Below, piece after piece: positions 1-64,000 of a stretch of 64,000 nt of DNA; the stretch's first letter is position 1; every line of letters begins with the position of its first letter. The translations under genes were made by a program, and so were the position numbers. Source of the DNA: an uncultured Verrucomicrobiota bacterium (GTDB taxonomy: Bacteria > Verrucomicrobiota > Verrucomicrobiia > Limisphaerales > UBA9464); assembly GCA_903907925.1 (NCBI GenBank), contig CAIVQB010000127.1, positions 1 to 64,000 of the forward strand, in the 5' to 3' direction. The notes beneath the pieces were generated by a model, which saw only the letters and a list, made by a program, of their open reading frames with translations, did not search any database and had not been told where the DNA came from.

Positions 1-1
1 C

Positions 2-136
2 ATCCAAACCGTCAAACGCAAGGCCCGTGGCTTTCGTACCGTCGAGTACTTCACCGCCATGATCTACCTCGTAGCCTCTCATCTGAAGTTCAACCTCCCA
101 GACCCGCTACCAACTACCCACACAAAGTCATATTGA
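2..136 (+). pseudogene. C-terminal tail of a DDE transposase (ISL3-like?), truncated by the window edge
   Basis: Frame 2 reads IQTVKRKARGFRTVEYFTAMIYLVASHLKFNLPDPLPTTHTKSY*, which resembles transposase C-termini (KRKARGFR..YF..MIYL). The 5' part lies outside the window, so intact versus remnant cannot be decided. Confidence 0.5.
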
Positions 137-352
137 GGCTTATAGGTGATCATCGTCACGCTCACCTTGGGCGACGCACGAACACTCTCGGAGGTGACAC
201 TCATTGAAAACAGGCAGGCATGAACCACCGGCGGGTTTGGATCTCGAATGGCACCCCTTTTTGATAGCAAGTAGTTTCAGCACGAAATCCACACACCGGA
301 GGACACGACAACTCTCATTCGATGGAATCGTGTAAAATTCATCGAAAAGTTC

Positions 353-1006
353 CTAATGATTCGGAACAATACGGATAATATCACGCTTCTTAGAGATCTG
401 ATACCCATTGATTCCCATTCCTACGAGCATAGCGTTCAGGGCTTCATAGGTGGGATAGTCCTCAAATCCGGTGAACAGGCGGGCATCATCAATCAAGATG
501 ACATTCCTACCAAGCCCACGTCGAAGGATGGCGGTCAATTCTTGAAGGATGGGCGTGTTCAAAAACTCTTTCGCGGTTTTCACTCGCACGTTGCCCACTT
601 GAAATTCACCTGAATAATGACCGTCGAGCCAGAATAGAGTGTTCGCGTCAAGCCGGTCAACGAGATCAAAAAGGACCCCGCCACTATTGCCGCGAATAAT
701 CTCAATCCTATTATCATTCGCAAACCGCGCCGCGGCCTTCTTAGCCAGTTCGTCTGATAGTTCAATCGAATAGATCCGATTGAAATCATTTTTCAAACTT
801 TCGACCGTGTCTCCAAACAAGGTGCCCGTCTCGACAAAGATTTTGCAGTCGAACCTCCGCGCGTAGTCCCTGAGAACCGCTCGCTTTTCGACGTAGGTCG
901 GCACAACGAAAACACGTTCATAAGTCTGCAACGCCGAATTCCGGAATCGCCATATTGGGCGCCAGACAACTCGTTTTAAAAACTCTAAGAGGCTATTCTT
1001 ACTCAT
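353..1006 (-). CDS. Class I SAM-dependent methyltransferase-like protein
   Basis: 217 aa; KIFVETGTLFGDTVESLK...IYSIELSDELAKKAAARF...NTLFWLDGHYSGE resembles surface-glycan methyltransferases. Confidence 0.7.
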   Translation of the reverse strand: MSKNSLLEFLKRVVWRPIWRFRNSALQTYERVFVVPTYVEKRAVLRDYARRFDCKIFVETGTLFGDTVESLKNDFNRIYSIELSDELAKKAAARFANDNRIEIIRGNSGGVLFDLVDRLDANTLFWLDGHYSGEFQVGNVRVKTAKEFLNTPILQELTAILRRGLGRNVILIDDARLFTGFEDYPTYEALNAMLVGMGINGYQISKKRDIIRIVPNH

Positions 1007-1378
1007 ATGTACTCAAGATACTCGACGCAACCGCTCCAGCCTCACTCCGGCTCAAACGGCGACGAACGGTACCTTTATCGATGGTTCGATGGCCAGCATC
1101 CCGGCGGCGAGACCTCGGAGAGGACAACCACTGTGGACAGCTATGCTAGTAACCGTAGAGTCAAATGAAAGGATGAAAGAATTTGAGAGCAAATCGCGCA
1201 CCAGCACGTTTTGATGGAGACTATGCCAAATCGTCGACAGCACGTTGAAACACGCGGTCGGCATCGTTGGTCTTGATCAATAGACAAGGCATCAGTCGAC
1301 AATTACACCGAACGGAAACCGCAACGCATCAGAAAAACCACCGTTGCAACCTCGGCGCAACCTGAATCCAATCCCCGG

Positions 1379-2305
1379 ATGTCGACCGTTCTTGAGACCC
1401 GTCCCTGGCCCAGCGGCCCGGTGCCTTCCTGCGATTTCGGAAACGACTGGCCGACAATCAGCATCGTCACTCCGAGTTACAACCAGGCGGCCTACCTCGA
1501 AGAGACACTGTTGACGGTCCTCGAACAGGGCTATCCCAAGCTCGAATACATCGTGATGGAGGACGGAAGCACCGACGGGAGCCCCGCCATCATTGAGCGT
1601 CACCGGCATCGTCTGTCCCAATACGTGGCGGGACCCAACCGCGGATTCGGCGCGGTGCTGCAGGACGGACTCAGCCGTTGCACCGGCGACGTGATGGCCT
1701 GGTTGAATTCCGACGACCTGTACCTGCCCCACACCCTGGCCACGGTGGGCCGCATCTTTCGAGATTGTCCGGACGTGGACTGGATCACCGGCGCGAGCCT
1801 GATCTGCGATGCCGCGGGACGCATGATCACCGTGAACCAACCCCCGGGGTTTAACCGCGCGCTGTTCTTTTCCGGGCGCTACCTCGGGGGACATCCGGCG
1901 TGGAACGGCCGATGGATCCCGCAGGAGAGCGTTTTTTGGAGGCGTTCACTCTGGGAAAAAGCCGGCGGCAGGTTTCTCCAGGAACGGCTCCAGTACGGCG
2001 ATTTTGAATTGTGGTCGCGCTTCTGGAAACATGCCGACCTTCACACCGTCTGGCTGCCGCTCGGGGTCTACCGCGTTCATCCCGCCACCTACACCTCCAA
2101 ACGCGGTGTCGACTCCCTGCCGGGATGCACCCGATTGCTGGAATCCGCGGGGGAGAACCGGTTGTCCGTTCCCCGGGTGCGATGGTTGGACCGATGGACC
2201 CGGCTGGGTGGACCCTTTCTGCGCCGGGCGGGTCACCGGGCCGCCATTGTTAAGTTCGACCCGGCTTCAAGCCGCTGGCACCGATCGGAAGACTGGGTCT
2301 CGTAG
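1379..2305 (+). CDS. Glycosyltransferase family 2
   Basis: ISIVTPSYNQAAYLEETLLTVLEQGYPKLEYIVMEDGSTDGS; GT-A fold start, later AWLNSDD. Confidence 0.88.
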   Translation: MSTVLETRPWPSGPVPSCDFGNDWPTISIVTPSYNQAAYLEETLLTVLEQGYPKLEYIVMEDGSTDGSPAIIERHRHRLSQYVAGPNRGFGAVLQDGLSRCTGDVMAWLNSDDLYLPHTLATVGRIFRDCPDVDWITGASLICDAAGRMITVNQPPGFNRALFFSGRYLGGHPAWNGRWIPQESVFWRRSLWEKAGGRFLQERLQYGDFELWSRFWKHADLHTVWLPLGVYRVHPATYTSKRGVDSLPGCTRLLESAGENRLSVPRVRWLDRWTRLGGPFLRRAGHRAAIVKFDPASSRWHRSEDWVS

Positions 2306-2357
2306 CGTTCGCTAGAGCCAGAAGCTTCAGCCGGAACGATTCAGAAAAAGGCACAGA

Positions 2358-2470
2358 AGGACACGGATTTCACTGATTTTCACGGATTCATGAAGAGCGA
2401 GTCGGATCCGGTTCATTCAGTCCGTCCTGTCTCAATTCGTGTCCATTCGTGCAATCAATGTCCCGTCTTC
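2358..2470. repeat. Dispersed 'ACACGGATT...GAATCCG' intergenic repeat, copy A
   Basis: ACACGGATTTCACTGATTTTCACGGATTCATGAAGAGCGAGTCGGATCCGGTTCATTCAGTCCGT; related copies at about 19015, 39151, 40194, 50945 and 53943. Confidence 0.7.
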
Positions 2471-2527
2471 GAGAGCGCAACCGAAGCCGCAAGAGGTGCG
2501 ACTTCTCCTCGCGAAAATGGCTCCGTC

Positions 2528-3268
2528 TCAGCTCTTCACACGCAGAAACAGCGCATCGACCTGGAGCAATTCTCCAGTTGAACGGTCGGTGAATCCGGAT
2601 TCCAGAAAGTGGAGAACGAACCCGCGCTCCCGCATTCGTTGCACCATCGGACCGAAGACGATTTCGCCCTCGTAGAGTGGTTCAAACAGGCTGAGTTCGA
2701 GTTGAATTCCCTGGATGCGATCCAGCACCGGAGCGGCCCCTTCAAGAATCTGGTTTTCAAAACCCTGCGCATCGACCTTGAGAAAGGCCCGATCGCCCGG
2801 TTTCCAACGCCGGTCCCAAACGGTCGCGAGGGTTTCGACGGCCACCTCCACGTCGCCAACCGGCGTCACCGAGGGTTCCGCCTGAAGATGACGGTCCAGC
2901 AACGGTAGGAACGAACTGCTTTCCGAATTGCTGGTCTCGTGAAGGACTGCGCGGCCCGGAACTGCTCCGAGGGCGATGTTATGCGCTTCCCAATCCTTCG
3001 ATTCACGAGCGTTTCGTTGCAGATGAACGAACGGACCCGGGAGTGGTTCGAAGGAAACAATCCGGCCGGAATAGCCCGCATGCCGGATCGTCCAGCCGAA
3101 CTGACCGATGTTCGCGCCGACATCAAACATCAGATTGATCCCGCGTTCATTCCAAATCCGGCATTTCCGGGCCAGGGGATCCGGATTATCGGCGGTATTG
3201 ACCAGAGTCATGCCGCCCAGGCCGGCCAGTCGCTTGAGCACGCCTCGATAAATCCGGGATGGGGTCAT
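2528..3268 (-). CDS. FkbM family methyltransferase
   Basis: MTPSRIYRG...INLMFDVGANIGQFGWTIRHAGYSGRIVSFEPLPGPF...FLKVDAQGFENQILEGA; start moved inward from the ORF track. Confidence 0.85.
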   Translation of the reverse strand: MTPSRIYRGVLKRLAGLGGMTLVNTADNPDPLARKCRIWNERGINLMFDVGANIGQFGWTIRHAGYSGRIVSFEPLPGPFVHLQRNARESKDWEAHNIALGAVPGRAVLHETSNSESSSFLPLLDRHLQAEPSVTPVGDVEVAVETLATVWDRRWKPGDRAFLKVDAQGFENQILEGAAPVLDRIQGIQLELSLFEPLYEGEIVFGPMVQRMRERGFVLHFLESGFTDRSTGELLQVDALFLRVKS

Positions 3269-4263
3269 GGGGATGGAGCGGGGTTCGAGCCGTGACGCAA
3301 CCGGCGGAGTCCGGCCAACAACCACGGCACATAGAGCGAAAGCGCGTACCGAATCACGTTGATCAACGACACTCCCCGGTACCGCGGCCAGCCGCGAACG
3401 GCCTCCCAAAATGCGGCGCGCGCGGCAGCCGGGTTCTTCTGCTCCTGATGGGCGTTGATCAGCCAGAACTGATGCATGTTCAACTTGTGCTGCAACACCG
3501 GGTGATGTTCCGGCCCGTACACGCGCATCAGCGTCCGGTACGCTTTGATCTCATCCAGCGTCCGGTCGACAAACGGCCGGCCCAGCCAATAGCTCGTGCC
3601 ATGAATCCGGTAAACGCCCGCCGGCCAGTTTCGCAGAAAGGCCATCGGCCCCTTGCTGACCAGCATGCTGAAAAAGGCCCAATCCCCCATTCCCATCTCG
3701 AAGAACCAGTCGGGAAACGCAGCCACCGTTCCGCGCCGGTACATCATGGTCATCAAATGCGGGAACCCGTTCTGCAACATCTGCGAAAGCCCGACACGGA
3801 CGGTCTCGGGCGGATAGGTCATCGAATGCTCCTTGATTCCCGTCCCGGTGATCAGCATTCGAATGTCGTGAAAACAGCCCACATATTCCGGGTGGGCCTC
3901 CAGGAACTCCACCTGCCGCTGAAGTTTGTCGGTCGCATCCCAGTAGTCATCACCCTCGAGATAGGCGATGTAGTCGCCGCGACAGGCGGTGAGGGTGGCC
4001 GCGAAGTTGGGTTTGCCGACGCCGCCCAGATTCTTTTCGTGCAGCAGCAGGCGGCTCTTGTCCGGATACTGCCGTTGCAATTCGATGACCTTCTCCCGGG
4101 TTCCGTCCGTGGACACGTCGTCACCGATGACCACTTCAAAGGGAAAGGTGGTCTTCTGGGACACCACACTCTCCACCGCCTCGGTGATGTAGCGGACGTG
4201 ATTGTAAGTGATCATGGCCACGCTGACCCGGGGCGTGGCGGGGGGGCACGGAGCGGGATTCAT
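3265..4263 (-). CDS. Glycosyltransferase family 2
   Basis: MNPAPCPPATPRVSVAMITYNHVRYITEAVESVVSQKTTFPFEVVIGDDVSTDGT; 4-bp stop/start overlap with the FkbM gene. Confidence 0.88.
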   Translation of the reverse strand: MNPAPCPPATPRVSVAMITYNHVRYITEAVESVVSQKTTFPFEVVIGDDVSTDGTREKVIELQRQYPDKSRLLLHEKNLGGVGKPNFAATLTACRGDYIAYLEGDDYWDATDKLQRQVEFLEAHPEYVGCFHDIRMLITGTGIKEHSMTYPPETVRVGLSQMLQNGFPHLMTMMYRRGTVAAFPDWFFEMGMGDWAFFSMLVSKGPMAFLRNWPAGVYRIHGTSYWLGRPFVDRTLDEIKAYRTLMRVYGPEHHPVLQHKLNMHQFWLINAHQEQKNPAAARAAFWEAVRGWPRYRGVSLINVIRYALSLYVPWLLAGLRRLRHGSNPAPSP

Positions 4264-4268
4264 CGGGC

Positions 4269-5480
4269 TCAGGAAGAGGCCGCCGCGACCAACCGGGCCC
4301 GCACGGCCGGCGCCTGGTCCAGTGCGCTGCGAATCAATCCGCAGATCCGCGCCACATCGACCTCGGAAACCGCGGTGCCGGTCGGCAGCACGATCACTTG
4401 ACCGGCGACCCGCTCGGTCTCCGGCAACAGCAGATGAGCGTGGGGAAACAGCGAACAATACGGCTCCATTCGGTGCACTCCCGGCCAGAAGTATTTTCGG
4501 GCCAGGACATTTTCGGCATGGAGCACCCGCACCAGTTCGTCGCGATGGAGTCCCACCACCGATTCGTCCACTTCAATGACGATGTACTGATAGTTGTTCT
4601 GCTCCGCCTCGTCGTAGGCGATCAGCGATATCCCCGGCACCCCGGCCAGGGAGGTCTTGTAGGCCGCATGATTCCGCCGGTTCACCGCCACTACTTCGTT
4701 GATCCCCTCCAGGCAGGTCAATCCCATCGCCGCGCAGGCTTCGTTCATCTTCCCGTTCGTCCCGATGTGGATGACCTTGTCGAAACCGGCGAACCCGAAA
4801 TTGGTCATCAACCGGATGCGCTGCGCGAGGGCATCGTCGTTGGTGGTGATGGCACCGCCCTCGAAGGAATTGAGGAACTTGGTCGCGTGAAAACTGAACA
4901 CCTCGGCCAGTCCAAATCCACCCACGCTCCGGCCGCCCAGGGAACAACCGAAGGCATGCGCGGCGTCGAACATCAGTTTCAATCCCCGGCGGGTGGCAAT
5001 CTCCTGCAGCGCCGCCACCGCGCAGGGCCGGCCCCAGACATGGGTGCCCAGGATCGCGGTGGTCCGCGGCGTGATGTGCCGTTCGATGAGCGTCGGATCT
5101 AGATTGTGGGTGGCGGGATCCATGTCCGCAAACACCGGCGTAATCTCCTGCCATTGCAGGGCATGGGCCGTGGCCACGAAGGTGTACGCCGGCACGATGA
5201 CTTCGCCGCTCAGATCCGCCGCGCGGATGGCAATCTCCAGACCGATGGTGGCGTTGCACACGCAGATCGCGTGTTTCACCCCCAGCGATTCCGAGATCCT
5301 CCGCTCAAATTCCTGAACAAACGGCCCGTTGTTCGACAGCCAGCGGCGGTCGAGCATTTCGTTGAAACGCGCGAACAGACGCTCGCGGTCGCCGAGGTTG
5401 GGGCGGCCGACATGCAACGATTGGGCAAAGGCCGGGGTGCCGCCGAGGACGGCCAGTTCTGGAACGGGTGATTTCGCCAT
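4269..5480 (-). CDS. DegT/DnrJ/EryC1/StrS family aminotransferase
   Basis: RWLSNNGPFVQEFERRISESLGVKHAICVCNATIGLEIAIRAADLSGEVIVPAYTFVATAHAL...FSFHATKFLNSFEGGAITTND (PLP-Lys context). Confidence 0.92.
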   Translation of the reverse strand: MAKSPVPELAVLGGTPAFAQSLHVGRPNLGDRERLFARFNEMLDRRWLSNNGPFVQEFERRISESLGVKHAICVCNATIGLEIAIRAADLSGEVIVPAYTFVATAHALQWQEITPVFADMDPATHNLDPTLIERHITPRTTAILGTHVWGRPCAVAALQEIATRRGLKLMFDAAHAFGCSLGGRSVGGFGLAEVFSFHATKFLNSFEGGAITTNDDALAQRIRLMTNFGFAGFDKVIHIGTNGKMNEACAAMGLTCLEGINEVVAVNRRNHAAYKTSLAGVPGISLIAYDEAEQNNYQYIVIEVDESVVGLHRDELVRVLHAENVLARKYFWPGVHRMEPYCSLFPHAHLLLPETERVAGQVIVLPTGTAVSEVDVARICGLIRSALDQAPAVRARLVAAASS

Positions 5481-5556
5481 GCAAGGGGTGGGTGGCAACG
5501 CCTGCGTGTGGAAAATAGGGGAGACCGGCGCGGGGGTCGAGCACGGTCGGACCCGG

Positions 5557-6867
5557 TCATACCCGGTCATCGAGCAACGTTTCCACCATGTCCGGGCCGA
5601 AGGTCGGAATCCCGGTGGCCCGCGACACCGCCCGCCGCTCGGAATGGCTGTCGTCGATCAGGATCGCTCCCGGCCCGTGAATGAACTCCGCCTTGGGCCG
5701 TCCGTCACGAATGTGGACGATCTCGTCGAACAATCCTTCGATCCGGAACCGTCGCAGCGCCGCCGTCAGATCGCCGGCATGGCGGGTGATCAACACCAGA
5801 CGCACCCCACGGTTCAGCGATTGAAACAGCAGCTTGACCAGCTCGGGATTTATTCGGCCGCGCACGATCAAGGTGTCATCGAAATCCACGTAGATCGTCT
5901 CGTATCGAACCGACGACCGAAACCGGTTCACCAGGGCGCGATCAATCTCCACCTCAAAGGTCGTTGGCACGATCTCGACCGGCAGCCGGTCGGATTCGTA
6001 GAGGCTGAGCAACGGCAGGTTGACGCCCCGGGCCCGACTCAGGGCCGAGGTGCCGCCGATCCGCGGAGCCACCTCCAGCAGCTTCAATTCCCCGTCGCGC
6101 GCCGTCTTGACTTGATAAAACCAGGCCCCGTGCAACGGGAGTTCTGCCGAAATCCGGCGCGCATATTCTTCAAACCGTGGATCGTCGACCACCATCGAAT
6201 TCATCGCGATCCCGCTTCGGATCCGCTGACGCCGGCGGCCACTGGCGTACAAGAGGCCACGATCGCGATCGGAAAAACAATCCACCGTGAACTCCGCGCC
6301 CGGGAGGTTTTCCAGAATAATGCGCGAAGGATCCTCGGCCAGAAGCGCGCGCAATTGTTCCGCGGTGTCCGCACGGGCCACGTTGAACGAGCCCTGACCC
6401 CGGTCTGGTTTCACGAACACTGGAAACTCGACCACCGCCTCCACGGATTCGAACTGTTGCGGAACCGGCACCACATTCCGAAGCCGTCGAAGCGTCTGCA
6501 ACTTGGACCGGGTGAGCCGGCAGGTTTCGAGCGGTGACGTCACCACCCGGGCGTGAAGCCGGGCGCTACATTCCACGGCCGCAACGATCACGTCATCATG
6601 CGCCGGGAAAATATGGGTGATGCCGAGGCGATCGAGAATTGGATTGAGCGCGTCCACCCAGCCCGCGTCATGCACCGAAGGCACCTCGACATGACGCGCA
6701 AAAACAAAGGGCGCATGATTGGAACCCGGGACGCCTCCGGAAAAGAGTTCCACCTCCTTGCACCAAGCCAGTGCCTGGCGGAGTTCGAGCCCGATCTCCG
6801 TTCCACCGGGCAGGATCAACACCTTCCAGGGAGGACCGGCGGGAACAGGTTGTGAGGCGGGCGTCAT
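5557..6867 (-). CDS. ATP-grasp enzyme (CarB-like) fused to a C-terminal HAD-like phosphatase domain
   Basis: N-terminal VLILPGGTEIGLELRQAL...FPVFVKPDRGQGS...LLEVAPRIGGTSALSRARGVNL (ATP-grasp); C-terminal ETIYVDFDDTLIVRGRINPELVKLL...LITRH...ILIDDSHSER (HAD motifs). Confidence 0.8.
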   Translation of the reverse strand: MTPASQPVPAGPPWKVLILPGGTEIGLELRQALAWCKEVELFSGGVPGSNHAPFVFARHVEVPSVHDAGWVDALNPILDRLGITHIFPAHDDVIVAAVECSARLHARVVTSPLETCRLTRSKLQTLRRLRNVVPVPQQFESVEAVVEFPVFVKPDRGQGSFNVARADTAEQLRALLAEDPSRIILENLPGAEFTVDCFSDRDRGLLYASGRRRQRIRSGIAMNSMVVDDPRFEEYARRISAELPLHGAWFYQVKTARDGELKLLEVAPRIGGTSALSRARGVNLPLLSLYESDRLPVEIVPTTFEVEIDRALVNRFRSSVRYETIYVDFDDTLIVRGRINPELVKLLFQSLNRGVRLVLITRHAGDLTAALRRFRIEGLFDEIVHIRDGRPKAEFIHGPGAILIDDSHSERRAVSRATGIPTFGPDMVETLLDDRV

Positions 6868-7019
6868 CCGATGGGACGCGAAGGTTGCGAAAACCACCCC
6901 TTCCCTCAAGCTCCGAGAACTTCGGGTTGGGGCAATTCCGCGGCGGCTGCGTGAAACGCCGCGAGGGAATGATTCCTTTGAGCGCGTCTGAAAATGAGGA
7001 AGGGTCCTGCGATCAGGGA

Positions 7020-7102
7020 TTTTGTCTTCTGCCAAGGCGACGAAGTCCGAGCATCCCCGGAGTGGGCTGTGAGGACTGAGTCAACGAAGGCAGAAGACAA
7101 AA
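7020..7102. repeat. 83-nt hairpin/inverted-repeat element (MITE-like?)
   Basis: Perfect 14-bp inverted arms TTTTGTCTTCTGCC (7020-7033) / GGCAGAAGACAAAA (7089-7102), with an inner AGTCC/GGACT stem. Confidence 0.7.
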
Positions 7103-7285
7103 GCACTGCCGCCCGGAGGGTTGTCGAGGAAAAGGCCGGCTGGCTTCGTTGTGGACATCCAGACCGACATATTTGACACTGAATTCGTGGGTGGCGGATT
7201 CGTGAGGACTTCAGGTTGGCGGTTTGGCGGAGTGATCGGTCCCGCCACAACGTCGTGGTTCTGGAGGGTGCCAGCCACATTTTCA

Positions 7286-8338
7286 ATGGAACGCATGCCG
7301 GCAAAAGTGGCCCATGTCAGCGGCTTGGATTCGATTCGGTTTGTCTGTGCTCTTTGGGTTTTCTTCCAACACGGCGGCGCACCTGTGTTCCCCAATCCCT
7401 TTGCGGACGGATCTTACGCCCATCTCGCTTTCCGCGGCTTCTTTGCCAACATCTGGCCAGGTCCGCCGGCCGTCATCATATTCTTCGTCATCTCGGGTTT
7501 CTGCATCCACTTTCCGTTCGCCGCTTCCGACAAACGGCCTCGCTTAAAGGAGTTTTATACAAGACGCTTTATTCGCCTTCTCGTCCCGGTTTTAGTCGCG
7601 GTGCCACTGAGTGGACTTCTTGGAGTTCAAATGGCATTGTTTCAGGAGTCCGTTCTCTGGAGCGTACTTGCGGAGTTGATTTATTATATCTTTTACCCGG
7701 TACTCCGGGCGGCGCATCTTCGGTTTGGATCATGGCACGGTATTGTCCTCGTTTCATTTGCGGCCGCGACAGTCGTTGCCGCCACGAATCCCTCTGCGGG
7801 TAACTACGCTTCATATGGTTCGCGCTTGAACTGGCTCCTGGGTTTACCGTGCTGGCTCCTTGGGTGTACGCTCGCAGAATCGACTCGTACAGGCACTCCA
7901 AGAGTTGTTTCGAGCAGGACCATTTGGGCCTGGCGGACTGCCATCCTCGGTGCCGCCTGTGTTTGCAGCATTTTGCGCTATCACACTCCGCTTGGTTATC
8001 CTTGGACTCTCAATTTCTTTGCTGGGGCGGTTGTTTTCTGGCTCAAACGGGAAATAGCCCATCGGGCGCATATCGCGCCGTCCCGCTATCTTGAATGGGC
8101 CGGTTTATGGAGCTATTCTATTTATCTCCTGCATCGTTTCGGATTCGAATTGTTTGTCAGACTCTTTCCCTCGCTGCACGACTCCTTTTTTGGCTGGGCT
8201 TTCATGGATTTTTTCGCTCTCTCCACGTGTTATGTTTTTTACCTTCTTGTCGAACGTCCGAGTCACTCAATCGCCCGGCAAGTCGCACAGAAACTTCGGC
8301 CAACCACAGAACCGTCTCTTGCAACCGATGCAGCTTGA
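7286..8338 (+). CDS. Acyltransferase 3 family protein (OafA/YrhL-like)
   Basis: VSGLDSIRFVCALWVFFQHGG...FFVISGFCIHFPFA...FYTRRFIRLLVPVLVAV; multiple TM segments. Confidence 0.88.
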   Translation: MERMPAKVAHVSGLDSIRFVCALWVFFQHGGAPVFPNPFADGSYAHLAFRGFFANIWPGPPAVIIFFVISGFCIHFPFAASDKRPRLKEFYTRRFIRLLVPVLVAVPLSGLLGVQMALFQESVLWSVLAELIYYIFYPVLRAAHLRFGSWHGIVLVSFAAATVVAATNPSAGNYASYGSRLNWLLGLPCWLLGCTLAESTRTGTPRVVSSRTIWAWRTAILGAACVCSILRYHTPLGYPWTLNFFAGAVVFWLKREIAHRAHIAPSRYLEWAGLWSYSIYLLHRFGFELFVRLFPSLHDSFFGWAFMDFFALSTCYVFYLLVERPSHSIARQVAQKLRPTTEPSLATDAA

Positions 8339-8451
8339 TGGAGATCGCGACCCACCTCTTTTCTCAACTGCGAATTCCGACAGCGCACTGTCCGCCATGT
8401 CCTGTCCCCGGGGCCACTGAGCCATTCGTCCGATCGCCTCGAACCCTGGAG

Positions 8452-8579
8452 GGTGGGGTTCCACCCACGTCCCAATCCGCCGCGAACCGGACGTCGAACA
8501 ACCTCGCGCCGCAACCCACGAACAGCAGCGATGTCACGCGCAGCAAAGACGAAAATGGGGCTCGCGTGAGGGCGAGCCC
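8452..8579. repeat. Intergenic region with two hairpins
   Basis: GGTGG-GGTT-CCACC (8452-8465) and GGGCTCGC-GTGAGG-GCGAGCCC (8558-8579) between the acyltransferase and MBOAT genes. Confidence 0.5.
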
Positions 8580-8798
8580 TCAAACCGTGGCGATCCACCC
8601 GTGGTTTTGTTCGACGCCCGCCCTTATCCGGGCCTCGACGATCGCATCCAAAATCCGCGGTCCTCGGTTTGGGGCTTGCTGCGTTTGGACTTGGGTCGGA
8701 ACCCGTCGTCGGTTCCCGCTGCGTTGCGTGATGCGGGTTTGCAATGCGGGCGCGGGTTTGTTTCCCTCCCGCGGACGTCCCGTGACGTCACCGCCTCG

Positions 8799-10262
8799 AT
8801 GCTGTTCAATTCCGCCGCGTACGCCGTCTTTTTTGCCGTCGTCACCGGACTCTATTTTTCCCTCCCGCACCGGTCCCGCTGGGCGTTGCTCCTGTTCGCG
8901 AGCTGCGGCTTCTACATGTGGTTCCGGCCGGTCTACATCCTCATTCTCGGTTTCACCATCGTCATCGACTATTTCGCCGGCCTGTGGATTGAAGGCTCCC
9001 AAGGTCTTCGCCGACGGTGGGCTCTCGGGCTGAGCCTGGCGGCGAATATCGGAATCCTCGCGGTGTTCAAGTACTGGAATTTCGGGCAGGCCAACCTCGA
9101 CGCCGGCGCCCGGTTGCTCGGTTGGACCTACACTCCGGTCCTGCTGCGAATGGCCCTGCCGATTGGTCTTTCATTCCACACCTTTCAGGCGATGAGCTAC
9201 ACGATCGAGGTGTACCGCGGCCGGCAACGCGCGGAGCGGCACTTCGGCATCTACTCATTGTACGTGATGTTCTTCCCGCAGTTGGTGGCCGGCCCGATCG
9301 AACGCCCGCAGAACCTGCTGGGACAGTTCCGCGTCGAACACGCCTTCGACTACGACCGGGTGACCAGCGGACTGCGTTTGATGGCCTGGGGATTGTTTAA
9401 AAAAATCTGCGTCGCCGATCGCCTTTCGATCCTGGTCAACCGGGTCTACGAACAACCGGAGCACTTCGAAGGACCCTGGCTCGCCGTGGCCACCGGGTTT
9501 TTCGCGATCCAGATCTACTGCGATTTCAGCGGCTATTCGGACATGGCCCTCGGCGCGGCCCGGATCCTGGGATTCCGGCTGATGCGGAATTTCGATCATC
9601 CCTACTCGTCCCGTTCGGTCGGTGAATTCTGGCGTCGGTGGCACATCAGTCTGTCGACGTGGTTCAAGGACTACGTGTATGTCCCGCTGGGCGGCAGTCG
9701 GGTGGGGCTTCCCCGCCAGTTCGTCAATCTGATGATCGTCTTCCTGTTGAGCGGCCTGTGGCATGGGGCCAACTGGACTTATCTCGTCTGGGGAGCGATT
9801 CATGGCACCGCCCTGATCGGTTCGGTCGCCACCGCCTCCCTGCGTGATCGGATTCGGCGGGCGGTCGCTCCATTCACCGGCATGGCCTTGATCCACGTCT
9901 GGCAACGCCTCTGCGTGATCGGAATCGTCTGCGTGGGCTGGGTCTTTTTCCGGGCGACCTCGGTGCACCAGGCCACCGTCATCCTCCGCGGAATGGCGTC
10001 CGGATGGAGCCATCTCCGTCATCCGGCGTCGCTGTATCAATCGCTCTGGGATGCGGGTTACGGACGCATCGATCTGATGCTCGCGATCGGGTTGATCGCC
10101 GGGGTTTTCGGAATGGAACACTTCGAACGCCACCGCCCGGTGAATGCCTGGATCTGTTCGCTGCCGGCGTGGAATCGCCGGTTGATCTACTACGGATTCG
10201 TCGCGGCGATCTTCTGGCTGGCACCAGGCTCGGGGGATCAATTCATTTACTTCCAGTTCTGA
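8799..10262 (+). CDS. MBOAT family O-acyltransferase (AlgI-like)
   Basis: MLFNSAAYAVFFAVVTGLYFSLPHRSRW...FFPQLVAGPIERPQNLL...GFWRRWHISLSTWFKDYVYVPLGGSR...FLLSGLWHGANWTYLVWGAIHG. Confidence 0.93.
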   Translation: MLFNSAAYAVFFAVVTGLYFSLPHRSRWALLLFASCGFYMWFRPVYILILGFTIVIDYFAGLWIEGSQGLRRRWALGLSLAANIGILAVFKYWNFGQANLDAGARLLGWTYTPVLLRMALPIGLSFHTFQAMSYTIEVYRGRQRAERHFGIYSLYVMFFPQLVAGPIERPQNLLGQFRVEHAFDYDRVTSGLRLMAWGLFKKICVADRLSILVNRVYEQPEHFEGPWLAVATGFFAIQIYCDFSGYSDMALGAARILGFRLMRNFDHPYSSRSVGEFWRRWHISLSTWFKDYVYVPLGGSRVGLPRQFVNLMIVFLLSGLWHGANWTYLVWGAIHGTALIGSVATASLRDRIRRAVAPFTGMALIHVWQRLCVIGIVCVGWVFFRATSVHQATVILRGMASGWSHLRHPASLYQSLWDAGYGRIDLMLAIGLIAGVFGMEHFERHRPVNAWICSLPAWNRRLIYYGFVAAIFWLAPGSGDQFIYFQF

Positions 10263-10265
10263 CCC

Positions 10266-11237
10266 ATGCGCCGGCTTTACTTCAACCTGCTCCTGCTGGC
10301 GCTTCCGATCGGGATATTCCTGGCCTGGTTCGAAATCGCGCGCGGGAATCGCGAAACGAACCTCTTCGTGGTCAAACGAAACCTTCTCGCGGCCGCGGCA
10401 GCCCGGGTGGAAATCGTTTGTCTCGGTCCGTCGCATGCGCACGAAGGAATCGCGCCATTACTGGTTCATTCCAACGCCTTCAATCTCTCGGCAGTCAGCC
10501 AGAGCCTTTATTACGACTGCGCCCTGGTGGAGAAATACGCCCCGACCCTGCCCCGATTGCGGCTGGTGGTCCTGCCCATCTCCTATCTCTCGATGGACTA
10601 CGAGCTGGATCGGTCCACCGAGGAATGGCGTGCCTACTACTACCGGCATTTTCATGGAATCGCCCACCGCGACTGGCGGCAGGAATCGGTGCTCCGCAAC
10701 TGGAGTTCCTGGTTTCTCTATGGACGCGATTTTGGAATCAGTTCCGTGCGGGGCACTCTGCCGCCGGTGATCCGATCCGGCTACGACGACGCCGGCGGCG
10801 TGGTCGACACCCGTCCTCCGGATCAACGCACCGCCCATCCCAAGCCGGATCACGTCCGAACCTCGGCACCCACGGCGATCGACCGGCATCACGCCTGCAT
10901 GTATCCCGAGTTTCTGCCCGTCAACGAGGCGCGTCTCCGCGAGCTCCTGGTGTTCCTGCGATCGCGCGGCATTGGGGCGGTGTTCGTGACCCTGCCGACG
11001 TCGGACGGCTACCGGGCCTTGGAACGGGAGGAGACCCGGTCGCGCACCGCGGCCGCTCTCGCCCGGTTGAAGCATGACTTTGGCGTCGAGTGGCGCGATT
11101 TTTCGGCGGATCCGCGGTTTGTGGAAGACGATTTCTGGGATGCGGATCATCTCAATTTCACCGGCGCGGCGAAGTTCAGCCGAATCCTCGGTGTGGAGGT
11201 GGTGCAGCCCGCGCTCAACCGGAGCCCGGCGCGCTAG
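10266..11237 (+). CDS. SGNH/AlgX-like membrane-anchored partner of the MBOAT acyltransferase
   Basis: Starts 3 bp after the MBOAT gene; N-terminal TM; VEIVCLGPSHAHEGIAP (SGNH-like block I position) and C-terminal DADHLNFTGAAKFS (D-x-x-H-like). Confidence 0.65.
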   Translation: MRRLYFNLLLLALPIGIFLAWFEIARGNRETNLFVVKRNLLAAAAARVEIVCLGPSHAHEGIAPLLVHSNAFNLSAVSQSLYYDCALVEKYAPTLPRLRLVVLPISYLSMDYELDRSTEEWRAYYYRHFHGIAHRDWRQESVLRNWSSWFLYGRDFGISSVRGTLPPVIRSGYDDAGGVVDTRPPDQRTAHPKPDHVRTSAPTAIDRHHACMYPEFLPVNEARLRELLVFLRSRGIGAVFVTLPTSDGYRALEREETRSRTAAALARLKHDFGVEWRDFSADPRFVEDDFWDADHLNFTGAAKFSRILGVEVVQPALNRSPAR

Positions 11238-11273
11238 CCGGAAGGACGACAGCATCCGCGGTCAAAAAGCCAA

Positions 11274-12890
11274 TTGAACCCCCGGCCACTCCGGGACACG
11301 GTTGGCGGTCCGCCCGACACCCCATCCGTGACGCCGACTCCCCGCCTTACAAACCGCCCGTTCTTCTGGTGGCTGATTCCTGTGATTCTGGCGGGCATCT
11401 TTCACTCAATCATCCTGCCGTTTGAAAGCGAACTGGCGCTGCAGAACGACGCCAATTTTTATCTGGGTGGCGCCGCGTCACTGGCCGCCGGTAGCGGCTA
11501 TCATGTCGAACCCTACCTGGATCTTCCCTCGGTATCCCAATACCCGCCCCTTCAATCCGCCTGGCTGGCGGTGTTTTGGAAGCTGGGCGGCGGTTTCCCC
11601 GGCAACATTCCGTGGCTGATTGGAGCGATGGAGGTGGTCAGCCTCGCCATGCTCACCCTGCTCGCGCTCTGCCTCAAGCGGGAGGGGATTCCCTTTGGCA
11701 TTGGTGCCGCGTTCATTCTGGTCGTGGGAACGTCTTTCGTTCTTCTCAACATGACCTTTCTGCTGTTCTCCGACCTGACGTTTGCGCTGCTGGGCATTGC
11801 CCTGATCGCATGGATCGGACCGGATCCTGAACCCCGCCTCCGTAATTCGCGCTGGTGGTGCGGCATCGGCATTCTGGTGGCGCTCCTGATGCTCTGTCGC
11901 TCGGCGGGACTGGCACCGTTGGTGGGTATTGGAATCGTGTGGATCTATCGGCGGTTTCGTTTCCGCGACCTGCCCTGGCGGACGGGCATCGCGTTTCTGG
12001 CGCCGGTGGCGGCGGCGTTGCTGATCAAACGGTGGGCCACCGGAGCATCGGGCAGTTACGGCGATTATTTTTCGGCCCGGATCATCGAGCTCGGCGGCTG
12101 GCCCGACTACCTTCGATTCGTCATCGGAAACATCGCCGACCAGCTCGGCGGAAGGTTTTGGGTCGACGACTGGTTCAATGTGCCGTCGAGGCTTCCGCTC
12201 GCCAAGCGCGTCGTCGAAAGCCCACTCGCTCCCTTCGTCAATCTGGCCGTCCAACTGCTGGGTTGCTCCATCACCTTCCTAATTTTCTACGCCGCCTGGG
12301 TTCAACGCAAAAGCGGGGTCCTCCGCGCGACGGTGCTCGTGGCAGCCATCTATTTTGCCTTGATCTGCATCTGGCCCTTTCGCCTGGGAACCCGGGCCAT
12401 CCTTCCCTGGACCCCGATCGCCATGATCCTCGTTTGGCGGGGAATCCAGTCCCTGCCGGCACCGTCCGCCGCCCGGTGGCTTCTAACCCCATCACTGTTG
12501 GTTTTTCTCAGTCTTAACGTTGCGGGAAACGTCGTCATGAGCTTGGGGGAGGCGAAGTTCATTCGCACCATCTACCGGGGGCAGGCGGCGGAGATTCGCG
12601 AGATCGCCCGATGGCTGGGAGCCACGCTCCGGCCGGGTGAACTGGTTTGCGCCGGCCGCGATGTTCCGGTGAACCATCTCCGTCACCACCTGGGCCAGCG
12701 CCTTCTCGCCTGCCCGACTCCCTACATGAAGGTCGGCGCTTTCTACGACATTCCACCGGCGCTCCAGGGGAATCGGACCGCGACCTATTGGGTGACCGTT
12801 GCCGGATCCGATCCGAGCTACGGCAACGCCGAGCTCAGAATCGAAAAGGAATTCGGCCATTTTGTGGTCGTCCGCGTGGTCCCACACTAG
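11274..12890 (+). CDS. GT-C type (family 39/83-like) membrane glycosyltransferase; start uncertain (possible TTG or downstream)
   Basis: Polytopic; LALQNDANFYLGGAASLAAGSGY...YPPLQSAWLAVFWKLGG after the first TM. Confidence 0.7.
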   Translation: MNPRPLRDTVGGPPDTPSVTPTPRLTNRPFFWWLIPVILAGIFHSIILPFESELALQNDANFYLGGAASLAAGSGYHVEPYLDLPSVSQYPPLQSAWLAVFWKLGGGFPGNIPWLIGAMEVVSLAMLTLLALCLKREGIPFGIGAAFILVVGTSFVLLNMTFLLFSDLTFALLGIALIAWIGPDPEPRLRNSRWWCGIGILVALLMLCRSAGLAPLVGIGIVWIYRRFRFRDLPWRTGIAFLAPVAAALLIKRWATGASGSYGDYFSARIIELGGWPDYLRFVIGNIADQLGGRFWVDDWFNVPSRLPLAKRVVESPLAPFVNLAVQLLGCSITFLIFYAAWVQRKSGVLRATVLVAAIYFALICIWPFRLGTRAILPWTPIAMILVWRGIQSLPAPSAARWLLTPSLLVFLSLNVAGNVVMSLGEAKFIRTIYRGQAAEIREIARWLGATLRPGELVCAGRDVPVNHLRHHLGQRLLACPTPYMKVGAFYDIPPALQGNRTATYWVTVAGSDPSYGNAELRIEKEFGHFVVVRVVPH

Positions 12891-12917
12891 ACCGCCACTC
12901 CAACTCCCACTCCCACC

Positions 12918-13646
12918 ATGTCCCCAACGGTCCATTCCAACGATGACATCGAGCCGTGCCTGACGGTGGTAATGCCGGTGTACAATGAGGAATCCACTGT
13001 GGATCAGATCATCGAATGGGTGCTGGCCCAGCGTCCGGTTGCCGAACTGGTGATCGTGGACGACGCCTCGTCGGACGGAACGTGGAAGGTCCTGGAGCGG
13101 TGGCCGGCTCGCGACGCCCGCGTGCGGATCCAACGTCACCCGGTCAACCTCGGAAAGGGAGCCGCATTGCGCCACGGATTCGAACAGGCGACGTCGCCGC
13201 TGGTCATAGTGCAGGATGCCGACCTGGAGTACGACCCGCGCGAATACCACCTGTTGCTCTATCCGATCCTCTCCGGTCGGGCCGATGTGGTCTTCGGTTC
13301 GCGATTCATGGGGGGAACCCGGCGCGTCCTGTACTACTGGCATTCGGTCGGCAACCGCCTGTTGACCACGTTGTCCAATATGACGACCAACCTCTGGCTC
13401 ACCGACATGGAGACCTGCTACAAGGTCTTCCGGCGGGAAATCATCCAGGGAATCAAACTCCAGGAGGATCGATTCGGATTCGAACCCGAGGTGGTCGCGA
13501 AGGTCGCCCGCCTGGGTGCCCGGGTGTATGAGGTTCCCATCTCGTACAGCGGCCGGACTTATTCCGACGGCAAAAAAATCAATTGGAAGGATGGTGTCAG
13601 CGCGTTCCGATGCATTTTCAAGTACGGGGTTCTGGACCGCCTGTGA
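12918..13646 (+). CDS. Glycosyltransferase family 2 (dolichyl-phosphate mannose synthase-like)
   Basis: CLTVVMPVYNEESTVDQIIEWVL...LVIVDDASSDGTWKVLE...NLGKGAALRHGFEQATSPLVIVQDADLEYDP. Confidence 0.9.
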   Translation: MSPTVHSNDDIEPCLTVVMPVYNEESTVDQIIEWVLAQRPVAELVIVDDASSDGTWKVLERWPARDARVRIQRHPVNLGKGAALRHGFEQATSPLVIVQDADLEYDPREYHLLLYPILSGRADVVFGSRFMGGTRRVLYYWHSVGNRLLTTLSNMTTNLWLTDMETCYKVFRREIIQGIKLQEDRFGFEPEVVAKVARLGARVYEVPISYSGRTYSDGKKINWKDGVSAFRCIFKYGVLDRL

Positions 13647-14389
13647 TCGCCCCGTCCGTCAACAGCCACGCTTCCACTGTCGATTTTGAGTTCCAAACCC
13701 TGAGATGGGCCCGCAACTACCGACGAGCCCTGTTCCAGGAATTTGCGCCCGCGATCCGCGGCCGGGTCCTGGAAATCGGGGCGGGAATCGGACAGATGAG
13801 CCAGGGGTTTTCGGAGGCACCCAACGTAACCCGCTTTCTGGCGTTGGAACCGGACCCGCGATTTCACGCGGCCTTTCGCGCCGCCCATCCGCGACTCGAT
13901 TTATTCCCAGGCTCGGTGGAATCCCTGCAGGAACGATCCGGGTGGGACACCCTCCTGGCAATCAACGTGCTCGAACACATTGAAGATGATGGGGCCGCGC
14001 TGACGGCGTGGGCGGGCCTCCTACGCGAGCGGCGGGGCCGTCTGGCGCTGTTCGTTCCGGCACGACCAGAACTGTATTCCCCGATCGATCGGATCTTCGG
14101 ACACTTCCGTCGCTATACGAAACAGGACCTCGCGAACCGGCTGGCGGCGGCAGGCTTCACCGTGGAGCGGTTGCACTATTTCAACCTCGCGGGCTATTTC
14201 GCCTGGGCGGTGAACTTCCGCCTTCTCCGCCGGCACAATTTCGGTCAGGGCCAGGTCCTTCTGTTTGACCGGTTGATCCTTCCCATCCTCCACACCCTGG
14301 AACGGCGGATCGTGCGTCCGCCGTTGGGGCAAAGCCTGATCGCCATCGCCCGCGCCAATCCCCTGTCGTCGAACGCCGCGATCGGCTGA
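13643..14389 (+). CDS. Class I SAM-dependent methyltransferase
   Basis: GRVLEIGAGIGQMSQGF...LLAINVLEHIEDDGAAL; probable GTG start overlapping the preceding stop (GTGA). Confidence 0.85.
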   Translation: MIAPSVNSHASTVDFEFQTLRWARNYRRALFQEFAPAIRGRVLEIGAGIGQMSQGFSEAPNVTRFLALEPDPRFHAAFRAAHPRLDLFPGSVESLQERSGWDTLLAINVLEHIEDDGAALTAWAGLLRERRGRLALFVPARPELYSPIDRIFGHFRRYTKQDLANRLAAAGFTVERLHYFNLAGYFAWAVNFRLLRRHNFGQGQVLLFDRLILPILHTLERRIVRPPLGQSLIAIARANPLSSNAAIG

Positions 14390-14416
14390 ACGACCGGGGG
14401 ATACCGCGTCCCGCCT

Positions 14417-15637
14417 TCACTTCGGTAACGGCGACGGCACCGGTGCGTTTCGGATCTCATCCATTAGCGACAGGACGGCGGCCCACACCGCGTCCACCGT
14501 CACCTCGCCCACCCGAACCGACCAATCGCGGCCATCGCCCGTGGGCTGAACGATGCGACGCTGTTTGCAATACGGCCCGATGCGGAGCGGGCTGCCGGAG
14601 TATTCGGGCGGAACATCCGCGGGCCATCCCACCACCTCGACCACCGGCACTCCGACGGCGGCCGCCACATGCATCGGGCCGGAATCGTTGCCGACAAAGA
14701 GATCCGACTGCGACAGGACCGCGGCCGTTTCTTGAAGCCGCAGCTTTCCCACCAGATTCAATACCCCGCCCCCGAGCGCCTCCGAGAATCGCGCCGCTGG
14801 TCGCTCCAGATCGTCTGCGCCGATCACCACCAATTGGGCGCCGATGCCGCGAAGCAGACGGCCGATTTCGATGAAACGATCCAGTGGCCAGACTTTCGGT
14901 CCCTGGGATGCGCCGATTCCCAGCACCACCCGCGGGCTCGTTCCGAGCCGCGGCCCCAGCCAGCGTTGTGCCGTCGCGTTTGCAGCCGCGTCCCAGGTCA
15001 GTTCCAGGTGACGCTCCTGAACCGGCAGACCCAACTGCCCCATCCACTCCATCAGCAGATCCGCCTCGTGACCGGTGGCCGGCTCGACATCCACCCGGGT
15101 CAGCAGCCGACGGGTCGCGATGGTTTCAGGATCGGCCGCCAAGCGGCGTCCCCACCGGATTCCGGCCCCGGAAAAGAACGCGAAGTAACGGACGTCGTAG
15201 TAGGCGATGTTGGATTGTGGAACGAGCATCGCCTCCACCTCGCGGCTCCACAACTCGCGCCGACAAAAGGCGGCGAGATCCATCAACCTCCGGACAACGG
15301 CGAAACGCGGATAAGGGGTCAACGCAAAGCCCACGACATCGTCCACATGAGGACAGGCGCGGAACAAGTCCTCCCATTCCCGGCGAATCACGAGGGTGAT
15401 CCGAACCCCCGGCAGCGCGCGGCGCAACTCCCGCAGAAAGCCGGTGGTGACCACCAGATCTCCGAGACCATCATAGCGAACCACTACCAGACTACGGACC
15501 GTCCGCAGGTCGTGAACACCGGGTCGAGCCCCTCCCCGACCGTGCCACCTGAGCCAGAGCGAGCCGAAGAACACGGCCGAAACGGGTGACCCAGTCCAGT
15601 CTACCAGATCGCGCCACCAGCGGCGGAGCCGATTCAT
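14417..15637 (-). CDS. Glycosyltransferase family 9 (heptosyltransferase-like)
   Basis: SLVVVRYDGLGDLVVTTGFLRELRRALPGVRITLVIRREW...SDLFVGNDSGPMHVAAAVGVPVVEV. Confidence 0.9.
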   Translation of the reverse strand: MNRLRRWWRDLVDWTGSPVSAVFFGSLWLRWHGRGGARPGVHDLRTVRSLVVVRYDGLGDLVVTTGFLRELRRALPGVRITLVIRREWEDLFRACPHVDDVVGFALTPYPRFAVVRRLMDLAAFCRRELWSREVEAMLVPQSNIAYYDVRYFAFFSGAGIRWGRRLAADPETIATRRLLTRVDVEPATGHEADLLMEWMGQLGLPVQERHLELTWDAAANATAQRWLGPRLGTSPRVVLGIGASQGPKVWPLDRFIEIGRLLRGIGAQLVVIGADDLERPAARFSEALGGGVLNLVGKLRLQETAAVLSQSDLFVGNDSGPMHVAAAVGVPVVEVVGWPADVPPEYSGSPLRIGPYCKQRRIVQPTGDGRDWSVRVGEVTVDAVWAAVLSLMDEIRNAPVPSPLPK

Positions 15638-15655
15638 TCCACAACCTCCGGGCTC

Positions 15656-17500
15656 TCAGGGTTCACTGGAAAGATGCCCTCCGCGGGCGGCGGCGAGCAA
15701 TGCCTGGAAGGCTCCGTTGCGCGCCTCCAACTCATCCCACGTTCCCGTTTCCACAATGCGCCCCTCCGAGAGAACCACGATCAAATCGGCGTTCCGAATC
15801 GTGCTCAACCGGTGGGCGATCACCACCGAGGTTCGACCGCGACGCGCCTCGTCGAGGGCCGCCTGGACTTGTCGCTCACTGACATTGTCGAGCGCGGAAG
15901 TGGCCTCATCCAAGATCAGGAACAGGGGTTCGCGAATCATCGCCCGGGCGATGGCCAGGCGCTGTTTTTGTCCGCCGGACAACATCGTTCCCCGTTCCCC
16001 CACCACGGTTTGCAAACCGAGCGGGAGCCCGGAAACCACTTCCTCCAGATGCGCGACCTTGAGTGCGCGTTGCAGTTGTTTTGGCGTGGTGTTCGGGCTT
16101 CCGAACGTGATGTTATGCTCCACGGTTTCGTTGAACAGAAAGGCCTCCTGCTCGACCATGCCGAGACGGCTGTGCCAGGAAGCGGGCGAGAACTCCCAAA
16201 AATCAACGCCATCGACCCGAATGGCTCCCGACGTGGGTTCCCGCAAGCGAAGCAGCAGACTCGCCAGCGTACTTTTGCCGGAGCCTGAACCGCCGACCAG
16301 GGCAACGGTTTTTCCGGAGGGAATCTCCAAGTGGATGTTTTCGAGGGCCACTGTCCCGTTGGGATACCGATAGCCGACGCCATCGAGTCGGATGCCCGAC
16401 CGGATTCCTTCGAAAGTCCGGTGTCCAAACGGACGTTTTGGATACACCGGAAGATCCAGCCAGACAAAGATTTCACGCATCCCTCCTGACGAGTAGCTGA
16501 GCTGGCCCATGATGGCGTAGAGCTGGTTCAGCAGCGGCAGCGTCCGGATCAGAATGAAGCCAACCGCCCCCAGCAACGGGCCGGAGAGGCGGTTGTGGGG
16601 AATCAGGATCGCGTAGGCACCCCAGACCAGGAACATCGCGCCCACCACCGCCAGGATTTCTGAAATGGGCGCCATCAACGCATTCATCACCGCGGCGCGG
16701 CGTTCCACCTCCGCGAGGTGTTCATTGCGGCGTTCAAACTCCCGCTCCGTCTCGGCCTCGGCATGATTGGTCCGCACCACCCGCATGCCACTGAACACGC
16801 CCCCGAGGTAGCCAAAGAGATCGTGCTGGGCCTTGGACCGCTCGTCACCCCGCCGTTTCAACCGCATTTGACCCAGCGCACTCAAACCGGAGACGACCAG
16901 CACCAGCACGACCAGTCCCAGGGTCAGCTCCCAGGAAATGACGACGATCGCGATCACATAAAAGGCGGCGATCATCCCCTTTTGGATCAGCAACAACGTA
17001 AACTCGATCGTCGACTGGGTCCGAATCGTCTCGATCGAAAACACGTTGCCGAGTTCACCAAACTTACGTTCCTCAAACACTTGGATCGAGGTCTGCTGTA
17101 ACCGCTGAAAGATCGCCAGACGCAGATTCGCCGAGATGATGCGAACCATGCGCGCCATCAAGTTCTGACTCATCAGCAACGCCAGATTCTTGCAGACGAT
17201 CAGGAAAACAATGATGGCACAAAAAACGGCGATGTAGAGGGAGGCCGAATGACCCGGAAGCTTGGCGGGCAGCCATCGGAGCACCTTGTCGTTTTTCAGC
17301 ACCTCCAGCAGGTGGCCGGCGTCCGCCTTCAGCATCGAGATGAGTGGCACCATCGCGCCAATGCCGACACCCTCGAACAGCGCCGACAACGTGGCCGTCG
17401 CGATGACCGCCACGACCAGCCAGCGACCTGGCCGGAGGATCGGACGCAACCGGTGAAGATTGAAGGCAATCTCCCGAAGAATACTGAGCCAGGCTTTCAT
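15656..17500 (-). CDS. ABC transporter, fused permease and ATPase (MsbA-like lipid/polysaccharide exporter)
   Basis: Walker A GGSGSGKSTL, signature LSGGQKQRLAIARA, Walker B LFLILDEATSALD, N-terminal TMD. Confidence 0.95.
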   Translation of the reverse strand: MKAWLSILREIAFNLHRLRPILRPGRWLVVAVIATATLSALFEGVGIGAMVPLISMLKADAGHLLEVLKNDKVLRWLPAKLPGHSASLYIAVFCAIIVFLIVCKNLALLMSQNLMARMVRIISANLRLAIFQRLQQTSIQVFEERKFGELGNVFSIETIRTQSTIEFTLLLIQKGMIAAFYVIAIVVISWELTLGLVVLVLVVSGLSALGQMRLKRRGDERSKAQHDLFGYLGGVFSGMRVVRTNHAEAETEREFERRNEHLAEVERRAAVMNALMAPISEILAVVGAMFLVWGAYAILIPHNRLSGPLLGAVGFILIRTLPLLNQLYAIMGQLSYSSGGMREIFVWLDLPVYPKRPFGHRTFEGIRSGIRLDGVGYRYPNGTVALENIHLEIPSGKTVALVGGSGSGKSTLASLLLRLREPTSGAIRVDGVDFWEFSPASWHSRLGMVEQEAFLFNETVEHNITFGSPNTTPKQLQRALKVAHLEEVVSGLPLGLQTVVGERGTMLSGGQKQRLAIARAMIREPLFLILDEATSALDNVSERQVQAALDEARRGRTSVVIAHRLSTIRNADLIVVLSEGRIVETGTWDELEARNGAFQALLAAARGGHLSSEP

Positions 17501-17527
17501 TCCCGCTGGTGAACGTTCATTGCGAAC

Positions 17528-18220
17528 TCAACCGCCCGTGACCAGCCACCATCCACCGATCGCGAATGCAGTCGCGGAACAGACACCCATCAGACCGCGA
17601 TAAGCCCCCGCCATACCCCCGCCCCACCGGAGGGTCAGCACCCCGAGCACCGACGAAAACCCGGCCATCGCAGCCACCGTCCCCGCGGCGAAGGCCACCA
17701 GGTACGCCACCGAATCCCATCGGCTCGGAAAGGCGAGCGCCGGAAGTACTCCCAGAAAATGCGAACTGCCGGCCAGTCCATGAAGGGCGCCGATCCCGAA
17801 GGCCGCGTGGGTGTGGCGATGGCGGCCGGCTTCGTGGGATGCCTCCGCGGGCTTCGCCGTTTGGGGAAAATGGAAATGAAGGTGGGCATGGCGCGAGCCG
17901 TCATGCTCATGAGTGTGGGCATGCACCCGCGCCCGCAAGGCCTGCCATGCACTCCAAATCCCGAGACCGATCAGCAGGACACCCACCAGGCGTTCACTCA
18001 CCGACGAAATCGGATTGAGCGGCAGGAGCTCCCGAAGCAGGAGAGCCAGCACGGCCACCAGAGCCAGCCCCGCCGAATGGCCAAGCCCCCAGCGAACCCC
18101 CGCACGCCACGGGCGCCGGGGCTCATGAACCGCCAGCGGCGCAATCGCCGCCAGGTGGTCTGGTCCAGTCAGCACATGGAGAAACCCGGCTGCCAATCCT
18201 GAAATCACCGCCAACATCAA
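17528..18220 (-). CDS. Nickel/cobalt transporter-like membrane protein (UreH/NicO type) with His-rich loop
   Basis: AGFLHVLTGPDHLAAIAPLAV...GWGLGHSAG-like motif...HAHTHEHDGSRHAHLHFHFP...GALHGLAGSSHFLGVLPAL. Confidence 0.75.
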   Translation of the reverse strand: MMLAVISGLAAGFLHVLTGPDHLAAIAPLAVHEPRRPWRAGVRWGLGHSAGLALVAVLALLLRELLPLNPISSVSERLVGVLLIGLGIWSAWQALRARVHAHTHEHDGSRHAHLHFHFPQTAKPAEASHEAGRHRHTHAAFGIGALHGLAGSSHFLGVLPALAFPSRWDSVAYLVAFAAGTVAAMAGFSSVLGVLTLRWGGGMAGAYRGLMGVCSATAFAIGGWWLVTGG

Positions 18221-18308
18221 TACCGTCAGGGTGCGGGCAACCCGTCCCTAGGAGCAAGCGCGCCGTTCCCGGGCTTGCCACCCCGCCGGGCACCGGCAGG
18301 CTTCCGCC

Positions 18309-18989
18309 ATGCAACTGTCGCCCCGCGATCTCGCCCAGCACATTGATCACACCCTGCTCAAACCCGAGGCCACCGAGGATCAGATCCGGACGCTCTGCGC
18401 CGAAGCCCGTGAACACGCCTTCTGGTCAGTCTGCGTCCACGGTGTTTACGTCGCGCTGGCCAGCAGTCTTCTGGAGGATTCCGGGGTGAAGGTGGCCGCG
18501 GTGGTCGGCTTTCCACTCGGGGCCGGCGGCGGCGACAGCAAGCGGTTCGAAACGGAATGCGCGATCGACCTCGGTGCGCAGGAAATTGACGTGGTGATCC
18601 ACATCGGTGGACTCCGTGACCGCAAAGACGCCGCCGTGCTCCGGGAATTGCGCGACGTCGTGGAAGCCGCGGACGGAGTTCCGGTGAAGGTGATCCTGGA
18701 GACCTGCCTGCTCAACTCAGAGGAAAAGATCCGCGCCTGCTCGTTGGTCGTCGAATCCGGCGCACGGTTCGTCAAGACCTCCACCGGATTCAGCACCGGC
18801 GGTGCCACTCTCGACGACGTCCGGTTGATGCGGGCCGCCGTGGGACCCCGCTTCGGAGTCAAGGCCAGCGGAGGCATCCGCGACACCGCCACCGCCCTGG
18901 CGATGATCGAAGCCGGCGCGACCCGCCTCGGCACCAGCGCCGGAGTGGCGATCGTCCGCGGTCACGCCGCCGATCCGGCAGGGTACTGA
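18309..18989 (+). CDS. deoC: Deoxyribose-phosphate aldolase
   Basis: IDHTLLKPEATEDQIRTLCAEA...VAAVVGFPLGAGG...FVKTSTGFSTGGATLDDVRLM...GVKASGGIRD. Confidence 0.95.
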   Translation: MQLSPRDLAQHIDHTLLKPEATEDQIRTLCAEAREHAFWSVCVHGVYVALASSLLEDSGVKVAAVVGFPLGAGGGDSKRFETECAIDLGAQEIDVVIHIGGLRDRKDAAVLRELRDVVEAADGVPVKVILETCLLNSEEKIRACSLVVESGARFVKTSTGFSTGGATLDDVRLMRAAVGPRFGVKASGGIRDTATALAMIEAGATRLGTSAGVAIVRGHAADPAGY

Positions 18990-19014
18990 GCCGAACCCCG
19001 ATGACACGACAGGC

Positions 19015-19131
19015 AGGACACTGATTGCACGAATTCGCATGGATTCCTGAAGAGCGGATCGAATCCGGTCCATTCCGTTCCATACCATTCGATCGGTTTG
19101 AATCCGTGTGAATCCGTGAAATCGGTGTCCA
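19015..19131. repeat. Dispersed 'ACGGATT/GAATCCG' intergenic repeat, copy B
   Basis: GGATTCCTGAAGAGCGGATCGAATCCGGTCCATTCCGTTCC...GAATCCGTGTGAATCCGTGAAATC. Confidence 0.7.
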
Positions 19132-19144
19132 ATTCCCCACCGGC

Positions 19145-19834
19145 CTACCGCGATTCGTTGTGTGCGGGGTTGATGTAGTGGGATTCAACGAGCACCGCGG
19201 CACGAGTAAGCCAGGCGGAATCGGAAACCAGCGGTGTCCAGACAGCGCCGGCGTTTTCGGCGGCGGTGGCCAGCATCGCCTCCTCCCAGGCGGCGCGATG
19301 GATGCCCGGTGGCAGGGGTTGGACTGAACCTTGGATTAGGAGACCGGATCGGTTCCGGCGTTGCGCGGCCCCGGCCACCTTGCGGCCGTCCCGCACCAGA
19401 TCGTGTTGTTCCCAGCCTCCGGCAAAACACCGACCTGCCGCCTGAAGATCCCGAACCGGGGCCAGGGCACTGTCGATTCGGAGTCGTCCAAACGCATCGC
19501 GAATCCATTGGTGAATCCGGCAATAACTCTCCGTCGCCCGTAACGCGTACCACGCATGTCCTGGCGGAATCACCACCGAGTAGGTCCAGTCCGCGCCATG
19601 AGGCACGAGACCGCCACCGGTCGGGCGCCGGATCAACGGCCGGAGCGCCGTCGCCGCGGCCACCTCCTCGTAACGCTGGGAACACCCGAAGGTCGACGCG
19701 GGCTCAGTCCACCCATAAAACCGCAGCACCGGCCGCCCCAAAGAGGCCGCGTGTTCGAGGAGCGCGTGGTCCAGCGCCATGTTGAAGGCCGGATGTCCGA
19801 TTTCAAACGGAAGCACCCGCCAGACATCATCCAT
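19145..19834 (-). CDS. Lipoate-protein ligase A / octanoyltransferase LipM-like
   Basis: MDDVWRVLPFEIGHPAFNMALDHALLEHAASLGRPVLRFYGWTEPASTFGCSQRYEEV...RRPTGGGLVPHGADWTYSVVIP. Confidence 0.88.
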   Translation of the reverse strand: MDDVWRVLPFEIGHPAFNMALDHALLEHAASLGRPVLRFYGWTEPASTFGCSQRYEEVAAATALRPLIRRPTGGGLVPHGADWTYSVVIPPGHAWYALRATESYCRIHQWIRDAFGRLRIDSALAPVRDLQAAGRCFAGGWEQHDLVRDGRKVAGAAQRRNRSGLLIQGSVQPLPPGIHRAAWEEAMLATAAENAGAVWTPLVSDSAWLTRAAVLVESHYINPAHNESR

Positions 19835-19942
19835 GGCGTGAATGTCCGTCGGAGCGGGCCGGTTCGCCAATGCCTTTCCGCCCGTTTTTCCAAGGGTCGT
19901 TGTTGCCAGCCGCGGTCCTCCATGGCAACCAATCGCCGTCCT

Positions 19943-21397
19943 ATGCGAATTCGAAGAATCCACGCACTGTTTTGCCTGCTGGCCCTCCTCGTCTCGACTG
20001 GTTGCGATTCGTCGCAAACGGCGATCGAGGCGCGCTGGCGCTTCATCGGGCTTCAGGCCCTTTCCCAGCAGACCAACGCCCCGGCGGCGGCCGCCGCGGT
20101 CCGGCTTCCGGAATTTGCCAGGCTTCGTGGCCCTCTCGCCGATCGGATTGCCGCCGCGCTCTGGGAATCCACCGCCGGAAACACCAACCTGCCCGCCGCC
20201 CAGCGCGTGGCGATCCAGCCGCTCATCACCGACGTGCTCGATCATCTCAGCCTCGGTCAGATTGTCCGCACCACCGCAGGCCGCCGCGAATGGGTGATCG
20301 TTGTTCCCGGCGACGCCGCCCGCGCCCACGCATGGGAAACTGCATGGCCCGCCTTCTTCAAAGCCGCCCGGGGAACAACCGACGGTGCCGGCTCGGCCAC
20401 GGTGCTGTTCCAAACCGGATGGATCATTGCGGTCTCGGATGCCAACGCCACTCCTCCGCAATCAGTGATGACCGCCCTCGCGCAAATCCCCGTGGAACCG
20501 CAGGCGGTCCTGCATCTTGAGACCTCACTGGCTCATCAACCCCGGATCCAGTTGACCGCGGCCGCCCGTCAGGGAGCAATTCGGGCCGAGGCTCATTGGG
20601 TTCAGGATCAGAAATTCCCCGACCCACTCCCGGCTTGGGAGCGACCCAGCATCATTCGGGATCCCCTGATCCACTTCACCGCAGCGCGCGGCATTGCCGC
20701 CTGGGCGGCTCAATTCGACTGGCTCAAGACCGTCGCAGGCACCGACGTACCCGATCAGATTTTTGTCTGGGGCAAACCGGCGGCCACCACCAACAGTCCG
20801 GCCCTTCAAACCTACGTGGCCGCCCGCGTTGCCCAACCCGAGACCTGGATCGACCGCAGTTTTCAGCAGGTGCAACCGCTCTATCCGGCGGAACCCGCCG
20901 CACCCATCTGGTCGGGCCAGTTGATGTTGGAAACAAACCATCACAGCGCGTTGATCGCCGGCTTCCCACCCGTTCGGCTGGCTCCGATCCACGAAGGAAA
21001 CCGGAGTTACGTTCTTCTGGGGATGATGCCGCAGGGGCCTTCAAAACTTCCGTTCCCACCCGAACTCGCCGCACAGGTCGAGCGACCCGGAATCCTCTAT
21101 TACCAATGGGAAATCGTCGCGGAGGCGTTCTCCAACTTCAACGCCGCAGTGCAGGCCGGGGACATCCTCCGGCGGCGGTTGCCGTCGACCCAGCGTCCTG
21201 GGATTGCCTGGGCCATCGCGGCCAGCGCGGCCATGGGTGAGACCGTCACCGAAGCGCAGGTGTCGGGTCCGCGCGAATTCACGGTGAAACGCAAGTCACC
21301 CGCCGGCTTGAGCGCGGCGGAGATGATCTACTTCGCACGCTGGATCGACGGACCCGCGTTGTCCCGTCCCCAGGCCGCCGCGAAACCTTCCCGCTGA
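19943..21397 (+). CDS. Predicted lipoprotein of unknown function
   Basis: [24 protein letters not shown] lipobox (alternative start 19922); no family recognised. Confidence 0.7.
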
Positions 21398-21402
21398 TTC
21401 CC

Positions 21403-22152
21403 ATGCTGAAACTCGGCGTCAACATCGACCACGTCGCCACCCTCCGTCAGGCCCGGTACCGCGGCGCTCCGACGGATCGCCAGGTCGAACCGGATCCGGT
21501 GGCCGCGGCCCTAGCGTGTGAACAAGCCGGTTGCCACGGGATCACCGCCCATCTTCGCGAGGACCGGCGTCACATCATCGACAACGACGTCCGGCGGCTG
21601 CGGGATTCCATCCGCACCCGATTGAATCTCGAAATGGCGAATACGCCGGAGATCGTCGCCTTCGCGCTGGAGATCAAGCCCGCCATCGTCTGCCTGGTTC
21701 CAGAACACCGAATGGAAGTCACCACCGAGGGAGGACTCGACGTGGCGGGCCAGGAAGCGGCGCTGACCGAATTGCGCCGGCGGATGAACGATGCCGGAAT
21801 TGAGGTCAGCCTGTTCATCGATCCGGATCCTGCCCAGATCGACGCCTCGGCCCGGGTCGGGGCGCAGTTCATTGAGTTGCACACCGGCCGGTTCGCCGAT
21901 CACTACCACCGGAAGGACGCGCGCAACGAAGAGTTGCAACGGTTGATCCGGTCAGCCCGCCAGGCGCATGCGGCGGGACTGCTGGTAAACGCCGGCCATG
22001 GATTGACCGTGGAAAATGTCGCCCTGATCCACCTCGTCCCGCATCTCGTGGAACTGAACATCGGCCACAGCCTTGTCAGTCGCGCGATCTTCATCGGACT
22101 CGACGCGGCCATCCGGGAGATGCTGGGAGTCCTGCAGAACTATCCCGGCTAG
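21403..22152 (+). CDS. pdxJ: Pyridoxine 5'-phosphate synthase
   Basis: [55 protein letters not shown]...ELHTGRFAD...[11 protein letters not shown]. Confidence 0.97.
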
Positions 22153-23234
22153 GCCGGAGCGGCACCCGCCGTCCGGACCTGCCGGGTCACGCCGGTGATG
22201 CGCGGCACGCGGACCGACTCAAATTCCTCAATCTTTCGACGCAGCTTGGCGAGGGCGAGATTTTGAAGCTGGCGGATTCGCTCCCGCGTCACGCCAAATC
22301 GGTGCCCGATTTCGTCCAGAGTTTTCTCGCCGCCCCCTTCCAGACCGAATCGTTCCTGAAGGATGGACAACTCCCGCGGAGGGAGCCCCGGCAGGAAACG
22401 GCGGACCATCTCGTGCACGGTTCGCTGCTGCAGTTCCTCAAACGGATCCAGCGTGTCGGTGGCTGGCACCACGTCGGCCAGCGGACTGGAATCGTCGTCG
22501 CCCAACGGCGCGTCCAGCGAAGCGGTCTTCATTGAGGACCGCATCCACAGCCGCACCTTCTTCACCGGAACCTCCAACTCTTCCGCCAAGTCCTCGTCGG
22601 TGGCCTCGCGGCCGAACACTTCACGAAGCTCATGCGCCGCCCGTCGCATGCGGTTGACCTTGTCGACGAGGTGAACTGGAAGCCGGATCGTCTTGGACTG
22701 ATTGGCCAGTGCCCGCTTGATCGATTGTTTGATCCACCAGGAACCGTAGGTGGATAGTTTCCCGCCCTTCGCCGGATCAAAGCGTTCGACTCCCTTCATC
22801 AGACCGATGTTACCTTCATTGATCAGGTCGAGCAGCGGGAGTCCGTAGCCCTCGTAGTCCCGCGCGATTTTGATCACCAGCCGCAGATTCGCCCGGATCA
22901 TGTGTTCCCGTGCGGCGGCATCCCCCTGGCGGATTCGCGCCGCCAACGCGTTCTCTTCATCGATCGTCAACAGTGGAACTTCAACCGCGTCGCGAAGGTA
23001 CAGCGTCAGTGCCGATCTGGATTCATAGGGCGTGGAAACCGTCTCCACGTTCCCCGCGGCTCGTGGCACGCGAACTTCCAAAACGGTGGACGGACCGGAC
23101 GAGGATGAGGTCTGGGAATGGGTGCCCGTGCGGAACGAGGCGACCTTCGGCACCCGGGGGATCCGACGCTGCCGGGGTCGCGCCGGTGAAGCAACCCGAC
23201 TCGGCCCTCCCGCCATTTCAAAGGAAACTTTCAT
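22149..23234 (-). CDS. Sigma-70 family RNA polymerase sigma factor (RpoD/RpoS-like, group 2 candidate)
   Basis: [61 protein letters not shown] (region 2); [29 protein letters not shown] (region 4.2). Confidence 0.93.
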
Positions 23235-23283
23235 GAGTGAAACTCCAATCTGATTGATTCAAGCGACGTGCGCGCACTCAATC

Positions 23284-23338
23284 GTTCATGTATTGTCTAT
23301 GTATTGACCATTTAGTCAACTATTTGTTCATGTTTTAC
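23284..23338. promoter_or_regulatory. Candidate operator/promoter between divergent sigma and CarH-like genes
   Basis: ATGTATTG at 23288 and 23299 (11-bp spacing), GTTCATGT at 23284 and 23326, TTGAC-N6-GTCAA inverted repeat at 23304-23319. Confidence 0.45.
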
Positions 23339-23403
23339 TCATCAGCGACAAGATTCTGTTGAGTTTTGTCTAAGTATATGTCGGGGTTTCACCTGATCCT
23401 GCA

Positions 23404-24372
23404 ATGACTGAACTTCGACACACTCTTCAAACCGTTTCCAACCGAACGGGTCTGAGCCCGCACGTCATCCGGGTGTGGGAACGGCGGTATGGGACGGTCA
23501 GCCCGGGCCGTTCGGAGGGGAATCAGCGCCGTTATTCGGATGGGGATCTCCGTCGATTGACGCTGCTGAGCCAGGCGACGCGACAGGGTCACCGCATTGG
23601 TACGGTGGCTGAGTTGGCCACGGATCAGCTTGAAGCGCTGGTCGACCATCTGCCCGGCGTCGAAACCTCTTCAAGCGATGGCGGTTCCGCAGCTCCTGCG
23701 GTTTCGGGCCTTCCGGTCGACGCCGCCACCACCACCGCGGCCCGCCTCCTGAGGTCCACACTTGAAGCGGTGGCGGCGATGGACGGGGTCCGATTGGAAG
23801 AACTTTTGGAGCGGGGATCGGTCGAACTCGGACAGACCGGCCTGCTCCTCAAAGTCGTGGTGCCGCTGGTGGAGCAAATCGGCGAAGGCTGGCGCACGGG
23901 AGACCTGCAAATCGCCCACGAACATGTTGCATCGGCCGTGCTCCGCACCTATCTCGGCGCCGTCAGCCGTCCGATGGCATTGCATCCGACCGCACCGGTG
24001 CTGGTGGCGACGACTCCCACCGGGCAATTGCACGAGCTCGGCGCGATCCTCGCAGGCGCGTTGGCCGCGACGCAGGGATGGCGCGTGGTCTATGCCGGCC
24101 CGTCCCTGCCTGCGGCCGAGATCGCCGCCACCGCGCGTCAACATGCCGCGGGAGTGGTGGCCCTGAGCCTGGTGCATCCGTCCGATGACCGCGAGATGGC
24201 CGGGGAACTGGGCCGCCTTCGCCGGCTTCTACCGCCAGCGGTTGCGGTGATTGCCGGAGGCCGCGCCGCCGCGGCGTATCGGGATTCGCTGGAGGCCATT
24301 GGCGCCATTCCCGTCGAGAACCTCGACGCCTTCCTTTCGTTGCTTCACCGCCTTCGCCGCGAACCCCAGTAA
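23404..24372 (+). CDS. MerR-family regulator with cobalamin-binding domain (CarH/LitR-like)
   Basis: MerR HTH LQTVSNRTGLSPHVIRVWERRYG...NQRRYSDGDLRRL; W-RTGDLQIAH-EH (Wx9EH); TGQLHELGAILAGAL B12-domain His. Confidence 0.88.
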   Translation: MTELRHTLQTVSNRTGLSPHVIRVWERRYGTVSPGRSEGNQRRYSDGDLRRLTLLSQATRQGHRIGTVAELATDQLEALVDHLPGVETSSSDGGSAAPAVSGLPVDAATTTAARLLRSTLEAVAAMDGVRLEELLERGSVELGQTGLLLKVVVPLVEQIGEGWRTGDLQIAHEHVASAVLRTYLGAVSRPMALHPTAPVLVATTPTGQLHELGAILAGALAATQGWRVVYAGPSLPAAEIAATARQHAAGVVALSLVHPSDDREMAGELGRLRRLLPPAVAVIAGGRAAAAYRDSLEAIGAIPVENLDAFLSLLHRLRREPQ

Positions 24373-24393
24373 CGATCCGTCGCCACCGCGCCC

Positions 24394-27300
24394 CTACATC
24401 CGAGCGCGTTCCTGGGTCCCGTGGGGTTGGGGATCCGCATGCCAGGCGCGAATTTCATCCAGTCCACCCGAAACCAGCGTATCGGCGTCGCGGAATGCCA
24501 GTGAAGTGACGCCCTTGCGATGCCCGTGCAACGACGCCAGCCGCAGTCGCGATTTCAAATCCCAGACCTGCACCACGCCGTCCAGACTTCCGGCAAACAG
24601 TCGTGTCGCGTCCGGACTGAACGCCACCGAAAGCGTTCCGCTGGTCTGCGATTCCAGCGTCGCCAGCTCGGATGCCGAGGCCACACTCCACAGCTTGATG
24701 CTTCCATCGGTGCAACCCGAAGCCAGCTCGGTGGAGTCCGCCGAAAACGCCAACCCCGGCACCTGAGTGGAGTGCCGGCCGAGCAGTCGGCTGCCGCCGC
24801 GGAGCACGTCGTTCAACTGGACCCGGCCCCCACTGTCGGACGAGGCCAGCCATCGGTTATCCGGCGAAAACACCGGGATTTCCGCCGCCCCGCTGAACTC
24901 GCGCACCAGTCGGCCGGCTTCCACGTCCCAGACCTGGAGATGATTGGTCCCCTCCGTTCCGGACATGAACCACGCCCCCAGGCCGATCGCGAGCAATCGT
25001 CCGTCGGGCGAAAATCGGACTGTGGCGACCGGATTGGTCCGACCGGCATCGAAGGTCCGGCGTTTTCCGGTGTTGAGATCCTGAAGTGTCAGCAGGCCGT
25101 TCCGCGAATAATAGGCCAGACGATGAGTCGCCGGGTGGTAGGTTTTTGCCCGCAGACTGGCCAGATTGGTGTCGGCGATCCGGGCCATCGGATTGGGATC
25201 GCCGAGTCGATGCAGGCTCCATTCCATTTGCGGCGTGGACGACCACCAGTGAAGGCCGTCCGGCAGCAGCTCCGCCCACAGACTTCCCGCTGGAACCTCC
25301 GCGGGCGGAACGGAACGGGTGACCGCGGACGGCACGTTCCAAAAGCGAACTTCGCCGACGGCGCAAACGGACACCAGCGTGTTCCCGTTGGGCGAATACG
25401 CCAGGCCGCCGGAAACGGAATCGCGGCTCCGCAACAACCCGATCTGATGCCCGGTGGCCACGTCCCAGATCCGCACCGTCCGATCCCGCGAACTGGTCGC
25501 CACCCGCCGTCCGTCGGGCGAAAACGTCGTCGCCAGGACGGCATCCGAATGCCCCTGCAAGACGACCGTTGCCGTTCCCTGTCGGAGATCCCACAAGCGC
25601 GCCGTTTTATCCACGCCACCGGAAACGAGAAAGCGTCCATCCGGCGAGAATTCAAGGCCGGTCACCAGTTGGACCCAGCCCGGTTCAAAATCGTGTCCAC
25701 GCAGACGGATCACTGGCGACCCCGCCGCCACGCCGCGAACGCTCAACGTCCCGTCGTCATTGGCGTAGGCGAAGCGCGAGCCGTCGGGACTGAACACCGG
25801 CACGTTGAGGCGCTGCGATGAGGGCAACGAAACCCGCGATGTCCGTCCCGATCCGTCCAGACCGACCTCGACGATCTCGGTCTCCAGCCGGGTCGCCGCC
25901 CGCCGCATCACCGCCAGCACCAGATGCGAACCGTCCGCGGAAAAGGCGAGATTCGCTACCGCCCCGGCGACGGTGAATCGGGACAGTTCCCCCCAGCCAG
26001 CCCGTTCGATGACGTGGAGAACAGTGTTGGTGGTTTGAAGGTCGAAATGGACCACGGCGAGGCGTTCTGTGTCGCGCGACACCGCGATCCGCGCCATTTG
26101 GTTCGTCGCCCCACCACCGCCCAGCTTCCGAACCGGCACCGATCCCGCGGGCAGGCCATGAAGTTGGACGGTTCCGTCCGAAAGCGCGGTGACCAACTGC
26201 CGCCCATTCCCGACAAAGGCAGCATCCAGCACCGGAAGTGGCGAGATGGGTAAAACCGACTCTTCATCGCCCCGGCTCAACGCCGAGAGAAACCGCCATT
26301 CCCATCCGCGAAGATCCCCTTCGGATTCCGATCCCAGCCGGGCTCCGGCGGCCAGCGGATCCTGGCGTTCCAGCAACTCCCGGGTCCGACGGGTGTCGCC
26401 CGCCTCGGCCGCCTGCGCCGCCTCCTGGAGATTGGCCGCGTACAACTGACGGCGAACCCGGAGTTCATTGGCCTCGGCGCGAACACGCTGTTGATCCGCA
26501 CCGTGCCGTGCCTGATTGATATGGTAGGCGGCGATCGGCGATCCGATGGCAATCACCAGCAGCAGCGTGAGCGTGGCCCGCGCAAATCCGGCGAGCAGCG
26601 GATGCCGGCGGGCGTAACGCCACGAACGTTCCACCTGGGTGATGCGACGCGCGTGAATTGGTTCATCGCGCAGGAAACGTCCCAATTCGTCCGCAACCTC
26701 CCGGGCGTTGCGATACCGCCGGACGGGACGTTTCTCCAGGCATTTGAGGCAGATGGTTTCCAGATCGCGCGGAACCCCGGGCCGCAGCGCCCGCGGCCGA
26801 ACGGGTTCAAGTTTCATCACCGCTTCCACGGTGTCGGCGAATGTCTCACCGCGAAACGGCGGCCGGTCGGTGAGGAGGTAATACAACGTGGCACCGATCC
26901 CGAACACATCGGTCCTGACGCCGATCGATCCAAATCGCGCCGAGGCCTGCTCGGGCGCCATGAAGTTCGGCGACCCCGCACCCGACGCGGCATCCATCCC
27001 GGCAGGCGCGTCGGGCCCCACCCGACGGGCCAGGCCGAAATCCGTGATTTGGGGTTCGTCGCGGTGATCAATGATCACGTTGGCCGGCTTGAGATCGCAG
27101 TGCGTCACCCCCCGCGAATGCGCGTAGTCGATGGCGGCGGCGATCTTCTCGGCGTAGATCGCGGCCTTTCGGGCGGAAATGGTGTGGGTCCGGACGAACG
27201 ACGAGAGATTCTCGCCCTCGATGAATTCCATCGAAAAGAACAACTGCCCCTCGACCTCGCCGACCTCGTAGATGCCGACGATGTTCGGATGATCGAGACT

Positions 27301-27519
27301 CGCTGCGGCACGGGCTTCCGCGAGCAGGAGGTCACGGCTCGCACCCGCCGAGCCCACGCCCTCCTTCAACATCTTGATGGCGCACAACCGTTCGAGACCC
27401 GGCTGGCGCGCCTTGTGAATCACCCCCGCCCCGCCCCGACCCACCTCCTCCAACAATTCGTAATTCCCGAACCGCAACGGCGGGGTCCCGGGCGATCCAG
27501 TGAGGTCATCAACATTCAC
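24394..27519 (-). CDS. Serine/threonine protein kinase with C-terminal WD40 repeats
   Basis: FGNYELLEEVGRGGAGVIHKARQPGLERLCAIKML...HCDLKPANVIIDHRDEPQITDFGLA; repeated FSPDGRFLVSGGVDKTARLWDL units. Confidence 0.93.
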   Translation of the reverse strand: MNVDDLTGSPGTPPLRFGNYELLEEVGRGGAGVIHKARQPGLERLCAIKMLKEGVGSAGASRDLLLAEARAAASLDHPNIVGIYEVGEVEGQLFFSMEFIEGENLSSFVRTHTISARKAAIYAEKIAAAIDYAHSRGVTHCDLKPANVIIDHRDEPQITDFGLARRVGPDAPAGMDAASGAGSPNFMAPEQASARFGSIGVRTDVFGIGATLYYLLTDRPPFRGETFADTVEAVMKLEPVRPRALRPGVPRDLETICLKCLEKRPVRRYRNAREVADELGRFLRDEPIHARRITQVERSWRYARRHPLLAGFARATLTLLLVIAIGSPIAAYHINQARHGADQQRVRAEANELRVRRQLYAANLQEAAQAAEAGDTRRTRELLERQDPLAAGARLGSESEGDLRGWEWRFLSALSRGDEESVLPISPLPVLDAAFVGNGRQLVTALSDGTVQLHGLPAGSVPVRKLGGGGATNQMARIAVSRDTERLAVVHFDLQTTNTVLHVIERAGWGELSRFTVAGAVANLAFSADGSHLVLAVMRRAATRLETEIVEVGLDGSGRTSRVSLPSSQRLNVPVFSPDGSRFAYANDDGTLSVRGVAAGSPVIRLRGHDFEPGWVQLVTGLEFSPDGRFLVSGGVDKTARLWDLRQGTATVVLQGHSDAVLATTFSPDGRRVATSSRDRTVRIWDVATGHQIGLLRSRDSVSGGLAYSPNGNTLVSVCAVGEVRFWNVPSAVTRSVPPAEVPAGSLWAELLPDGLHWWSSTPQMEWSLHRLGDPNPMARIADTNLASLRAKTYHPATHRLAYYSRNGLLTLQDLNTGKRRTFDAGRTNPVATVRFSPDGRLLAIGLGAWFMSGTEGTNHLQVWDVEAGRLVREFSGAAEIPVFSPDNRWLASSDSGGRVQLNDVLRGGSRLLGRHSTQVPGLAFSADSTELASGCTDGSIKLWSVASASELATLESQTSGTLSVAFSPDATRLFAGSLDGVVQVWDLKSRLRLASLHGHRKGVTSLAFRDADTLVSGGLDEIRAWHADPQPHGTQERARM

Positions 27520-27603
27520 GCGCCCTTACTCTGCCCCGCTCTGGCGCAGTCTCCAGCGAAATTCGCGCCGACCATGCCGGAAGGGATTCATCCGAAAGGA
27601 GGT

Positions 27604-27709
27604 CAAAGGGCCAACGGCCCGCCCGATACCAGCCTTGGGCATCGCCCAAGGATTTGAACGCGGCCCATCTGATTCGGAGTCCCGCGTTCACGCGGTCCGG
27701 GAGCCCCAC
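27604..27709 (-). repeat. Three-hairpin repeat element, copy 1
   Basis: Minus-strand order: CCGCG-TGAA-CGCGG (27682-27695), CCTTGGGC-GAT-GCCCAAGG (27633-27651), GGGCC-GTT-GGCCC (27608-27620). Confidence 0.8.
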
Positions 27710-27736
27710 GACACCGCCACCGGTTCAACCCGACTC

Positions 27737-27770
27737 TTGACAACGAGGCCGACATTTTACATATGTAAAA
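27737..27770 (+). promoter_or_regulatory. Candidate promoter/operator for the FGE-family gene
   Basis: TTGACA (27737-27742), then 16-bp perfect palindrome TTTTACATATGTAAAA (27755-27770), 4 bp before the ATG at 27775. Confidence 0.4.
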
Positions 27771-27774
27771 CATC

Positions 27775-28971
27775 ATGTTTTCCAAGGGATTTATCTCCGC
27801 ATGTCTGATGGCCGTCGGCGTACTCGGCATCGAGAGGGTTCAAGCTCAGGAGCAAGCTACGGCGTCGGCCGGGATCGAGGGTGGCGTCGTCAAGGGAGTC
27901 ACCGTGACCGCTGGAGGTTCAGGATATCGCAGTGTTCCGTCAGTTCTATTGACCGGCGGAGGCGGGACCGGTGCCGCCGCGACGGCAGTGCTCAAGGGCG
28001 GCCGGGTCGCCTTGATCAACATCATCGAACCCGGAAATGGGTACACCGACGCTCCCACGGTGAACATCGCGGCACCCCCGAAGGCGGGGACGGTTGCCGT
28101 CGGGTCGGGTCCTTCCCTCTTGTTGACAGGTCCGCCCGGAGGAACCAACCGGGTCGAATGGAGTTCCAGTCCGACGGGGCCTTGGTTGAAGTGGACCAAC
28201 TTCGTCGTTGGGGCATTAGGCCAGACGGTGGTGGATCTTTCGGCAGCGGGTTCAACGAAGTTTTTTCGGACCGTTGTGGATTCAACTCCCGAGGGCTTCG
28301 TGTATGTCCCACCCGGAACATTCTTGATGGGCAGCCCGATCTGGGAGGACGGGCGCGATGACGACGAAACCCAGCATGAGGTCACCCTGACCCGGGGCTT
28401 CTGGATCTCGGACCATGAGACGACCCAGGCAGAATACGAATCGGTCATGGGGAACAACCCGAGCAATTTCAAGGGAAGCCAACTTCCCGTGGAGATGGTG
28501 AGCTGGCGCAATGCCGTCGCGTATTGCGAGCAGTTGACCGCCCAGGAACGGGCGGCGGGACGGATCACTTCTGACGAAGCCTATCGGTTGCCCACCGAAT
28601 CGGAGTGGGAATACGCCTGTCGGGCGGGGAGCACGGGAGCCTATTGCGGCGATTTGGAGGCAATCGCATGGTTTTTCCCGTTCTCCTCCTTTACGACGGC
28701 CGACGTGAAGTCCTTGAAACCGAATAACTGGGGCCTCTACGACATGAGTGGCAACGTGGCCGAGTGGTGCGAGGATTGGTACGGAGCCTATCCTAGTGGA
28801 CCGGTGACCGACCCGACCGGTCCCTCCAGCGGCCAGTACCGGGTGTTTCGCGGCGGAAGCTGGAACGATGGGGAGTCGAATCTGCGTTCGGCAGATCGGG
28901 ACGGTGGGCTCCCAGACAAGCACGACAGCTATTCATTGGGCCTGCGCCCTGTCTTCAGTTCGGCTCCGTAA
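27775..28971 (+). CDS. Secreted formylglycine-generating enzyme/SUMF1 family protein
   Basis: Signal-like N-terminus; EGFVYVPPGTFLMGSPIWEDGRDDDETQHEVTLTRGFWISDHETTQAEYESVMGNNPSNFKGS...PVEMVSWRNAVAYC...YRLPTESEWEYACRAG. Confidence 0.9.
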   Translation: MFSKGFISACLMAVGVLGIERVQAQEQATASAGIEGGVVKGVTVTAGGSGYRSVPSVLLTGGGGTGAAATAVLKGGRVALINIIEPGNGYTDAPTVNIAAPPKAGTVAVGSGPSLLLTGPPGGTNRVEWSSSPTGPWLKWTNFVVGALGQTVVDLSAAGSTKFFRTVVDSTPEGFVYVPPGTFLMGSPIWEDGRDDDETQHEVTLTRGFWISDHETTQAEYESVMGNNPSNFKGSQLPVEMVSWRNAVAYCEQLTAQERAAGRITSDEAYRLPTESEWEYACRAGSTGAYCGDLEAIAWFFPFSSFTTADVKSLKPNNWGLYDMSGNVAEWCEDWYGAYPSGPVTDPTGPSSGQYRVFRGGSWNDGESNLRSADRDGGLPDKHDSYSLGLRPVFSSAP

Positions 28972-29003
28972 AGGAACCCATCGGGCCATTTCGGATTGGA
29001 GAG

Positions 29004-29112
29004 GGATGGTGGGCTCCCAGACCGCGTGAACGCGGGACTCCGTGGCAAGGCGGCGGAACCAGTACCTTGGGTGATGCCCAAGGCTGCTATGGAGCGGGCC
29101 TTTGGCCCTTCG
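29004..29112 (+). repeat. Three-hairpin repeat element, copy 2 (inverted relative to copy 1)
   Basis: CCGCG-TGAA-CGCGG (29022-29035), CCTTGGGT-GAT-GCCCAAGG (29065-29083), GGGCC-TTT-GGCCC (29096-29108). Confidence 0.8.
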
Positions 29113-29590
29113 AATGGGCGGTTCACTGACCCGTTCTCTCATTTTCCCGTTTTCAATCCCTCCCGCTTTCGAATCCAACCTCACTCCTACCCCGACCCGA
29201 AGTCCGAAATAGTGGCCTAAACTCAAGGCAATTTGTCCGGTGAATTCCCTGTGAACGGTGCGTGTACAAGTTTGGACAGATTCACCTCGCCGAGACCCTC
29301 CAAAGCCTCATTCTTAATGGCCGATCGGCCTCACTTTTCGCGGAATTCGCCTCAAAATCACCGACTTGTGACTTTTCACAAAAAACCGCTTGAAACCACA
29401 ACCTATGGGGGTAGCGTAAATGCCCACCCCAACAGGATGGGTGCCGAGAATGGCCTAAACTGCCTTTTTTGGCCTGTTTTTTGCAGTATTCCATTAAATT
29501 TCGCGGTTTCCTGGAGGATTCTCATAGGTAGCCGCAATTCATCGTCAGTCGTTGCCAAAATCGAACCCAAACCCGCCAGCCCACCCAGCC

Positions 29591-32500
29591 ATGATTGACG
29601 CCCAAGACTCCGTCGTCACCCCTGCGGGGAAATCCTCCCGCAGCGGCACGAAATCCAGCACTGCCTCCGGGGCGAAATCCCGCATGAAAACCCCCGCCAA
29701 GCCGACGGTCTCCAAGGCCACCGCCGCCGCCAGTCGTTCCGCCGGGCCTTCCCGCAAATCGGGCGCGTCCGCACGCACCGCCCTGAAGCTGAACCGGGTG
29801 TTCAGCGATGCCGCGGTGAAGCCGTTCGACCAGATCGAGTGGGAACGCCGCACCGCCGAGATCACCGATGACGGCGGCAAGGTGGTGTTCAAGCAGGAAG
29901 GGGTCGAGGTTCCCAAGACGTGGTCCGTGCTGGCGACGAAGGTGGTTTGCTCGAAGTATTTCTACGGGGACCCGCAAAAGGCCGGTGAGCGCGAACATTC
30001 GGTGAAGCAGTTGGTTCACCGTGTCACCCGCACGATCGCCGACTGGGGGATTGCGGATGGTTATTTTTCCAAGGCTGACGGCGAGGTGTTTTATGAGGAG
30101 CTGACTTGGTTGTGCGTCAATCAGTATGGCGCGTTCAACTCGCCGGTGTGGTTCAACGTCGGATTGTTCCATCAGTACGGCGTCGGCAAGCACAGCGATC
30201 GCGGCAACTGGTTCTGGGATCCGACGGCCCGCGAAGCCCGCCGCGCCAACACCCAGTACGAATATCCCCAAGGGAGCGCCTGCTTCATCCAGTCGGTTCA
30301 GGACAACATGGAGAGCATCATGGAACTGGCCTACAGCGAGGCCATGCTCTTCAAGTACGGCTCCGGCACCGGCACCGACCTCACCCCGATCCGGTCGAGC
30401 AAGGAAAAGCTGTCCGGCGGCGGCCGTCCCTCGGGCCCGATGAGCTTCCTCAAGGTCTATGACCAGGTCGCCAATGTGGTGAAGTCCGGCGGCAAGACCC
30501 GTCGCGCCGCCAAGATGAACACCATCCGCGACTGGCACGGCGACGTGGAGGAATTCATCACCGCCAAGGCGAAGGAAGAGCGCAAGGCCTGGGCTCTGAT
30601 CGAACAGGGCTACGACGGCTCGTTCAACGGCGAGGCCTACGGTTCGGTGATGTATCAAAACGAGAACCTCTCGGTCCGGGTCAGCGACGAATTCATGTCG
30701 GCGGCCATCAACGGTCGCGAATGGTGGACCCGCGCCTCAACCTCCGGCAAACCGCTGGAAAAGAAGGACGCCAGCGCGCTGCTCGACCGCATCGCCGAGG
30801 GCACCTGGATCTGCGGCGATCCCGGATTGCAATACGACGGCGCCATCCAGAAATGGCATACCTGCAAGGGCACCGAGCCGATCCACAGCACCAACCCGTG
30901 CTCGGAATACGTGTTCCTGAACAACACCGCCTGCAATCTGGCCTCGTTGAACCTGATGAAGTTCAAGAAGGCCGACGACACCTTCGACGTCGAGCGCTTC
31001 AAGGCCGCGGTGCGCATCTACATCACCGCCCAGGAAATCCTGGTCGACAACGCCAGCTATCCCACCCGGCAGATCGCCGAGAATTCCCACATCTTCCGCA
31101 CGCTGGGTCTGGGTTACGCCAATCTGGGTTCGCTCATCATGAGCTACGGCCTGGCCTATGATTCCGACGAGGGTCGCGCCCTGGCCGGAGCCATCACCGC
31201 CATCATGACCGGCCATGCCTACGAGCAATCGGCCGAGATCTCCCGCGTCACCGGGCCGTTCGCCGGATACCGCGATTCCCGCTGCTCCGGCGTCAGTGCC
31301 CCGGTGGCCCCGGACAACATCGCCTCCACCCTCGGCGTCATCCAACAGCATCGCGAGGCCGTCGAATCCATCCAGCCGAGCCGCGATTTCGCCTATCTCA
31401 AGGATGAAGCGCGCCGCGTCTGGGACTCCGCCCTCGTCAAGGGACGTGCCTCCGGCTATCGCAACGCGCAGGTCACGGTGCTCGCGCCGACCGGCACGAT
31501 CGCCTTCCTGATGGATTGCGACACCACCGGCGTCGAACCCGACATCGCGCTGGTGAAGTACAAACTCCTCGCCGGCGGCGGCATGTTGAAGATGGTCAAT
31601 CGCACCGTGCCCGAGGCCTTGCGCCGGCTCGGATATACGGCCGGTGAAATCACCGCCATCGAGAAACACATCGAGATCCATGACACCATCGAGGACGTCG
31701 CCGGTGAGAATGGCGCAGTGATTGCCAGCGGCCTCAAGCCGACCCATCTCGCGGTGTTTGATTGCGCGTTCAAGCCCCACAAGGGCCGGCGCAGCATTCA
31801 TTACAAGGCCCACCTCAGCATGATGGGCGCGGCGCAGCCGTTCATCTCCGGCGCGATTTCCAAGACGGTCAACATGCCCAACGAGGCGACCACTGCCGAG
31901 ATCCGCAGCGCCTATATCGACGCCTGGAAGATGGGGCTCAAGTGCGTCGCGATCTACCGCGATGGATCGAAGCGTTCCCAGCCGCTCAACACCAAGAAGA
32001 CCACCGAGGGAAGCGACAAGCCCGAGGCGACCAGCAGTGAACAGATCCGCACGCTCGAATCGACCCTCACCGGTCTGCAGGCCGAGATCCGTCTGCTCAA
32101 GGAACAGGCCAGCCAGCCGTTGCGCCGGCGTCTGCCCGACACCCGCCACGCGGTGAACCACAAGTTCGAGATCGCCGGGCACGAAGGCTACCTCACCGTC
32201 GGCCTCTTCGACGACGGCCAGCCGGGCGAGTTGTTCGTCACCATGGCCAAGGAAGGCAGCACCATCGGCGGCCTCATGGACAGCATCGGTGCGCTCACCT
32301 CAATGTCGCTTCAGTACGGCGTTCCGCTGGATGCCCTGGTCAAGAAGTTCGCCCACCAGCGTTTCGAGCCGAGCGGTTTCACCCGGAATCCCGACATCCG
32401 CAACGCCGCCTCCATCATCGACTACGTATTCCGCTGGATGGCCTGCCAGTTCATTCCCGGATACCGCCAGGGTTCCGCCCCCGGCGGTGCTCAGGCGGAG

Positions 32501-32761
32501 TTGCCGATGCCCGGCCTGACCGAGGCGTTGAAGAAGAGCATCAATCGTCCGGTGCCGGAGCTCCCGGTCGTCGATGAACCCTCCGCCACCATCGTGCTCA
32601 AGGCGACGGCTTCGGGCGGCTCCATCGCCGCCTCCGTTCTCACCAGCACCTTTCAAAACCAGGGTGATGCCCCGAGCTGCCCCCGCTGCGGCCACATCGC
32701 GGTCCGCAATGGTGCCTGCTACAAATGTCTCAACTGCGGCGAGAGTCTCGGGTGCTCCTGA
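29591..32761 (+). CDS. nrdJ: Adenosylcobalamin-dependent (class II) ribonucleoside-diphosphate reductase
   Basis: SACFIQSVQDNMESIMELAYSEAMLFKYGSGTGTDLTPIRSSKEKLSGGGRPSGPMSFL...STNPCSEYVFLNNTACNLASLNL...; C-terminal CPRCG...CLNCGESLGCS. Confidence 0.93.
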   Translation: MIDAQDSVVTPAGKSSRSGTKSSTASGAKSRMKTPAKPTVSKATAAASRSAGPSRKSGASARTALKLNRVFSDAAVKPFDQIEWERRTAEITDDGGKVVFKQEGVEVPKTWSVLATKVVCSKYFYGDPQKAGEREHSVKQLVHRVTRTIADWGIADGYFSKADGEVFYEELTWLCVNQYGAFNSPVWFNVGLFHQYGVGKHSDRGNWFWDPTAREARRANTQYEYPQGSACFIQSVQDNMESIMELAYSEAMLFKYGSGTGTDLTPIRSSKEKLSGGGRPSGPMSFLKVYDQVANVVKSGGKTRRAAKMNTIRDWHGDVEEFITAKAKEERKAWALIEQGYDGSFNGEAYGSVMYQNENLSVRVSDEFMSAAINGREWWTRASTSGKPLEKKDASALLDRIAEGTWICGDPGLQYDGAIQKWHTCKGTEPIHSTNPCSEYVFLNNTACNLASLNLMKFKKADDTFDVERFKAAVRIYITAQEILVDNASYPTRQIAENSHIFRTLGLGYANLGSLIMSYGLAYDSDEGRALAGAITAIMTGHAYEQSAEISRVTGPFAGYRDSRCSGVSAPVAPDNIASTLGVIQQHREAVESIQPSRDFAYLKDEARRVWDSALVKGRASGYRNAQVTVLAPTGTIAFLMDCDTTGVEPDIALVKYKLLAGGGMLKMVNRTVPEALRRLGYTAGEITAIEKHIEIHDTIEDVAGENGAVIASGLKPTHLAVFDCAFKPHKGRRSIHYKAHLSMMGAAQPFISGAISKTVNMPNEATTAEIRSAYIDAWKMGLKCVAIYRDGSKRSQPLNTKKTTEGSDKPEATSSEQIRTLESTLTGLQAEIRLLKEQASQPLRRRLPDTRHAVNHKFEIAGHEGYLTVGLFDDGQPGELFVTMAKEGSTIGGLMDSIGALTSMSLQYGVPLDALVKKFAHQRFEPSGFTRNPDIRNAASIIDYVFRWMACQFIPGYRQGSAPGGAQAELPMPGLTEALKKSINRPVPELPVVDEPSATIVLKATASGGSIAASVLTSTFQNQGDAPSCPRCGHIAVRNGACYKCLNCGESLGCS

Positions 32762-32817
32762 GAGTCACGCTTTGGATTGATGCCAACGCTCAGAGCTCAG
32801 ACGCGCTCTCAAGGCCG

Positions 32818-32840
32818 GACCGAAAGGTTCGGTCTTTTTT
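32818..32840 (+). terminator. Rho-independent terminator
   Basis: GACCGAA-AGG-TTCGGTC followed by TTTTTT. Confidence 0.85.
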
Positions 32841-32922
32841 GTGCCCCCACCCAAACCGGGCAGACGAACGGTCCGCAAATCGAGTTGTCCCGCGACGCCC
32901 GGTCGCGCATCTTCGTCCCGTC

Positions 32923-33474
32923 ATGAGCAAGTTTACCGGCCCGGTCTACGTCGTCCGCGACAACATCGACACCGACCAGATCATTTCCGCCAAGTACCTG
33001 AACCTCGTCCCCACGATTCGGGACGAATACGAAAAGCTCGGGAGCTTTGCCCTCGAAGGCCTGCCCGATCGCGAATACCCGGTGCGCTACGTCCAGGCCG
33101 GTGCCATGGACTCCGAGTTTCCCATCGTCATCGGCGGGAAAAACTTCGGCTGCGGCAGCTCCCGCGAACATGCACCCATCGCACTCGGTGCGGCCAATTG
33201 CCAGACAGTGGTCGCTGAAAGCTTCGCTCGTATTTTCTTCCGCAATTGCGTCGCGACCGGCGAGGTCTACCCGGTGGAATGCGAAGGCCGGCTCTGCGAG
33301 ATTTTCAAAACCGGGGATGTCGGCACGGTGGACATCGATGCCAACACATTGACCCATCACGGAACCGGAGTCGTCTACGCCTTGAAGCCGTTGGGTGAAG
33401 TGCGTCCGGTGGTCGATGCCGGCGGCATCTTCCAATATGCACGACAGACCGGGATGATTCCGCAGGCCAGTTGA
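32923..33474 (+). CDS. leuD: 3-isopropylmalate dehydratase small subunit
   Basis: [19 protein letters not shown]...[39 protein letters not shown]. Confidence 0.93.
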
Positions 33475-33581
33475 CGGATTCGGGCGAGGCCGGTCGCATC
33501 CGGGTGCCGCACAAAAATTTCACACAGATTCTCCAACGGCCGCTGAACATCGGTGCGGAACTTGCAGTCTCAGTCGGCTCG

Positions 33582-35210
33582 ATGCGCGATCGATTCTGCG
33601 TTCTCCTTCTGGCCGGAGCCCTGCTCTTCGGTGTTGGATGCCGCCCCGCCCGCGCACCCGTCGCGGTCGCGGCGGCTGAAGAAATCAAGGAGACGGCATT
33701 GGATCGGGCGGCCACCGCGTTTTTCGCCGGCCCCATCCCGACCTTCGATGTCCGGATCGCCTCCAACGCCCTCAACTCACTCCGGCAGGAACCCCGCAAG
33801 CCGGTTCTGGCCACCGTTGTCGTCGGTTCGGAGGTGTTCGAATCGGTTTCGATCCATGTGAAGGGCTCCGCGGGCAGCAGCCGTTCGGTCGACGACAATC
33901 CGGCCCTGACCCTCAACTTCGGCAAATTCAAGGAGGGCCAGAACGCCTTCGGTCTTCATAAACTTCATCTCAACAATTCCGTTCAAGACCCCAGCCGGAT
34001 GGATGAGCTGGTCGCCAGCACGTTGTACCGCAAGGCCGGCATTCCCACGGCACGCGCCACCCAGGCCCTGGTGATCCTGAACGGTCGCGACCTCGGCCTC
34101 TACGTCCTCAAGGAGGGCTACGACAAGGCCTTCGTCCGGCGCAATTTTCCCACCGATCCCGAGGCGCAGGGGAATCTGTATGACGGCGGTTTTGTCCGCG
34201 ACATCGACCAGGACTTGGTGCGTGACGTTGGTCGCGGCACCAACGACTACGCGGACCTCCAGAAGCTGCGCGACGCGGTGAACGAACCGCCCGCCACCCG
34301 TCTGGCCCGGTTGGGTGCCATCCTCGACCTCGATCATTTCCTCACCTACTGCGCCCTTCAATCCATCATGGACGACTGGGATGGGTACCCGCGGAACCGC
34401 AACAACTACCGGCTGTATCACGATCCGGTGAGCGGGCGATTCCACTTCATTCCGCACGGGATGGATCAATTGTTCGCCAACGTCGCCCAACCCCTCGACC
34501 CCGGTTGGAGCGGCATCGTGGCCCAGCGTTACTTTGAACTGCCCGGCGGCCGCGAGCACCTCCTGGATCGAATCGGCTCCCTCTCCAGCAACCTGTTCAC
34601 CGCCCGCGTCCTGACCAACATTCTGGATCCGGCAACCGTCCGCCTGACCAATGCCCTGGCGATGCGGCCCGATCCGGAGCGTCAGGAGTTGATGCAGCAC
34701 ATCAACGGGCTTCGCTGGCGGCTCCTGGAGCGTGCGGCGCAGATTCCCCAGCAATTGGAGCTGCGACCGCGGCCGATCACCTTTGATGACCGGGGAGAGA
34801 TGCGGGTCGGCGGATGGCTGCCACGTCCCGACACCGGAAACGGCGTCGCCGAGATCATCACCTATCCCGAAGGCAACCGCGTCTTTCATCTCGTGGCACG
34901 ATCCCCGGGAACGGTCGCGGGATTCCGGGCACCGATGCGGTTGCCCGCCGGCGACTATCAACTGTCGGCCCGCATCAAGACCGCAAACCTCGAACCGCTC
35001 GTTGATGAACGGGGTGTCGGGGCCGGCCTTCGAATCGGCGGTTCCCGACGCACCAATTCGATTTCCGGAACTCACGATTGGACCACCATCCATCACGAGT
35101 TGCATCTCAGCGAAGCCCGAGACTTGGAATGGGTCGCCGAAATTCGTGCGAATGGAGGTGAAGCCTGGATCGAGGCGAATTCCCTCCGGCTGACCCGCTT
35201 GCAACGGTAG
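33582..35210 (+). CDS. CotH-kinase family lipoprotein
   Basis: Lipobox LLFGVGC; VSIHVKGSAGSSRSVDDNPALTLNFGKF...GLHKLHLNNSVQDPSRMDELVASTLYRKAGIPTARA...GLYVLKEGYDKAF. Confidence 0.85.
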   Translation: MRDRFCVLLLAGALLFGVGCRPARAPVAVAAAEEIKETALDRAATAFFAGPIPTFDVRIASNALNSLRQEPRKPVLATVVVGSEVFESVSIHVKGSAGSSRSVDDNPALTLNFGKFKEGQNAFGLHKLHLNNSVQDPSRMDELVASTLYRKAGIPTARATQALVILNGRDLGLYVLKEGYDKAFVRRNFPTDPEAQGNLYDGGFVRDIDQDLVRDVGRGTNDYADLQKLRDAVNEPPATRLARLGAILDLDHFLTYCALQSIMDDWDGYPRNRNNYRLYHDPVSGRFHFIPHGMDQLFANVAQPLDPGWSGIVAQRYFELPGGREHLLDRIGSLSSNLFTARVLTNILDPATVRLTNALAMRPDPERQELMQHINGLRWRLLERAAQIPQQLELRPRPITFDDRGEMRVGGWLPRPDTGNGVAEIITYPEGNRVFHLVARSPGTVAGFRAPMRLPAGDYQLSARIKTANLEPLVDERGVGAGLRIGGSRRTNSISGTHDWTTIHHELHLSEARDLEWVAEIRANGGEAWIEANSLRLTRLQR

Positions 35211-35363
35211 CCCGTCCCGGCTGATTCCGGTCCGCGCACGGGCTCCGGAGCCCTCGAAACCGCCCTCAACTCCGGTGGCATTCCCTCCCATCCCCGCACT
35301 GGTCAACGCCGCCGTCCGATGGTAGGCTGCCGCCTTCAAACACAGCAGATCGGTATCATCTCC

Positions 35364-36302
35364 ATGGCCATCAAGGTTTTAAAACGAAAGGCAGTGGTTT
35401 CGGATCCGGTGGAGCCGGCCGTAACGCCGCCGCCGCGGAGCACCGAGACCTCCTTTCTGACCAAGCCGAAGATCTCTCCGAAATCGCGGAAACGCGACAT
35501 GCCGGAAGGGCTTTGGACCAAGTGTCGCAAGTGCGCCGAGCTCATTTTCGACAAGGAGTTGGACGACAACCTCAAGGTCTGTCCCAAGTGCGGCTATCAC
35601 TTCCCAATCGGCGCCCGCGAACGGATTCATTCCCTGGTGGAGACCTGTTCGTTCGAGGAGATGGACGCGATGATGGAGGCGGTGGACGTCCTCAAGTTCA
35701 CCGGTGCGGCGAGTTACGAGGCCAAGCTGTCGGCCAACCGGAAGAAGTCGCCGATGCTGCGCGACGCCGTCGTGACCGGGATCGGTCGGATCGGCCCTCA
35801 TCGGGTCGCGCTCGGCGTGATGGATTTTTCGTTCCTCGGCGGTTCGATGGGATCGGTGGTCGGGGAAAAACTGACCCGCCTGGTGGAGGCTGCGACCGAT
35901 CGCGGGATTCCCGTGGTCATCATCTCCGCGAGCGGCGGCGCGCGCATGTACGAGGGCATGTTCAGCCTGATGCAGATGGCCAAGACCTGTGGGGCACTGG
36001 CCTACCACGCCCGTCAGCGGTTGCCCTACATTTCCATCCTGACCGACCCGACCTACGCCGGAGTCATCGCCAGCTTCGCCACCATTGGCGATTTGATCCT
36101 CGCCGAGCCCGAAGCCGAAATCGGATTCGCCGGCGCGAGGGTGATCAAGGACACGACCCAGGCCGAGTTGCCCGAAGGATTTCAGACCAGTGAGTTCCTC
36201 GAAAAACACGGCCTGATCGACTCAATCGTGTCGCGAAGCCATATGCGGGATCGTTTGATCTACTACCTCGATCACCTCACAGCGGGTCGCAAGCTGGCGT
36301 AG
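35364..36302 (+). CDS. accD: Acetyl-CoA carboxylase carboxyltransferase subunit beta
   Basis: MPEGLWTKCRKCAELIFDKELDDNLKVCPKCGYHFPIGARERI (zinc ribbon)...SASGGARMYEGMFSLMQMAKT...EIGFAGARVI. Confidence 0.96.
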   Translation: MAIKVLKRKAVVSDPVEPAVTPPPRSTETSFLTKPKISPKSRKRDMPEGLWTKCRKCAELIFDKELDDNLKVCPKCGYHFPIGARERIHSLVETCSFEEMDAMMEAVDVLKFTGAASYEAKLSANRKKSPMLRDAVVTGIGRIGPHRVALGVMDFSFLGGSMGSVVGEKLTRLVEAATDRGIPVVIISASGGARMYEGMFSLMQMAKTCGALAYHARQRLPYISILTDPTYAGVIASFATIGDLILAEPEAEIGFAGARVIKDTTQAELPEGFQTSEFLEKHGLIDSIVSRSHMRDRLIYYLDHLTAGRKLA

Positions 36303-36342
36303 TTGCGGTGGTTTGGATTCCGCCTCGGACACCGCCCAGTTC

Positions 36343-38079
36343 CTACTTGGAATTGCCGCTCGACGGCCGCCAATCGAGCCACTTGAGCTGAACCGTTTTG
36401 CGACGGACGAAATCGTTGATCTGCGGAACGCCCGCCACGTCGATGACGCCCTCCGGCAATGCAGCATCGCCTGCGTTCCACCAGAGTGCGTCGACCTTGG
36501 TCTTCCCATCGGTCAGACACAGCTTCAGGTGTTGCCGGTTCTTTCCCAGGCGCACCGGTGTCCCGGTGATCCGCACGCCGGTAACACAAACCTGCACCGG
36601 TGGATTCTGCTGCCCGAACGGTTCCAGACGATTCAGTTCCGTGATGGCCGCAAGGGTCAGGTCCGCCAGAACGATCGACGCGTCGAGACGGAGTTCGGGG
36701 ATCAACATCTCCTCGGACAGGGCCGATCGGGCGAGCGCGTTCATCCGTTCACGAAAGGCGTTGAGCTGCGCGGGTTCCATCGTGATTCCCGCGGCCATGG
36801 CGTGACCGCCGTGGCGCATGAGCAATGCGGAGCACTCGCGCAGCGCGGCAGCCAGGTCGAAACCAGGAATGCTCCGACCCGATCCCCGCCAGTGTTCATT
36901 ATCCCCGCCGAGAATGAGGGTCGGCCGGTGGAATTCCCTCAGCACCCGTGAAGCGACGATGCCCACGACGCCGATATGCCACTGCGGCTGTCCTTCGACG
37001 ATGACGTAGTCCCGCGTCGGATCGAATCGGGCGCGGACCTGTTCCACGGCTGCATCCGCCATCTGACGTTCGAGGGTCTGGCGTTCACGATTGGTGACAT
37101 CCAACGCCCGCGCCAACGGCTCGGCGGCGGCCAGATCACGGGCCAGCAACAACTCCAAGGCCGCCTCGGCGGTTTCGAGACGTCCGGCGGCATTGAGGCG
37201 TGGTCCCAATTGGAATCCCACTTCGGACACTCCCACCGGCGATTCCACTCCCGCCACCGCCTTCAAGGCCACCAGTCCGGGGCGTTTCGTTTCGCCCAAA
37301 CGCTGCAGTCCGGCCGTCACGAGAATCCGGTTCTCACCCATCAACGGAACCAGATCCGCGACAGTTCCCAGCGCCACCAGATCCAGGACGGTCCGGAGAT
37401 CGAAGACATCAAAGCCCGCCAGGCCGCGGTCCCGTCCGATCTTCACCACGGCGTGAAGCAACTTGAAGGCAAGCCCCGCCGAACACAGCTCCCGGAACGA
37501 CGGCTCCCCGGGCAGACCGAGTTGCGGGTTCACCAATGCCAGCACCGCCGGAGACGGCGAACTGACCTGATGATGATCGAGGACCAGCACATCGACGCCC
37601 CGACTCTTGAGCCAGGCCACCGGCTCGACTGCGCTGGATCCGCAATCGACCGCCAACAAAAGCGACACCGGGAACTGCTCCACACAGTTCTCAACGCCGA
37701 CCTGAGTCAACCCGTAGCCTTCCTCCATCCGGTGCGGAAGGTACGTGTTCACGGCCCAGCCCAAATGTTGAAGACCAAGTTTGAGAATCGCGGTCGCCGT
37801 GACGCCGTCGACGTCGTAGTCCCCGAACACCGTCAATTGTCGTCCCGCCTCCCGTTCGACAAAAAGACGTTCCACGGCGGCAGCCATGTTGGGGATCAAC
37901 AACGGATCCGCGAGCGACTTGAGGCGCGGATCGAGGAAGGCCTGGGCGGATCCCGGCGAGTCCAATCCCCGATTCACCAGGCATTGCGCTGCCAGCGGCG
38001 AAAGCCCCAACTCCCGGATCAATGGCGCCGTCCGGTCGGGTGCCGGCGACGCCACGCTCCAGCGATGCCTCAGACTCAA
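36343..38079 (-). CDS. recJ: Single-stranded-DNA-specific exonuclease
   Basis: TVFGDYDVDGVTATAIL...LAVDCGSSAVE...VLVLDHHQVSSPSPAVLALVNPQ...GRSIPGFDLAAALRECSALLMRHGGHAMAAG. Confidence 0.95.
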   Translation of the reverse strand: MSLRHRWSVASPAPDRTAPLIRELGLSPLAAQCLVNRGLDSPGSAQAFLDPRLKSLADPLLIPNMAAAVERLFVEREAGRQLTVFGDYDVDGVTATAILKLGLQHLGWAVNTYLPHRMEEGYGLTQVGVENCVEQFPVSLLLAVDCGSSAVEPVAWLKSRGVDVLVLDHHQVSSPSPAVLALVNPQLGLPGEPSFRELCSAGLAFKLLHAVVKIGRDRGLAGFDVFDLRTVLDLVALGTVADLVPLMGENRILVTAGLQRLGETKRPGLVALKAVAGVESPVGVSEVGFQLGPRLNAAGRLETAEAALELLLARDLAAAEPLARALDVTNRERQTLERQMADAAVEQVRARFDPTRDYVIVEGQPQWHIGVVGIVASRVLREFHRPTLILGGDNEHWRGSGRSIPGFDLAAALRECSALLMRHGGHAMAAGITMEPAQLNAFRERMNALARSALSEEMLIPELRLDASIVLADLTLAAITELNRLEPFGQQNPPVQVCVTGVRITGTPVRLGKNRQHLKLCLTDGKTKVDALWWNAGDAALPEGVIDVAGVPQINDFVRRKTVQLKWLDWRPSSGNSK

Positions 38080-39137
38080 AGGTTCCCTTTCGATTGGACG
38101 GTTCCGGCGGTGACCAGCCGGCGGGAGCGGCTGAGGATCAGCGAGGCGACGACCGAGGTCAGAAGAATTCCCACGACCACACCGAGCGAGATGTTCATCA
38201 GCGAATCACCGAGCCACGGTTTGAGCCAGGGTTCGGCGAGCATCTTGCCGCCGATGAAGATGAGCACCGCGGAGAGGCCGTATTTGAGCAGGCTGAAATA
38301 GCCCATGGCATTGGCCAGGACGAAATAAAGCGAACGCAGACCAAGGATCGCAAAGACGTTCGAGGTGAAGACCAGGAAGGCATCCTCGGTCACTCCAAAA
38401 ATCGCCGGGATCGAATCGAGGGCGAACACCAGGTCGGTCGTCTCCACCACCACCAGAACCAGTGCCAGCGGGGTCAGCAGGCGGCGGCCCGCAATCCGCG
38501 TGGTGAACGCCTCCCCATCAAACGCGGCCGACATGGGAAAGAATCGCCGGACGACCCTCACCGCGGGGTTTTGTTCCGGCTCGATCGACTCCTCCCCTTC
38601 GCCCGCCATCATCATCTTCGTTCCCGTGTACATCAGGAAGGCCCCCATCAGGTACAATACCGCATGGACCTCGCGGATGACCACTGCCCCGGCACCGATC
38701 ATGAGTCCGCGCAGGGTGAGGGCACCGAGGATGCCCCAGAACAAAACCCGGTGCTGCCATTCCATCGGCACCGCAAAGAACCGGAAAATGCAGGCCATCA
38801 CGAAAACGTTGTCCATCGACAGCGAGAGTTCGACGAGATAGCCGGTGACGAAGGTGGTGGTGTGGGCGGGCCGCCAGCCCGGAATGGCCCTCGGCGCGAT
38901 CCAAAAGGCAAATGCCGCCGCCGATGCCGCCCAAACCGTGGTCCACACGAGCGCCTCGATGAAGCCGACGCGACGGCCGTGCCGATGGAACAGGCCGAGG
39001 TCCAGCGCCAGCGCCAGAAGCACGAACGCTGTGAACCCCGCCCAATGGGCCGATGTGATCTCCGCCACCACCAGCGAAACCATACGTGGAACGCTGGTCG
39101 ATTCCAGATCGGCATCGGCAAAAAACGCGACACCCAC
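38076..39137 (-). CDS. TerC/Alx family integral membrane protein; start uncertain
   Basis: GYLVELSLSMDNVFVMACIFRFFAVPMEWQHRVLFWGILGALTLRGLMI...VVETTDLVFALDSIPAIFGVTEDAFLVFTSNVFAILGLRSLYF. Confidence 0.93.
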   Translation of the reverse strand: MGVAFFADADLESTSVPRMVSLVVAEITSAHWAGFTAFVLLALALDLGLFHRHGRRVGFIEALVWTTVWAASAAAFAFWIAPRAIPGWRPAHTTTFVTGYLVELSLSMDNVFVMACIFRFFAVPMEWQHRVLFWGILGALTLRGLMIGAGAVVIREVHAVLYLMGAFLMYTGTKMMMAGEGEESIEPEQNPAVRVVRRFFPMSAAFDGEAFTTRIAGRRLLTPLALVLVVVETTDLVFALDSIPAIFGVTEDAFLVFTSNVFAILGLRSLYFVLANAMGYFSLLKYGLSAVLIFIGGKMLAEPWLKPWLGDSLMNISLGVVVGILLTSVVASLILSRSRRLVTAGTVQSKGNL

Positions 39138-39150
39138 TGAGACGGAATGA

Positions 39151-39290
39151 TTCAGAAGGAGCCGCGGAGGGACACGGATTCACGGATTTGGACAGAATGA
39201 ACGGAATGAACAGAATCCAATCAGCCCTGCTGAAATCGGGACCCTACCTTCTCAATCCGTGTGAATCGGTGCAATCCGTGTCGTACAGCA
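39151..39290. repeat. Dispersed 'ACGGATT/GAATCCG' intergenic repeat, copy C
   Basis: GACACGGATTCACGGATTTGGACAGAATGAACGGAATGAACAGAATCC...CAATCCGTGTGAATCGGTGCAATCCGTGTC. Confidence 0.65.
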
Positions 39291-39318
39291 TCGATTCGGT
39301 CGAGAACCTATTCGTCGT

Positions 39319-40092
39319 TCATTCGGTGGCCGGATCGTCGCTTCGTCCGTCCGGTCCGTTTCGCCCACGTTCGGCCACTTCGTCCTGATGCACGATAATC
39401 TCGCTGGCGGCAACCGGATCGATGCTCCATCGGCGCGCCAGAAGAACCACCCGGTCGGTGTTGTGATATTCCGGGGAGTGTTCGCCGAAGCGGACGGGTT
39501 CCACCTCCTCACCGTAGGCGCGACATCTCAAACCCAGCAGACGTTCCTCCAGAGTGGACCTTCCCTCATTCCAGAGGGTCGTGCCCGCCCATGCGTAGGC
39601 GCGGGTCACGCGACCGTTGTCGAGACGCGCCCAAGTATGAAAGTTGAGGACCCGGTCGGCGCTGTAGAAATGGATTTCACCCAATGCCTCGCTTGCCTTC
39701 CGGAGAAAATGGAAGGCCTGATCCACATCTTGAAACGCCTCCGGCAGCCCGGCTCCAACCACCAGAGTCCATCCATCGAGCGCCGGCGAAACGAAGAGCG
39801 ACCGCTCGCGGGACCGCGCCAGCGCATCGGCCCATCCGGAATAAACCCCAACCCGGTCGCCCAAAACTTCGCGGATCCGCGAAGGCGTTGCACCACGCAC
39901 GGCCATCCAGCGGGTGGGAACGGAGAACGGAAGCGGGCGTCGGAAGGAACGGCTGATTCCACTGAAGGAATCGCGGAACGGAGCGCCGGAACGCCACGGA
40001 CGCCGGTCGCTCCGGTAGAGGAACAGGAAGGCGATCATCACGCCGAGCACGGTGGACAGCGAGGCCAGGAGCATGACCACGAACAGTTCCAT
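39319..40092 (-). CDS. Membrane-anchored protein of unknown function
   Basis: 257 aa; one N-terminal TM (MELFVVMLLASLSTVLGVMIAFLFLY), soluble remainder; coding call from ORF length and RBS-compatible context. Confidence 0.6.
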   Translation of the reverse strand: MELFVVMLLASLSTVLGVMIAFLFLYRSDRRPWRSGAPFRDSFSGISRSFRRPLPFSVPTRWMAVRGATPSRIREVLGDRVGVYSGWADALARSRERSLFVSPALDGWTLVVGAGLPEAFQDVDQAFHFLRKASEALGEIHFYSADRVLNFHTWARLDNGRVTRAYAWAGTTLWNEGRSTLEERLLGLRCRAYGEEVEPVRFGEHSPEYHNTDRVVLLARRWSIDPVAASEIIVHQDEVAERGRNGPDGRSDDPATE

Positions 40093-40193
40093 TCCCCTCC
40101 CCTAATCCGGAACCGGCTCCGGCGCAACCGGATTCCCAGAATTTGACCAGATTTAAGCCGGATCCACGCAGTGTAAGAGGACATCCATGAACG

Positions 40194-40375
40194 GGGATTG
40201 AGACAGGATGGACAGAATGAACTGAATCAGAGCGGCTCTTCAGGAATCCGTGGCAATGCGTGCGACCTCGAGGACGGGACATTGATTGAACGGAGTCACA
40301 CCGATTGATACGAGATGGTCCGGATCCCGTTCATCCTGTCCAAATCCGCGAATCCGTGTCCCTCCCCGGCTTCTT
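40194..40375. repeat. Dispersed 'ACGGATT/GAATCCG' intergenic repeat, copy D (reverse orientation)
   Basis: GACAGGATGGACAGAATGAACTGAATC...CTCTTCAGGAATCCGTGGCAAT...GTTCATCCTGTCCAAATCCGCGAATCCGTGTCCCTC. Confidence 0.65.
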
Positions 40376-40387
40376 CCGAATCGTTGA

Positions 40388-41329
40388 CTAAGGCAAACGG
40401 AAACCACGCGCCGTTTCGAGCAGGCGATACCAAGCATCCCGTTCGATTTGCACCGATTCCGCACGGACCAACTCGCGGATCCGTTCGGGCCGGGTGGTGC
40501 CGATCACCGGAATCATCCGCGCCGGATGCCGGAGCAACCATGCCAGGGCCATCACCGGCCGTGAAACTCCGTGGTCAGCGGCCATGGCATCCAGAATCGG
40601 ACGGAGCCGACAACGTGGATCGCCATCAGCAGCGCCGCCGGCGATCGGAGGCAGGCTGCCGAGCCGGCCCTTGTCCAGCGGACTCCAGGCCATGGCCGTG
40701 AGATCGGTGGAAAGGCATTGATCCAGCGTGCCATCATCCAGCGACGCCAACTGGTGAAGACTCGCCTCGAACTGATGCACCGCCAGCGGAAACGGGACCG
40801 CCCGCTGCAACGCTGTCACCTGCGACGGACGGAAATTGCTGACACCAAATTCCCGCACCTTGCCGGCATCGCGCAATTGCAGGAATGCCCCGGCCACTTC
40901 CGCCGGGTCCATCAACACATCCGGTCGATGCAGCATCAACACGTCGAGGTGTTCGATGCCCATCCGGCGCAGCGATCCCTCGACCGAGGCAACGATGTGG
41001 CGGGCGCTGAAATCGTAGCGATACGGTGAATCCGGACGGGGATCGCCGGCCTTGCGAATGCCACATTTGCTGGCAACCACCAACCGATCCCGCAGTCCCG
41101 GCATTTCCGCCAGAGCCCGTCCGAAGATCCGCTCCGATTCGCCGCCGCCGTAGATGTCGGCGAGATCGAACAACGTGAATCCCGCGTCCGCCGCCGCTTG
41201 AACCGCGCGGATCCCGGTCGTGGCGACGTCGGCCGGCGGAAGCTCGCCCTCGGAACCCGCGAGACGCCAGCAACCGTAGGCCAGACGCGAACCGGTCAAC
41301 GGCGTGCGGCCGATTCGGATGGAATTCAT
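40388..41329 (-). CDS. Aldo/keto reductase
   Basis: SRLAYGCWRLAGSEG...GFTLFDLADIYGGGESERIFGRAL...VVASKCGIRK...IEHLDVLMLHRPDVLMDP...FGVSNFRPSQV. Confidence 0.92.
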   Translation of the reverse strand: MNSIRIGRTPLTGSRLAYGCWRLAGSEGELPPADVATTGIRAVQAAADAGFTLFDLADIYGGGESERIFGRALAEMPGLRDRLVVASKCGIRKAGDPRPDSPYRYDFSARHIVASVEGSLRRMGIEHLDVLMLHRPDVLMDPAEVAGAFLQLRDAGKVREFGVSNFRPSQVTALQRAVPFPLAVHQFEASLHQLASLDDGTLDQCLSTDLTAMAWSPLDKGRLGSLPPIAGGAADGDPRCRLRPILDAMAADHGVSRPVMALAWLLRHPARMIPVIGTTRPERIRELVRAESVQIERDAWYRLLETARGFRLP

Positions 41330-41378
41330 GACAACGAAAACGGGGTCGCGGTGGAAATCAGTTCGCTCGAAACGAGGG

Positions 41379-43082
41379 TCAGAGGTCGCGGTCGGTAACG
41401 GCTCCGTCGCTGGCGGAACTCACCGTGGCGGCATATTTGGCGAGGACGCCGCGGGTGTAGTTCGGGCGGGGTTGCTTCCATTTCCGCAGCCGGGCTTCCA
41501 ATTCGCGGGCGGGAATGGCGAGCGTGATGGCCCGCTTCTCGGCATCGATGACGATCGGATCTCCGGTCTTCACCACCGCAATTGGACCGCCGTCAAAGGC
41601 TTCCGGCGTGACGTGTCCGATCACAAATCCGTGGGAACCGCCGCTGAACCGCCCGTCGGTGATGAGGGCAACGTCCTTGCCCAATCCCTTGCCCATGATG
41701 GCGCTGGTCGGTGACAACATCTCGCGCATGCCCGGTCCGCCCTTCGGTCCTTCGCCGCGGATGATGATGACGTGCCCCTTCTTGACCCGGCCGCCGAGGA
41801 TTCCCTTGAGGGCACGCTCCTCGTCTTCGAACACGATGGCGCGCCCGCTGAATTGAAGCCCCTCCTTGCCGGAGATTTTTCCGACCGCACCGCCGGGGCA
41901 GAGGTTTCCTCGAAACATGACCAGATGGCTGCTGGATTTGATCGGCGCATCAAAGCCACGGACCACTTCCTGACCCGCCGGATAGGACGGGGCGTTGCGG
42001 AGGTTTTCCTTGAGCGTTTTGCCGGTGACGGTGATGGCGTCCCCGTGGAGGAGGTCTTCATCGAGAAGCATTTTCATCAGCGGTACCGTGCCACCGATCT
42101 CGACCAACCGGGCCATGACGTATTTGCCCGACGGCTTTAGATCAGCGAGGACCGGCACCCGTTTGCCCACGCGGGTCCAATCGTCGAGCGTGAGTTTAAC
42201 CCCGGCCGAATGCGCCATGGCGATCAAATGCATCACGGCATTGGTCGATCCCCCAAGAGCGATCACCAGGGTCATGGCGTTCTCGAACGCCTGCCGGGTC
42301 ATAATGTCCCGGGGCAGGATCCCCCGCCGGATCAGATTCAGCACGGCGGCACCCGCCTGTTCGCAGTCGATGGTTTTCTCCTTCGACACCGCAGCCTGGG
42401 CCGACGAATTCGGGAGACTCATTCCCAGGGCTTCGATGGCGCTGGCCATGGTATTCGCGGTGTACATGCCGCCGCAGGATCCCGCGCCGGGAATGGCCAC
42501 TTCGGCGATCGCCTCCACCTCCGCCGCCGAACAACTGCCGGCGGCATTCTTGCCGACCGCCTCGAAAATGTTGACCAGGTCGACGTCACGGCCCTCGTAC
42601 TCACCCGGGAGAATGGTGCCGCCGTAAACGAAGATGGACGGACGATTGAGGCGTCCCATCGCCATGATGCAGCCGGGCATGTTCTTGTCGCAGCCGCCCA
42701 CCGCCACGAAGCCGTCGAAACCCTGACAGCCCACCACCGTTTCGATCGAATCGGCAATGACCTCGCGGGAGACCAGAGAGTACTTCATGCCCTCGGTTCC
42801 CATCGAGATGCCGTCGGAAATGGTGATCGTGTTGAACACCACCGCCTTGCCGCCGGCTTCGTTGATGCCCTGAGCCACGCTCACGGCCAGTTGGTCGATG
42901 TGCATGTTGCACGGGGTCACCATGCTCCACGTGGAGGCCACCCCGACCTGCGACTTCCGGAAGTCCTCCTTCTTGAACCCGGTGGCATAGAGCATGCCCC
43001 GGCTGGGTGCCCGCTCGATGCCGTCGACAACCACTGACGAAAAGGCACGCTCGATGGATTTGGACTTCTGGATCTTGCTCAT
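41379..43082 (-). CDS. ilvD: Dihydroxy-acid dehydratase
   Basis: [27 protein letters not shown]...[31 protein letters not shown]...[26 protein letters not shown]. Confidence 0.97.
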
Positions 43083-43387
43083 GATGGCGCCGGCAAGTGT
43101 GCCCAAGTGCGAACCGCGGCAAAGACGAAAGTGCGACGACAACCGGACACACCGCCGCCCGGACTACCGTTTCACCCTCCCGACACTTGCAATCTGACGC
43201 TCCTTTGCGTTAGCGTTTCTCATCAGATCGGACTTTAACAAAGTTTTGGTATATCTCAGGTAATTCCCTAGTTCCGCCAAGGTTGTGTTGGCCGGACGTC
43301 ATTGATAGATATTCCCCTGTCGGGCACACCCGGAGTTAGTGGTCGGGGTGTCCGGAACTGATCGGTCAAAGTCTACCCGCTCGTAAC

Positions 43388-44224
43388 ATGAAGAAATCTT
43401 TTATCGGTCACCGCCTGCCCATCACGGCGACTGGAATTGTGGCCGCCGCACTCGGTGCGAGCCTGCTGCCGTCATCGGTTTCCGCCGCCCTGTCGGTGTA
43501 CGAACCGTTCAGCTACACCGCCGCCGCCAACCTCAACACGCAGAACGGCGGCACTGGCTTCAGCGGCGCTTGGAGCGGAGCCACCACGGCCACGATCAAT
43601 GCCTCGGGCTTGAGCTACAGCACCGTCCCGGCTCTCGGGCTCGCCGCCAGCACGGCCGCCGGAACCGCCGTGGCGAACAGCCGCAGCGTGAGTGCGACCC
43701 TCGGCGGCAACGGCACGACCACCTATTTCAGCTTCCTCATGCGGCCGGACAACGTGAATACGGCGCGCAACGCTGAATTCGGCCTGATCGGCTCGGCCAA
43801 CCTCTGGGTCGGCAAATCGTTCAGCGGCACTGACAACACCCACTTCGTTCTGGAATCCGGCACCGCCGGCAGTGGTACCGGTCTGCAGGCCACCACCACG
43901 ACCGCCACGTCCGGAACCACGGTGCTGCTGGTCTTGCGCGCCGACTTCGCCGCCGGCAACGACACCTTCAAGCTGTACGTCAATCCGACCTCGGTCCTCG
44001 AACCCGGCAGTGCGGCAGCGACGCTCACCGGCATTGATGTCGGCACCAGCCTCACCAGCCTCCAGATCAACGGAAACCTCGGGTTCACCTTCGACGAACT
44101 GAAGATCGGTTCCAGCTACGCCGACGTCGTTCCCGAGCCCAGCACCTACGCTGCTGCGTTCGCCGTCGCCGGCATCGTCAGCATCGCCTGGCTCCGCCGC
44201 CGCTCCGACACCAAGCGCGCCTGA
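43388..44224 (+). CDS. PEP-CTERM sorting-domain protein, paralog 1
   Basis: N-terminal signal; C-terminal VVPEPSTYAAAFAVAGIVSIAWLRRRSDTKRA. Confidence 0.92.
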   Translation: MKKSFIGHRLPITATGIVAAALGASLLPSSVSAALSVYEPFSYTAAANLNTQNGGTGFSGAWSGATTATINASGLSYSTVPALGLAASTAAGTAVANSRSVSATLGGNGTTTYFSFLMRPDNVNTARNAEFGLIGSANLWVGKSFSGTDNTHFVLESGTAGSGTGLQATTTTATSGTTVLLVLRADFAAGNDTFKLYVNPTSVLEPGSAAATLTGIDVGTSLTSLQINGNLGFTFDELKIGSSYADVVPEPSTYAAAFAVAGIVSIAWLRRRSDTKRA

Positions 44225-44253
44225 AGGTCCGCTCGGATTCGTCTTCTTCTTTC

Positions 44254-44283
44254 AAAAGGCACCGGTTTTCCGGTGCCTTTTTT
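44254..44283 (+). terminator. Rho-independent terminator
   Basis: AAAAGGCACCGG-TTTT-CCGGTGCCTTTTTT. Confidence 0.9.
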
Positions 44284-44542
44284 GTTGTTGCACTTCCTGT
44301 TCAAGGCGACGCCGAAAACTTCCGAGAAGGCGTTGAACTCCCGTTGCAGGCGATGGAATGGAAGGTGTTTATGCAAAAAACCACTTCAGACCGCAATGAG
44401 TCCCGCCGATGCCTTGTCAGGTAAGTTACTCAGAAGGCGTCCGCTCTCCGGTGATTTCCCGGTTTCGTGGTGAGGAATGGTGGGCCACGAATCAGGGGTC
44501 TCGCTTCAGCGGAACGCCCCCAACCCTGTCCCGCCCACTGAC

Positions 44543-45412
44543 ATGTCCCACCCACAACCCACACTCCGCCGACCGATCACGTCGGCAGGAATCGTGGCAG
44601 CCGTCCTCGGTGCGAGTCTGCTGTCATACCCGGTGTCCGCCGCGCTGACGGTCTACGAACCGTTCAGCTACACCGCCGCCGCCAACCTCAACACGCAGAA
44701 TGGCGGCACCGGCTTCAGCGGTGCCTGGTCTGGAGCCACCACGGCCACCATCAACGCCTCGGGCTTGAGCTACAGCACCGTCCCGGCTCTCGGACTCGCC
44801 GCCACCACCGCCGCCGGAACCGCCGTGGTCAACAGCCGCAGCGTGAGTGCCACTCTCGGCGGCAACGGTACTACAACCTATTTCAGCTTCCTGATGCGGC
44901 CCGACAACGTGAATACGGCGCGCAACGCAGAATTCGGCTTGATCGGCAGCGCCAATCTCTGGGTCGGCAAATCGTTCAGCGGCACTGACAACACCCACTT
45001 CGTTCTGGAATCCGGCACCGCCGGCAGTGGTACCGGTCTGCAAGCCACCACCACGACCGCCACGTCCGGAACCACCGTGCTGCTCGTCCTGCGCGCCGAC
45101 TTCGCTTCCGGCAACGACACCTTCAAGTTGTACGTCAATCCGACCTCGGTCATCGAACCGGGTAGTGCGGCGGCGACGCTCACTGGCATCGACGTTGGCA
45201 CCAGCCTCACCAGTCTCCAGCTCAACGGAAACCTCGGGTTCACCTTCGACGAACTCAAGATCGGTACCACCTACGCTGACGTCGTTCCCGAGCCGGGCAC
45301 CTGGGGGTCGGTGTTTGCACTCGCCGGGATCGGCTTCATCGCCTGGCTCCGCAGTCGACCACGGACGGTCGCCAAGAAACTCCCCCCCGCGGTTCCGCTT
45401 CCGGGACACTGA
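44543..45412 (+). CDS. PEP-CTERM sorting-domain protein, paralog 2
   Basis: Near-identical mature region to 43388-44224; C-terminal VVPEPGTWGSVFALAGIGFIAWLRSRPRT. Confidence 0.92.
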   Translation: MSHPQPTLRRPITSAGIVAAVLGASLLSYPVSAALTVYEPFSYTAAANLNTQNGGTGFSGAWSGATTATINASGLSYSTVPALGLAATTAAGTAVVNSRSVSATLGGNGTTTYFSFLMRPDNVNTARNAEFGLIGSANLWVGKSFSGTDNTHFVLESGTAGSGTGLQATTTTATSGTTVLLVLRADFASGNDTFKLYVNPTSVIEPGSAAATLTGIDVGTSLTSLQLNGNLGFTFDELKIGTTYADVVPEPGTWGSVFALAGIGFIAWLRSRPRTVAKKLPPAVPLPGH

Positions 45413-45463
45413 TTTCCGGACGTTGGACATTGCCGCCGGGTCGGTCATGGTTGGGCAACCGCC

Positions 45464-46981
45464 ATGAACCGGAATCTCCTGTCCCTGCGAATCTGGGTCT
45501 GCGTCGTGACGATGCTGGTCTGGACTGCGATCAGTTCCGCTCGGGCGGACGATCCTCCGGCTCTTCAACGCGAATTCCGCGGCATGTGGGTCGCCACCGT
45601 CGGTAACATCGACTGGCCCACACGGTCGGGTCTCACCGTCGCCCAGCAGCAGCAGGAACTGCGATCTCTCCTCGATGGAGCGCGCGGTCTGCATCTCAAT
45701 GTGGTCATCCTCCAGGTCCGGACCGCCTGCGACGCGCTCTATGCCTCCCGCCTTGAGCCCTGGAGCGAATATCTCACCGGTCGAATGGGCCAGGCCCCGG
45801 CAGAAGGATGGGATCCGCTCAAGTTCGCCTGCACCGAGGCCCATGCCCGCGGTCTCGAACTCCACGCCTGGGTCAATCCCTTCCGCGCCCGCTATCATCA
45901 GGCGATATCGCCGATCTCCCAGGACCACGTCAGCGTCCGCCATCCCGACTGGGTGGTCTCCTACGTCCGCCACCTGTGGCTCGATCCGGGCAATCCCAAC
46001 GCCCGCGACTGGTCGTTGAAGGTGATCGCCGACATCGTGCAGCGGTACGACATTGATGGGCTGCACATCGACGACTACTTCTATCCCTATCCCGAAAAAG
46101 TGGGCGGCGTGATGGTGCCGTTCCCGGATGATCTGAGTTACCTGTTCTACCGGCGTCAGGGCGGAACGCTGGAGCGCGACGACTGGCGTCGGGACAACGT
46201 CAGCGGATTCGTTCAACGCCTGAATTCAGTGGTTCACTCCGCCAAGCCTTGGGTGAAATTCGGGATCAGCCCGTTCGGAATCTGGCGTCCGGGATTTCCC
46301 GCGGGCATCAAGGGATTCGACGCCTTCGCCTCCCTCCACGCCGACGCGCGACTATGGCTGCAAAACGGCTGGTGCGACTATTGCACTCCCCAGCTTTACT
46401 GGTCGATGGATCGTCGGGAACAGGGATTCCAACCCCTGCTGCATTGGTGGATCGAACAAAACACCACCGGACGCTGGATTGTCCCCGGCCTGGCCAGCGC
46501 CAGCATCGGAAAGGACCGGCAGGCCGACGATATCGCCCAGCAAATCCGCGCCACACGCCAGGCGACCGGAGCCGCCGGTGTCGTCTTTTGGAATGCCAGC
46601 AGCCTGCGCGACAATTTCGGCGGGGTCGCCACGGGTCTGACCCGGGAGTTGTTCGCGCGTCCGGCGCTCCTGCCAGCGGCACCCTGGCTCAGCCGGAAGG
46701 CACCGGACCGGCCATTGCTGGAAGGACGGTTCCAACCGCGCCAGGGCGTCTTGCGCATTTCATGGAAGCCCACGGGAATCGAACCCAGCGGGGTGCTGGT
46801 GCTCCAATCGCGGACCGGGAGCCAATGGACCTCGGAGACTTTGGGGGCCATCGCCGGGTACCGCGACCTCGTCCGGCGGCGCGACGCCGCGTTTCCCGAC
46901 GAGATCCGCCTCAGCGCCGTCGGCCGCACCGGAGCCATGGGAGAAACAGCGGTTTGGACCCGACCCGATGGCATCCGATGA
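45464..46981 (+). CDS. Family 10-like glycosyl hydrolase (GHL10/DUF187, YngK-like), secreted
   Basis: Signal peptide; LQREFRGMWVATVGNIDWPTRSGLTVAQQQQELRSLLDGARGLHLNVVILQVRTACDALYAS...HAWVNPFRA...IDGLHIDDYFYPYP. Confidence 0.9.
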   Translation: MNRNLLSLRIWVCVVTMLVWTAISSARADDPPALQREFRGMWVATVGNIDWPTRSGLTVAQQQQELRSLLDGARGLHLNVVILQVRTACDALYASRLEPWSEYLTGRMGQAPAEGWDPLKFACTEAHARGLELHAWVNPFRARYHQAISPISQDHVSVRHPDWVVSYVRHLWLDPGNPNARDWSLKVIADIVQRYDIDGLHIDDYFYPYPEKVGGVMVPFPDDLSYLFYRRQGGTLERDDWRRDNVSGFVQRLNSVVHSAKPWVKFGISPFGIWRPGFPAGIKGFDAFASLHADARLWLQNGWCDYCTPQLYWSMDRREQGFQPLLHWWIEQNTTGRWIVPGLASASIGKDRQADDIAQQIRATRQATGAAGVVFWNASSLRDNFGGVATGLTRELFARPALLPAAPWLSRKAPDRPLLEGRFQPRQGVLRISWKPTGIEPSGVLVLQSRTGSQWTSETLGAIAGYRDLVRRRDAAFPDEIRLSAVGRTGAMGETAVWTRPDGIR

Positions 46982-47115
46982 AGGTGGGAACCCGAATTCC
47001 CTGCCGGACGATTTTCCTGATTCCGCCGTCATTCGCGGCTTGAGGCTTGCCGTGTTGCGTCGTCGGGGCTAAAGGGACACGCGTTCCGCATCAATTCCAC
47101 TCTGACGCAACCCTT

Positions 47116-48144
47116 ATGGCCAACGCCTACCACGCTTCGATCGAAGGTGCCCAACACGGTGCCAAATCCCTCGCCCAGTTTCTGGACTACGCCAAGGCCG
47201 CCGGTGCCCAGGGTGCCCAGCCCAGCAATTACATGCTGCAAGGGCCCAAAGGCCTGAAATCGGCCAAGGAGATCCGCGAGACCTTCGCTTCACGGGCCAT
47301 GTTGCTCGATGGCATCAGCGCGCACTGTCCGTTCTGGGTTCATACCAGCGCCTGGACCGGCACGCGTTCCGGCAATCCCTTCATCCCCGCCGACATTGCC
47401 AAGCTGCCGGCGGACAAGATTGAGAAGTGGCACGAGACCTATCTCCTGAAGCTGATGGATCTCTCCGCCGAACTCGGCATCAAGATCATGCCGATGTTCT
47501 GGGGTGTCGCTTATGGTTGGGAACTGGCTTCCGGATATCCTTGGGGATTCTGGAGCGGCGGCGGCTTCGATCTTTTGGAGGAGGGCAAGGAACGCTTCGT
47601 CAAGAAGACCGCCAAGCTCCGCCGGCACGCGAACGAGTTGGGAATCAAACTGGCCCACGAGATCCATCCGGGAACCGCCGCGATGTGCGCCGACGATTTC
47701 CTCGCTCTGGTGAAAATCTGCGACAACGATCCCTGCCTCGCGGTCAATGCCGACCCCAGTCACTGCTGGGAGGGCGAGTCCTGGGAAAGCCGCTTCCTCA
47801 AGGTCGGACCGTACATCTACGCGGCTCACGTGAAGAATTTCGTCGTGCGCCCCGGCTTCCCGCTTCGCGCCATGGAACCGAGCTGGCCCAAGCGCGCCAT
47901 GCAGTTCACCGACCTCGGCTCCGGCGACCTCAACATGCAGCGCTACGTCGAACTGCTGCTCGCGGTCGGCTACAAGGATCGCTACACCAAGCTGCAGGGA
48001 ACGGCTTCCGCACCGCTGGTGGTTGAGGCTGAGTCCGCCCACAAGGAGCTCGATTACTGCTCAGCCGACGGCGTGCGTTATGTGGCCGACAATCTCTGTT
48101 TTCCGCAAGCGGCGGGTAGTTTCGAAGAAGGCATGGGTGCCTGA
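47116..48144 (+). CDS. Sugar phosphate isomerase/epimerase (xylose isomerase-like TIM barrel)
   Basis: ELGIKLAHEIHPGTAAMCADDFLALVKICDNDPCLAVNADPSHCWEGESWE...YAAHVKNF. Confidence 0.85.
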   Translation: MANAYHASIEGAQHGAKSLAQFLDYAKAAGAQGAQPSNYMLQGPKGLKSAKEIRETFASRAMLLDGISAHCPFWVHTSAWTGTRSGNPFIPADIAKLPADKIEKWHETYLLKLMDLSAELGIKIMPMFWGVAYGWELASGYPWGFWSGGGFDLLEEGKERFVKKTAKLRRHANELGIKLAHEIHPGTAAMCADDFLALVKICDNDPCLAVNADPSHCWEGESWESRFLKVGPYIYAAHVKNFVVRPGFPLRAMEPSWPKRAMQFTDLGSGDLNMQRYVELLLAVGYKDRYTKLQGTASAPLVVEAESAHKELDYCSADGVRYVADNLCFPQAAGSFEEGMGA

Positions 48145-48176
48145 CCGCGCCGGCCGTTTTGGAACGCTTTCACGAA

Positions 48177-48204
48177 ACGGGCGCCGGTTCTCGGCGCCCG
48201 TTTT
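48177..48204 (+). terminator. Rho-independent-like terminator
   Basis: ACGGGCGCCG-GTTCT-CGGCGCCCGT-TTT. Confidence 0.7.
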
Positions 48205-48242
48205 CGTTGGAAGAACGTTCAAGCGCCGCTCTCCGCCCCGCC

Positions 48243-49001
48243 ATGGCGTCGACCGCACCCACCACCGTCACTCTCGCCGATGGCCTCGTTCTGGACGCCC
48301 GACGCTGCGTCTACCTGCCCAGTTCCCAAACCCTGGCGGTCGCCGATCTCCATCTGGGATACGTCTGGTCCCGTCGCACCCGGGGCGCACTGCTCCCCAT
48401 CGCCACACCCGATGACACGATCGATCGGCTGACCAGGCTTCGCGACGCCTACCAACCGCGTCGACTCGTCGTGTTGGGAGACATCGTCCACGAAGCGCTG
48501 GATCTTCCCGTTCTGCAGCAACTGTTGAAGGAACTGTGCGAGATTTGGGCGACCGGGACGGAGCTGATTTTCTGTCTCGGAAATCACGATCGACACCTCG
48601 AACAACGGCTGCGCGACTGGAAGCTGCCCGCATCCTGCCGACCGCATCTCGACACCGACGGATACCGCCTGATCCACGGCGACGGACCGATTCCCTCCCT
48701 CGCCGGAGATTCGTTCGCCTTGGGTGCCAAGGAAGAACTTCCCTGCATCATCGGACACGAACATCCGGCTCTGACGCTCGGGGACGGCGTGGCGTCGCGG
48801 GTCAAATGCCCGGCGTTTCTGGTGACCGACGGACTGATTGTGCTGCCCGCCTTCTCATTCTGGGCGGCGGGCAGTGAATTCGGCCGGCAACCGTTTCTCG
48901 GTCCACTGGCTCGCCGCGCTCTATTCCACACCGCCTACGCCTGCGCCGGCCCGCGCCTACTTCGAATGCCGTTGCGCGGGAAGTCTTCCAGCGACCGGTA
49001 G
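48243..49001 (+). CDS. Metallophosphoesterase, ligase-associated PdeM-like
   Basis: LAVADLHLGYVWSRRTRGALLPIA...LVVLGDIVHE...IFCLGNHDRHLEQ...IIGHEHPALTLGDG. Confidence 0.8.
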   Translation: MASTAPTTVTLADGLVLDARRCVYLPSSQTLAVADLHLGYVWSRRTRGALLPIATPDDTIDRLTRLRDAYQPRRLVVLGDIVHEALDLPVLQQLLKELCEIWATGTELIFCLGNHDRHLEQRLRDWKLPASCRPHLDTDGYRLIHGDGPIPSLAGDSFALGAKEELPCIIGHEHPALTLGDGVASRVKCPAFLVTDGLIVLPAFSFWAAGSEFGRQPFLGPLARRALFHTAYACAGPRLLRMPLRGKSSSDR

Positions 49002-49081
49002 AAATAAGCAGTGGCTTCCGTTCAATTGGAATCAGAGCCGCATTGCGTTCCCCCTCCGCTTGAGGTTTCGATTCCGCCCGG

Positions 49082-49825
49082 ATGAAAGCCGTCATTCTCG
49101 CCGCTGGAAAAGGAACCCGCATGAAGGACCTCACCCAGGAGGTTCCCAAACCCATGCTGCGGGTTCACGGACGTCCCATCCTCGAACACATCATCGCCGG
49201 ACTCACCGCCGCCGGAATCCACGAGGTCTGCGTGATCACCGGATGGCGTGCCGATGTCATCGAGAGCCATTTCGGCGATGGAAGCCGGTTCGGTTGCCGG
49301 ATCGCCTACGCCCGACAGACGGTTCAAGACGGCACCGGCAAGGCCGCCGAACCCGCGCGCAGTTTTCTCGGCGACTCCGATTTTCTCCTGACCTATGGCG
49401 ACATCCTCGTGCGTCCCGAGACATACCGCGAGATGCGCGACCGCTGGGTGACCGACACCTTCTCCGCGCTGTTGACGGTCACCGAGGGGCAGGACGTCAC
49501 CCAGGGCGGGCTGAATTTCTTCGACGATCGATTCTGCCTCACCCGGTTGATCGAAAAACCATCGCCGGACCAACTCGAAAACCTGCGCGCCACCGGCTGG
49601 CTGAAGCCCGGACAACCGGTGTGGTACAACGCCGGCATCTATCTGTTCCGTCCCGATCTCTTCGACTTCACCACGCGATTGCGGAAATCACCCCGCGGCG
49701 AATACGAACTGACCGACGCGATCACCGCGATGCTCGATGCCGGCCGGGTGATCGCGGGGTTGAAGATCGCCGGTCGCTGGGTCGATGTCCGCGACCCGGC
49801 AATTCTCGCCAGTCTTCAGGGCTGA
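49082..49825 (+). CDS. Sugar-1-phosphate nucleotidyltransferase
   Basis: MKAVILAAGKGTRMKDLTQEVPKPMLRVHGRPILEHIIAGL...LLTYGDILV...LIEKPSPDQ. Confidence 0.9.
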   Translation: MKAVILAAGKGTRMKDLTQEVPKPMLRVHGRPILEHIIAGLTAAGIHEVCVITGWRADVIESHFGDGSRFGCRIAYARQTVQDGTGKAAEPARSFLGDSDFLLTYGDILVRPETYREMRDRWVTDTFSALLTVTEGQDVTQGGLNFFDDRFCLTRLIEKPSPDQLENLRATGWLKPGQPVWYNAGIYLFRPDLFDFTTRLRKSPRGEYELTDAITAMLDAGRVIAGLKIAGRWVDVRDPAILASLQG

Positions 49826-49846
49826 CCCCTCCCACTTCCCCTGCCC

Positions 49847-50941
49847 ATGTCCGACCCACTGCCGCAGGATGACGGCATGGATACGGCAACCCAGAACCAC
49901 CGCGGGACGCCGCTTCAACCGGGCAACCGGTTCACGTCCCTGCATCGGGAGCGCGAAATGGATCTGGAGGACCTGGATCCCGCGCTGGAACCGCTCCCGC
50001 GGACAGAATTCCTGGCGGACACCACCGGTTCAGTCCTCAACCGGAACGACAGCCCCGATCTGGGATTCGATTTCGGACTCAATCCGTACCGGGGCTGCGA
50101 ACACGGTTGCATCTATTGCTACGCGCGGCCGTTCCACGAATTCCTCGGCTGGAGCAGCGGACTCGATTTCGAGACCCGGATCCTGGTGAAACACGAGGCT
50201 CCGGAACGTCTGCGGGCGGAATTCGCCTCATCACGTTGGAAGCCACAGGTCGTCGCCCTGAGCGGCGTCACCGATTGCTATCAGCCGGTGGAACGCCGTT
50301 TGAAACTGACCCGCCGGTGCCTGGAGGTGTTCGCCGAGTTCCGCAACCCGGTCGGCATCATCACCAAGAACGCCCTGGTGGCCCGCGATGTCGACATCCT
50401 GAGCCGGTTGGCGGCCTTTCAAGCGGTGTCGGTCGCGGTTTCCTTAACCACGCTCGATTCCGGACTACGCGCCATCCTGGAACCCCGGACCTCACCCCCG
50501 GCCGCGAGGTTGGCGGCCATTCGACGCCTGTCCGCAGCGGGCATTCCCACCGGAGTGATGATCGCTCCGGTGATTCCCGGCATCAACGATCACGAAATCC
50601 CCGCCCTCGTTTCGGCCGCGGCGGCGGCGGGAGCGACCTTCGCCAGCAAGGTTGTGCTCCGTCTTCCACATTCGGTCGGGCCGCTGTTCGAAGATTGGCT
50701 GGACCGGCACTTTCCTGATCGCAAGGAAAAGGTCCTCAATCAGATTCGTTCCCTGCGCGGGGGTGAACTGAACGATAACCGGTTCGGTTCCCGCATGCGG
50801 GGTGAAGGACCGCTGGCCGAACAGATTTCAAAACTGTTCGGCGTGGCCTGCCGTCGGTCCGGGCTCAACAGCCGGCATCCGGAATTATCAACGGCCGGGT
50901 TTCGAAGAATGCAGCCCGGTCAGGGTGAATTGTTCGGTTGA
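49847..50941 (+). CDS. PA0069-family radical SAM protein
   Basis: GFDFGLNPYRGCEHGCIYCYARPFHEFLGWSSGLDFETRILVKHEAPERLRAEF (CxxxCxxC cluster). Confidence 0.92.
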   Translation: MSDPLPQDDGMDTATQNHRGTPLQPGNRFTSLHREREMDLEDLDPALEPLPRTEFLADTTGSVLNRNDSPDLGFDFGLNPYRGCEHGCIYCYARPFHEFLGWSSGLDFETRILVKHEAPERLRAEFASSRWKPQVVALSGVTDCYQPVERRLKLTRRCLEVFAEFRNPVGIITKNALVARDVDILSRLAAFQAVSVAVSLTTLDSGLRAILEPRTSPPAARLAAIRRLSAAGIPTGVMIAPVIPGINDHEIPALVSAAAAAGATFASKVVLRLPHSVGPLFEDWLDRHFPDRKEKVLNQIRSLRGGELNDNRFGSRMRGEGPLAEQISKLFGVACRRSGLNSRHPELSTAGFRRMQPGQGELFG

Positions 50942-50944
50942 TGA

Positions 50945-50995
50945 CGGAATGGACCGAGGTGACAGGATGAACGGAATGGACGAAATAATATTTCC
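50945..50995. repeat. Dispersed repeat, short copy E
   Basis: GACGGAATGGACCGAGGTGACAGGATGAACGGAATGGACGAAATAATATTTCCC. Confidence 0.45.
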
Positions 50996-51031
50996 CGTCC
51001 GAGCCGCGGGTCGGCCAATTTGGGCTTCCGG

Positions 51032-52072
51032 TCAGAACATCAGGTTGACGCCGAGGACGCCGCCGTAGTTCGAGCCGAGATTGAATCGCGCTTCCCGGCC
51101 CGGAACGATGACCGAGACGCTGGTCGAGTACTGCCAGTCGGCACCGGCATACAGACCGACATGCTGGGTCAGGCGGTATTGAAGCCGGAGCTGGCTGTAA
51201 ACACCGGGCGACCAATGCGCACCGTTGCTGTGGGATTTCAAAACGGTCGCGGCCGGCAGCGACTGATCCACGTAGGCCAGCGATTCCGTCAGGTCCCAGC
51301 TCGAAGAACTGTAGACCGTGGCGTAGCCGGCGCTGAAACCCAGGCTGAGCCGGCCGGTCAGGGGCATTTCAAACCAGGGTCCAATCCGCAGGGTGTGAAA
51401 ATCCGTCTCCAACCGGCTGTCGACCGTGGCGGTGGCTGCAGAACTGATCGTCGAATGCGTGGACGGAGTCAGGCTCAGCAGCGGTCCCGGCCCTTGCAGT
51501 GTTCCCAAATAAGGCGCGATCGGCGCGACAACGCCATTCAGCGGGTAACCATCAATGGTCTCAACAGCGGTACCGGTGGCGACGGCATGTTCCGAACTGG
51601 AGAAGGTGCTCATGCTGTAGCCCGCCTCAAATCCAAACTTCACCTCGCGACGCCAGAGATTGAAGCGCATGAATTCGAATCCGGAGACGATTTCGCCCCC
51701 GAAGCGGGGATCATCCCGAAGCGAACTGGACGAGCCGACCCGGGGCGTGCCGTCGATCCGCTGGAACACCACATCGTTCCCTTGAAGCTGCGACCCCGAG
51801 TTGTAGCCCCAGTTCCATGTCGTCGCGGCGCTGCCGCCGACGTCCGGCTTCACGTAGCCGTTGTCGTAGATTCCCACGCCGGCCAGCGGTGCCACCTGCG
51901 TGTCGCGAATCTGCGCCCTCACACCGGCCGACACCCGGCCACCCAATCGGATGAACCACCCGCTCTGATCGGGGTCATCAAGGACATCCGCCGCCTGCAG
52001 GAGCGCGGTGGCGGAAGAAAGGCCGAGAACACAGGCGGCGGTGCGGGAAGTGAGAATACGGGAGGGCTTCAT
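51032..52072 (-). CDS. Outer-membrane beta-barrel-like protein
   Basis: Signal peptide; alternating amphipathic strands; C-terminal GGVLGVNLMF. Confidence 0.65.
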   Translation of the reverse strand: MKPSRILTSRTAACVLGLSSATALLQAADVLDDPDQSGWFIRLGGRVSAGVRAQIRDTQVAPLAGVGIYDNGYVKPDVGGSAATTWNWGYNSGSQLQGNDVVFQRIDGTPRVGSSSSLRDDPRFGGEIVSGFEFMRFNLWRREVKFGFEAGYSMSTFSSSEHAVATGTAVETIDGYPLNGVVAPIAPYLGTLQGPGPLLSLTPSTHSTISSAATATVDSRLETDFHTLRIGPWFEMPLTGRLSLGFSAGYATVYSSSSWDLTESLAYVDQSLPAATVLKSHSNGAHWSPGVYSQLRLQYRLTQHVGLYAGADWQYSTSVSVIVPGREARFNLGSNYGGVLGVNLMF

Positions 52073-52121
52073 GCGAGGTGGAGCAGTTCGATTGCGGTGC
52101 GGAGACGATCAGCGACGGAAA

Positions 52122-53807
52122 TCAACGCGTCTCCAGTACCCGATAAAAACGGGCACCGGCCTTCGGAGCGGACAGCGTCTTGGGCGGGCCGTTGTCCAGC
52201 CATTGGATGCTGGACCCAGTGCCAGGGATGGAAGGAAGCGCGGTGAAAATCGCCGCTGCATTGGTTCCCGAAAAGTCGGCGACCTGATTGGCGTACTGAA
52301 CGAAATACCGTCGATCCGATCGGGTGGCGAATTCCACCAGGAATCCCTGGGGCACAAACCGGTTGGTAATGACGTCGAGCAGCGTCCCCGCCGGCGGTGC
52401 CGCGAGGGTGATGGCCGCGCCATACGGCGTCAGCACCGGCACCGGCAGGGTGACCCGGTCAGGAACGTAGTACTCGGCCGTCAGTGATCGGGTTTCGCCC
52501 GGGGCCAACGCGCCGGCGGTGATGAAGCTCGCACCCGCAGCCAGGTATCCCTGCGCGTTCTGATTGACGATGGTGTTGGTTTTGGAATCCACACCCAGCG
52601 GGGCGATGGTGACGAACACGCCGTCGAGGATGGAGTTTCCGGGATTCACCAATTCGACAGTCTGCTCGAAGAGGCCGGTCTGGGGATTCAACTGCAACGG
52701 CGACGCCGGCCCGGTGAACACCGGAGGCACGGCGGCGAGGATGGCAATCGTCGAGTTGGTGATGAGCAGCGCGGAATTGGTCGAATTGGTGGAGACCAAC
52801 GCCGGACCAAAGAACAGCGATTGGGGCACTCCGGTCAGGCCCACTTTTCCAAAAAACCGGTTGGTCGCGCCCGGCACCACGGTAGCGCTGATGTTGCCAA
52901 TTTGATTCTCACCCGGAATCGGTGCGGCGGGTGGTGCATAGACGGCGGTGACACCGAGGGCTCCGGCGGCCAGTTGGGAGGCATCACTCGACCACGTGAT
53001 CCCGTCCGTCGAGTCGGGGGAGAACACCACATTGGTGTAGACCGTCGGGTCGAAGGTCATGCTGAACGAAAGTTGAGTCTCCGTTCCATGACCGGTGTAG
53101 AGGATCGGGAAAATGGCATCCACCGACGAGATCCGCGGCGGCCCGATTCGGATCGCCGGATCGGGGAGCGCCAGAACGGTCAGGACCCCAAACGCGCTGG
53201 AAGAACCATAGGCATTGGTGATCGTGGCCGTATAAACACCGGCGTTGGTGAAGTCGACCGAGGCCAGCGTGAAGGTATTGTTGGTGGCGTTGGTGAGGGT
53301 GGTGGCACCGAACAGCCATTGGAGGGTGACCGGCGGCGTGCCGTCGGGAACAGCGGTAAAGCTCGCCGATTGGCCGACAAACACCGACAGGTTGACCGGG
53401 GTGCTCGAGAAGATCGCCGGAACATTGACCGCGAGGATCGCCGCCGCGGAGTCGGTGAATCCGGACCCGTTGGTCACCCGCACCTTGTAACTCCCGGCAT
53501 CCGCAGCACCCGCCACGATGAAGGTGTAGGTGCTGTTGGTCGCGGCATCGACGTTGGTCCCGTTCTTGAGCCATTGATAGCTCAACGGGGCGGCACCGGT
53601 GGCCGCGACCGTGAAGACCACCGCGTTGGTGCCCGCCACGACCGTCTGGCTGGCCGGTTGGGTGGAAATAATCGGCACGCCCTGTGCCAGCGCGCGGCCG
53701 GCATTCCAGCCCGGGAGCAGGGACAGAACGAGAACGAGGCAGTGAAGCCCGCGTGGGAGAGTCGAGAACGGCAGTTTCGAGAAACGCATCAGAGAAAAGG
53801 ATTCCAC
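52122..53807 (-). CDS. Secreted protein with tandem Ig-like domains; start uncertain
   Basis: PIISTQPASQTVVAGTNAVVFTVAATGAAPLSYQWLKNGTNVDAATNSTYTFIVAGAADAGSYKVRVTNGSG, then a second Ig-like unit. Confidence 0.85.
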   Translation of the reverse strand: MESFSLMRFSKLPFSTLPRGLHCLVLVLSLLPGWNAGRALAQGVPIISTQPASQTVVAGTNAVVFTVAATGAAPLSYQWLKNGTNVDAATNSTYTFIVAGAADAGSYKVRVTNGSGFTDSAAAILAVNVPAIFSSTPVNLSVFVGQSASFTAVPDGTPPVTLQWLFGATTLTNATNNTFTLASVDFTNAGVYTATITNAYGSSSAFGVLTVLALPDPAIRIGPPRISSVDAIFPILYTGHGTETQLSFSMTFDPTVYTNVVFSPDSTDGITWSSDASQLAAGALGVTAVYAPPAAPIPGENQIGNISATVVPGATNRFFGKVGLTGVPQSLFFGPALVSTNSTNSALLITNSTIAILAAVPPVFTGPASPLQLNPQTGLFEQTVELVNPGNSILDGVFVTIAPLGVDSKTNTIVNQNAQGYLAAGASFITAGALAPGETRSLTAEYYVPDRVTLPVPVLTPYGAAITLAAPPAGTLLDVITNRFVPQGFLVEFATRSDRRYFVQYANQVADFSGTNAAAIFTALPSIPGTGSSIQWLDNGPPKTLSAPKAGARFYRVLETR

Positions 53808-53942
53808 AGCCCGGGTCCCCCGGACCGGGCCACGGAACTTCCGACGAAGGCACCCCGTCGGGCAAGTGAAACTTTTGAAACCCCGCGCCTAGGACGGAAC
53901 CACCACCGCGCACCGCAGGAAACGATTCGGAAGCCGCCAAAG

Positions 53943-54045
53943 AGGACACGGATTTCACGAATTAACACGGATTTTTGAAGAACGGAGCAGACCGAATCCG
54001 TTCCGCGACTCAGGAATCCGCGTCAATCAGTGAAATCTGAGTCTT
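53943..54045. repeat. Dispersed 'ACGGATT/GAATCCG' intergenic repeat, copy F
   Basis: GACACGGATTTCACGAATTAACACGGATTTTTGAAGAACGGAGCAGACCGAATCCGTTCC...CAGTGAAATCTGAGTC. Confidence 0.65.
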
Positions 54046-54080
54046 GTCTTCCCGTTCGTCCCCGCGCGGGAAGGCCTGCT

Positions 54081-55376
54081 TCAAATCACCGTCCCGTTGG
54101 GAATCACGCCGCCTTTGGGGATGATCAGGACGCCGTCGCGGATGTAGTACAGCGGATGGTCGACGTTCTCCGGCTTGCCGGCCGGGCTGAGAACACAGGC
54201 CTCGCCGATGCGGGCATTCTTGTCGACGATGGCATTCTCAATGCGCGTTCCCGGGCCAACCCCAATGGGAATCCCGCGGTTTTCCGGCTGATTGAGCCGG
54301 GCGGTGGTGTCGTAGTAATCCGCCCCCATGATGACCACGCGATTGAGCACGGCCCCCTCCTCCAAGATGCCCCGGATGCCGACCACGCTGTGCTGGATAC
54401 GAGCCTTGTTGATGATGCAACCGTCGGAAATGACCGAATGTTCGATGGCGGCGGCATTGATCTTCGAGGGCGGCAGAAATCGGGGACGGGTGAAGACGGG
54501 TGGATCAAAGAAATTGAACTTCGGCTTCACCGCGGCCTGGTCGAGGCTGGCTTCAAAGAAACTCCGAATCGTTCCGATATCTTCCCAGTAGCCTTGGAAC
54601 ACATAGCTAAACACCCGGTGGGTTTCGATTGCACCCGGGATGATGTGCTTGCCGAAATCGGTCAGGTTGTTGTCGAGCAGTTCAAAGAGGATGTCCCGGT
54701 TGAACACGTAGATGCCCATCGAGGCGAGGTAGAACTGTTCGTCACCCTTCACTCCCAGACCGGCATAGCTGGCGCGATCCAGTTTCAATGAGTCCAGCAA
54801 CGCCGGATCCTTCGGCTTCTCGACAAACCGGGTCACCCGCCGTTCGGGATTGATGTGCATGATGCCCAATGCCGTCGCCTCCCGGGCGGGCACCGGCATG
54901 GTGGCGATGGTCAGATCGGCCGAGCTCTCTTCGTGGGCTTCGATGATCCGGCGGAAATCCATCCGGTACAACTGGTCGCCGGAAAGGATCAGTGCGTAGT
55001 CGAAGTTGGTGTTCTTGAAGTGCTGGAGATTCTTGCGAACGGCATCCGCGGTGCCCTGATACCAAGAGCTGCTGGAAAAGCTTTGTTCGGCCGCCAGGAT
55101 TTCCACGAATCCCCCGTTGAAATGATCGAATTTGTAGCTCTGGGAGACGTGCCGGTGGAGCGAGGCGGAGTTGAACTGGGTGAGCAGATAGATCCGCTGC
55201 AGATCCGAGTTGAGGCAGTTGGAAATGGGGATGTCGACAAGCCGGTACTTGCCGGCGAGCGGCACGGCCGGCTTCGCCCGTTCCTCGGTGAGGGGGAACA
55301 AGCGGGTTCCCTGTCCGCCACCCATGATGATGGCGAGCGTGTTGTGGCTGTAGGAGACGTGACGCGATGCGGGCAT
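54081..55376 (-). CDS. glgC: Glucose-1-phosphate adenylyltransferase
   Basis: LAIIMGGGQGTRLFPLTEERAKPAVPLAGKYRLVDIPISNCLNSDLQRIYLLTQFNSASLHRH...WYQGTADAVRKNL. Confidence 0.95.
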   Translation of the reverse strand: MPASRHVSYSHNTLAIIMGGGQGTRLFPLTEERAKPAVPLAGKYRLVDIPISNCLNSDLQRIYLLTQFNSASLHRHVSQSYKFDHFNGGFVEILAAEQSFSSSSWYQGTADAVRKNLQHFKNTNFDYALILSGDQLYRMDFRRIIEAHEESSADLTIATMPVPAREATALGIMHINPERRVTRFVEKPKDPALLDSLKLDRASYAGLGVKGDEQFYLASMGIYVFNRDILFELLDNNLTDFGKHIIPGAIETHRVFSYVFQGYWEDIGTIRSFFEASLDQAAVKPKFNFFDPPVFTRPRFLPPSKINAAAIEHSVISDGCIINKARIQHSVVGIRGILEEGAVLNRVVIMGADYYDTTARLNQPENRGIPIGVGPGTRIENAIVDKNARIGEACVLSPAGKPENVDHPLYYIRDGVLIIPKGGVIPNGTVI

Positions 55377-55525
55377 GGGAAAACGTTGTTTTGCGGTTCG
55401 GACGTCCGGCGACAGATACCCCCTCCCGTCACGCCGTTCAAGCAACGAGACGCAGAATGCACCCCGCGCCGGTTGGACTTTCCAGCGTTCCCCCGACAGA
55501 ATGACCGCGAAGGACCCAGCCCGCC

Positions 55526-56683
55526 ATGCCCGCCACCCGGATCGAACTTGAGGCCCGCGAACGGCAGTTTCTCGCGCCCTACGCGCAATTCAGCGCGGAC
55601 ACCCGCGGCCGGATCCATGCCGAAACGCCTCCGGAATGGCGCACCGCGTTCCAGCGCGACCGCGATCGCGTGATCCATTCGCGTGCCTTCCGCCGACTGG
55701 AATACAAAACCCAGGTCTTCCTCAACGGCACCGGCGATCACCTGCGCACCCGGTTGACCCACACCATCGAAGTGGCCGCGATCTCCCGGAACATCGCCCG
55801 CGCCCTTCGCCTCAATGAGGATCTCGCCGAAACCATCGCCCTCGCCCACGACCTCGGGCATTCACCCTTCGGCCACACCGGCGAGGCGAGCCTGAACCGC
55901 CTGATGCGGGGACACGGCGGCTTCGATCACAATTGCCAGAGCCTCCGGATCGTCGAGGAACTGGAACAAAAATATCCACGCTTCACCGGATTGAACCTCT
56001 CGTGGGAAGTCCGCGAAGGTTTGGCGAAACATCAAACCGCCTTCGACGTGCCCCCGGGTGGCCCGGCTTTCGTCCACCGCCAACCCTCGCTCGAAGCCCA
56101 GATTGCCAATCTCGCCGACGAGGTGACCTACTACAGTCACGATCTCGACGACGGCCTGGACAGCGGGTTGCTCGATGAAAAACGCCTCCTGCGCGAGGTC
56201 GAGGTCTGGACCGCCGCCGCCCGAAAGGTCAAACGCGTTTTCGGCGCCCTTCCCGACGAAAGCCGGCGCTATTACACGATCCGCGAAATCATCGACCAAC
56301 AGGTGACGGATGTGGTGACCACCACCGAGGCGGCGATTCAATCCGCGGGCGTTGCATCCGCCGACGCCGTCCGGAGCTGTTCCCGACCGCTGGTCCGTTA
56401 CAGCACGCTTCGGCGCAAGGCCAACCTGGAACTCCGGAAGTTTCTGTACCGGAATCTTTACTACAATCCCGCCGTGGCCGGCCCCAACAATCGCGCCGCG
56501 CGCATGCTCGGCGAGGTGTTTCACTACCTGCTGGCCCATCCGAAAGAGGTTCCCGCAGCGGTCCGCCGACGCGCCCGGCGCGACGGCTGGCAACGGGCGG
56601 TCTGCGATCACATCGCCAGCATGACCGACCGCTTCTGCATCCAGGAGCACCAGCGAATCTTCGGCCTCGATCTCGGTGCTTAG
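55526..56683 (+). CDS. dgt: Deoxyguanosinetriphosphate triphosphohydrolase-like HD protein
   Basis: RDRVIHSRAFRRLEYKTQVFLNGTGDHLRTRLTHTIEVAAISRNIARALRLNEDLAETIALAHDLGHSPFGHTGE. Confidence 0.95.
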   Translation: MPATRIELEARERQFLAPYAQFSADTRGRIHAETPPEWRTAFQRDRDRVIHSRAFRRLEYKTQVFLNGTGDHLRTRLTHTIEVAAISRNIARALRLNEDLAETIALAHDLGHSPFGHTGEASLNRLMRGHGGFDHNCQSLRIVEELEQKYPRFTGLNLSWEVREGLAKHQTAFDVPPGGPAFVHRQPSLEAQIANLADEVTYYSHDLDDGLDSGLLDEKRLLREVEVWTAAARKVKRVFGALPDESRRYYTIREIIDQQVTDVVTTTEAAIQSAGVASADAVRSCSRPLVRYSTLRRKANLELRKFLYRNLYYNPAVAGPNNRAARMLGEVFHYLLAHPKEVPAAVRRRARRDGWQRAVCDHIASMTDRFCIQEHQRIFGLDLGA

Positions 56684-56772
56684 CCGAAACGATGCAGTCA
56701 AATCCGTCTTTGCGAGGGGTTTTGAAGCGTCAGTGTTCGCAGTTGGGCTCCACCTCTCGCGCCCTGCGGATA

Positions 56773-56803
56773 CCCTCCCCTCCATTCGGAATGGAGGGGA
56801 GGG
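56773..56803. repeat. Palindromic repeat, copy 1
   Basis: CCCTCCCCTCCATTC-G-GAATGGAGGGGAGGG (15-bp perfect arms), followed by CTGGGGAGAGGCGG. Confidence 0.8.
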
Positions 56804-56965
56804 CTGGGGAGAGGCGGTGCCCCACGGTCATTGAAAAGTGCATCGCATCCGGCCTCGCATGGACTTCACTCCACCGCGCGAATCGGCAAAGGACCCATCG
56901 CTCGAAGCAGTTTCAACTTCATCGTTTCGGTTTTTCCGAAACGGCCTGGGCGGGTCCAACGCCGG

Positions 56966-57463
56966 CTACATCCCGAGCCGCACCAATTCCCGCTCCAGCG
57001 CGACCTGAAATTCCTGCAGATCGGGTGCCGGCGGACGATAGCCCTTGGTGTCCGCCACCAAGCCCGGACGTCCATATTGATCGACATACCACGACCCACC
57101 CTGGCCATCGCTGAACTTGACGCGTCCGCTCACCACGGTGCCCGGACGGGTCACCGCGTCGACCGTCACTTCGACACCACCGGCAGGTGCCGGCTCGGGC
57201 TGGGCCGCGGCTGAATCCACGATCAACCCCGGGGCGGCCGGCGCTGCGGGCGCAGCTCCCGCGACTGCGGGTGCCGGTTCAGGTTTGACCACCGGTTCCT
57301 GATCCTTCGGCAGAACCTTGAGGTCATCGACCAGAAAACGGGCCTCCATGTAGGTCATCTTGAGGCCGAAGTCCTTCTCGATGCGTTTTTGAAAATCGGA
57401 AAGTTTCATCCCGTCAGCCAGCCATTGGCGGGCCTGATCCTTCTGGGAATCGGTCAACGTCAT
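56966..57463 (-). CDS. Unknown protein with Ala/Pro-rich linker
   Basis: MTLTDSQKDQARQWLADGMKLSDFQKRIEKDFGLKMTYMEARFLVDDLKVLPKD, then PAP-rich linker and a C-terminal domain. Confidence 0.65.
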   Translation of the reverse strand: MTLTDSQKDQARQWLADGMKLSDFQKRIEKDFGLKMTYMEARFLVDDLKVLPKDQEPVVKPEPAPAVAGAAPAAPAAPGLIVDSAAAQPEPAPAGGVEVTVDAVTRPGTVVSGRVKFSDGQGGSWYVDQYGRPGLVADTKGYRPPAPDLQEFQVALERELVRLGM

Positions 57464-57611
57464 GGGGACAACGTAAGAGCCGTGCCGTCCGGGTTCAAGT
57501 GGCCAGCCAATAATCTCCAGCCAGAGGTCCGGCCGGCAGTTCGTTTGAAAACCCTCATTCGCGCGCATTCGCCTTGGAGTCCGCCGCCCGGCGCTTTTAT
57601 TCTCCGCCCCG

Positions 57612-57911
57612 ATGTTCTCTCACGTCGTCATTTTCTGGACCAATCCCGCCAACCCCAACTCCGCCGACGAACTGCTGGCCGGATGCGAAAAGTACCTCCA
57701 GCCCATTCCCGGGGTGCTGCACTATCACGCGGGAAAAATGGTCCCTAGCCACCGCTCGGTCGTGGATCAATCCTACCAGATTGCTCTGAACCTCGTGTTC
57801 ACCGACAAGAAATCGCAGGACGACTACCAGATCCACCCGCTCCACTTGGAATTCGTGGAGAAAGTTTTCAAGCGGGTCTGCACCAAGGTCGTGGTGTACG
57901 ACTTCGCCTGA
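57612..57911 (+). CDS. Dabb (stress-responsive A/B barrel) family protein
   Basis: MFSHVVIFWTNPANPNSADELLAGCEKYLQPIPGVLHYHAGK...VVDQSYQIALNLVFTDKKSQDDYQIHPLHLEFVEKVF. Confidence 0.88.
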   Translation: MFSHVVIFWTNPANPNSADELLAGCEKYLQPIPGVLHYHAGKMVPSHRSVVDQSYQIALNLVFTDKKSQDDYQIHPLHLEFVEKVFKRVCTKVVVYDFA

Positions 57912-57949
57912 GGATTCCGTCTCAACCCATCATTCCGCGTCGAACGGCA

Positions 57950-58609
57950 TCACAATCGCCGCGGGCGTGACTCCGGGGATGTCTCCGACTCCGAACGCGC
58001 CGCCTGCGGGGCCGTTCCCATTCCAAGCCCGGTCCCGGCTTCGGAACTTCGGCGGGCCGCCGCCCGGAAGGCCACCTGCTCCCGCAAGGGCAGCATTTGA
58101 AGGGCGGTGGGCGAGATGCGGATCCTGCCCTCGGTCACCAGATCGAAGGCCAGGTTGATGGAATTGGTTCCGAGGTAGAGAAACCCCGTGCCGGTCCGGC
58201 TCGGGGCGTGTTGAAGGCCGACCCAGTTGGTCTGAAGCGTGGCGCAGGCGAAATGACAGCGCTGACCGGCAAGCCGTGTGGTCAGGTTGGTCATCATCAT
58301 CGCCGACCAGATCCGCAGCGCCTTGGGGTTTGTTCGATTCTCGTCCGGACGAATCCAACCGACCATGCCGAGCGAAAAGGTCGATCCGCCATCGTCCCGA
58401 AAGAGAACGGTCGACGGTGCCAGGACTCGCACGACACTCCCATCCATCGCCGGAAGGAGGGCCGGCTCCGTGTAGCCACAATCCCGCCACGCCTGATACC
58501 AATCCAGCAACGAACGTCCGCGCTCGCGTTCACTCCAAACCCAAACCGCAGCGGCGAGCCACAGCCCCACCACGACCGTCTTCATCACCCGATTAAGGAA
58601 TAAAAACAT
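57950..58609 (-). CDS. Membrane-anchored protein of unknown function, possible degenerate SNase-like domain
   Basis: N-terminal TM; SVVRVLAPSTVLFRDDGGSTFSLGMVGWIRPDENRTNPKAL...LAGQRCHF...LGTNSINLAFDLVTEGRI. Confidence 0.6.
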   Translation of the reverse strand: MFLFLNRVMKTVVVGLWLAAAVWVWSERERGRSLLDWYQAWRDCGYTEPALLPAMDGSVVRVLAPSTVLFRDDGGSTFSLGMVGWIRPDENRTNPKALRIWSAMMMTNLTTRLAGQRCHFACATLQTNWVGLQHAPSRTGTGFLYLGTNSINLAFDLVTEGRIRISPTALQMLPLREQVAFRAAARRSSEAGTGLGMGTAPQAARSESETSPESRPRRL

Positions 58610-58610
58610 G

Positions 58611-59324
58611 TCAGGAGGGGTCGGGACGATCGGGACTTTGAGCGCCGGGTTCCGTCGGAGAAACTGCAGGCGGGGATCCCAATGGATGCGTCCCGGAAAA
58701 CGGCGTTGAAAACAGGCGGATCCTGGAGTTGCGCTGCAGAGCCGGGGCGGGCGGCGCGGCGGGCACCGGAAGAATCGCGGGTTCCGGCCGCGGCGCGCGA
58801 ATATGCGATAGCAAGGCCAGGTTCACCTCGGCTTCCCGATGCAATCCGGGGTCGATGTCGTGGCGAAGTTTCAGAATATCATGGGCGCGAACGCAGTTGG
58901 CGACGTTGTTGAAACGAAACACCTCGCGACTGAAAACACCCTCCAACCAGGAACCAGGACGGGCGTTGTTCATGCCGAGCACGAATGCTGCCGGGAGCCG
59001 CGGATGCCGGACGCCCTCGACAAAACACAGCACCACCACCACGCGCCGCCATCCCCGATGTTCCAGGCGGCGGATCCAGCGGATCAGGCCTGAGTTATCC
59101 TGGGAAACCGAACCATCGGTCAGTGTTCCGGTCATCGGCCCCGCCACTGCTTCGCCCAACACTGGCGCCCAAGTGGCGGCGGCGGCGAACCCCAGTACAA
59201 TCGCCAGGGCAAAGTTTCCCGCGTTGCCAATATCGTTGGAAAGATTCGCGTGCGCCTCGTAGGCCGCCCGTGACAACAAGCCGACAAACAACCCCGTAAA
59301 GATCAACCGGAACAGGATGAGCAT
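58611..59324 (-). CDS. Membrane protein of unknown function, downstream of pilT
   Basis: Two N-terminal TM segments, then GLIRWIRRLEHRGWRRVVVVLCFVEGVRHPRLPAAFVLGMNNARPGSWLEGVFSREVFRFNNVANCVRAHDILKLRHDI. Confidence 0.65.
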   Translation of the reverse strand: MLILFRLIFTGLFVGLLSRAAYEAHANLSNDIGNAGNFALAIVLGFAAAATWAPVLGEAVAGPMTGTLTDGSVSQDNSGLIRWIRRLEHRGWRRVVVVLCFVEGVRHPRLPAAFVLGMNNARPGSWLEGVFSREVFRFNNVANCVRAHDILKLRHDIDPGLHREAEVNLALLSHIRAPRPEPAILPVPAAPPAPALQRNSRIRLFSTPFSGTHPLGSPPAVSPTEPGAQSPDRPDPS

Positions 59325-59336
59325 GGCGTCGTTGGT

Positions 59337-60458
59337 TCAGCGGCCCCGGTCCGGATCGAGAATGGCCTGGTTGGTGACGATCCCGCGCAACGCCAGATCC
59401 AGGCGGTGCCGGTTGATGGCGAACGTCCGGGCGGTTTCCTCGGAGACGACGCCCGCCGCCAGCAATTCCTGGAGGTACTGATCGAACGAGTGCATCCCGA
59501 CGTGGTTGGAGGCCTCGATGATGCCGGTCAAACGGTGAAGATCGTTTTCCAGGATGGCCTGGGCCGTCCCCGCATCGCGCTTGAGGATTTCGACACACGG
59601 CGTCCGAGTGCCCTCCACGTTGGGGATCAATCTCTGACAAACGATGCTGTTGAGATTGCGCGCCAGCAGCGCACTGATGTTCGGCTGTTCATCCGCCGGA
59701 TAGAATTCCCGGATCCTCCCAATCGCCTGGGACACCGAATCGGCATGGACCGTGGTCATCACCAGGTGACCCGTCTCCGCCGCCTGCATCGCCGCCCAAA
59801 TGCTGTCGCGATCCCGGATCTCTCCCACGAAGATGACATTCGGATCCTGCCGCATCGCATTGCGAATCCCGTCCGCAAAACTGGCGGTATCGAGCCCGAC
59901 CTCGCGCTGTTCAAAATGGGAGACGGCATCCGTGAACAGGTACTCGATGGGATCCTCGATGGTGATGATCCGCAGTGCCTGGGTTTCATTGAGATGCTGG
60001 ATCAACGCCCGGATCGTGGTGCTCTTGCCCTGCCCCGTCGGTCCGGTCACCAGGATCAGACCGCGGGGTTCACTCACCAAGTCGGCCAGGGAGTCCGGCA
60101 ACTGGAGATCCTCCAACCGCATCTGGTGCTGCGGAACCAATCGGAAGGAAAACGACTGGCACCCCCGCTGTTTGCTGAAGTTGGCGCGATAGCGGTGGGC
60201 TCCGTGTTGGAAGCTGGCGTCCACTTCCGTCGAGGTGGTGATCCGCGCCACCAACGCCGGCGAAAACGAATCGAGAAACCAGGAAGTCAGGGTCAAGTCG
60301 TCCGGAGCCCCGAACAATTCGTCCGGAACCGGACTGAGCCGCCCCTCAATCCGCACCTGAAATGGTCGACCGCCCCGGGCATGCAAATCCGAGGCTCCCC
60401 GGGATTCACACCAGGCCAATAGATCCGACATCCGGGAATGGGGCGGCACGGTTTCCAT
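59337..60458 (-). CDS. pilT: Type IV pilus twitching motility ATPase PilT
   Basis: GLILVTGPTGQGKSTTIRALIQHLNETQALRIITIEDPIEYLFTDAVSHFEQREVGLDTASFADGIRNAMRQDPNVIFVGEIRDRDSIWAAMQAAETGHLVMTTVHADS. Confidence 0.95.
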   Translation of the reverse strand: METVPPHSRMSDLLAWCESRGASDLHARGGRPFQVRIEGRLSPVPDELFGAPDDLTLTSWFLDSFSPALVARITTSTEVDASFQHGAHRYRANFSKQRGCQSFSFRLVPQHQMRLEDLQLPDSLADLVSEPRGLILVTGPTGQGKSTTIRALIQHLNETQALRIITIEDPIEYLFTDAVSHFEQREVGLDTASFADGIRNAMRQDPNVIFVGEIRDRDSIWAAMQAAETGHLVMTTVHADSVSQAIGRIREFYPADEQPNISALLARNLNSIVCQRLIPNVEGTRTPCVEILKRDAGTAQAILENDLHRLTGIIEASNHVGMHSFDQYLQELLAAGVVSEETARTFAINRHRLDLALRGIVTNQAILDPDRGR

Positions 60459-60543
60459 GGTGGCTGCGGGAACTTTGTTTACGCTTGTGAAGTTTTCAAG
60501 CCCTCAGTTCAAAATGTCGCTCCCGTTTCCCCGTGGTTCTGGC

Positions 60544-60574
60544 TCCCTCCCCCCCATTCGGAATGGAGGGGAGG
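60544..60574. repeat. Palindromic repeat, copy 2
   Basis: CCCTCCCCCCCATTC-G-GAATGGAGGGGAGGG (one arm mismatch), followed by TCGGGGAGAGGCGG. Confidence 0.8.
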
Positions 60575-60705
60575 GTCGGGGAGAGGCGGCGTCCACAGGC
60601 ACGACTGGTTGACCACCCGCAGAAAAAGAGCGCTCGCCAAACCGCGCCAACGGACGACAGTTCTCCCACCCAAAGCTGTTTCAACCGAGGAGTTCAGGCT
60701 AATCA

Positions 60706-61395
60706 ATGCCCGTGCCGAGAGAATCGACCTCCAACCGCCAGGTCCGGGTCCATCAGATCCTGACCGCACTCCGCGCCACCTACCCGGACGCCCATTGCGA
60801 GTTGGTGTTCCAATCGCCGCTGGAATTACTCATCGCCACCATGCTCTCGGCGCAATGCACCGACAAACAGGTGAACATCGTCACCGCCGCGCTCTTCAAG
60901 AAATACCGGACGGCCGCCGACTATGCCGCCGCCCCGCCGGGAGTTCTGGAGGAGGACATTCGACGGATCGGATTGTATCGCAACAAGGCCCGGAACATCC
61001 GGTCCGCATGCCAGGCGCTGGTTGCCCGTCACGCCGGCGAAGTCCCGAAAACCCTGACCGAGCTCACCGCCCTCGACGGCGTCGGCCGGAAAACTGCCAA
61101 TGTGGTCCTGGGAAATGCCTTCGGGCTGGAGGAAGGCATCGTTGTCGACACCCACGTCGCCCGGCTGTCCGAACGGCTCCGACTGACCACGGAAACCGAT
61201 CCGGTGAAGATCGAGTCCGCCCTGACAAAACTAATCCCGCGCAAGGATTGGACCCTGTTCAGTCACTGGCTGATCTGGCACGGCCGCCGCCGCTGCATCG
61301 CCCGGCGGCCCGACTGCACGAACTGTGAAATCCGGAACCTTTGTCCGTCGGGCAACCTAGGGACGCTTAACCGAATCCTTGCACCAGGCGTTTAG
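60706..61395 (+). CDS. nth: Endonuclease III
   Basis: ELLIATMLSAQCTDKQVNIVTAALF...LTALDGVGRKTANVVLGNAFG...VDTHVARLSERL...C-x6-C-x2-C-x5-C at CIARRPDCTNCEIRNLC. Confidence 0.95.
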   Translation: MPVPRESTSNRQVRVHQILTALRATYPDAHCELVFQSPLELLIATMLSAQCTDKQVNIVTAALFKKYRTAADYAAAPPGVLEEDIRRIGLYRNKARNIRSACQALVARHAGEVPKTLTELTALDGVGRKTANVVLGNAFGLEEGIVVDTHVARLSERLRLTTETDPVKIESALTKLIPRKDWTLFSHWLIWHGRRRCIARRPDCTNCEIRNLCPSGNLGTLNRILAPGV

Positions 61396-61599
61396 GTTTA
61401 GATGGATTTCAGTCGTTGAAGACGGGATTGTTTTCCATGGGTTTGTTTTCCACTGCATTGCAGTTGGGTATTGGGGTACACAGCGAGTGCCGCTAAAACC
61501 GATGGTATTGTGCAATTCCTCGACCGGGATCCGGCAGCGTCGCGGGAACCAGGTGCGGGGCCATACATCCGTCACCCACTGCGCGGTCCGTTCGAGCCC

Positions 61600-62283
61600 T
61601 CAGCGGCTTGAGGAATTAATGCGCTGTTCGAGCTTGCGCTGCAGGCGTTCCACTTCTTTTCGAAGTTGGACGGTGACGCGATGGCGGTTCAGGTACACGT
61701 GGGCGACGCTTAGGCCCAACGTCTTGGCGACATCGAGGGCGGGCCAGCTCTTGTTCACATAGAGATCAAAGGCTTGGAATTGACGTGAATCCAACCGTTC
61801 ACGCACGGTCTGCATCGCCTGAGCCAGGAGGTTCTTTTCGTAGGCCAAATCCCATTCCGCACCAAAGTCCGGCACGTGCGGATCAGGGACCCGATGCATA
61901 ATAGCCGTCCCGGTCGATTCGTCACCACGGGGCGACGCAGCCGGATCAGGCTGGTGGCCCTGGCCGACACGCATCCGCCGTCGAAACTGGTTTTGGATGC
62001 GCCAACGCGTCAGGTTGAGGAGCCAGGTCTTGAACCGGCAGGTTTCTGGATCGTAGACGAAATGGGGCAGGCCCCGGGCCACGCCAATGGCCGTTTCCTG
62101 CACGACATCTTCGGCCTCATCCATGGTTAGGCCTGCCCGGAGCGAAAATTTCCGGATGAGACCGCCGTACAGCCGGTAAAACTCCTTCCAACTATCCGCG
62201 TCGTCCGCGGTTTGGAGGCGGCCCAACAAACTTGGCCTCGTTTCGAGCGAGGAACGGTCTTGCGGTGACTGGCGCTGCGTCAT
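61600..62283 (-). CDS. ECF-type RNA polymerase sigma factor; start uncertain
   Basis: DSWKEFYRLYGGLIRKFSLRAGLTMDEAEDVVQETAIGVARGLPHFVYDPETCRFKTWLLNLTRWRIQNQFRRR...PALDVAKTLGLSVAHVYLNRHRV. Confidence 0.9.
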   Translation of the reverse strand: MTQRQSPQDRSSLETRPSLLGRLQTADDADSWKEFYRLYGGLIRKFSLRAGLTMDEAEDVVQETAIGVARGLPHFVYDPETCRFKTWLLNLTRWRIQNQFRRRMRVGQGHQPDPAASPRGDESTGTAIMHRVPDPHVPDFGAEWDLAYEKNLLAQAMQTVRERLDSRQFQAFDLYVNKSWPALDVAKTLGLSVAHVYLNRHRVTVQLRKEVERLQRKLEQRINSSSR

Positions 62284-62375
62284 GCTAAGGAGTTCAACAC
62301 GCCGTGATGGAGGATATTTCAAGAATCTTTCTCTGAAAGAAACTCAGAAATCGCGTGTTTACGTCTTGGACGGTC

Positions 62376-64000
62376 ATGAAGACACCCATGCAAGCCCTTC
62401 AAAAAAGCCTGTTTCTGTTCCTGGTCAGTTCCTCTTTTTGCTCCGCCTTGCAGGCGGGCACGCCCCCAACGGTTGTGGATGGGACATTTAAAGTTTCAGC
62501 ACCGAATTATTACCTTTGGCCGTTGGCGTTGGAGGCCGACGGCAAGATCATCATCGGGATGAGCGGCAATGATCAAAGGGTGGCCCGCTTGAACGCCGAT
62601 GGGAGTTGGGATACCGGCTTTCAGCCACCGGCGCTGGACAACCATTTTGAGATCCGCAATGTGGCGATGCAGCCTGACGGAAGGCTGCTCTTGGCCGAGG
62701 GAGCGTACTATTACGAAAACGGTGGAGAGCAGGCTCACGCTAAGCTGGTTCGGCTTAATTCGAACGGCATCCAGGATGTGTCCTTCCAGCCGGTTTTGAC
62801 TTCGACCGATCTGCCAGGGAGTACCCTGGGAGTCTTGGCACTTCCGGACGGCCGCTCGTTCATCAATGGCGGGTTCCAAGGTGTCAACGGAATAGGTGAA
62901 CCTGGCGTAGCCATCCTCAAAGCCAACGGCCAGATTGACCCGTCCTTTGAACCGGCTGGTTTCCATGGCAAAATCAGAACCGTGGCGCTGCAAGGCAACG
63001 GCAGCTTGTTAGTCGGTGGCGCTTTTGATTCGGTGCAAGGGAGTTCGCAAACGAATCTGGTGCGCTTGCGGCCGGATGGTCAGGTTGACCCGGAATTCCT
63101 GGCTGTTCTGCCTCAGACGAACCGGTTGGCCGCGGTTGATTTTTTCTTGGTCCAGTCCGATGGCCGGATTCTCGTGGCTGGGTGGGTTCAAGGTTCCGAT
63201 TTTCAAACCATCCTGCGACTGACCTCGGATGGTCGACTAGATACCTCTTTCGGGGCAGCGCCCGAAGTGCAAATCGGAAATAACCTAAATCTAGGTGAAC
63301 CCGATCCGCAGCACGATTGGGAGATCGCGTCAGTCCTGCTCCAGAATGACGGAAAAATCTTGGTCGGAGGATATTATTCAGTCTTTTCAGGGGGAATCCA
63401 GACGGCGGGATCCTATCGAATTCTGCGCTTGAATCCGGACGGCAGTCTGGACCGGAACCTCAACGCGGCCCTGGAATTGGCTCAAGGCGCCACCGAATCT
63501 CCCCTCCTCACCCAGACGGACGGCTTGCTGATTGGGACAGTCACTTTTCCTGAAGGTAGTGCGTCTCCGTCATCCGGCTTGGGTCGATTCTTCAGTGACG
63601 GTGCCATTCCTGGAGTCGGTTTCAGCAGAGGTGACTACTCGGTGAATGAGTCCGCCGGCGAGGCCACGATTGATGTGACACGAACGGGTGATCCATCTCA
63701 ACCGCTGTCTGTCAACTATCGGACAGCAGACGGGAGCGCGGTGGCCGGCACGAATTATATCGCCCGAAGTGGCACGTTGCATTTTGGTTCGTTTGAACAG
63801 ACCCAAACGCTTCATCTGCCGCTGCTTGATGACGCTTTAGTAAAGGGCAATCAGACGGTCCACTTGTCCTTGAGCAGTCCCAGCCCAGGGGTTGTTCTCT
63901 CGGGCTTCGCACAAGCCATCCTGACAATTCAGGACCATGAAATCCCGACGACCCTATTGGATCCCGACTTTGTTCCGCCCGCTTTTGGCAGTGGTGGAAA
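62376..64000 (+). CDS. Large secreted protein with delta-60 repeats and a Calx-beta domain; runs off the window
   Basis: ATG at 62376 with signal peptide MKTPMQALQKSLFLFLVSSSFCSALQAG; repeats such as LNADGSWDTGFQP, LRPDGQVDPEFL, LTSDGRLDTSFG; Calx-beta VNESAGEATIDVTRTGDPSQPLSVNYRTADGSAVAGTNY. Missing from the ORF track because it has no stop in the window. Confidence 0.85.
   Translation, partial: MKTPMQALQKSLFLFLVSSSFCSALQAGTPPTVVDGTFKVSAPNYYLWPLALEADGKIIIGMSGNDQRVARLNADGSWDTGFQPPALDNHFEIRNVAMQPDGRLLLAEGAYYYENGGEQAHAKLVRLNSNGIQDVSFQPVLTSTDLPGSTLGVLALPDGRSFINGGFQGVNGIGEPGVAILKANGQIDPSFEPAGFHGKIRTVALQGNGSLLVGGAFDSVQGSSQTNLVRLRPDGQVDPEFLAVLPQTNRLAAVDFFLVQSDGRILVAGWVQGSDFQTILRLTSDGRLDTSFGAAPEVQIGNNLNLGEPDPQHDWEIASVLLQNDGKILVGGYYSVFSGGIQTAGSYRILRLNPDGSLDRNLNAALELAQGATESPLLTQTDGLLIGTVTFPEGSASPSSGLGRFFSDGAIPGVGFSRGDYSVNESAGEATIDVTRTGDPSQPLSVNYRTADGSAVAGTNYIARSGTLHFGSFEQTQTLHLPLLDDALVKGNQTVHLSLSSPSPGVVLSGFAQAILTIQDHEIPTTLLDPDFVPPAFGSGG

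Follow-up and report, generated by a model that had tools for sequence, protein, structure and literature searches.

The 64,000-nt stretch of DNA analysed here (hereafter the window) comes from contig C127 of a draft genome of 4.6 Mb in 148 contigs, across which a 45-nt two-hairpin repeat, termed AB, is dispersed. AB copies are most probably the non-autonomous, REP- or MITE-like end modules of an HUH-Y1 (IS200/IS605-like) element, mobilised in trans by its transposase TnpA. The repeat has a structure backed by covariation, it is associated with tnpA genes, and its linker co-varies with the protein these genes encode; that the ends are mobile is what we infer.

Two three-hairpin copies of about 105 nt, inverted around an FGE-like gene, had been described in the first-pass annotation of the window, and both are present: the left copy spans 27607-27706 on the minus strand and the right copy 29011-29109 on the plus strand, on either side of an FGE-domain gene. 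In the right copy, hairpin 1 (CCGCG-TGAA-CGCGG) lies at 29022-29035, hairpin 2 (CCTTGGGT-GAT-GCCCAAGG) at 29065-29083 and hairpin 3 (GGGCC-TTT-GGCCC) at 29096-29108, with gaps of 29 and 12 nt. The left copy reads on the minus strand through hairpin 1 at 27695-27682, hairpin 2 (CCTTGGGC-GAT-GCCCAAGG) at 27651-27633 and hairpin 3 (GGGCC-GTT-GGCCC) at 27620-27608, its gaps being 30 and 12 nt. The inverted arms are separated by 1304-1413 nt and are 88% complementary over 49 nt and 97% over 32 nt. The pattern CCTTGGGYGATGCCCAAGG has three matches in the window against 0.05 expected from shuffled sequence, and CGCGTGAACGCGGGACTCC has two against 0.10. In the minimum-energy fold predicted for single-stranded DNA, all three hairpins form in the right copy; in the left copy, hairpin 1 is not formed and pairs with its own spacer instead. 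A 20-nt stretch at the 3′ end of the coding sequence of the FGE gene (28898-28917) also recurs, as a direct repeat with 19/20 identity, at the start of the right hairpin 1 unit (29003-29022); the idea that it is an inserted repeat fragment was discarded, given that homologues align over this region of the protein with no long insertion.

Searching the genome at the DNA level with the right copy returned 42 matches, most of which span hairpins 2 and 3 only, i.e., the unit AB. Thirty AB units aligned with a mean column identity of 94% (CCTTGGGCGATGCCCAAGG-CTGGTATGGNGC-GGGCCTTTGGCCCT), and the covariance model built from them finds at least 111 copies at E<=0.0015, a lower bound with 150 candidates scored. 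Further copies, for which the first-pass annotation had proposed a search, are thus plentiful and dispersed. In the window, model R1 scores the left AB copy (27607..27651, minus strand), which is aligned with 29 others, at 71.7 bits and the right one (29065..29109, plus strand) at 69.6 bits. Each consists of hairpin A, a 12-nt linker and hairpin B: on the left, A at 27651-27633, the linker CTGGTATCGGGC at 27632-27621 and B at 27620-27608; on the right, A at 29065-29083, the linker CTGCTATGGAGC at 29084-29095 and B at 29096-29108.

Covariation on more aligned copies, likewise suggested as a check, proved strong. The alignment comprises 138 AB matches drawn from this genome and its relatives; it was fitted to the model and is hence biased in its favour. 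In it, 96.4% of the cells pair and 11 of the 13 base pairs show double changes, with 193 double-changed cells compared to 57 in shuffles. On none of the five measures does any of 500 shuffles attain the observed value, and in the slid controls the signal collapses; in the first 30 copies, all from this genome, the signal is weaker yet consistent. By crude gene calls, 81 of 96 placed copies lie outside predicted ORFs. Further recurrent palindromes (GGGCTCGGGTGGAACCGAGCCC; GCGGGTCACAGACCCGC) adjoin AB copies at loci L005, L011 and L013-L016, and probably belong to other repeat families.

Hairpin 1, which had been taken as part of one three-hairpin element, belongs to a separate family, H1. This family has 86 copies in the genome at three or fewer mismatches (two for the reversed pattern), and both window units, 97% complementary to each other, are among them. 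H1 was excluded as a member of the AB family because the congener G007 carries 151 H1 copies and no AB match; another relative, G048, has 121 copies. The two families nevertheless meet: in 14 cases (one of them involving a weak AB match) no more than 100 nt separates an AB from an H1 copy, compared to 0.55 expected, always in the same orientation. In seven of these, H1 sits on the inner side of A at a distance of 17-26 nt, which is roughly where the hairpin C described below lies, and in the other seven it lies outside B, mostly at 30-32 nt. The window copies are of the former class, with the left H1 (27675..27706, minus strand) in the hairpin C position 24 nt from A and the right H1 (29011..29042, plus strand) 23 nt from A. 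H1 also occurs as tight inverted doublets with 5-18 nt between the units, e.g., at L325 (C116:33919-33966). No dedicated H1 transposase was identified.

The genome contains two Y1_Tnp genes, on contigs C47 and C75. The former (C47:26980-27432) is an HUH-Y1 (IS200/IS605-like) tnpA located inside an AB array, whose units around the gene carry a G-C for T-A change in hairpin A; since there is an in-frame TAG near its end, this gene may be inactive at present. Upstream of it, a stretch at L142 (G000:C47:24789-25527) consists of AB copies with a 347-nt period and alternating orientation. The C75 gene (L145) has an intact frame and is surrounded by units of the same plan with another linker (CTTTGTTGTC); the two proteins are 51% identical. 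Both exceed the cut-off of the NCBIfam IS200 model NF033573 (59.8 and 56.3 bits), and neither qualifies for REP_Tyr_transpos, the class 2 family, whose cut-off of 80 bits is far above their scores of 19.5 and 19.2. For the C75 protein, the predicted fold (pLDDT 88.5) is by E-value nearest to the TnpA proteins of ISDra2 and IS608; the E. coli-type TnpA-REP structure 4er8 also matches.

AB copies often occur in pairs. Among neighbours no more than 200 nt apart in this genome, 15 pairs are arranged as '-+', six as '+-', one as '++' and one as '--', and the two units of eight '-+' pairs are separated by an inner gap of 98-101 nt. Such a '-+' pair reads B'-A'-C'-C-A-B, i.e., the transposase element minus its gene, and these inverted end pairs without tnpA form a miniature version of about 190 nt. 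Comparable pairs, whose gaps measure about 85-135 nt, occur in many relatives, and solitary AB ends are found as well.

The same anatomy recurs at related transposase loci. We compared 56 tnpA loci, comprising 38 from related genomes, two from this one (these 40 were picked on protein similarity alone) and 16 from named relatives among the Verrucomicrobiota, Planctomycetota, Bacteroidota and Acidobacteriota, with 11 IS200 genes as the outgroup. Most of these genes are bordered on both sides, in inverted orientation, by the same series: hairpin C lies nearest the gene, hairpin A follows after about 21 nt, and a linker of about 9-13 nt leads on to hairpin B. Where both ends are in place, this makes a compact unit of about 700 nt. 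A flank scan run without sequence preference detected ends on one side only for several genes, and the A-linker-B arrangement at 92 of 112 tnpA flanks, in 69 of which the linker begins with CT, compared to 2 of 22 outgroup flanks, none with a CT-start linker—a contrast that is supportive rather than exact, as the base composition of the outgroup differs. Hairpin C is present at 61 of 68 ends (C-A gap with a median of 21 nt and quartiles of 20-24 nt) and has a 5′ foot similar to the one of hairpin B in the same end (score 5.1 vs 3.6, 0/5000). The linkers differ by lineage, with no common GT[AG]G foot; at both ends of one tnpA lineage, L154 (G005) and L158 (G003), they start with CA rather than CT. 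The motif YxxxQxxHH is found in 55 of the 56 proteins and in none of the 11 outgroup proteins. Relatives have between zero and four tnpA matches each. Ends of this plan also occur in other phyla: the chromosome of Planctomycetes bacterium TBK1r has 34 copies with its own end sequences, and an acidobacterial draft has ten, again with their own sequences, including three inverted pairs.

Proteins and ends vary together. At 25 loci, a subset limited to linkers beginning with C, the linkers at the two ends of one gene are 75% identical, as against 31% (0/10000), and protein distance correlates with linker distance (Mantel r=0.36, 0/5000). Five genes with the AB linker type, picked before the tree was built, form a clade with 100/100 support, and their genomes contain 13-108 AB copies compared to a median of two elsewhere (P=3e-4; P=0.0012 without this genome). 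G008, G021 and G019 have many AB copies (43, 36 and 29, respectively) with no cognate gene detected, a pattern that requires gene loss or gaps in the drafts. Taken as a description of AB, the earlier proposal of a structured, REP-like, mobile element is supported by at least 111 dispersed copies, inverted doublets of about 190 nt, a cognate HUH-Y1 gene and patchy counts among relatives.

The complete element thus reads B'-linker'-A'-C'-[tnpA]-C-A-linker-B, with three hairpins per end and the ends inverted. In single-stranded DNA, TnpA would recognise hairpins B and C via their common 5′ foot, cut immediately 3′ of hairpin A, at a conserved C|T that is CA in one lineage, and move or copy the ends in trans; both the foot recognition and the cleavage site are put forward here as a model. 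Neither an empty site nor a transposition event was seen. E. coli TnpA-REP cuts REP DNA at C|T, and CA is a further cleavage site of one related enzyme (PMC8266576). The CA linkers of the L154/L158 lineage match this alternative dinucleotide reported for one TnpA-REP (PMC8266576).

What, then, of the gene between the two window copies? The FGE-domain gene (27775..28971, plus strand; PF03781, 140.7 bits) encodes a protein with a likely signal peptide and without cysteines at the expected catalytic place (FRGGSWNDGESNLRSADRDGG), which we take from established FGE biology to be the relevant position; because of these missing cysteines, the protein is probably not an active formylglycine generator. 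It had been suggested that the repeats could move or recombine this gene, and the order and orientation of the copies indeed fit a tnpA element, so that two inverted three-hairpin ends might mobilise the FGE-like gene as a composite transposon in the way they would mobilise tnpA. The slot it occupies (27519-29552, between a Ser/Thr kinase and ribonucleotide reductase) does change its content, with an arylsulfatase in G006/G007, a MocR-like regulator in G003/G005 and never an FGE gene: tblastn found none in the slot regions of 16 relatives, some of which were fetched as short regions. The two copies, however, are 79% identical to each other, whereas two copies on contig C62 match the right one at 86% and 85% identity, and this closer kinship argues for independent arrivals. 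Nor do such repeats flank FGE genes in general, as none of the other four of the five FGE-domain genes in the genome has AB within about 5 kb. These genes form a secreted multi-copy family of a common kind, with homologues elsewhere in the relatives at up to 58% identity over their length. Orientation alone is unremarkable, given that, of the seven pairs of neighbouring AB copies spaced at 0.6-2 kb, four are '-+'. Intergenic DNA at the slot does not align with that of the available relatives, and homology to G006/G007 resumes only at about 29341. We therefore regard the composite transposon as improbable and judge the FGE gene to be a bystander rather than part of the repeat. From their sequences, the window copies look like two solitary ends, each placed independently and both of the composite subfamily with H1 in position C, which bracket the gene by chance; gene turnover at the slot is real, and nothing ties it to the repeats.

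Two further explanations concern the repeat itself. A plain IS200/IS605-family insertion sequence with relic ends would account for the scores above the IS200 model (59.8 and 56.3 bits), for the fold closest to ISDra2 and IS608 TnpA and for the compact unit of about 700 nt with ends on both sides. This reading is nonetheless unlikely: the tnpA genes of any one genome have diverged from each other and differ in their linkers (51% protein identity here), meaning that the ends and not the genes have multiplied, and the inverted three-hairpin ends are a feature that the IS200 outgroup lacks. Somewhat less likely still is that the hairpins act as RNA, be it as terminators, mRNA stabilisers or the small RNA that had also been suggested. 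Strong covariation suits RNA as well as single-stranded DNA, and crude gene calls place 73 of 96 copies between two genes, 33 of these convergent. Yet by the same calls AB copies occur on either strand where the neighbouring genes are codirectional (17 on the same strand, 13 on the opposite one), the transposase is tracked by the linker and not by the stems only, and the window has no Rfam match at the gathering threshold, leaving the small RNA idea without positive support. Inserted AB copies may still have acquired an RNA role later.

The proposed mobilisation of AB ends by TnpA also has to be placed among known systems. Like REP/REPIN-RAYT systems (TnpA-REP, e.g., the E. coli REPtron), it combines high-copy, short, palindromic extragenic repeats and inverted doublets with one Y1 gene per repeat type, located among its repeats, and with a C|T adjoining a hairpin; it differs in its IS200-like protein with YxxxQxxHH, which is not of class 2, in the lack of a GT[AG]G foot and in having three hairpins per end. 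The signature, the length of about 150 aa (about 148 aa for the subclass) and the low gene copy number agree with TnpA_Y1 subclass 1.2, which the 2018 survey defines by YxxxQxxHH and describes as having no REPs and generally no terminal structures (PMC6006769). Three-hairpin inverted ends at most loci contradict that part of the published description (PMC6006769), not the protein assignment, and here the range of the subclass also covers Verrucomicrobiota, Planctomycetota and Acidobacteriota. With IS200/IS605 elements (IS608, ISDra2) the system has the HUH-Y1 transposase, its fold and hairpin ends in common, whereas the left and right ends of the latter are non-inverted, in contrast to the inverted, linker-sharing, three-hairpin ends described here; moreover, this system has single-copy genes and many gene-less ends rather than multiplied, near-identical autonomous copies. 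TIRYT/TIRtron elements (PMC3733652) likewise place a tyrosine transposase gene between inverted repeats (some of them self-complementary, with a GGGGWSAS motif) and have dispersed dimers, but their proteins are assigned to subclasses 2.1, 2.2 and 2.5, not 1.2, in the 2018 survey (PMC6006769). Class 3 TnpA_Y1 (PMC6006769) likewise has atypical hairpins, a high copy number and a distribution in Planctomycetes and Acidobacteria, but a different Y motif (YV[VI][AENY]EQ) and a reported CnGA foot. Finally, the non-coding units of about 190 nt with the ends of a coding element resemble MITEs, except that movement as single-stranded DNA without target duplication would, by analogy, be expected here.

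What is new here is the link between subclass 1.2 and dispersed three-hairpin ends. A literature search, with subscription papers and supplements outside its reach, found no later account of subclass 1.2 with REPs. We think it rather likely that subclass 1.2 HUH-Y1 proteins represent an additional, widespread type of REP mobiliser, present in four or more phyla. Their substrate would be a modular three-hairpin end in which two REP-type hairpins with a common 5′ foot stand on either side of a palindrome, with the C|T cleavage dinucleotide at the end of the latter. Such a module would tolerate hairpin swaps, giving rise to chimeric ends as with H1 in position C.

It is still an open question how REPs spread; in the systems studied best, the proteins are of class 2 and the foot is GTAG. 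A class 1 protein that is close to true IS200 transposases and has dispersed REP-like ends, built on a clear modular plan with a foot specific to the lineage, would be a possible intermediate on the way from an insertion sequence to a domesticated REP mobiliser. The link would also correct the published negative on subclass 1.2 and account for many of the intergenic hairpins of these genomes, and the dozens of naturally co-varying pairs of protein and foot would provide material on how HUH transposases read single-stranded DNA.
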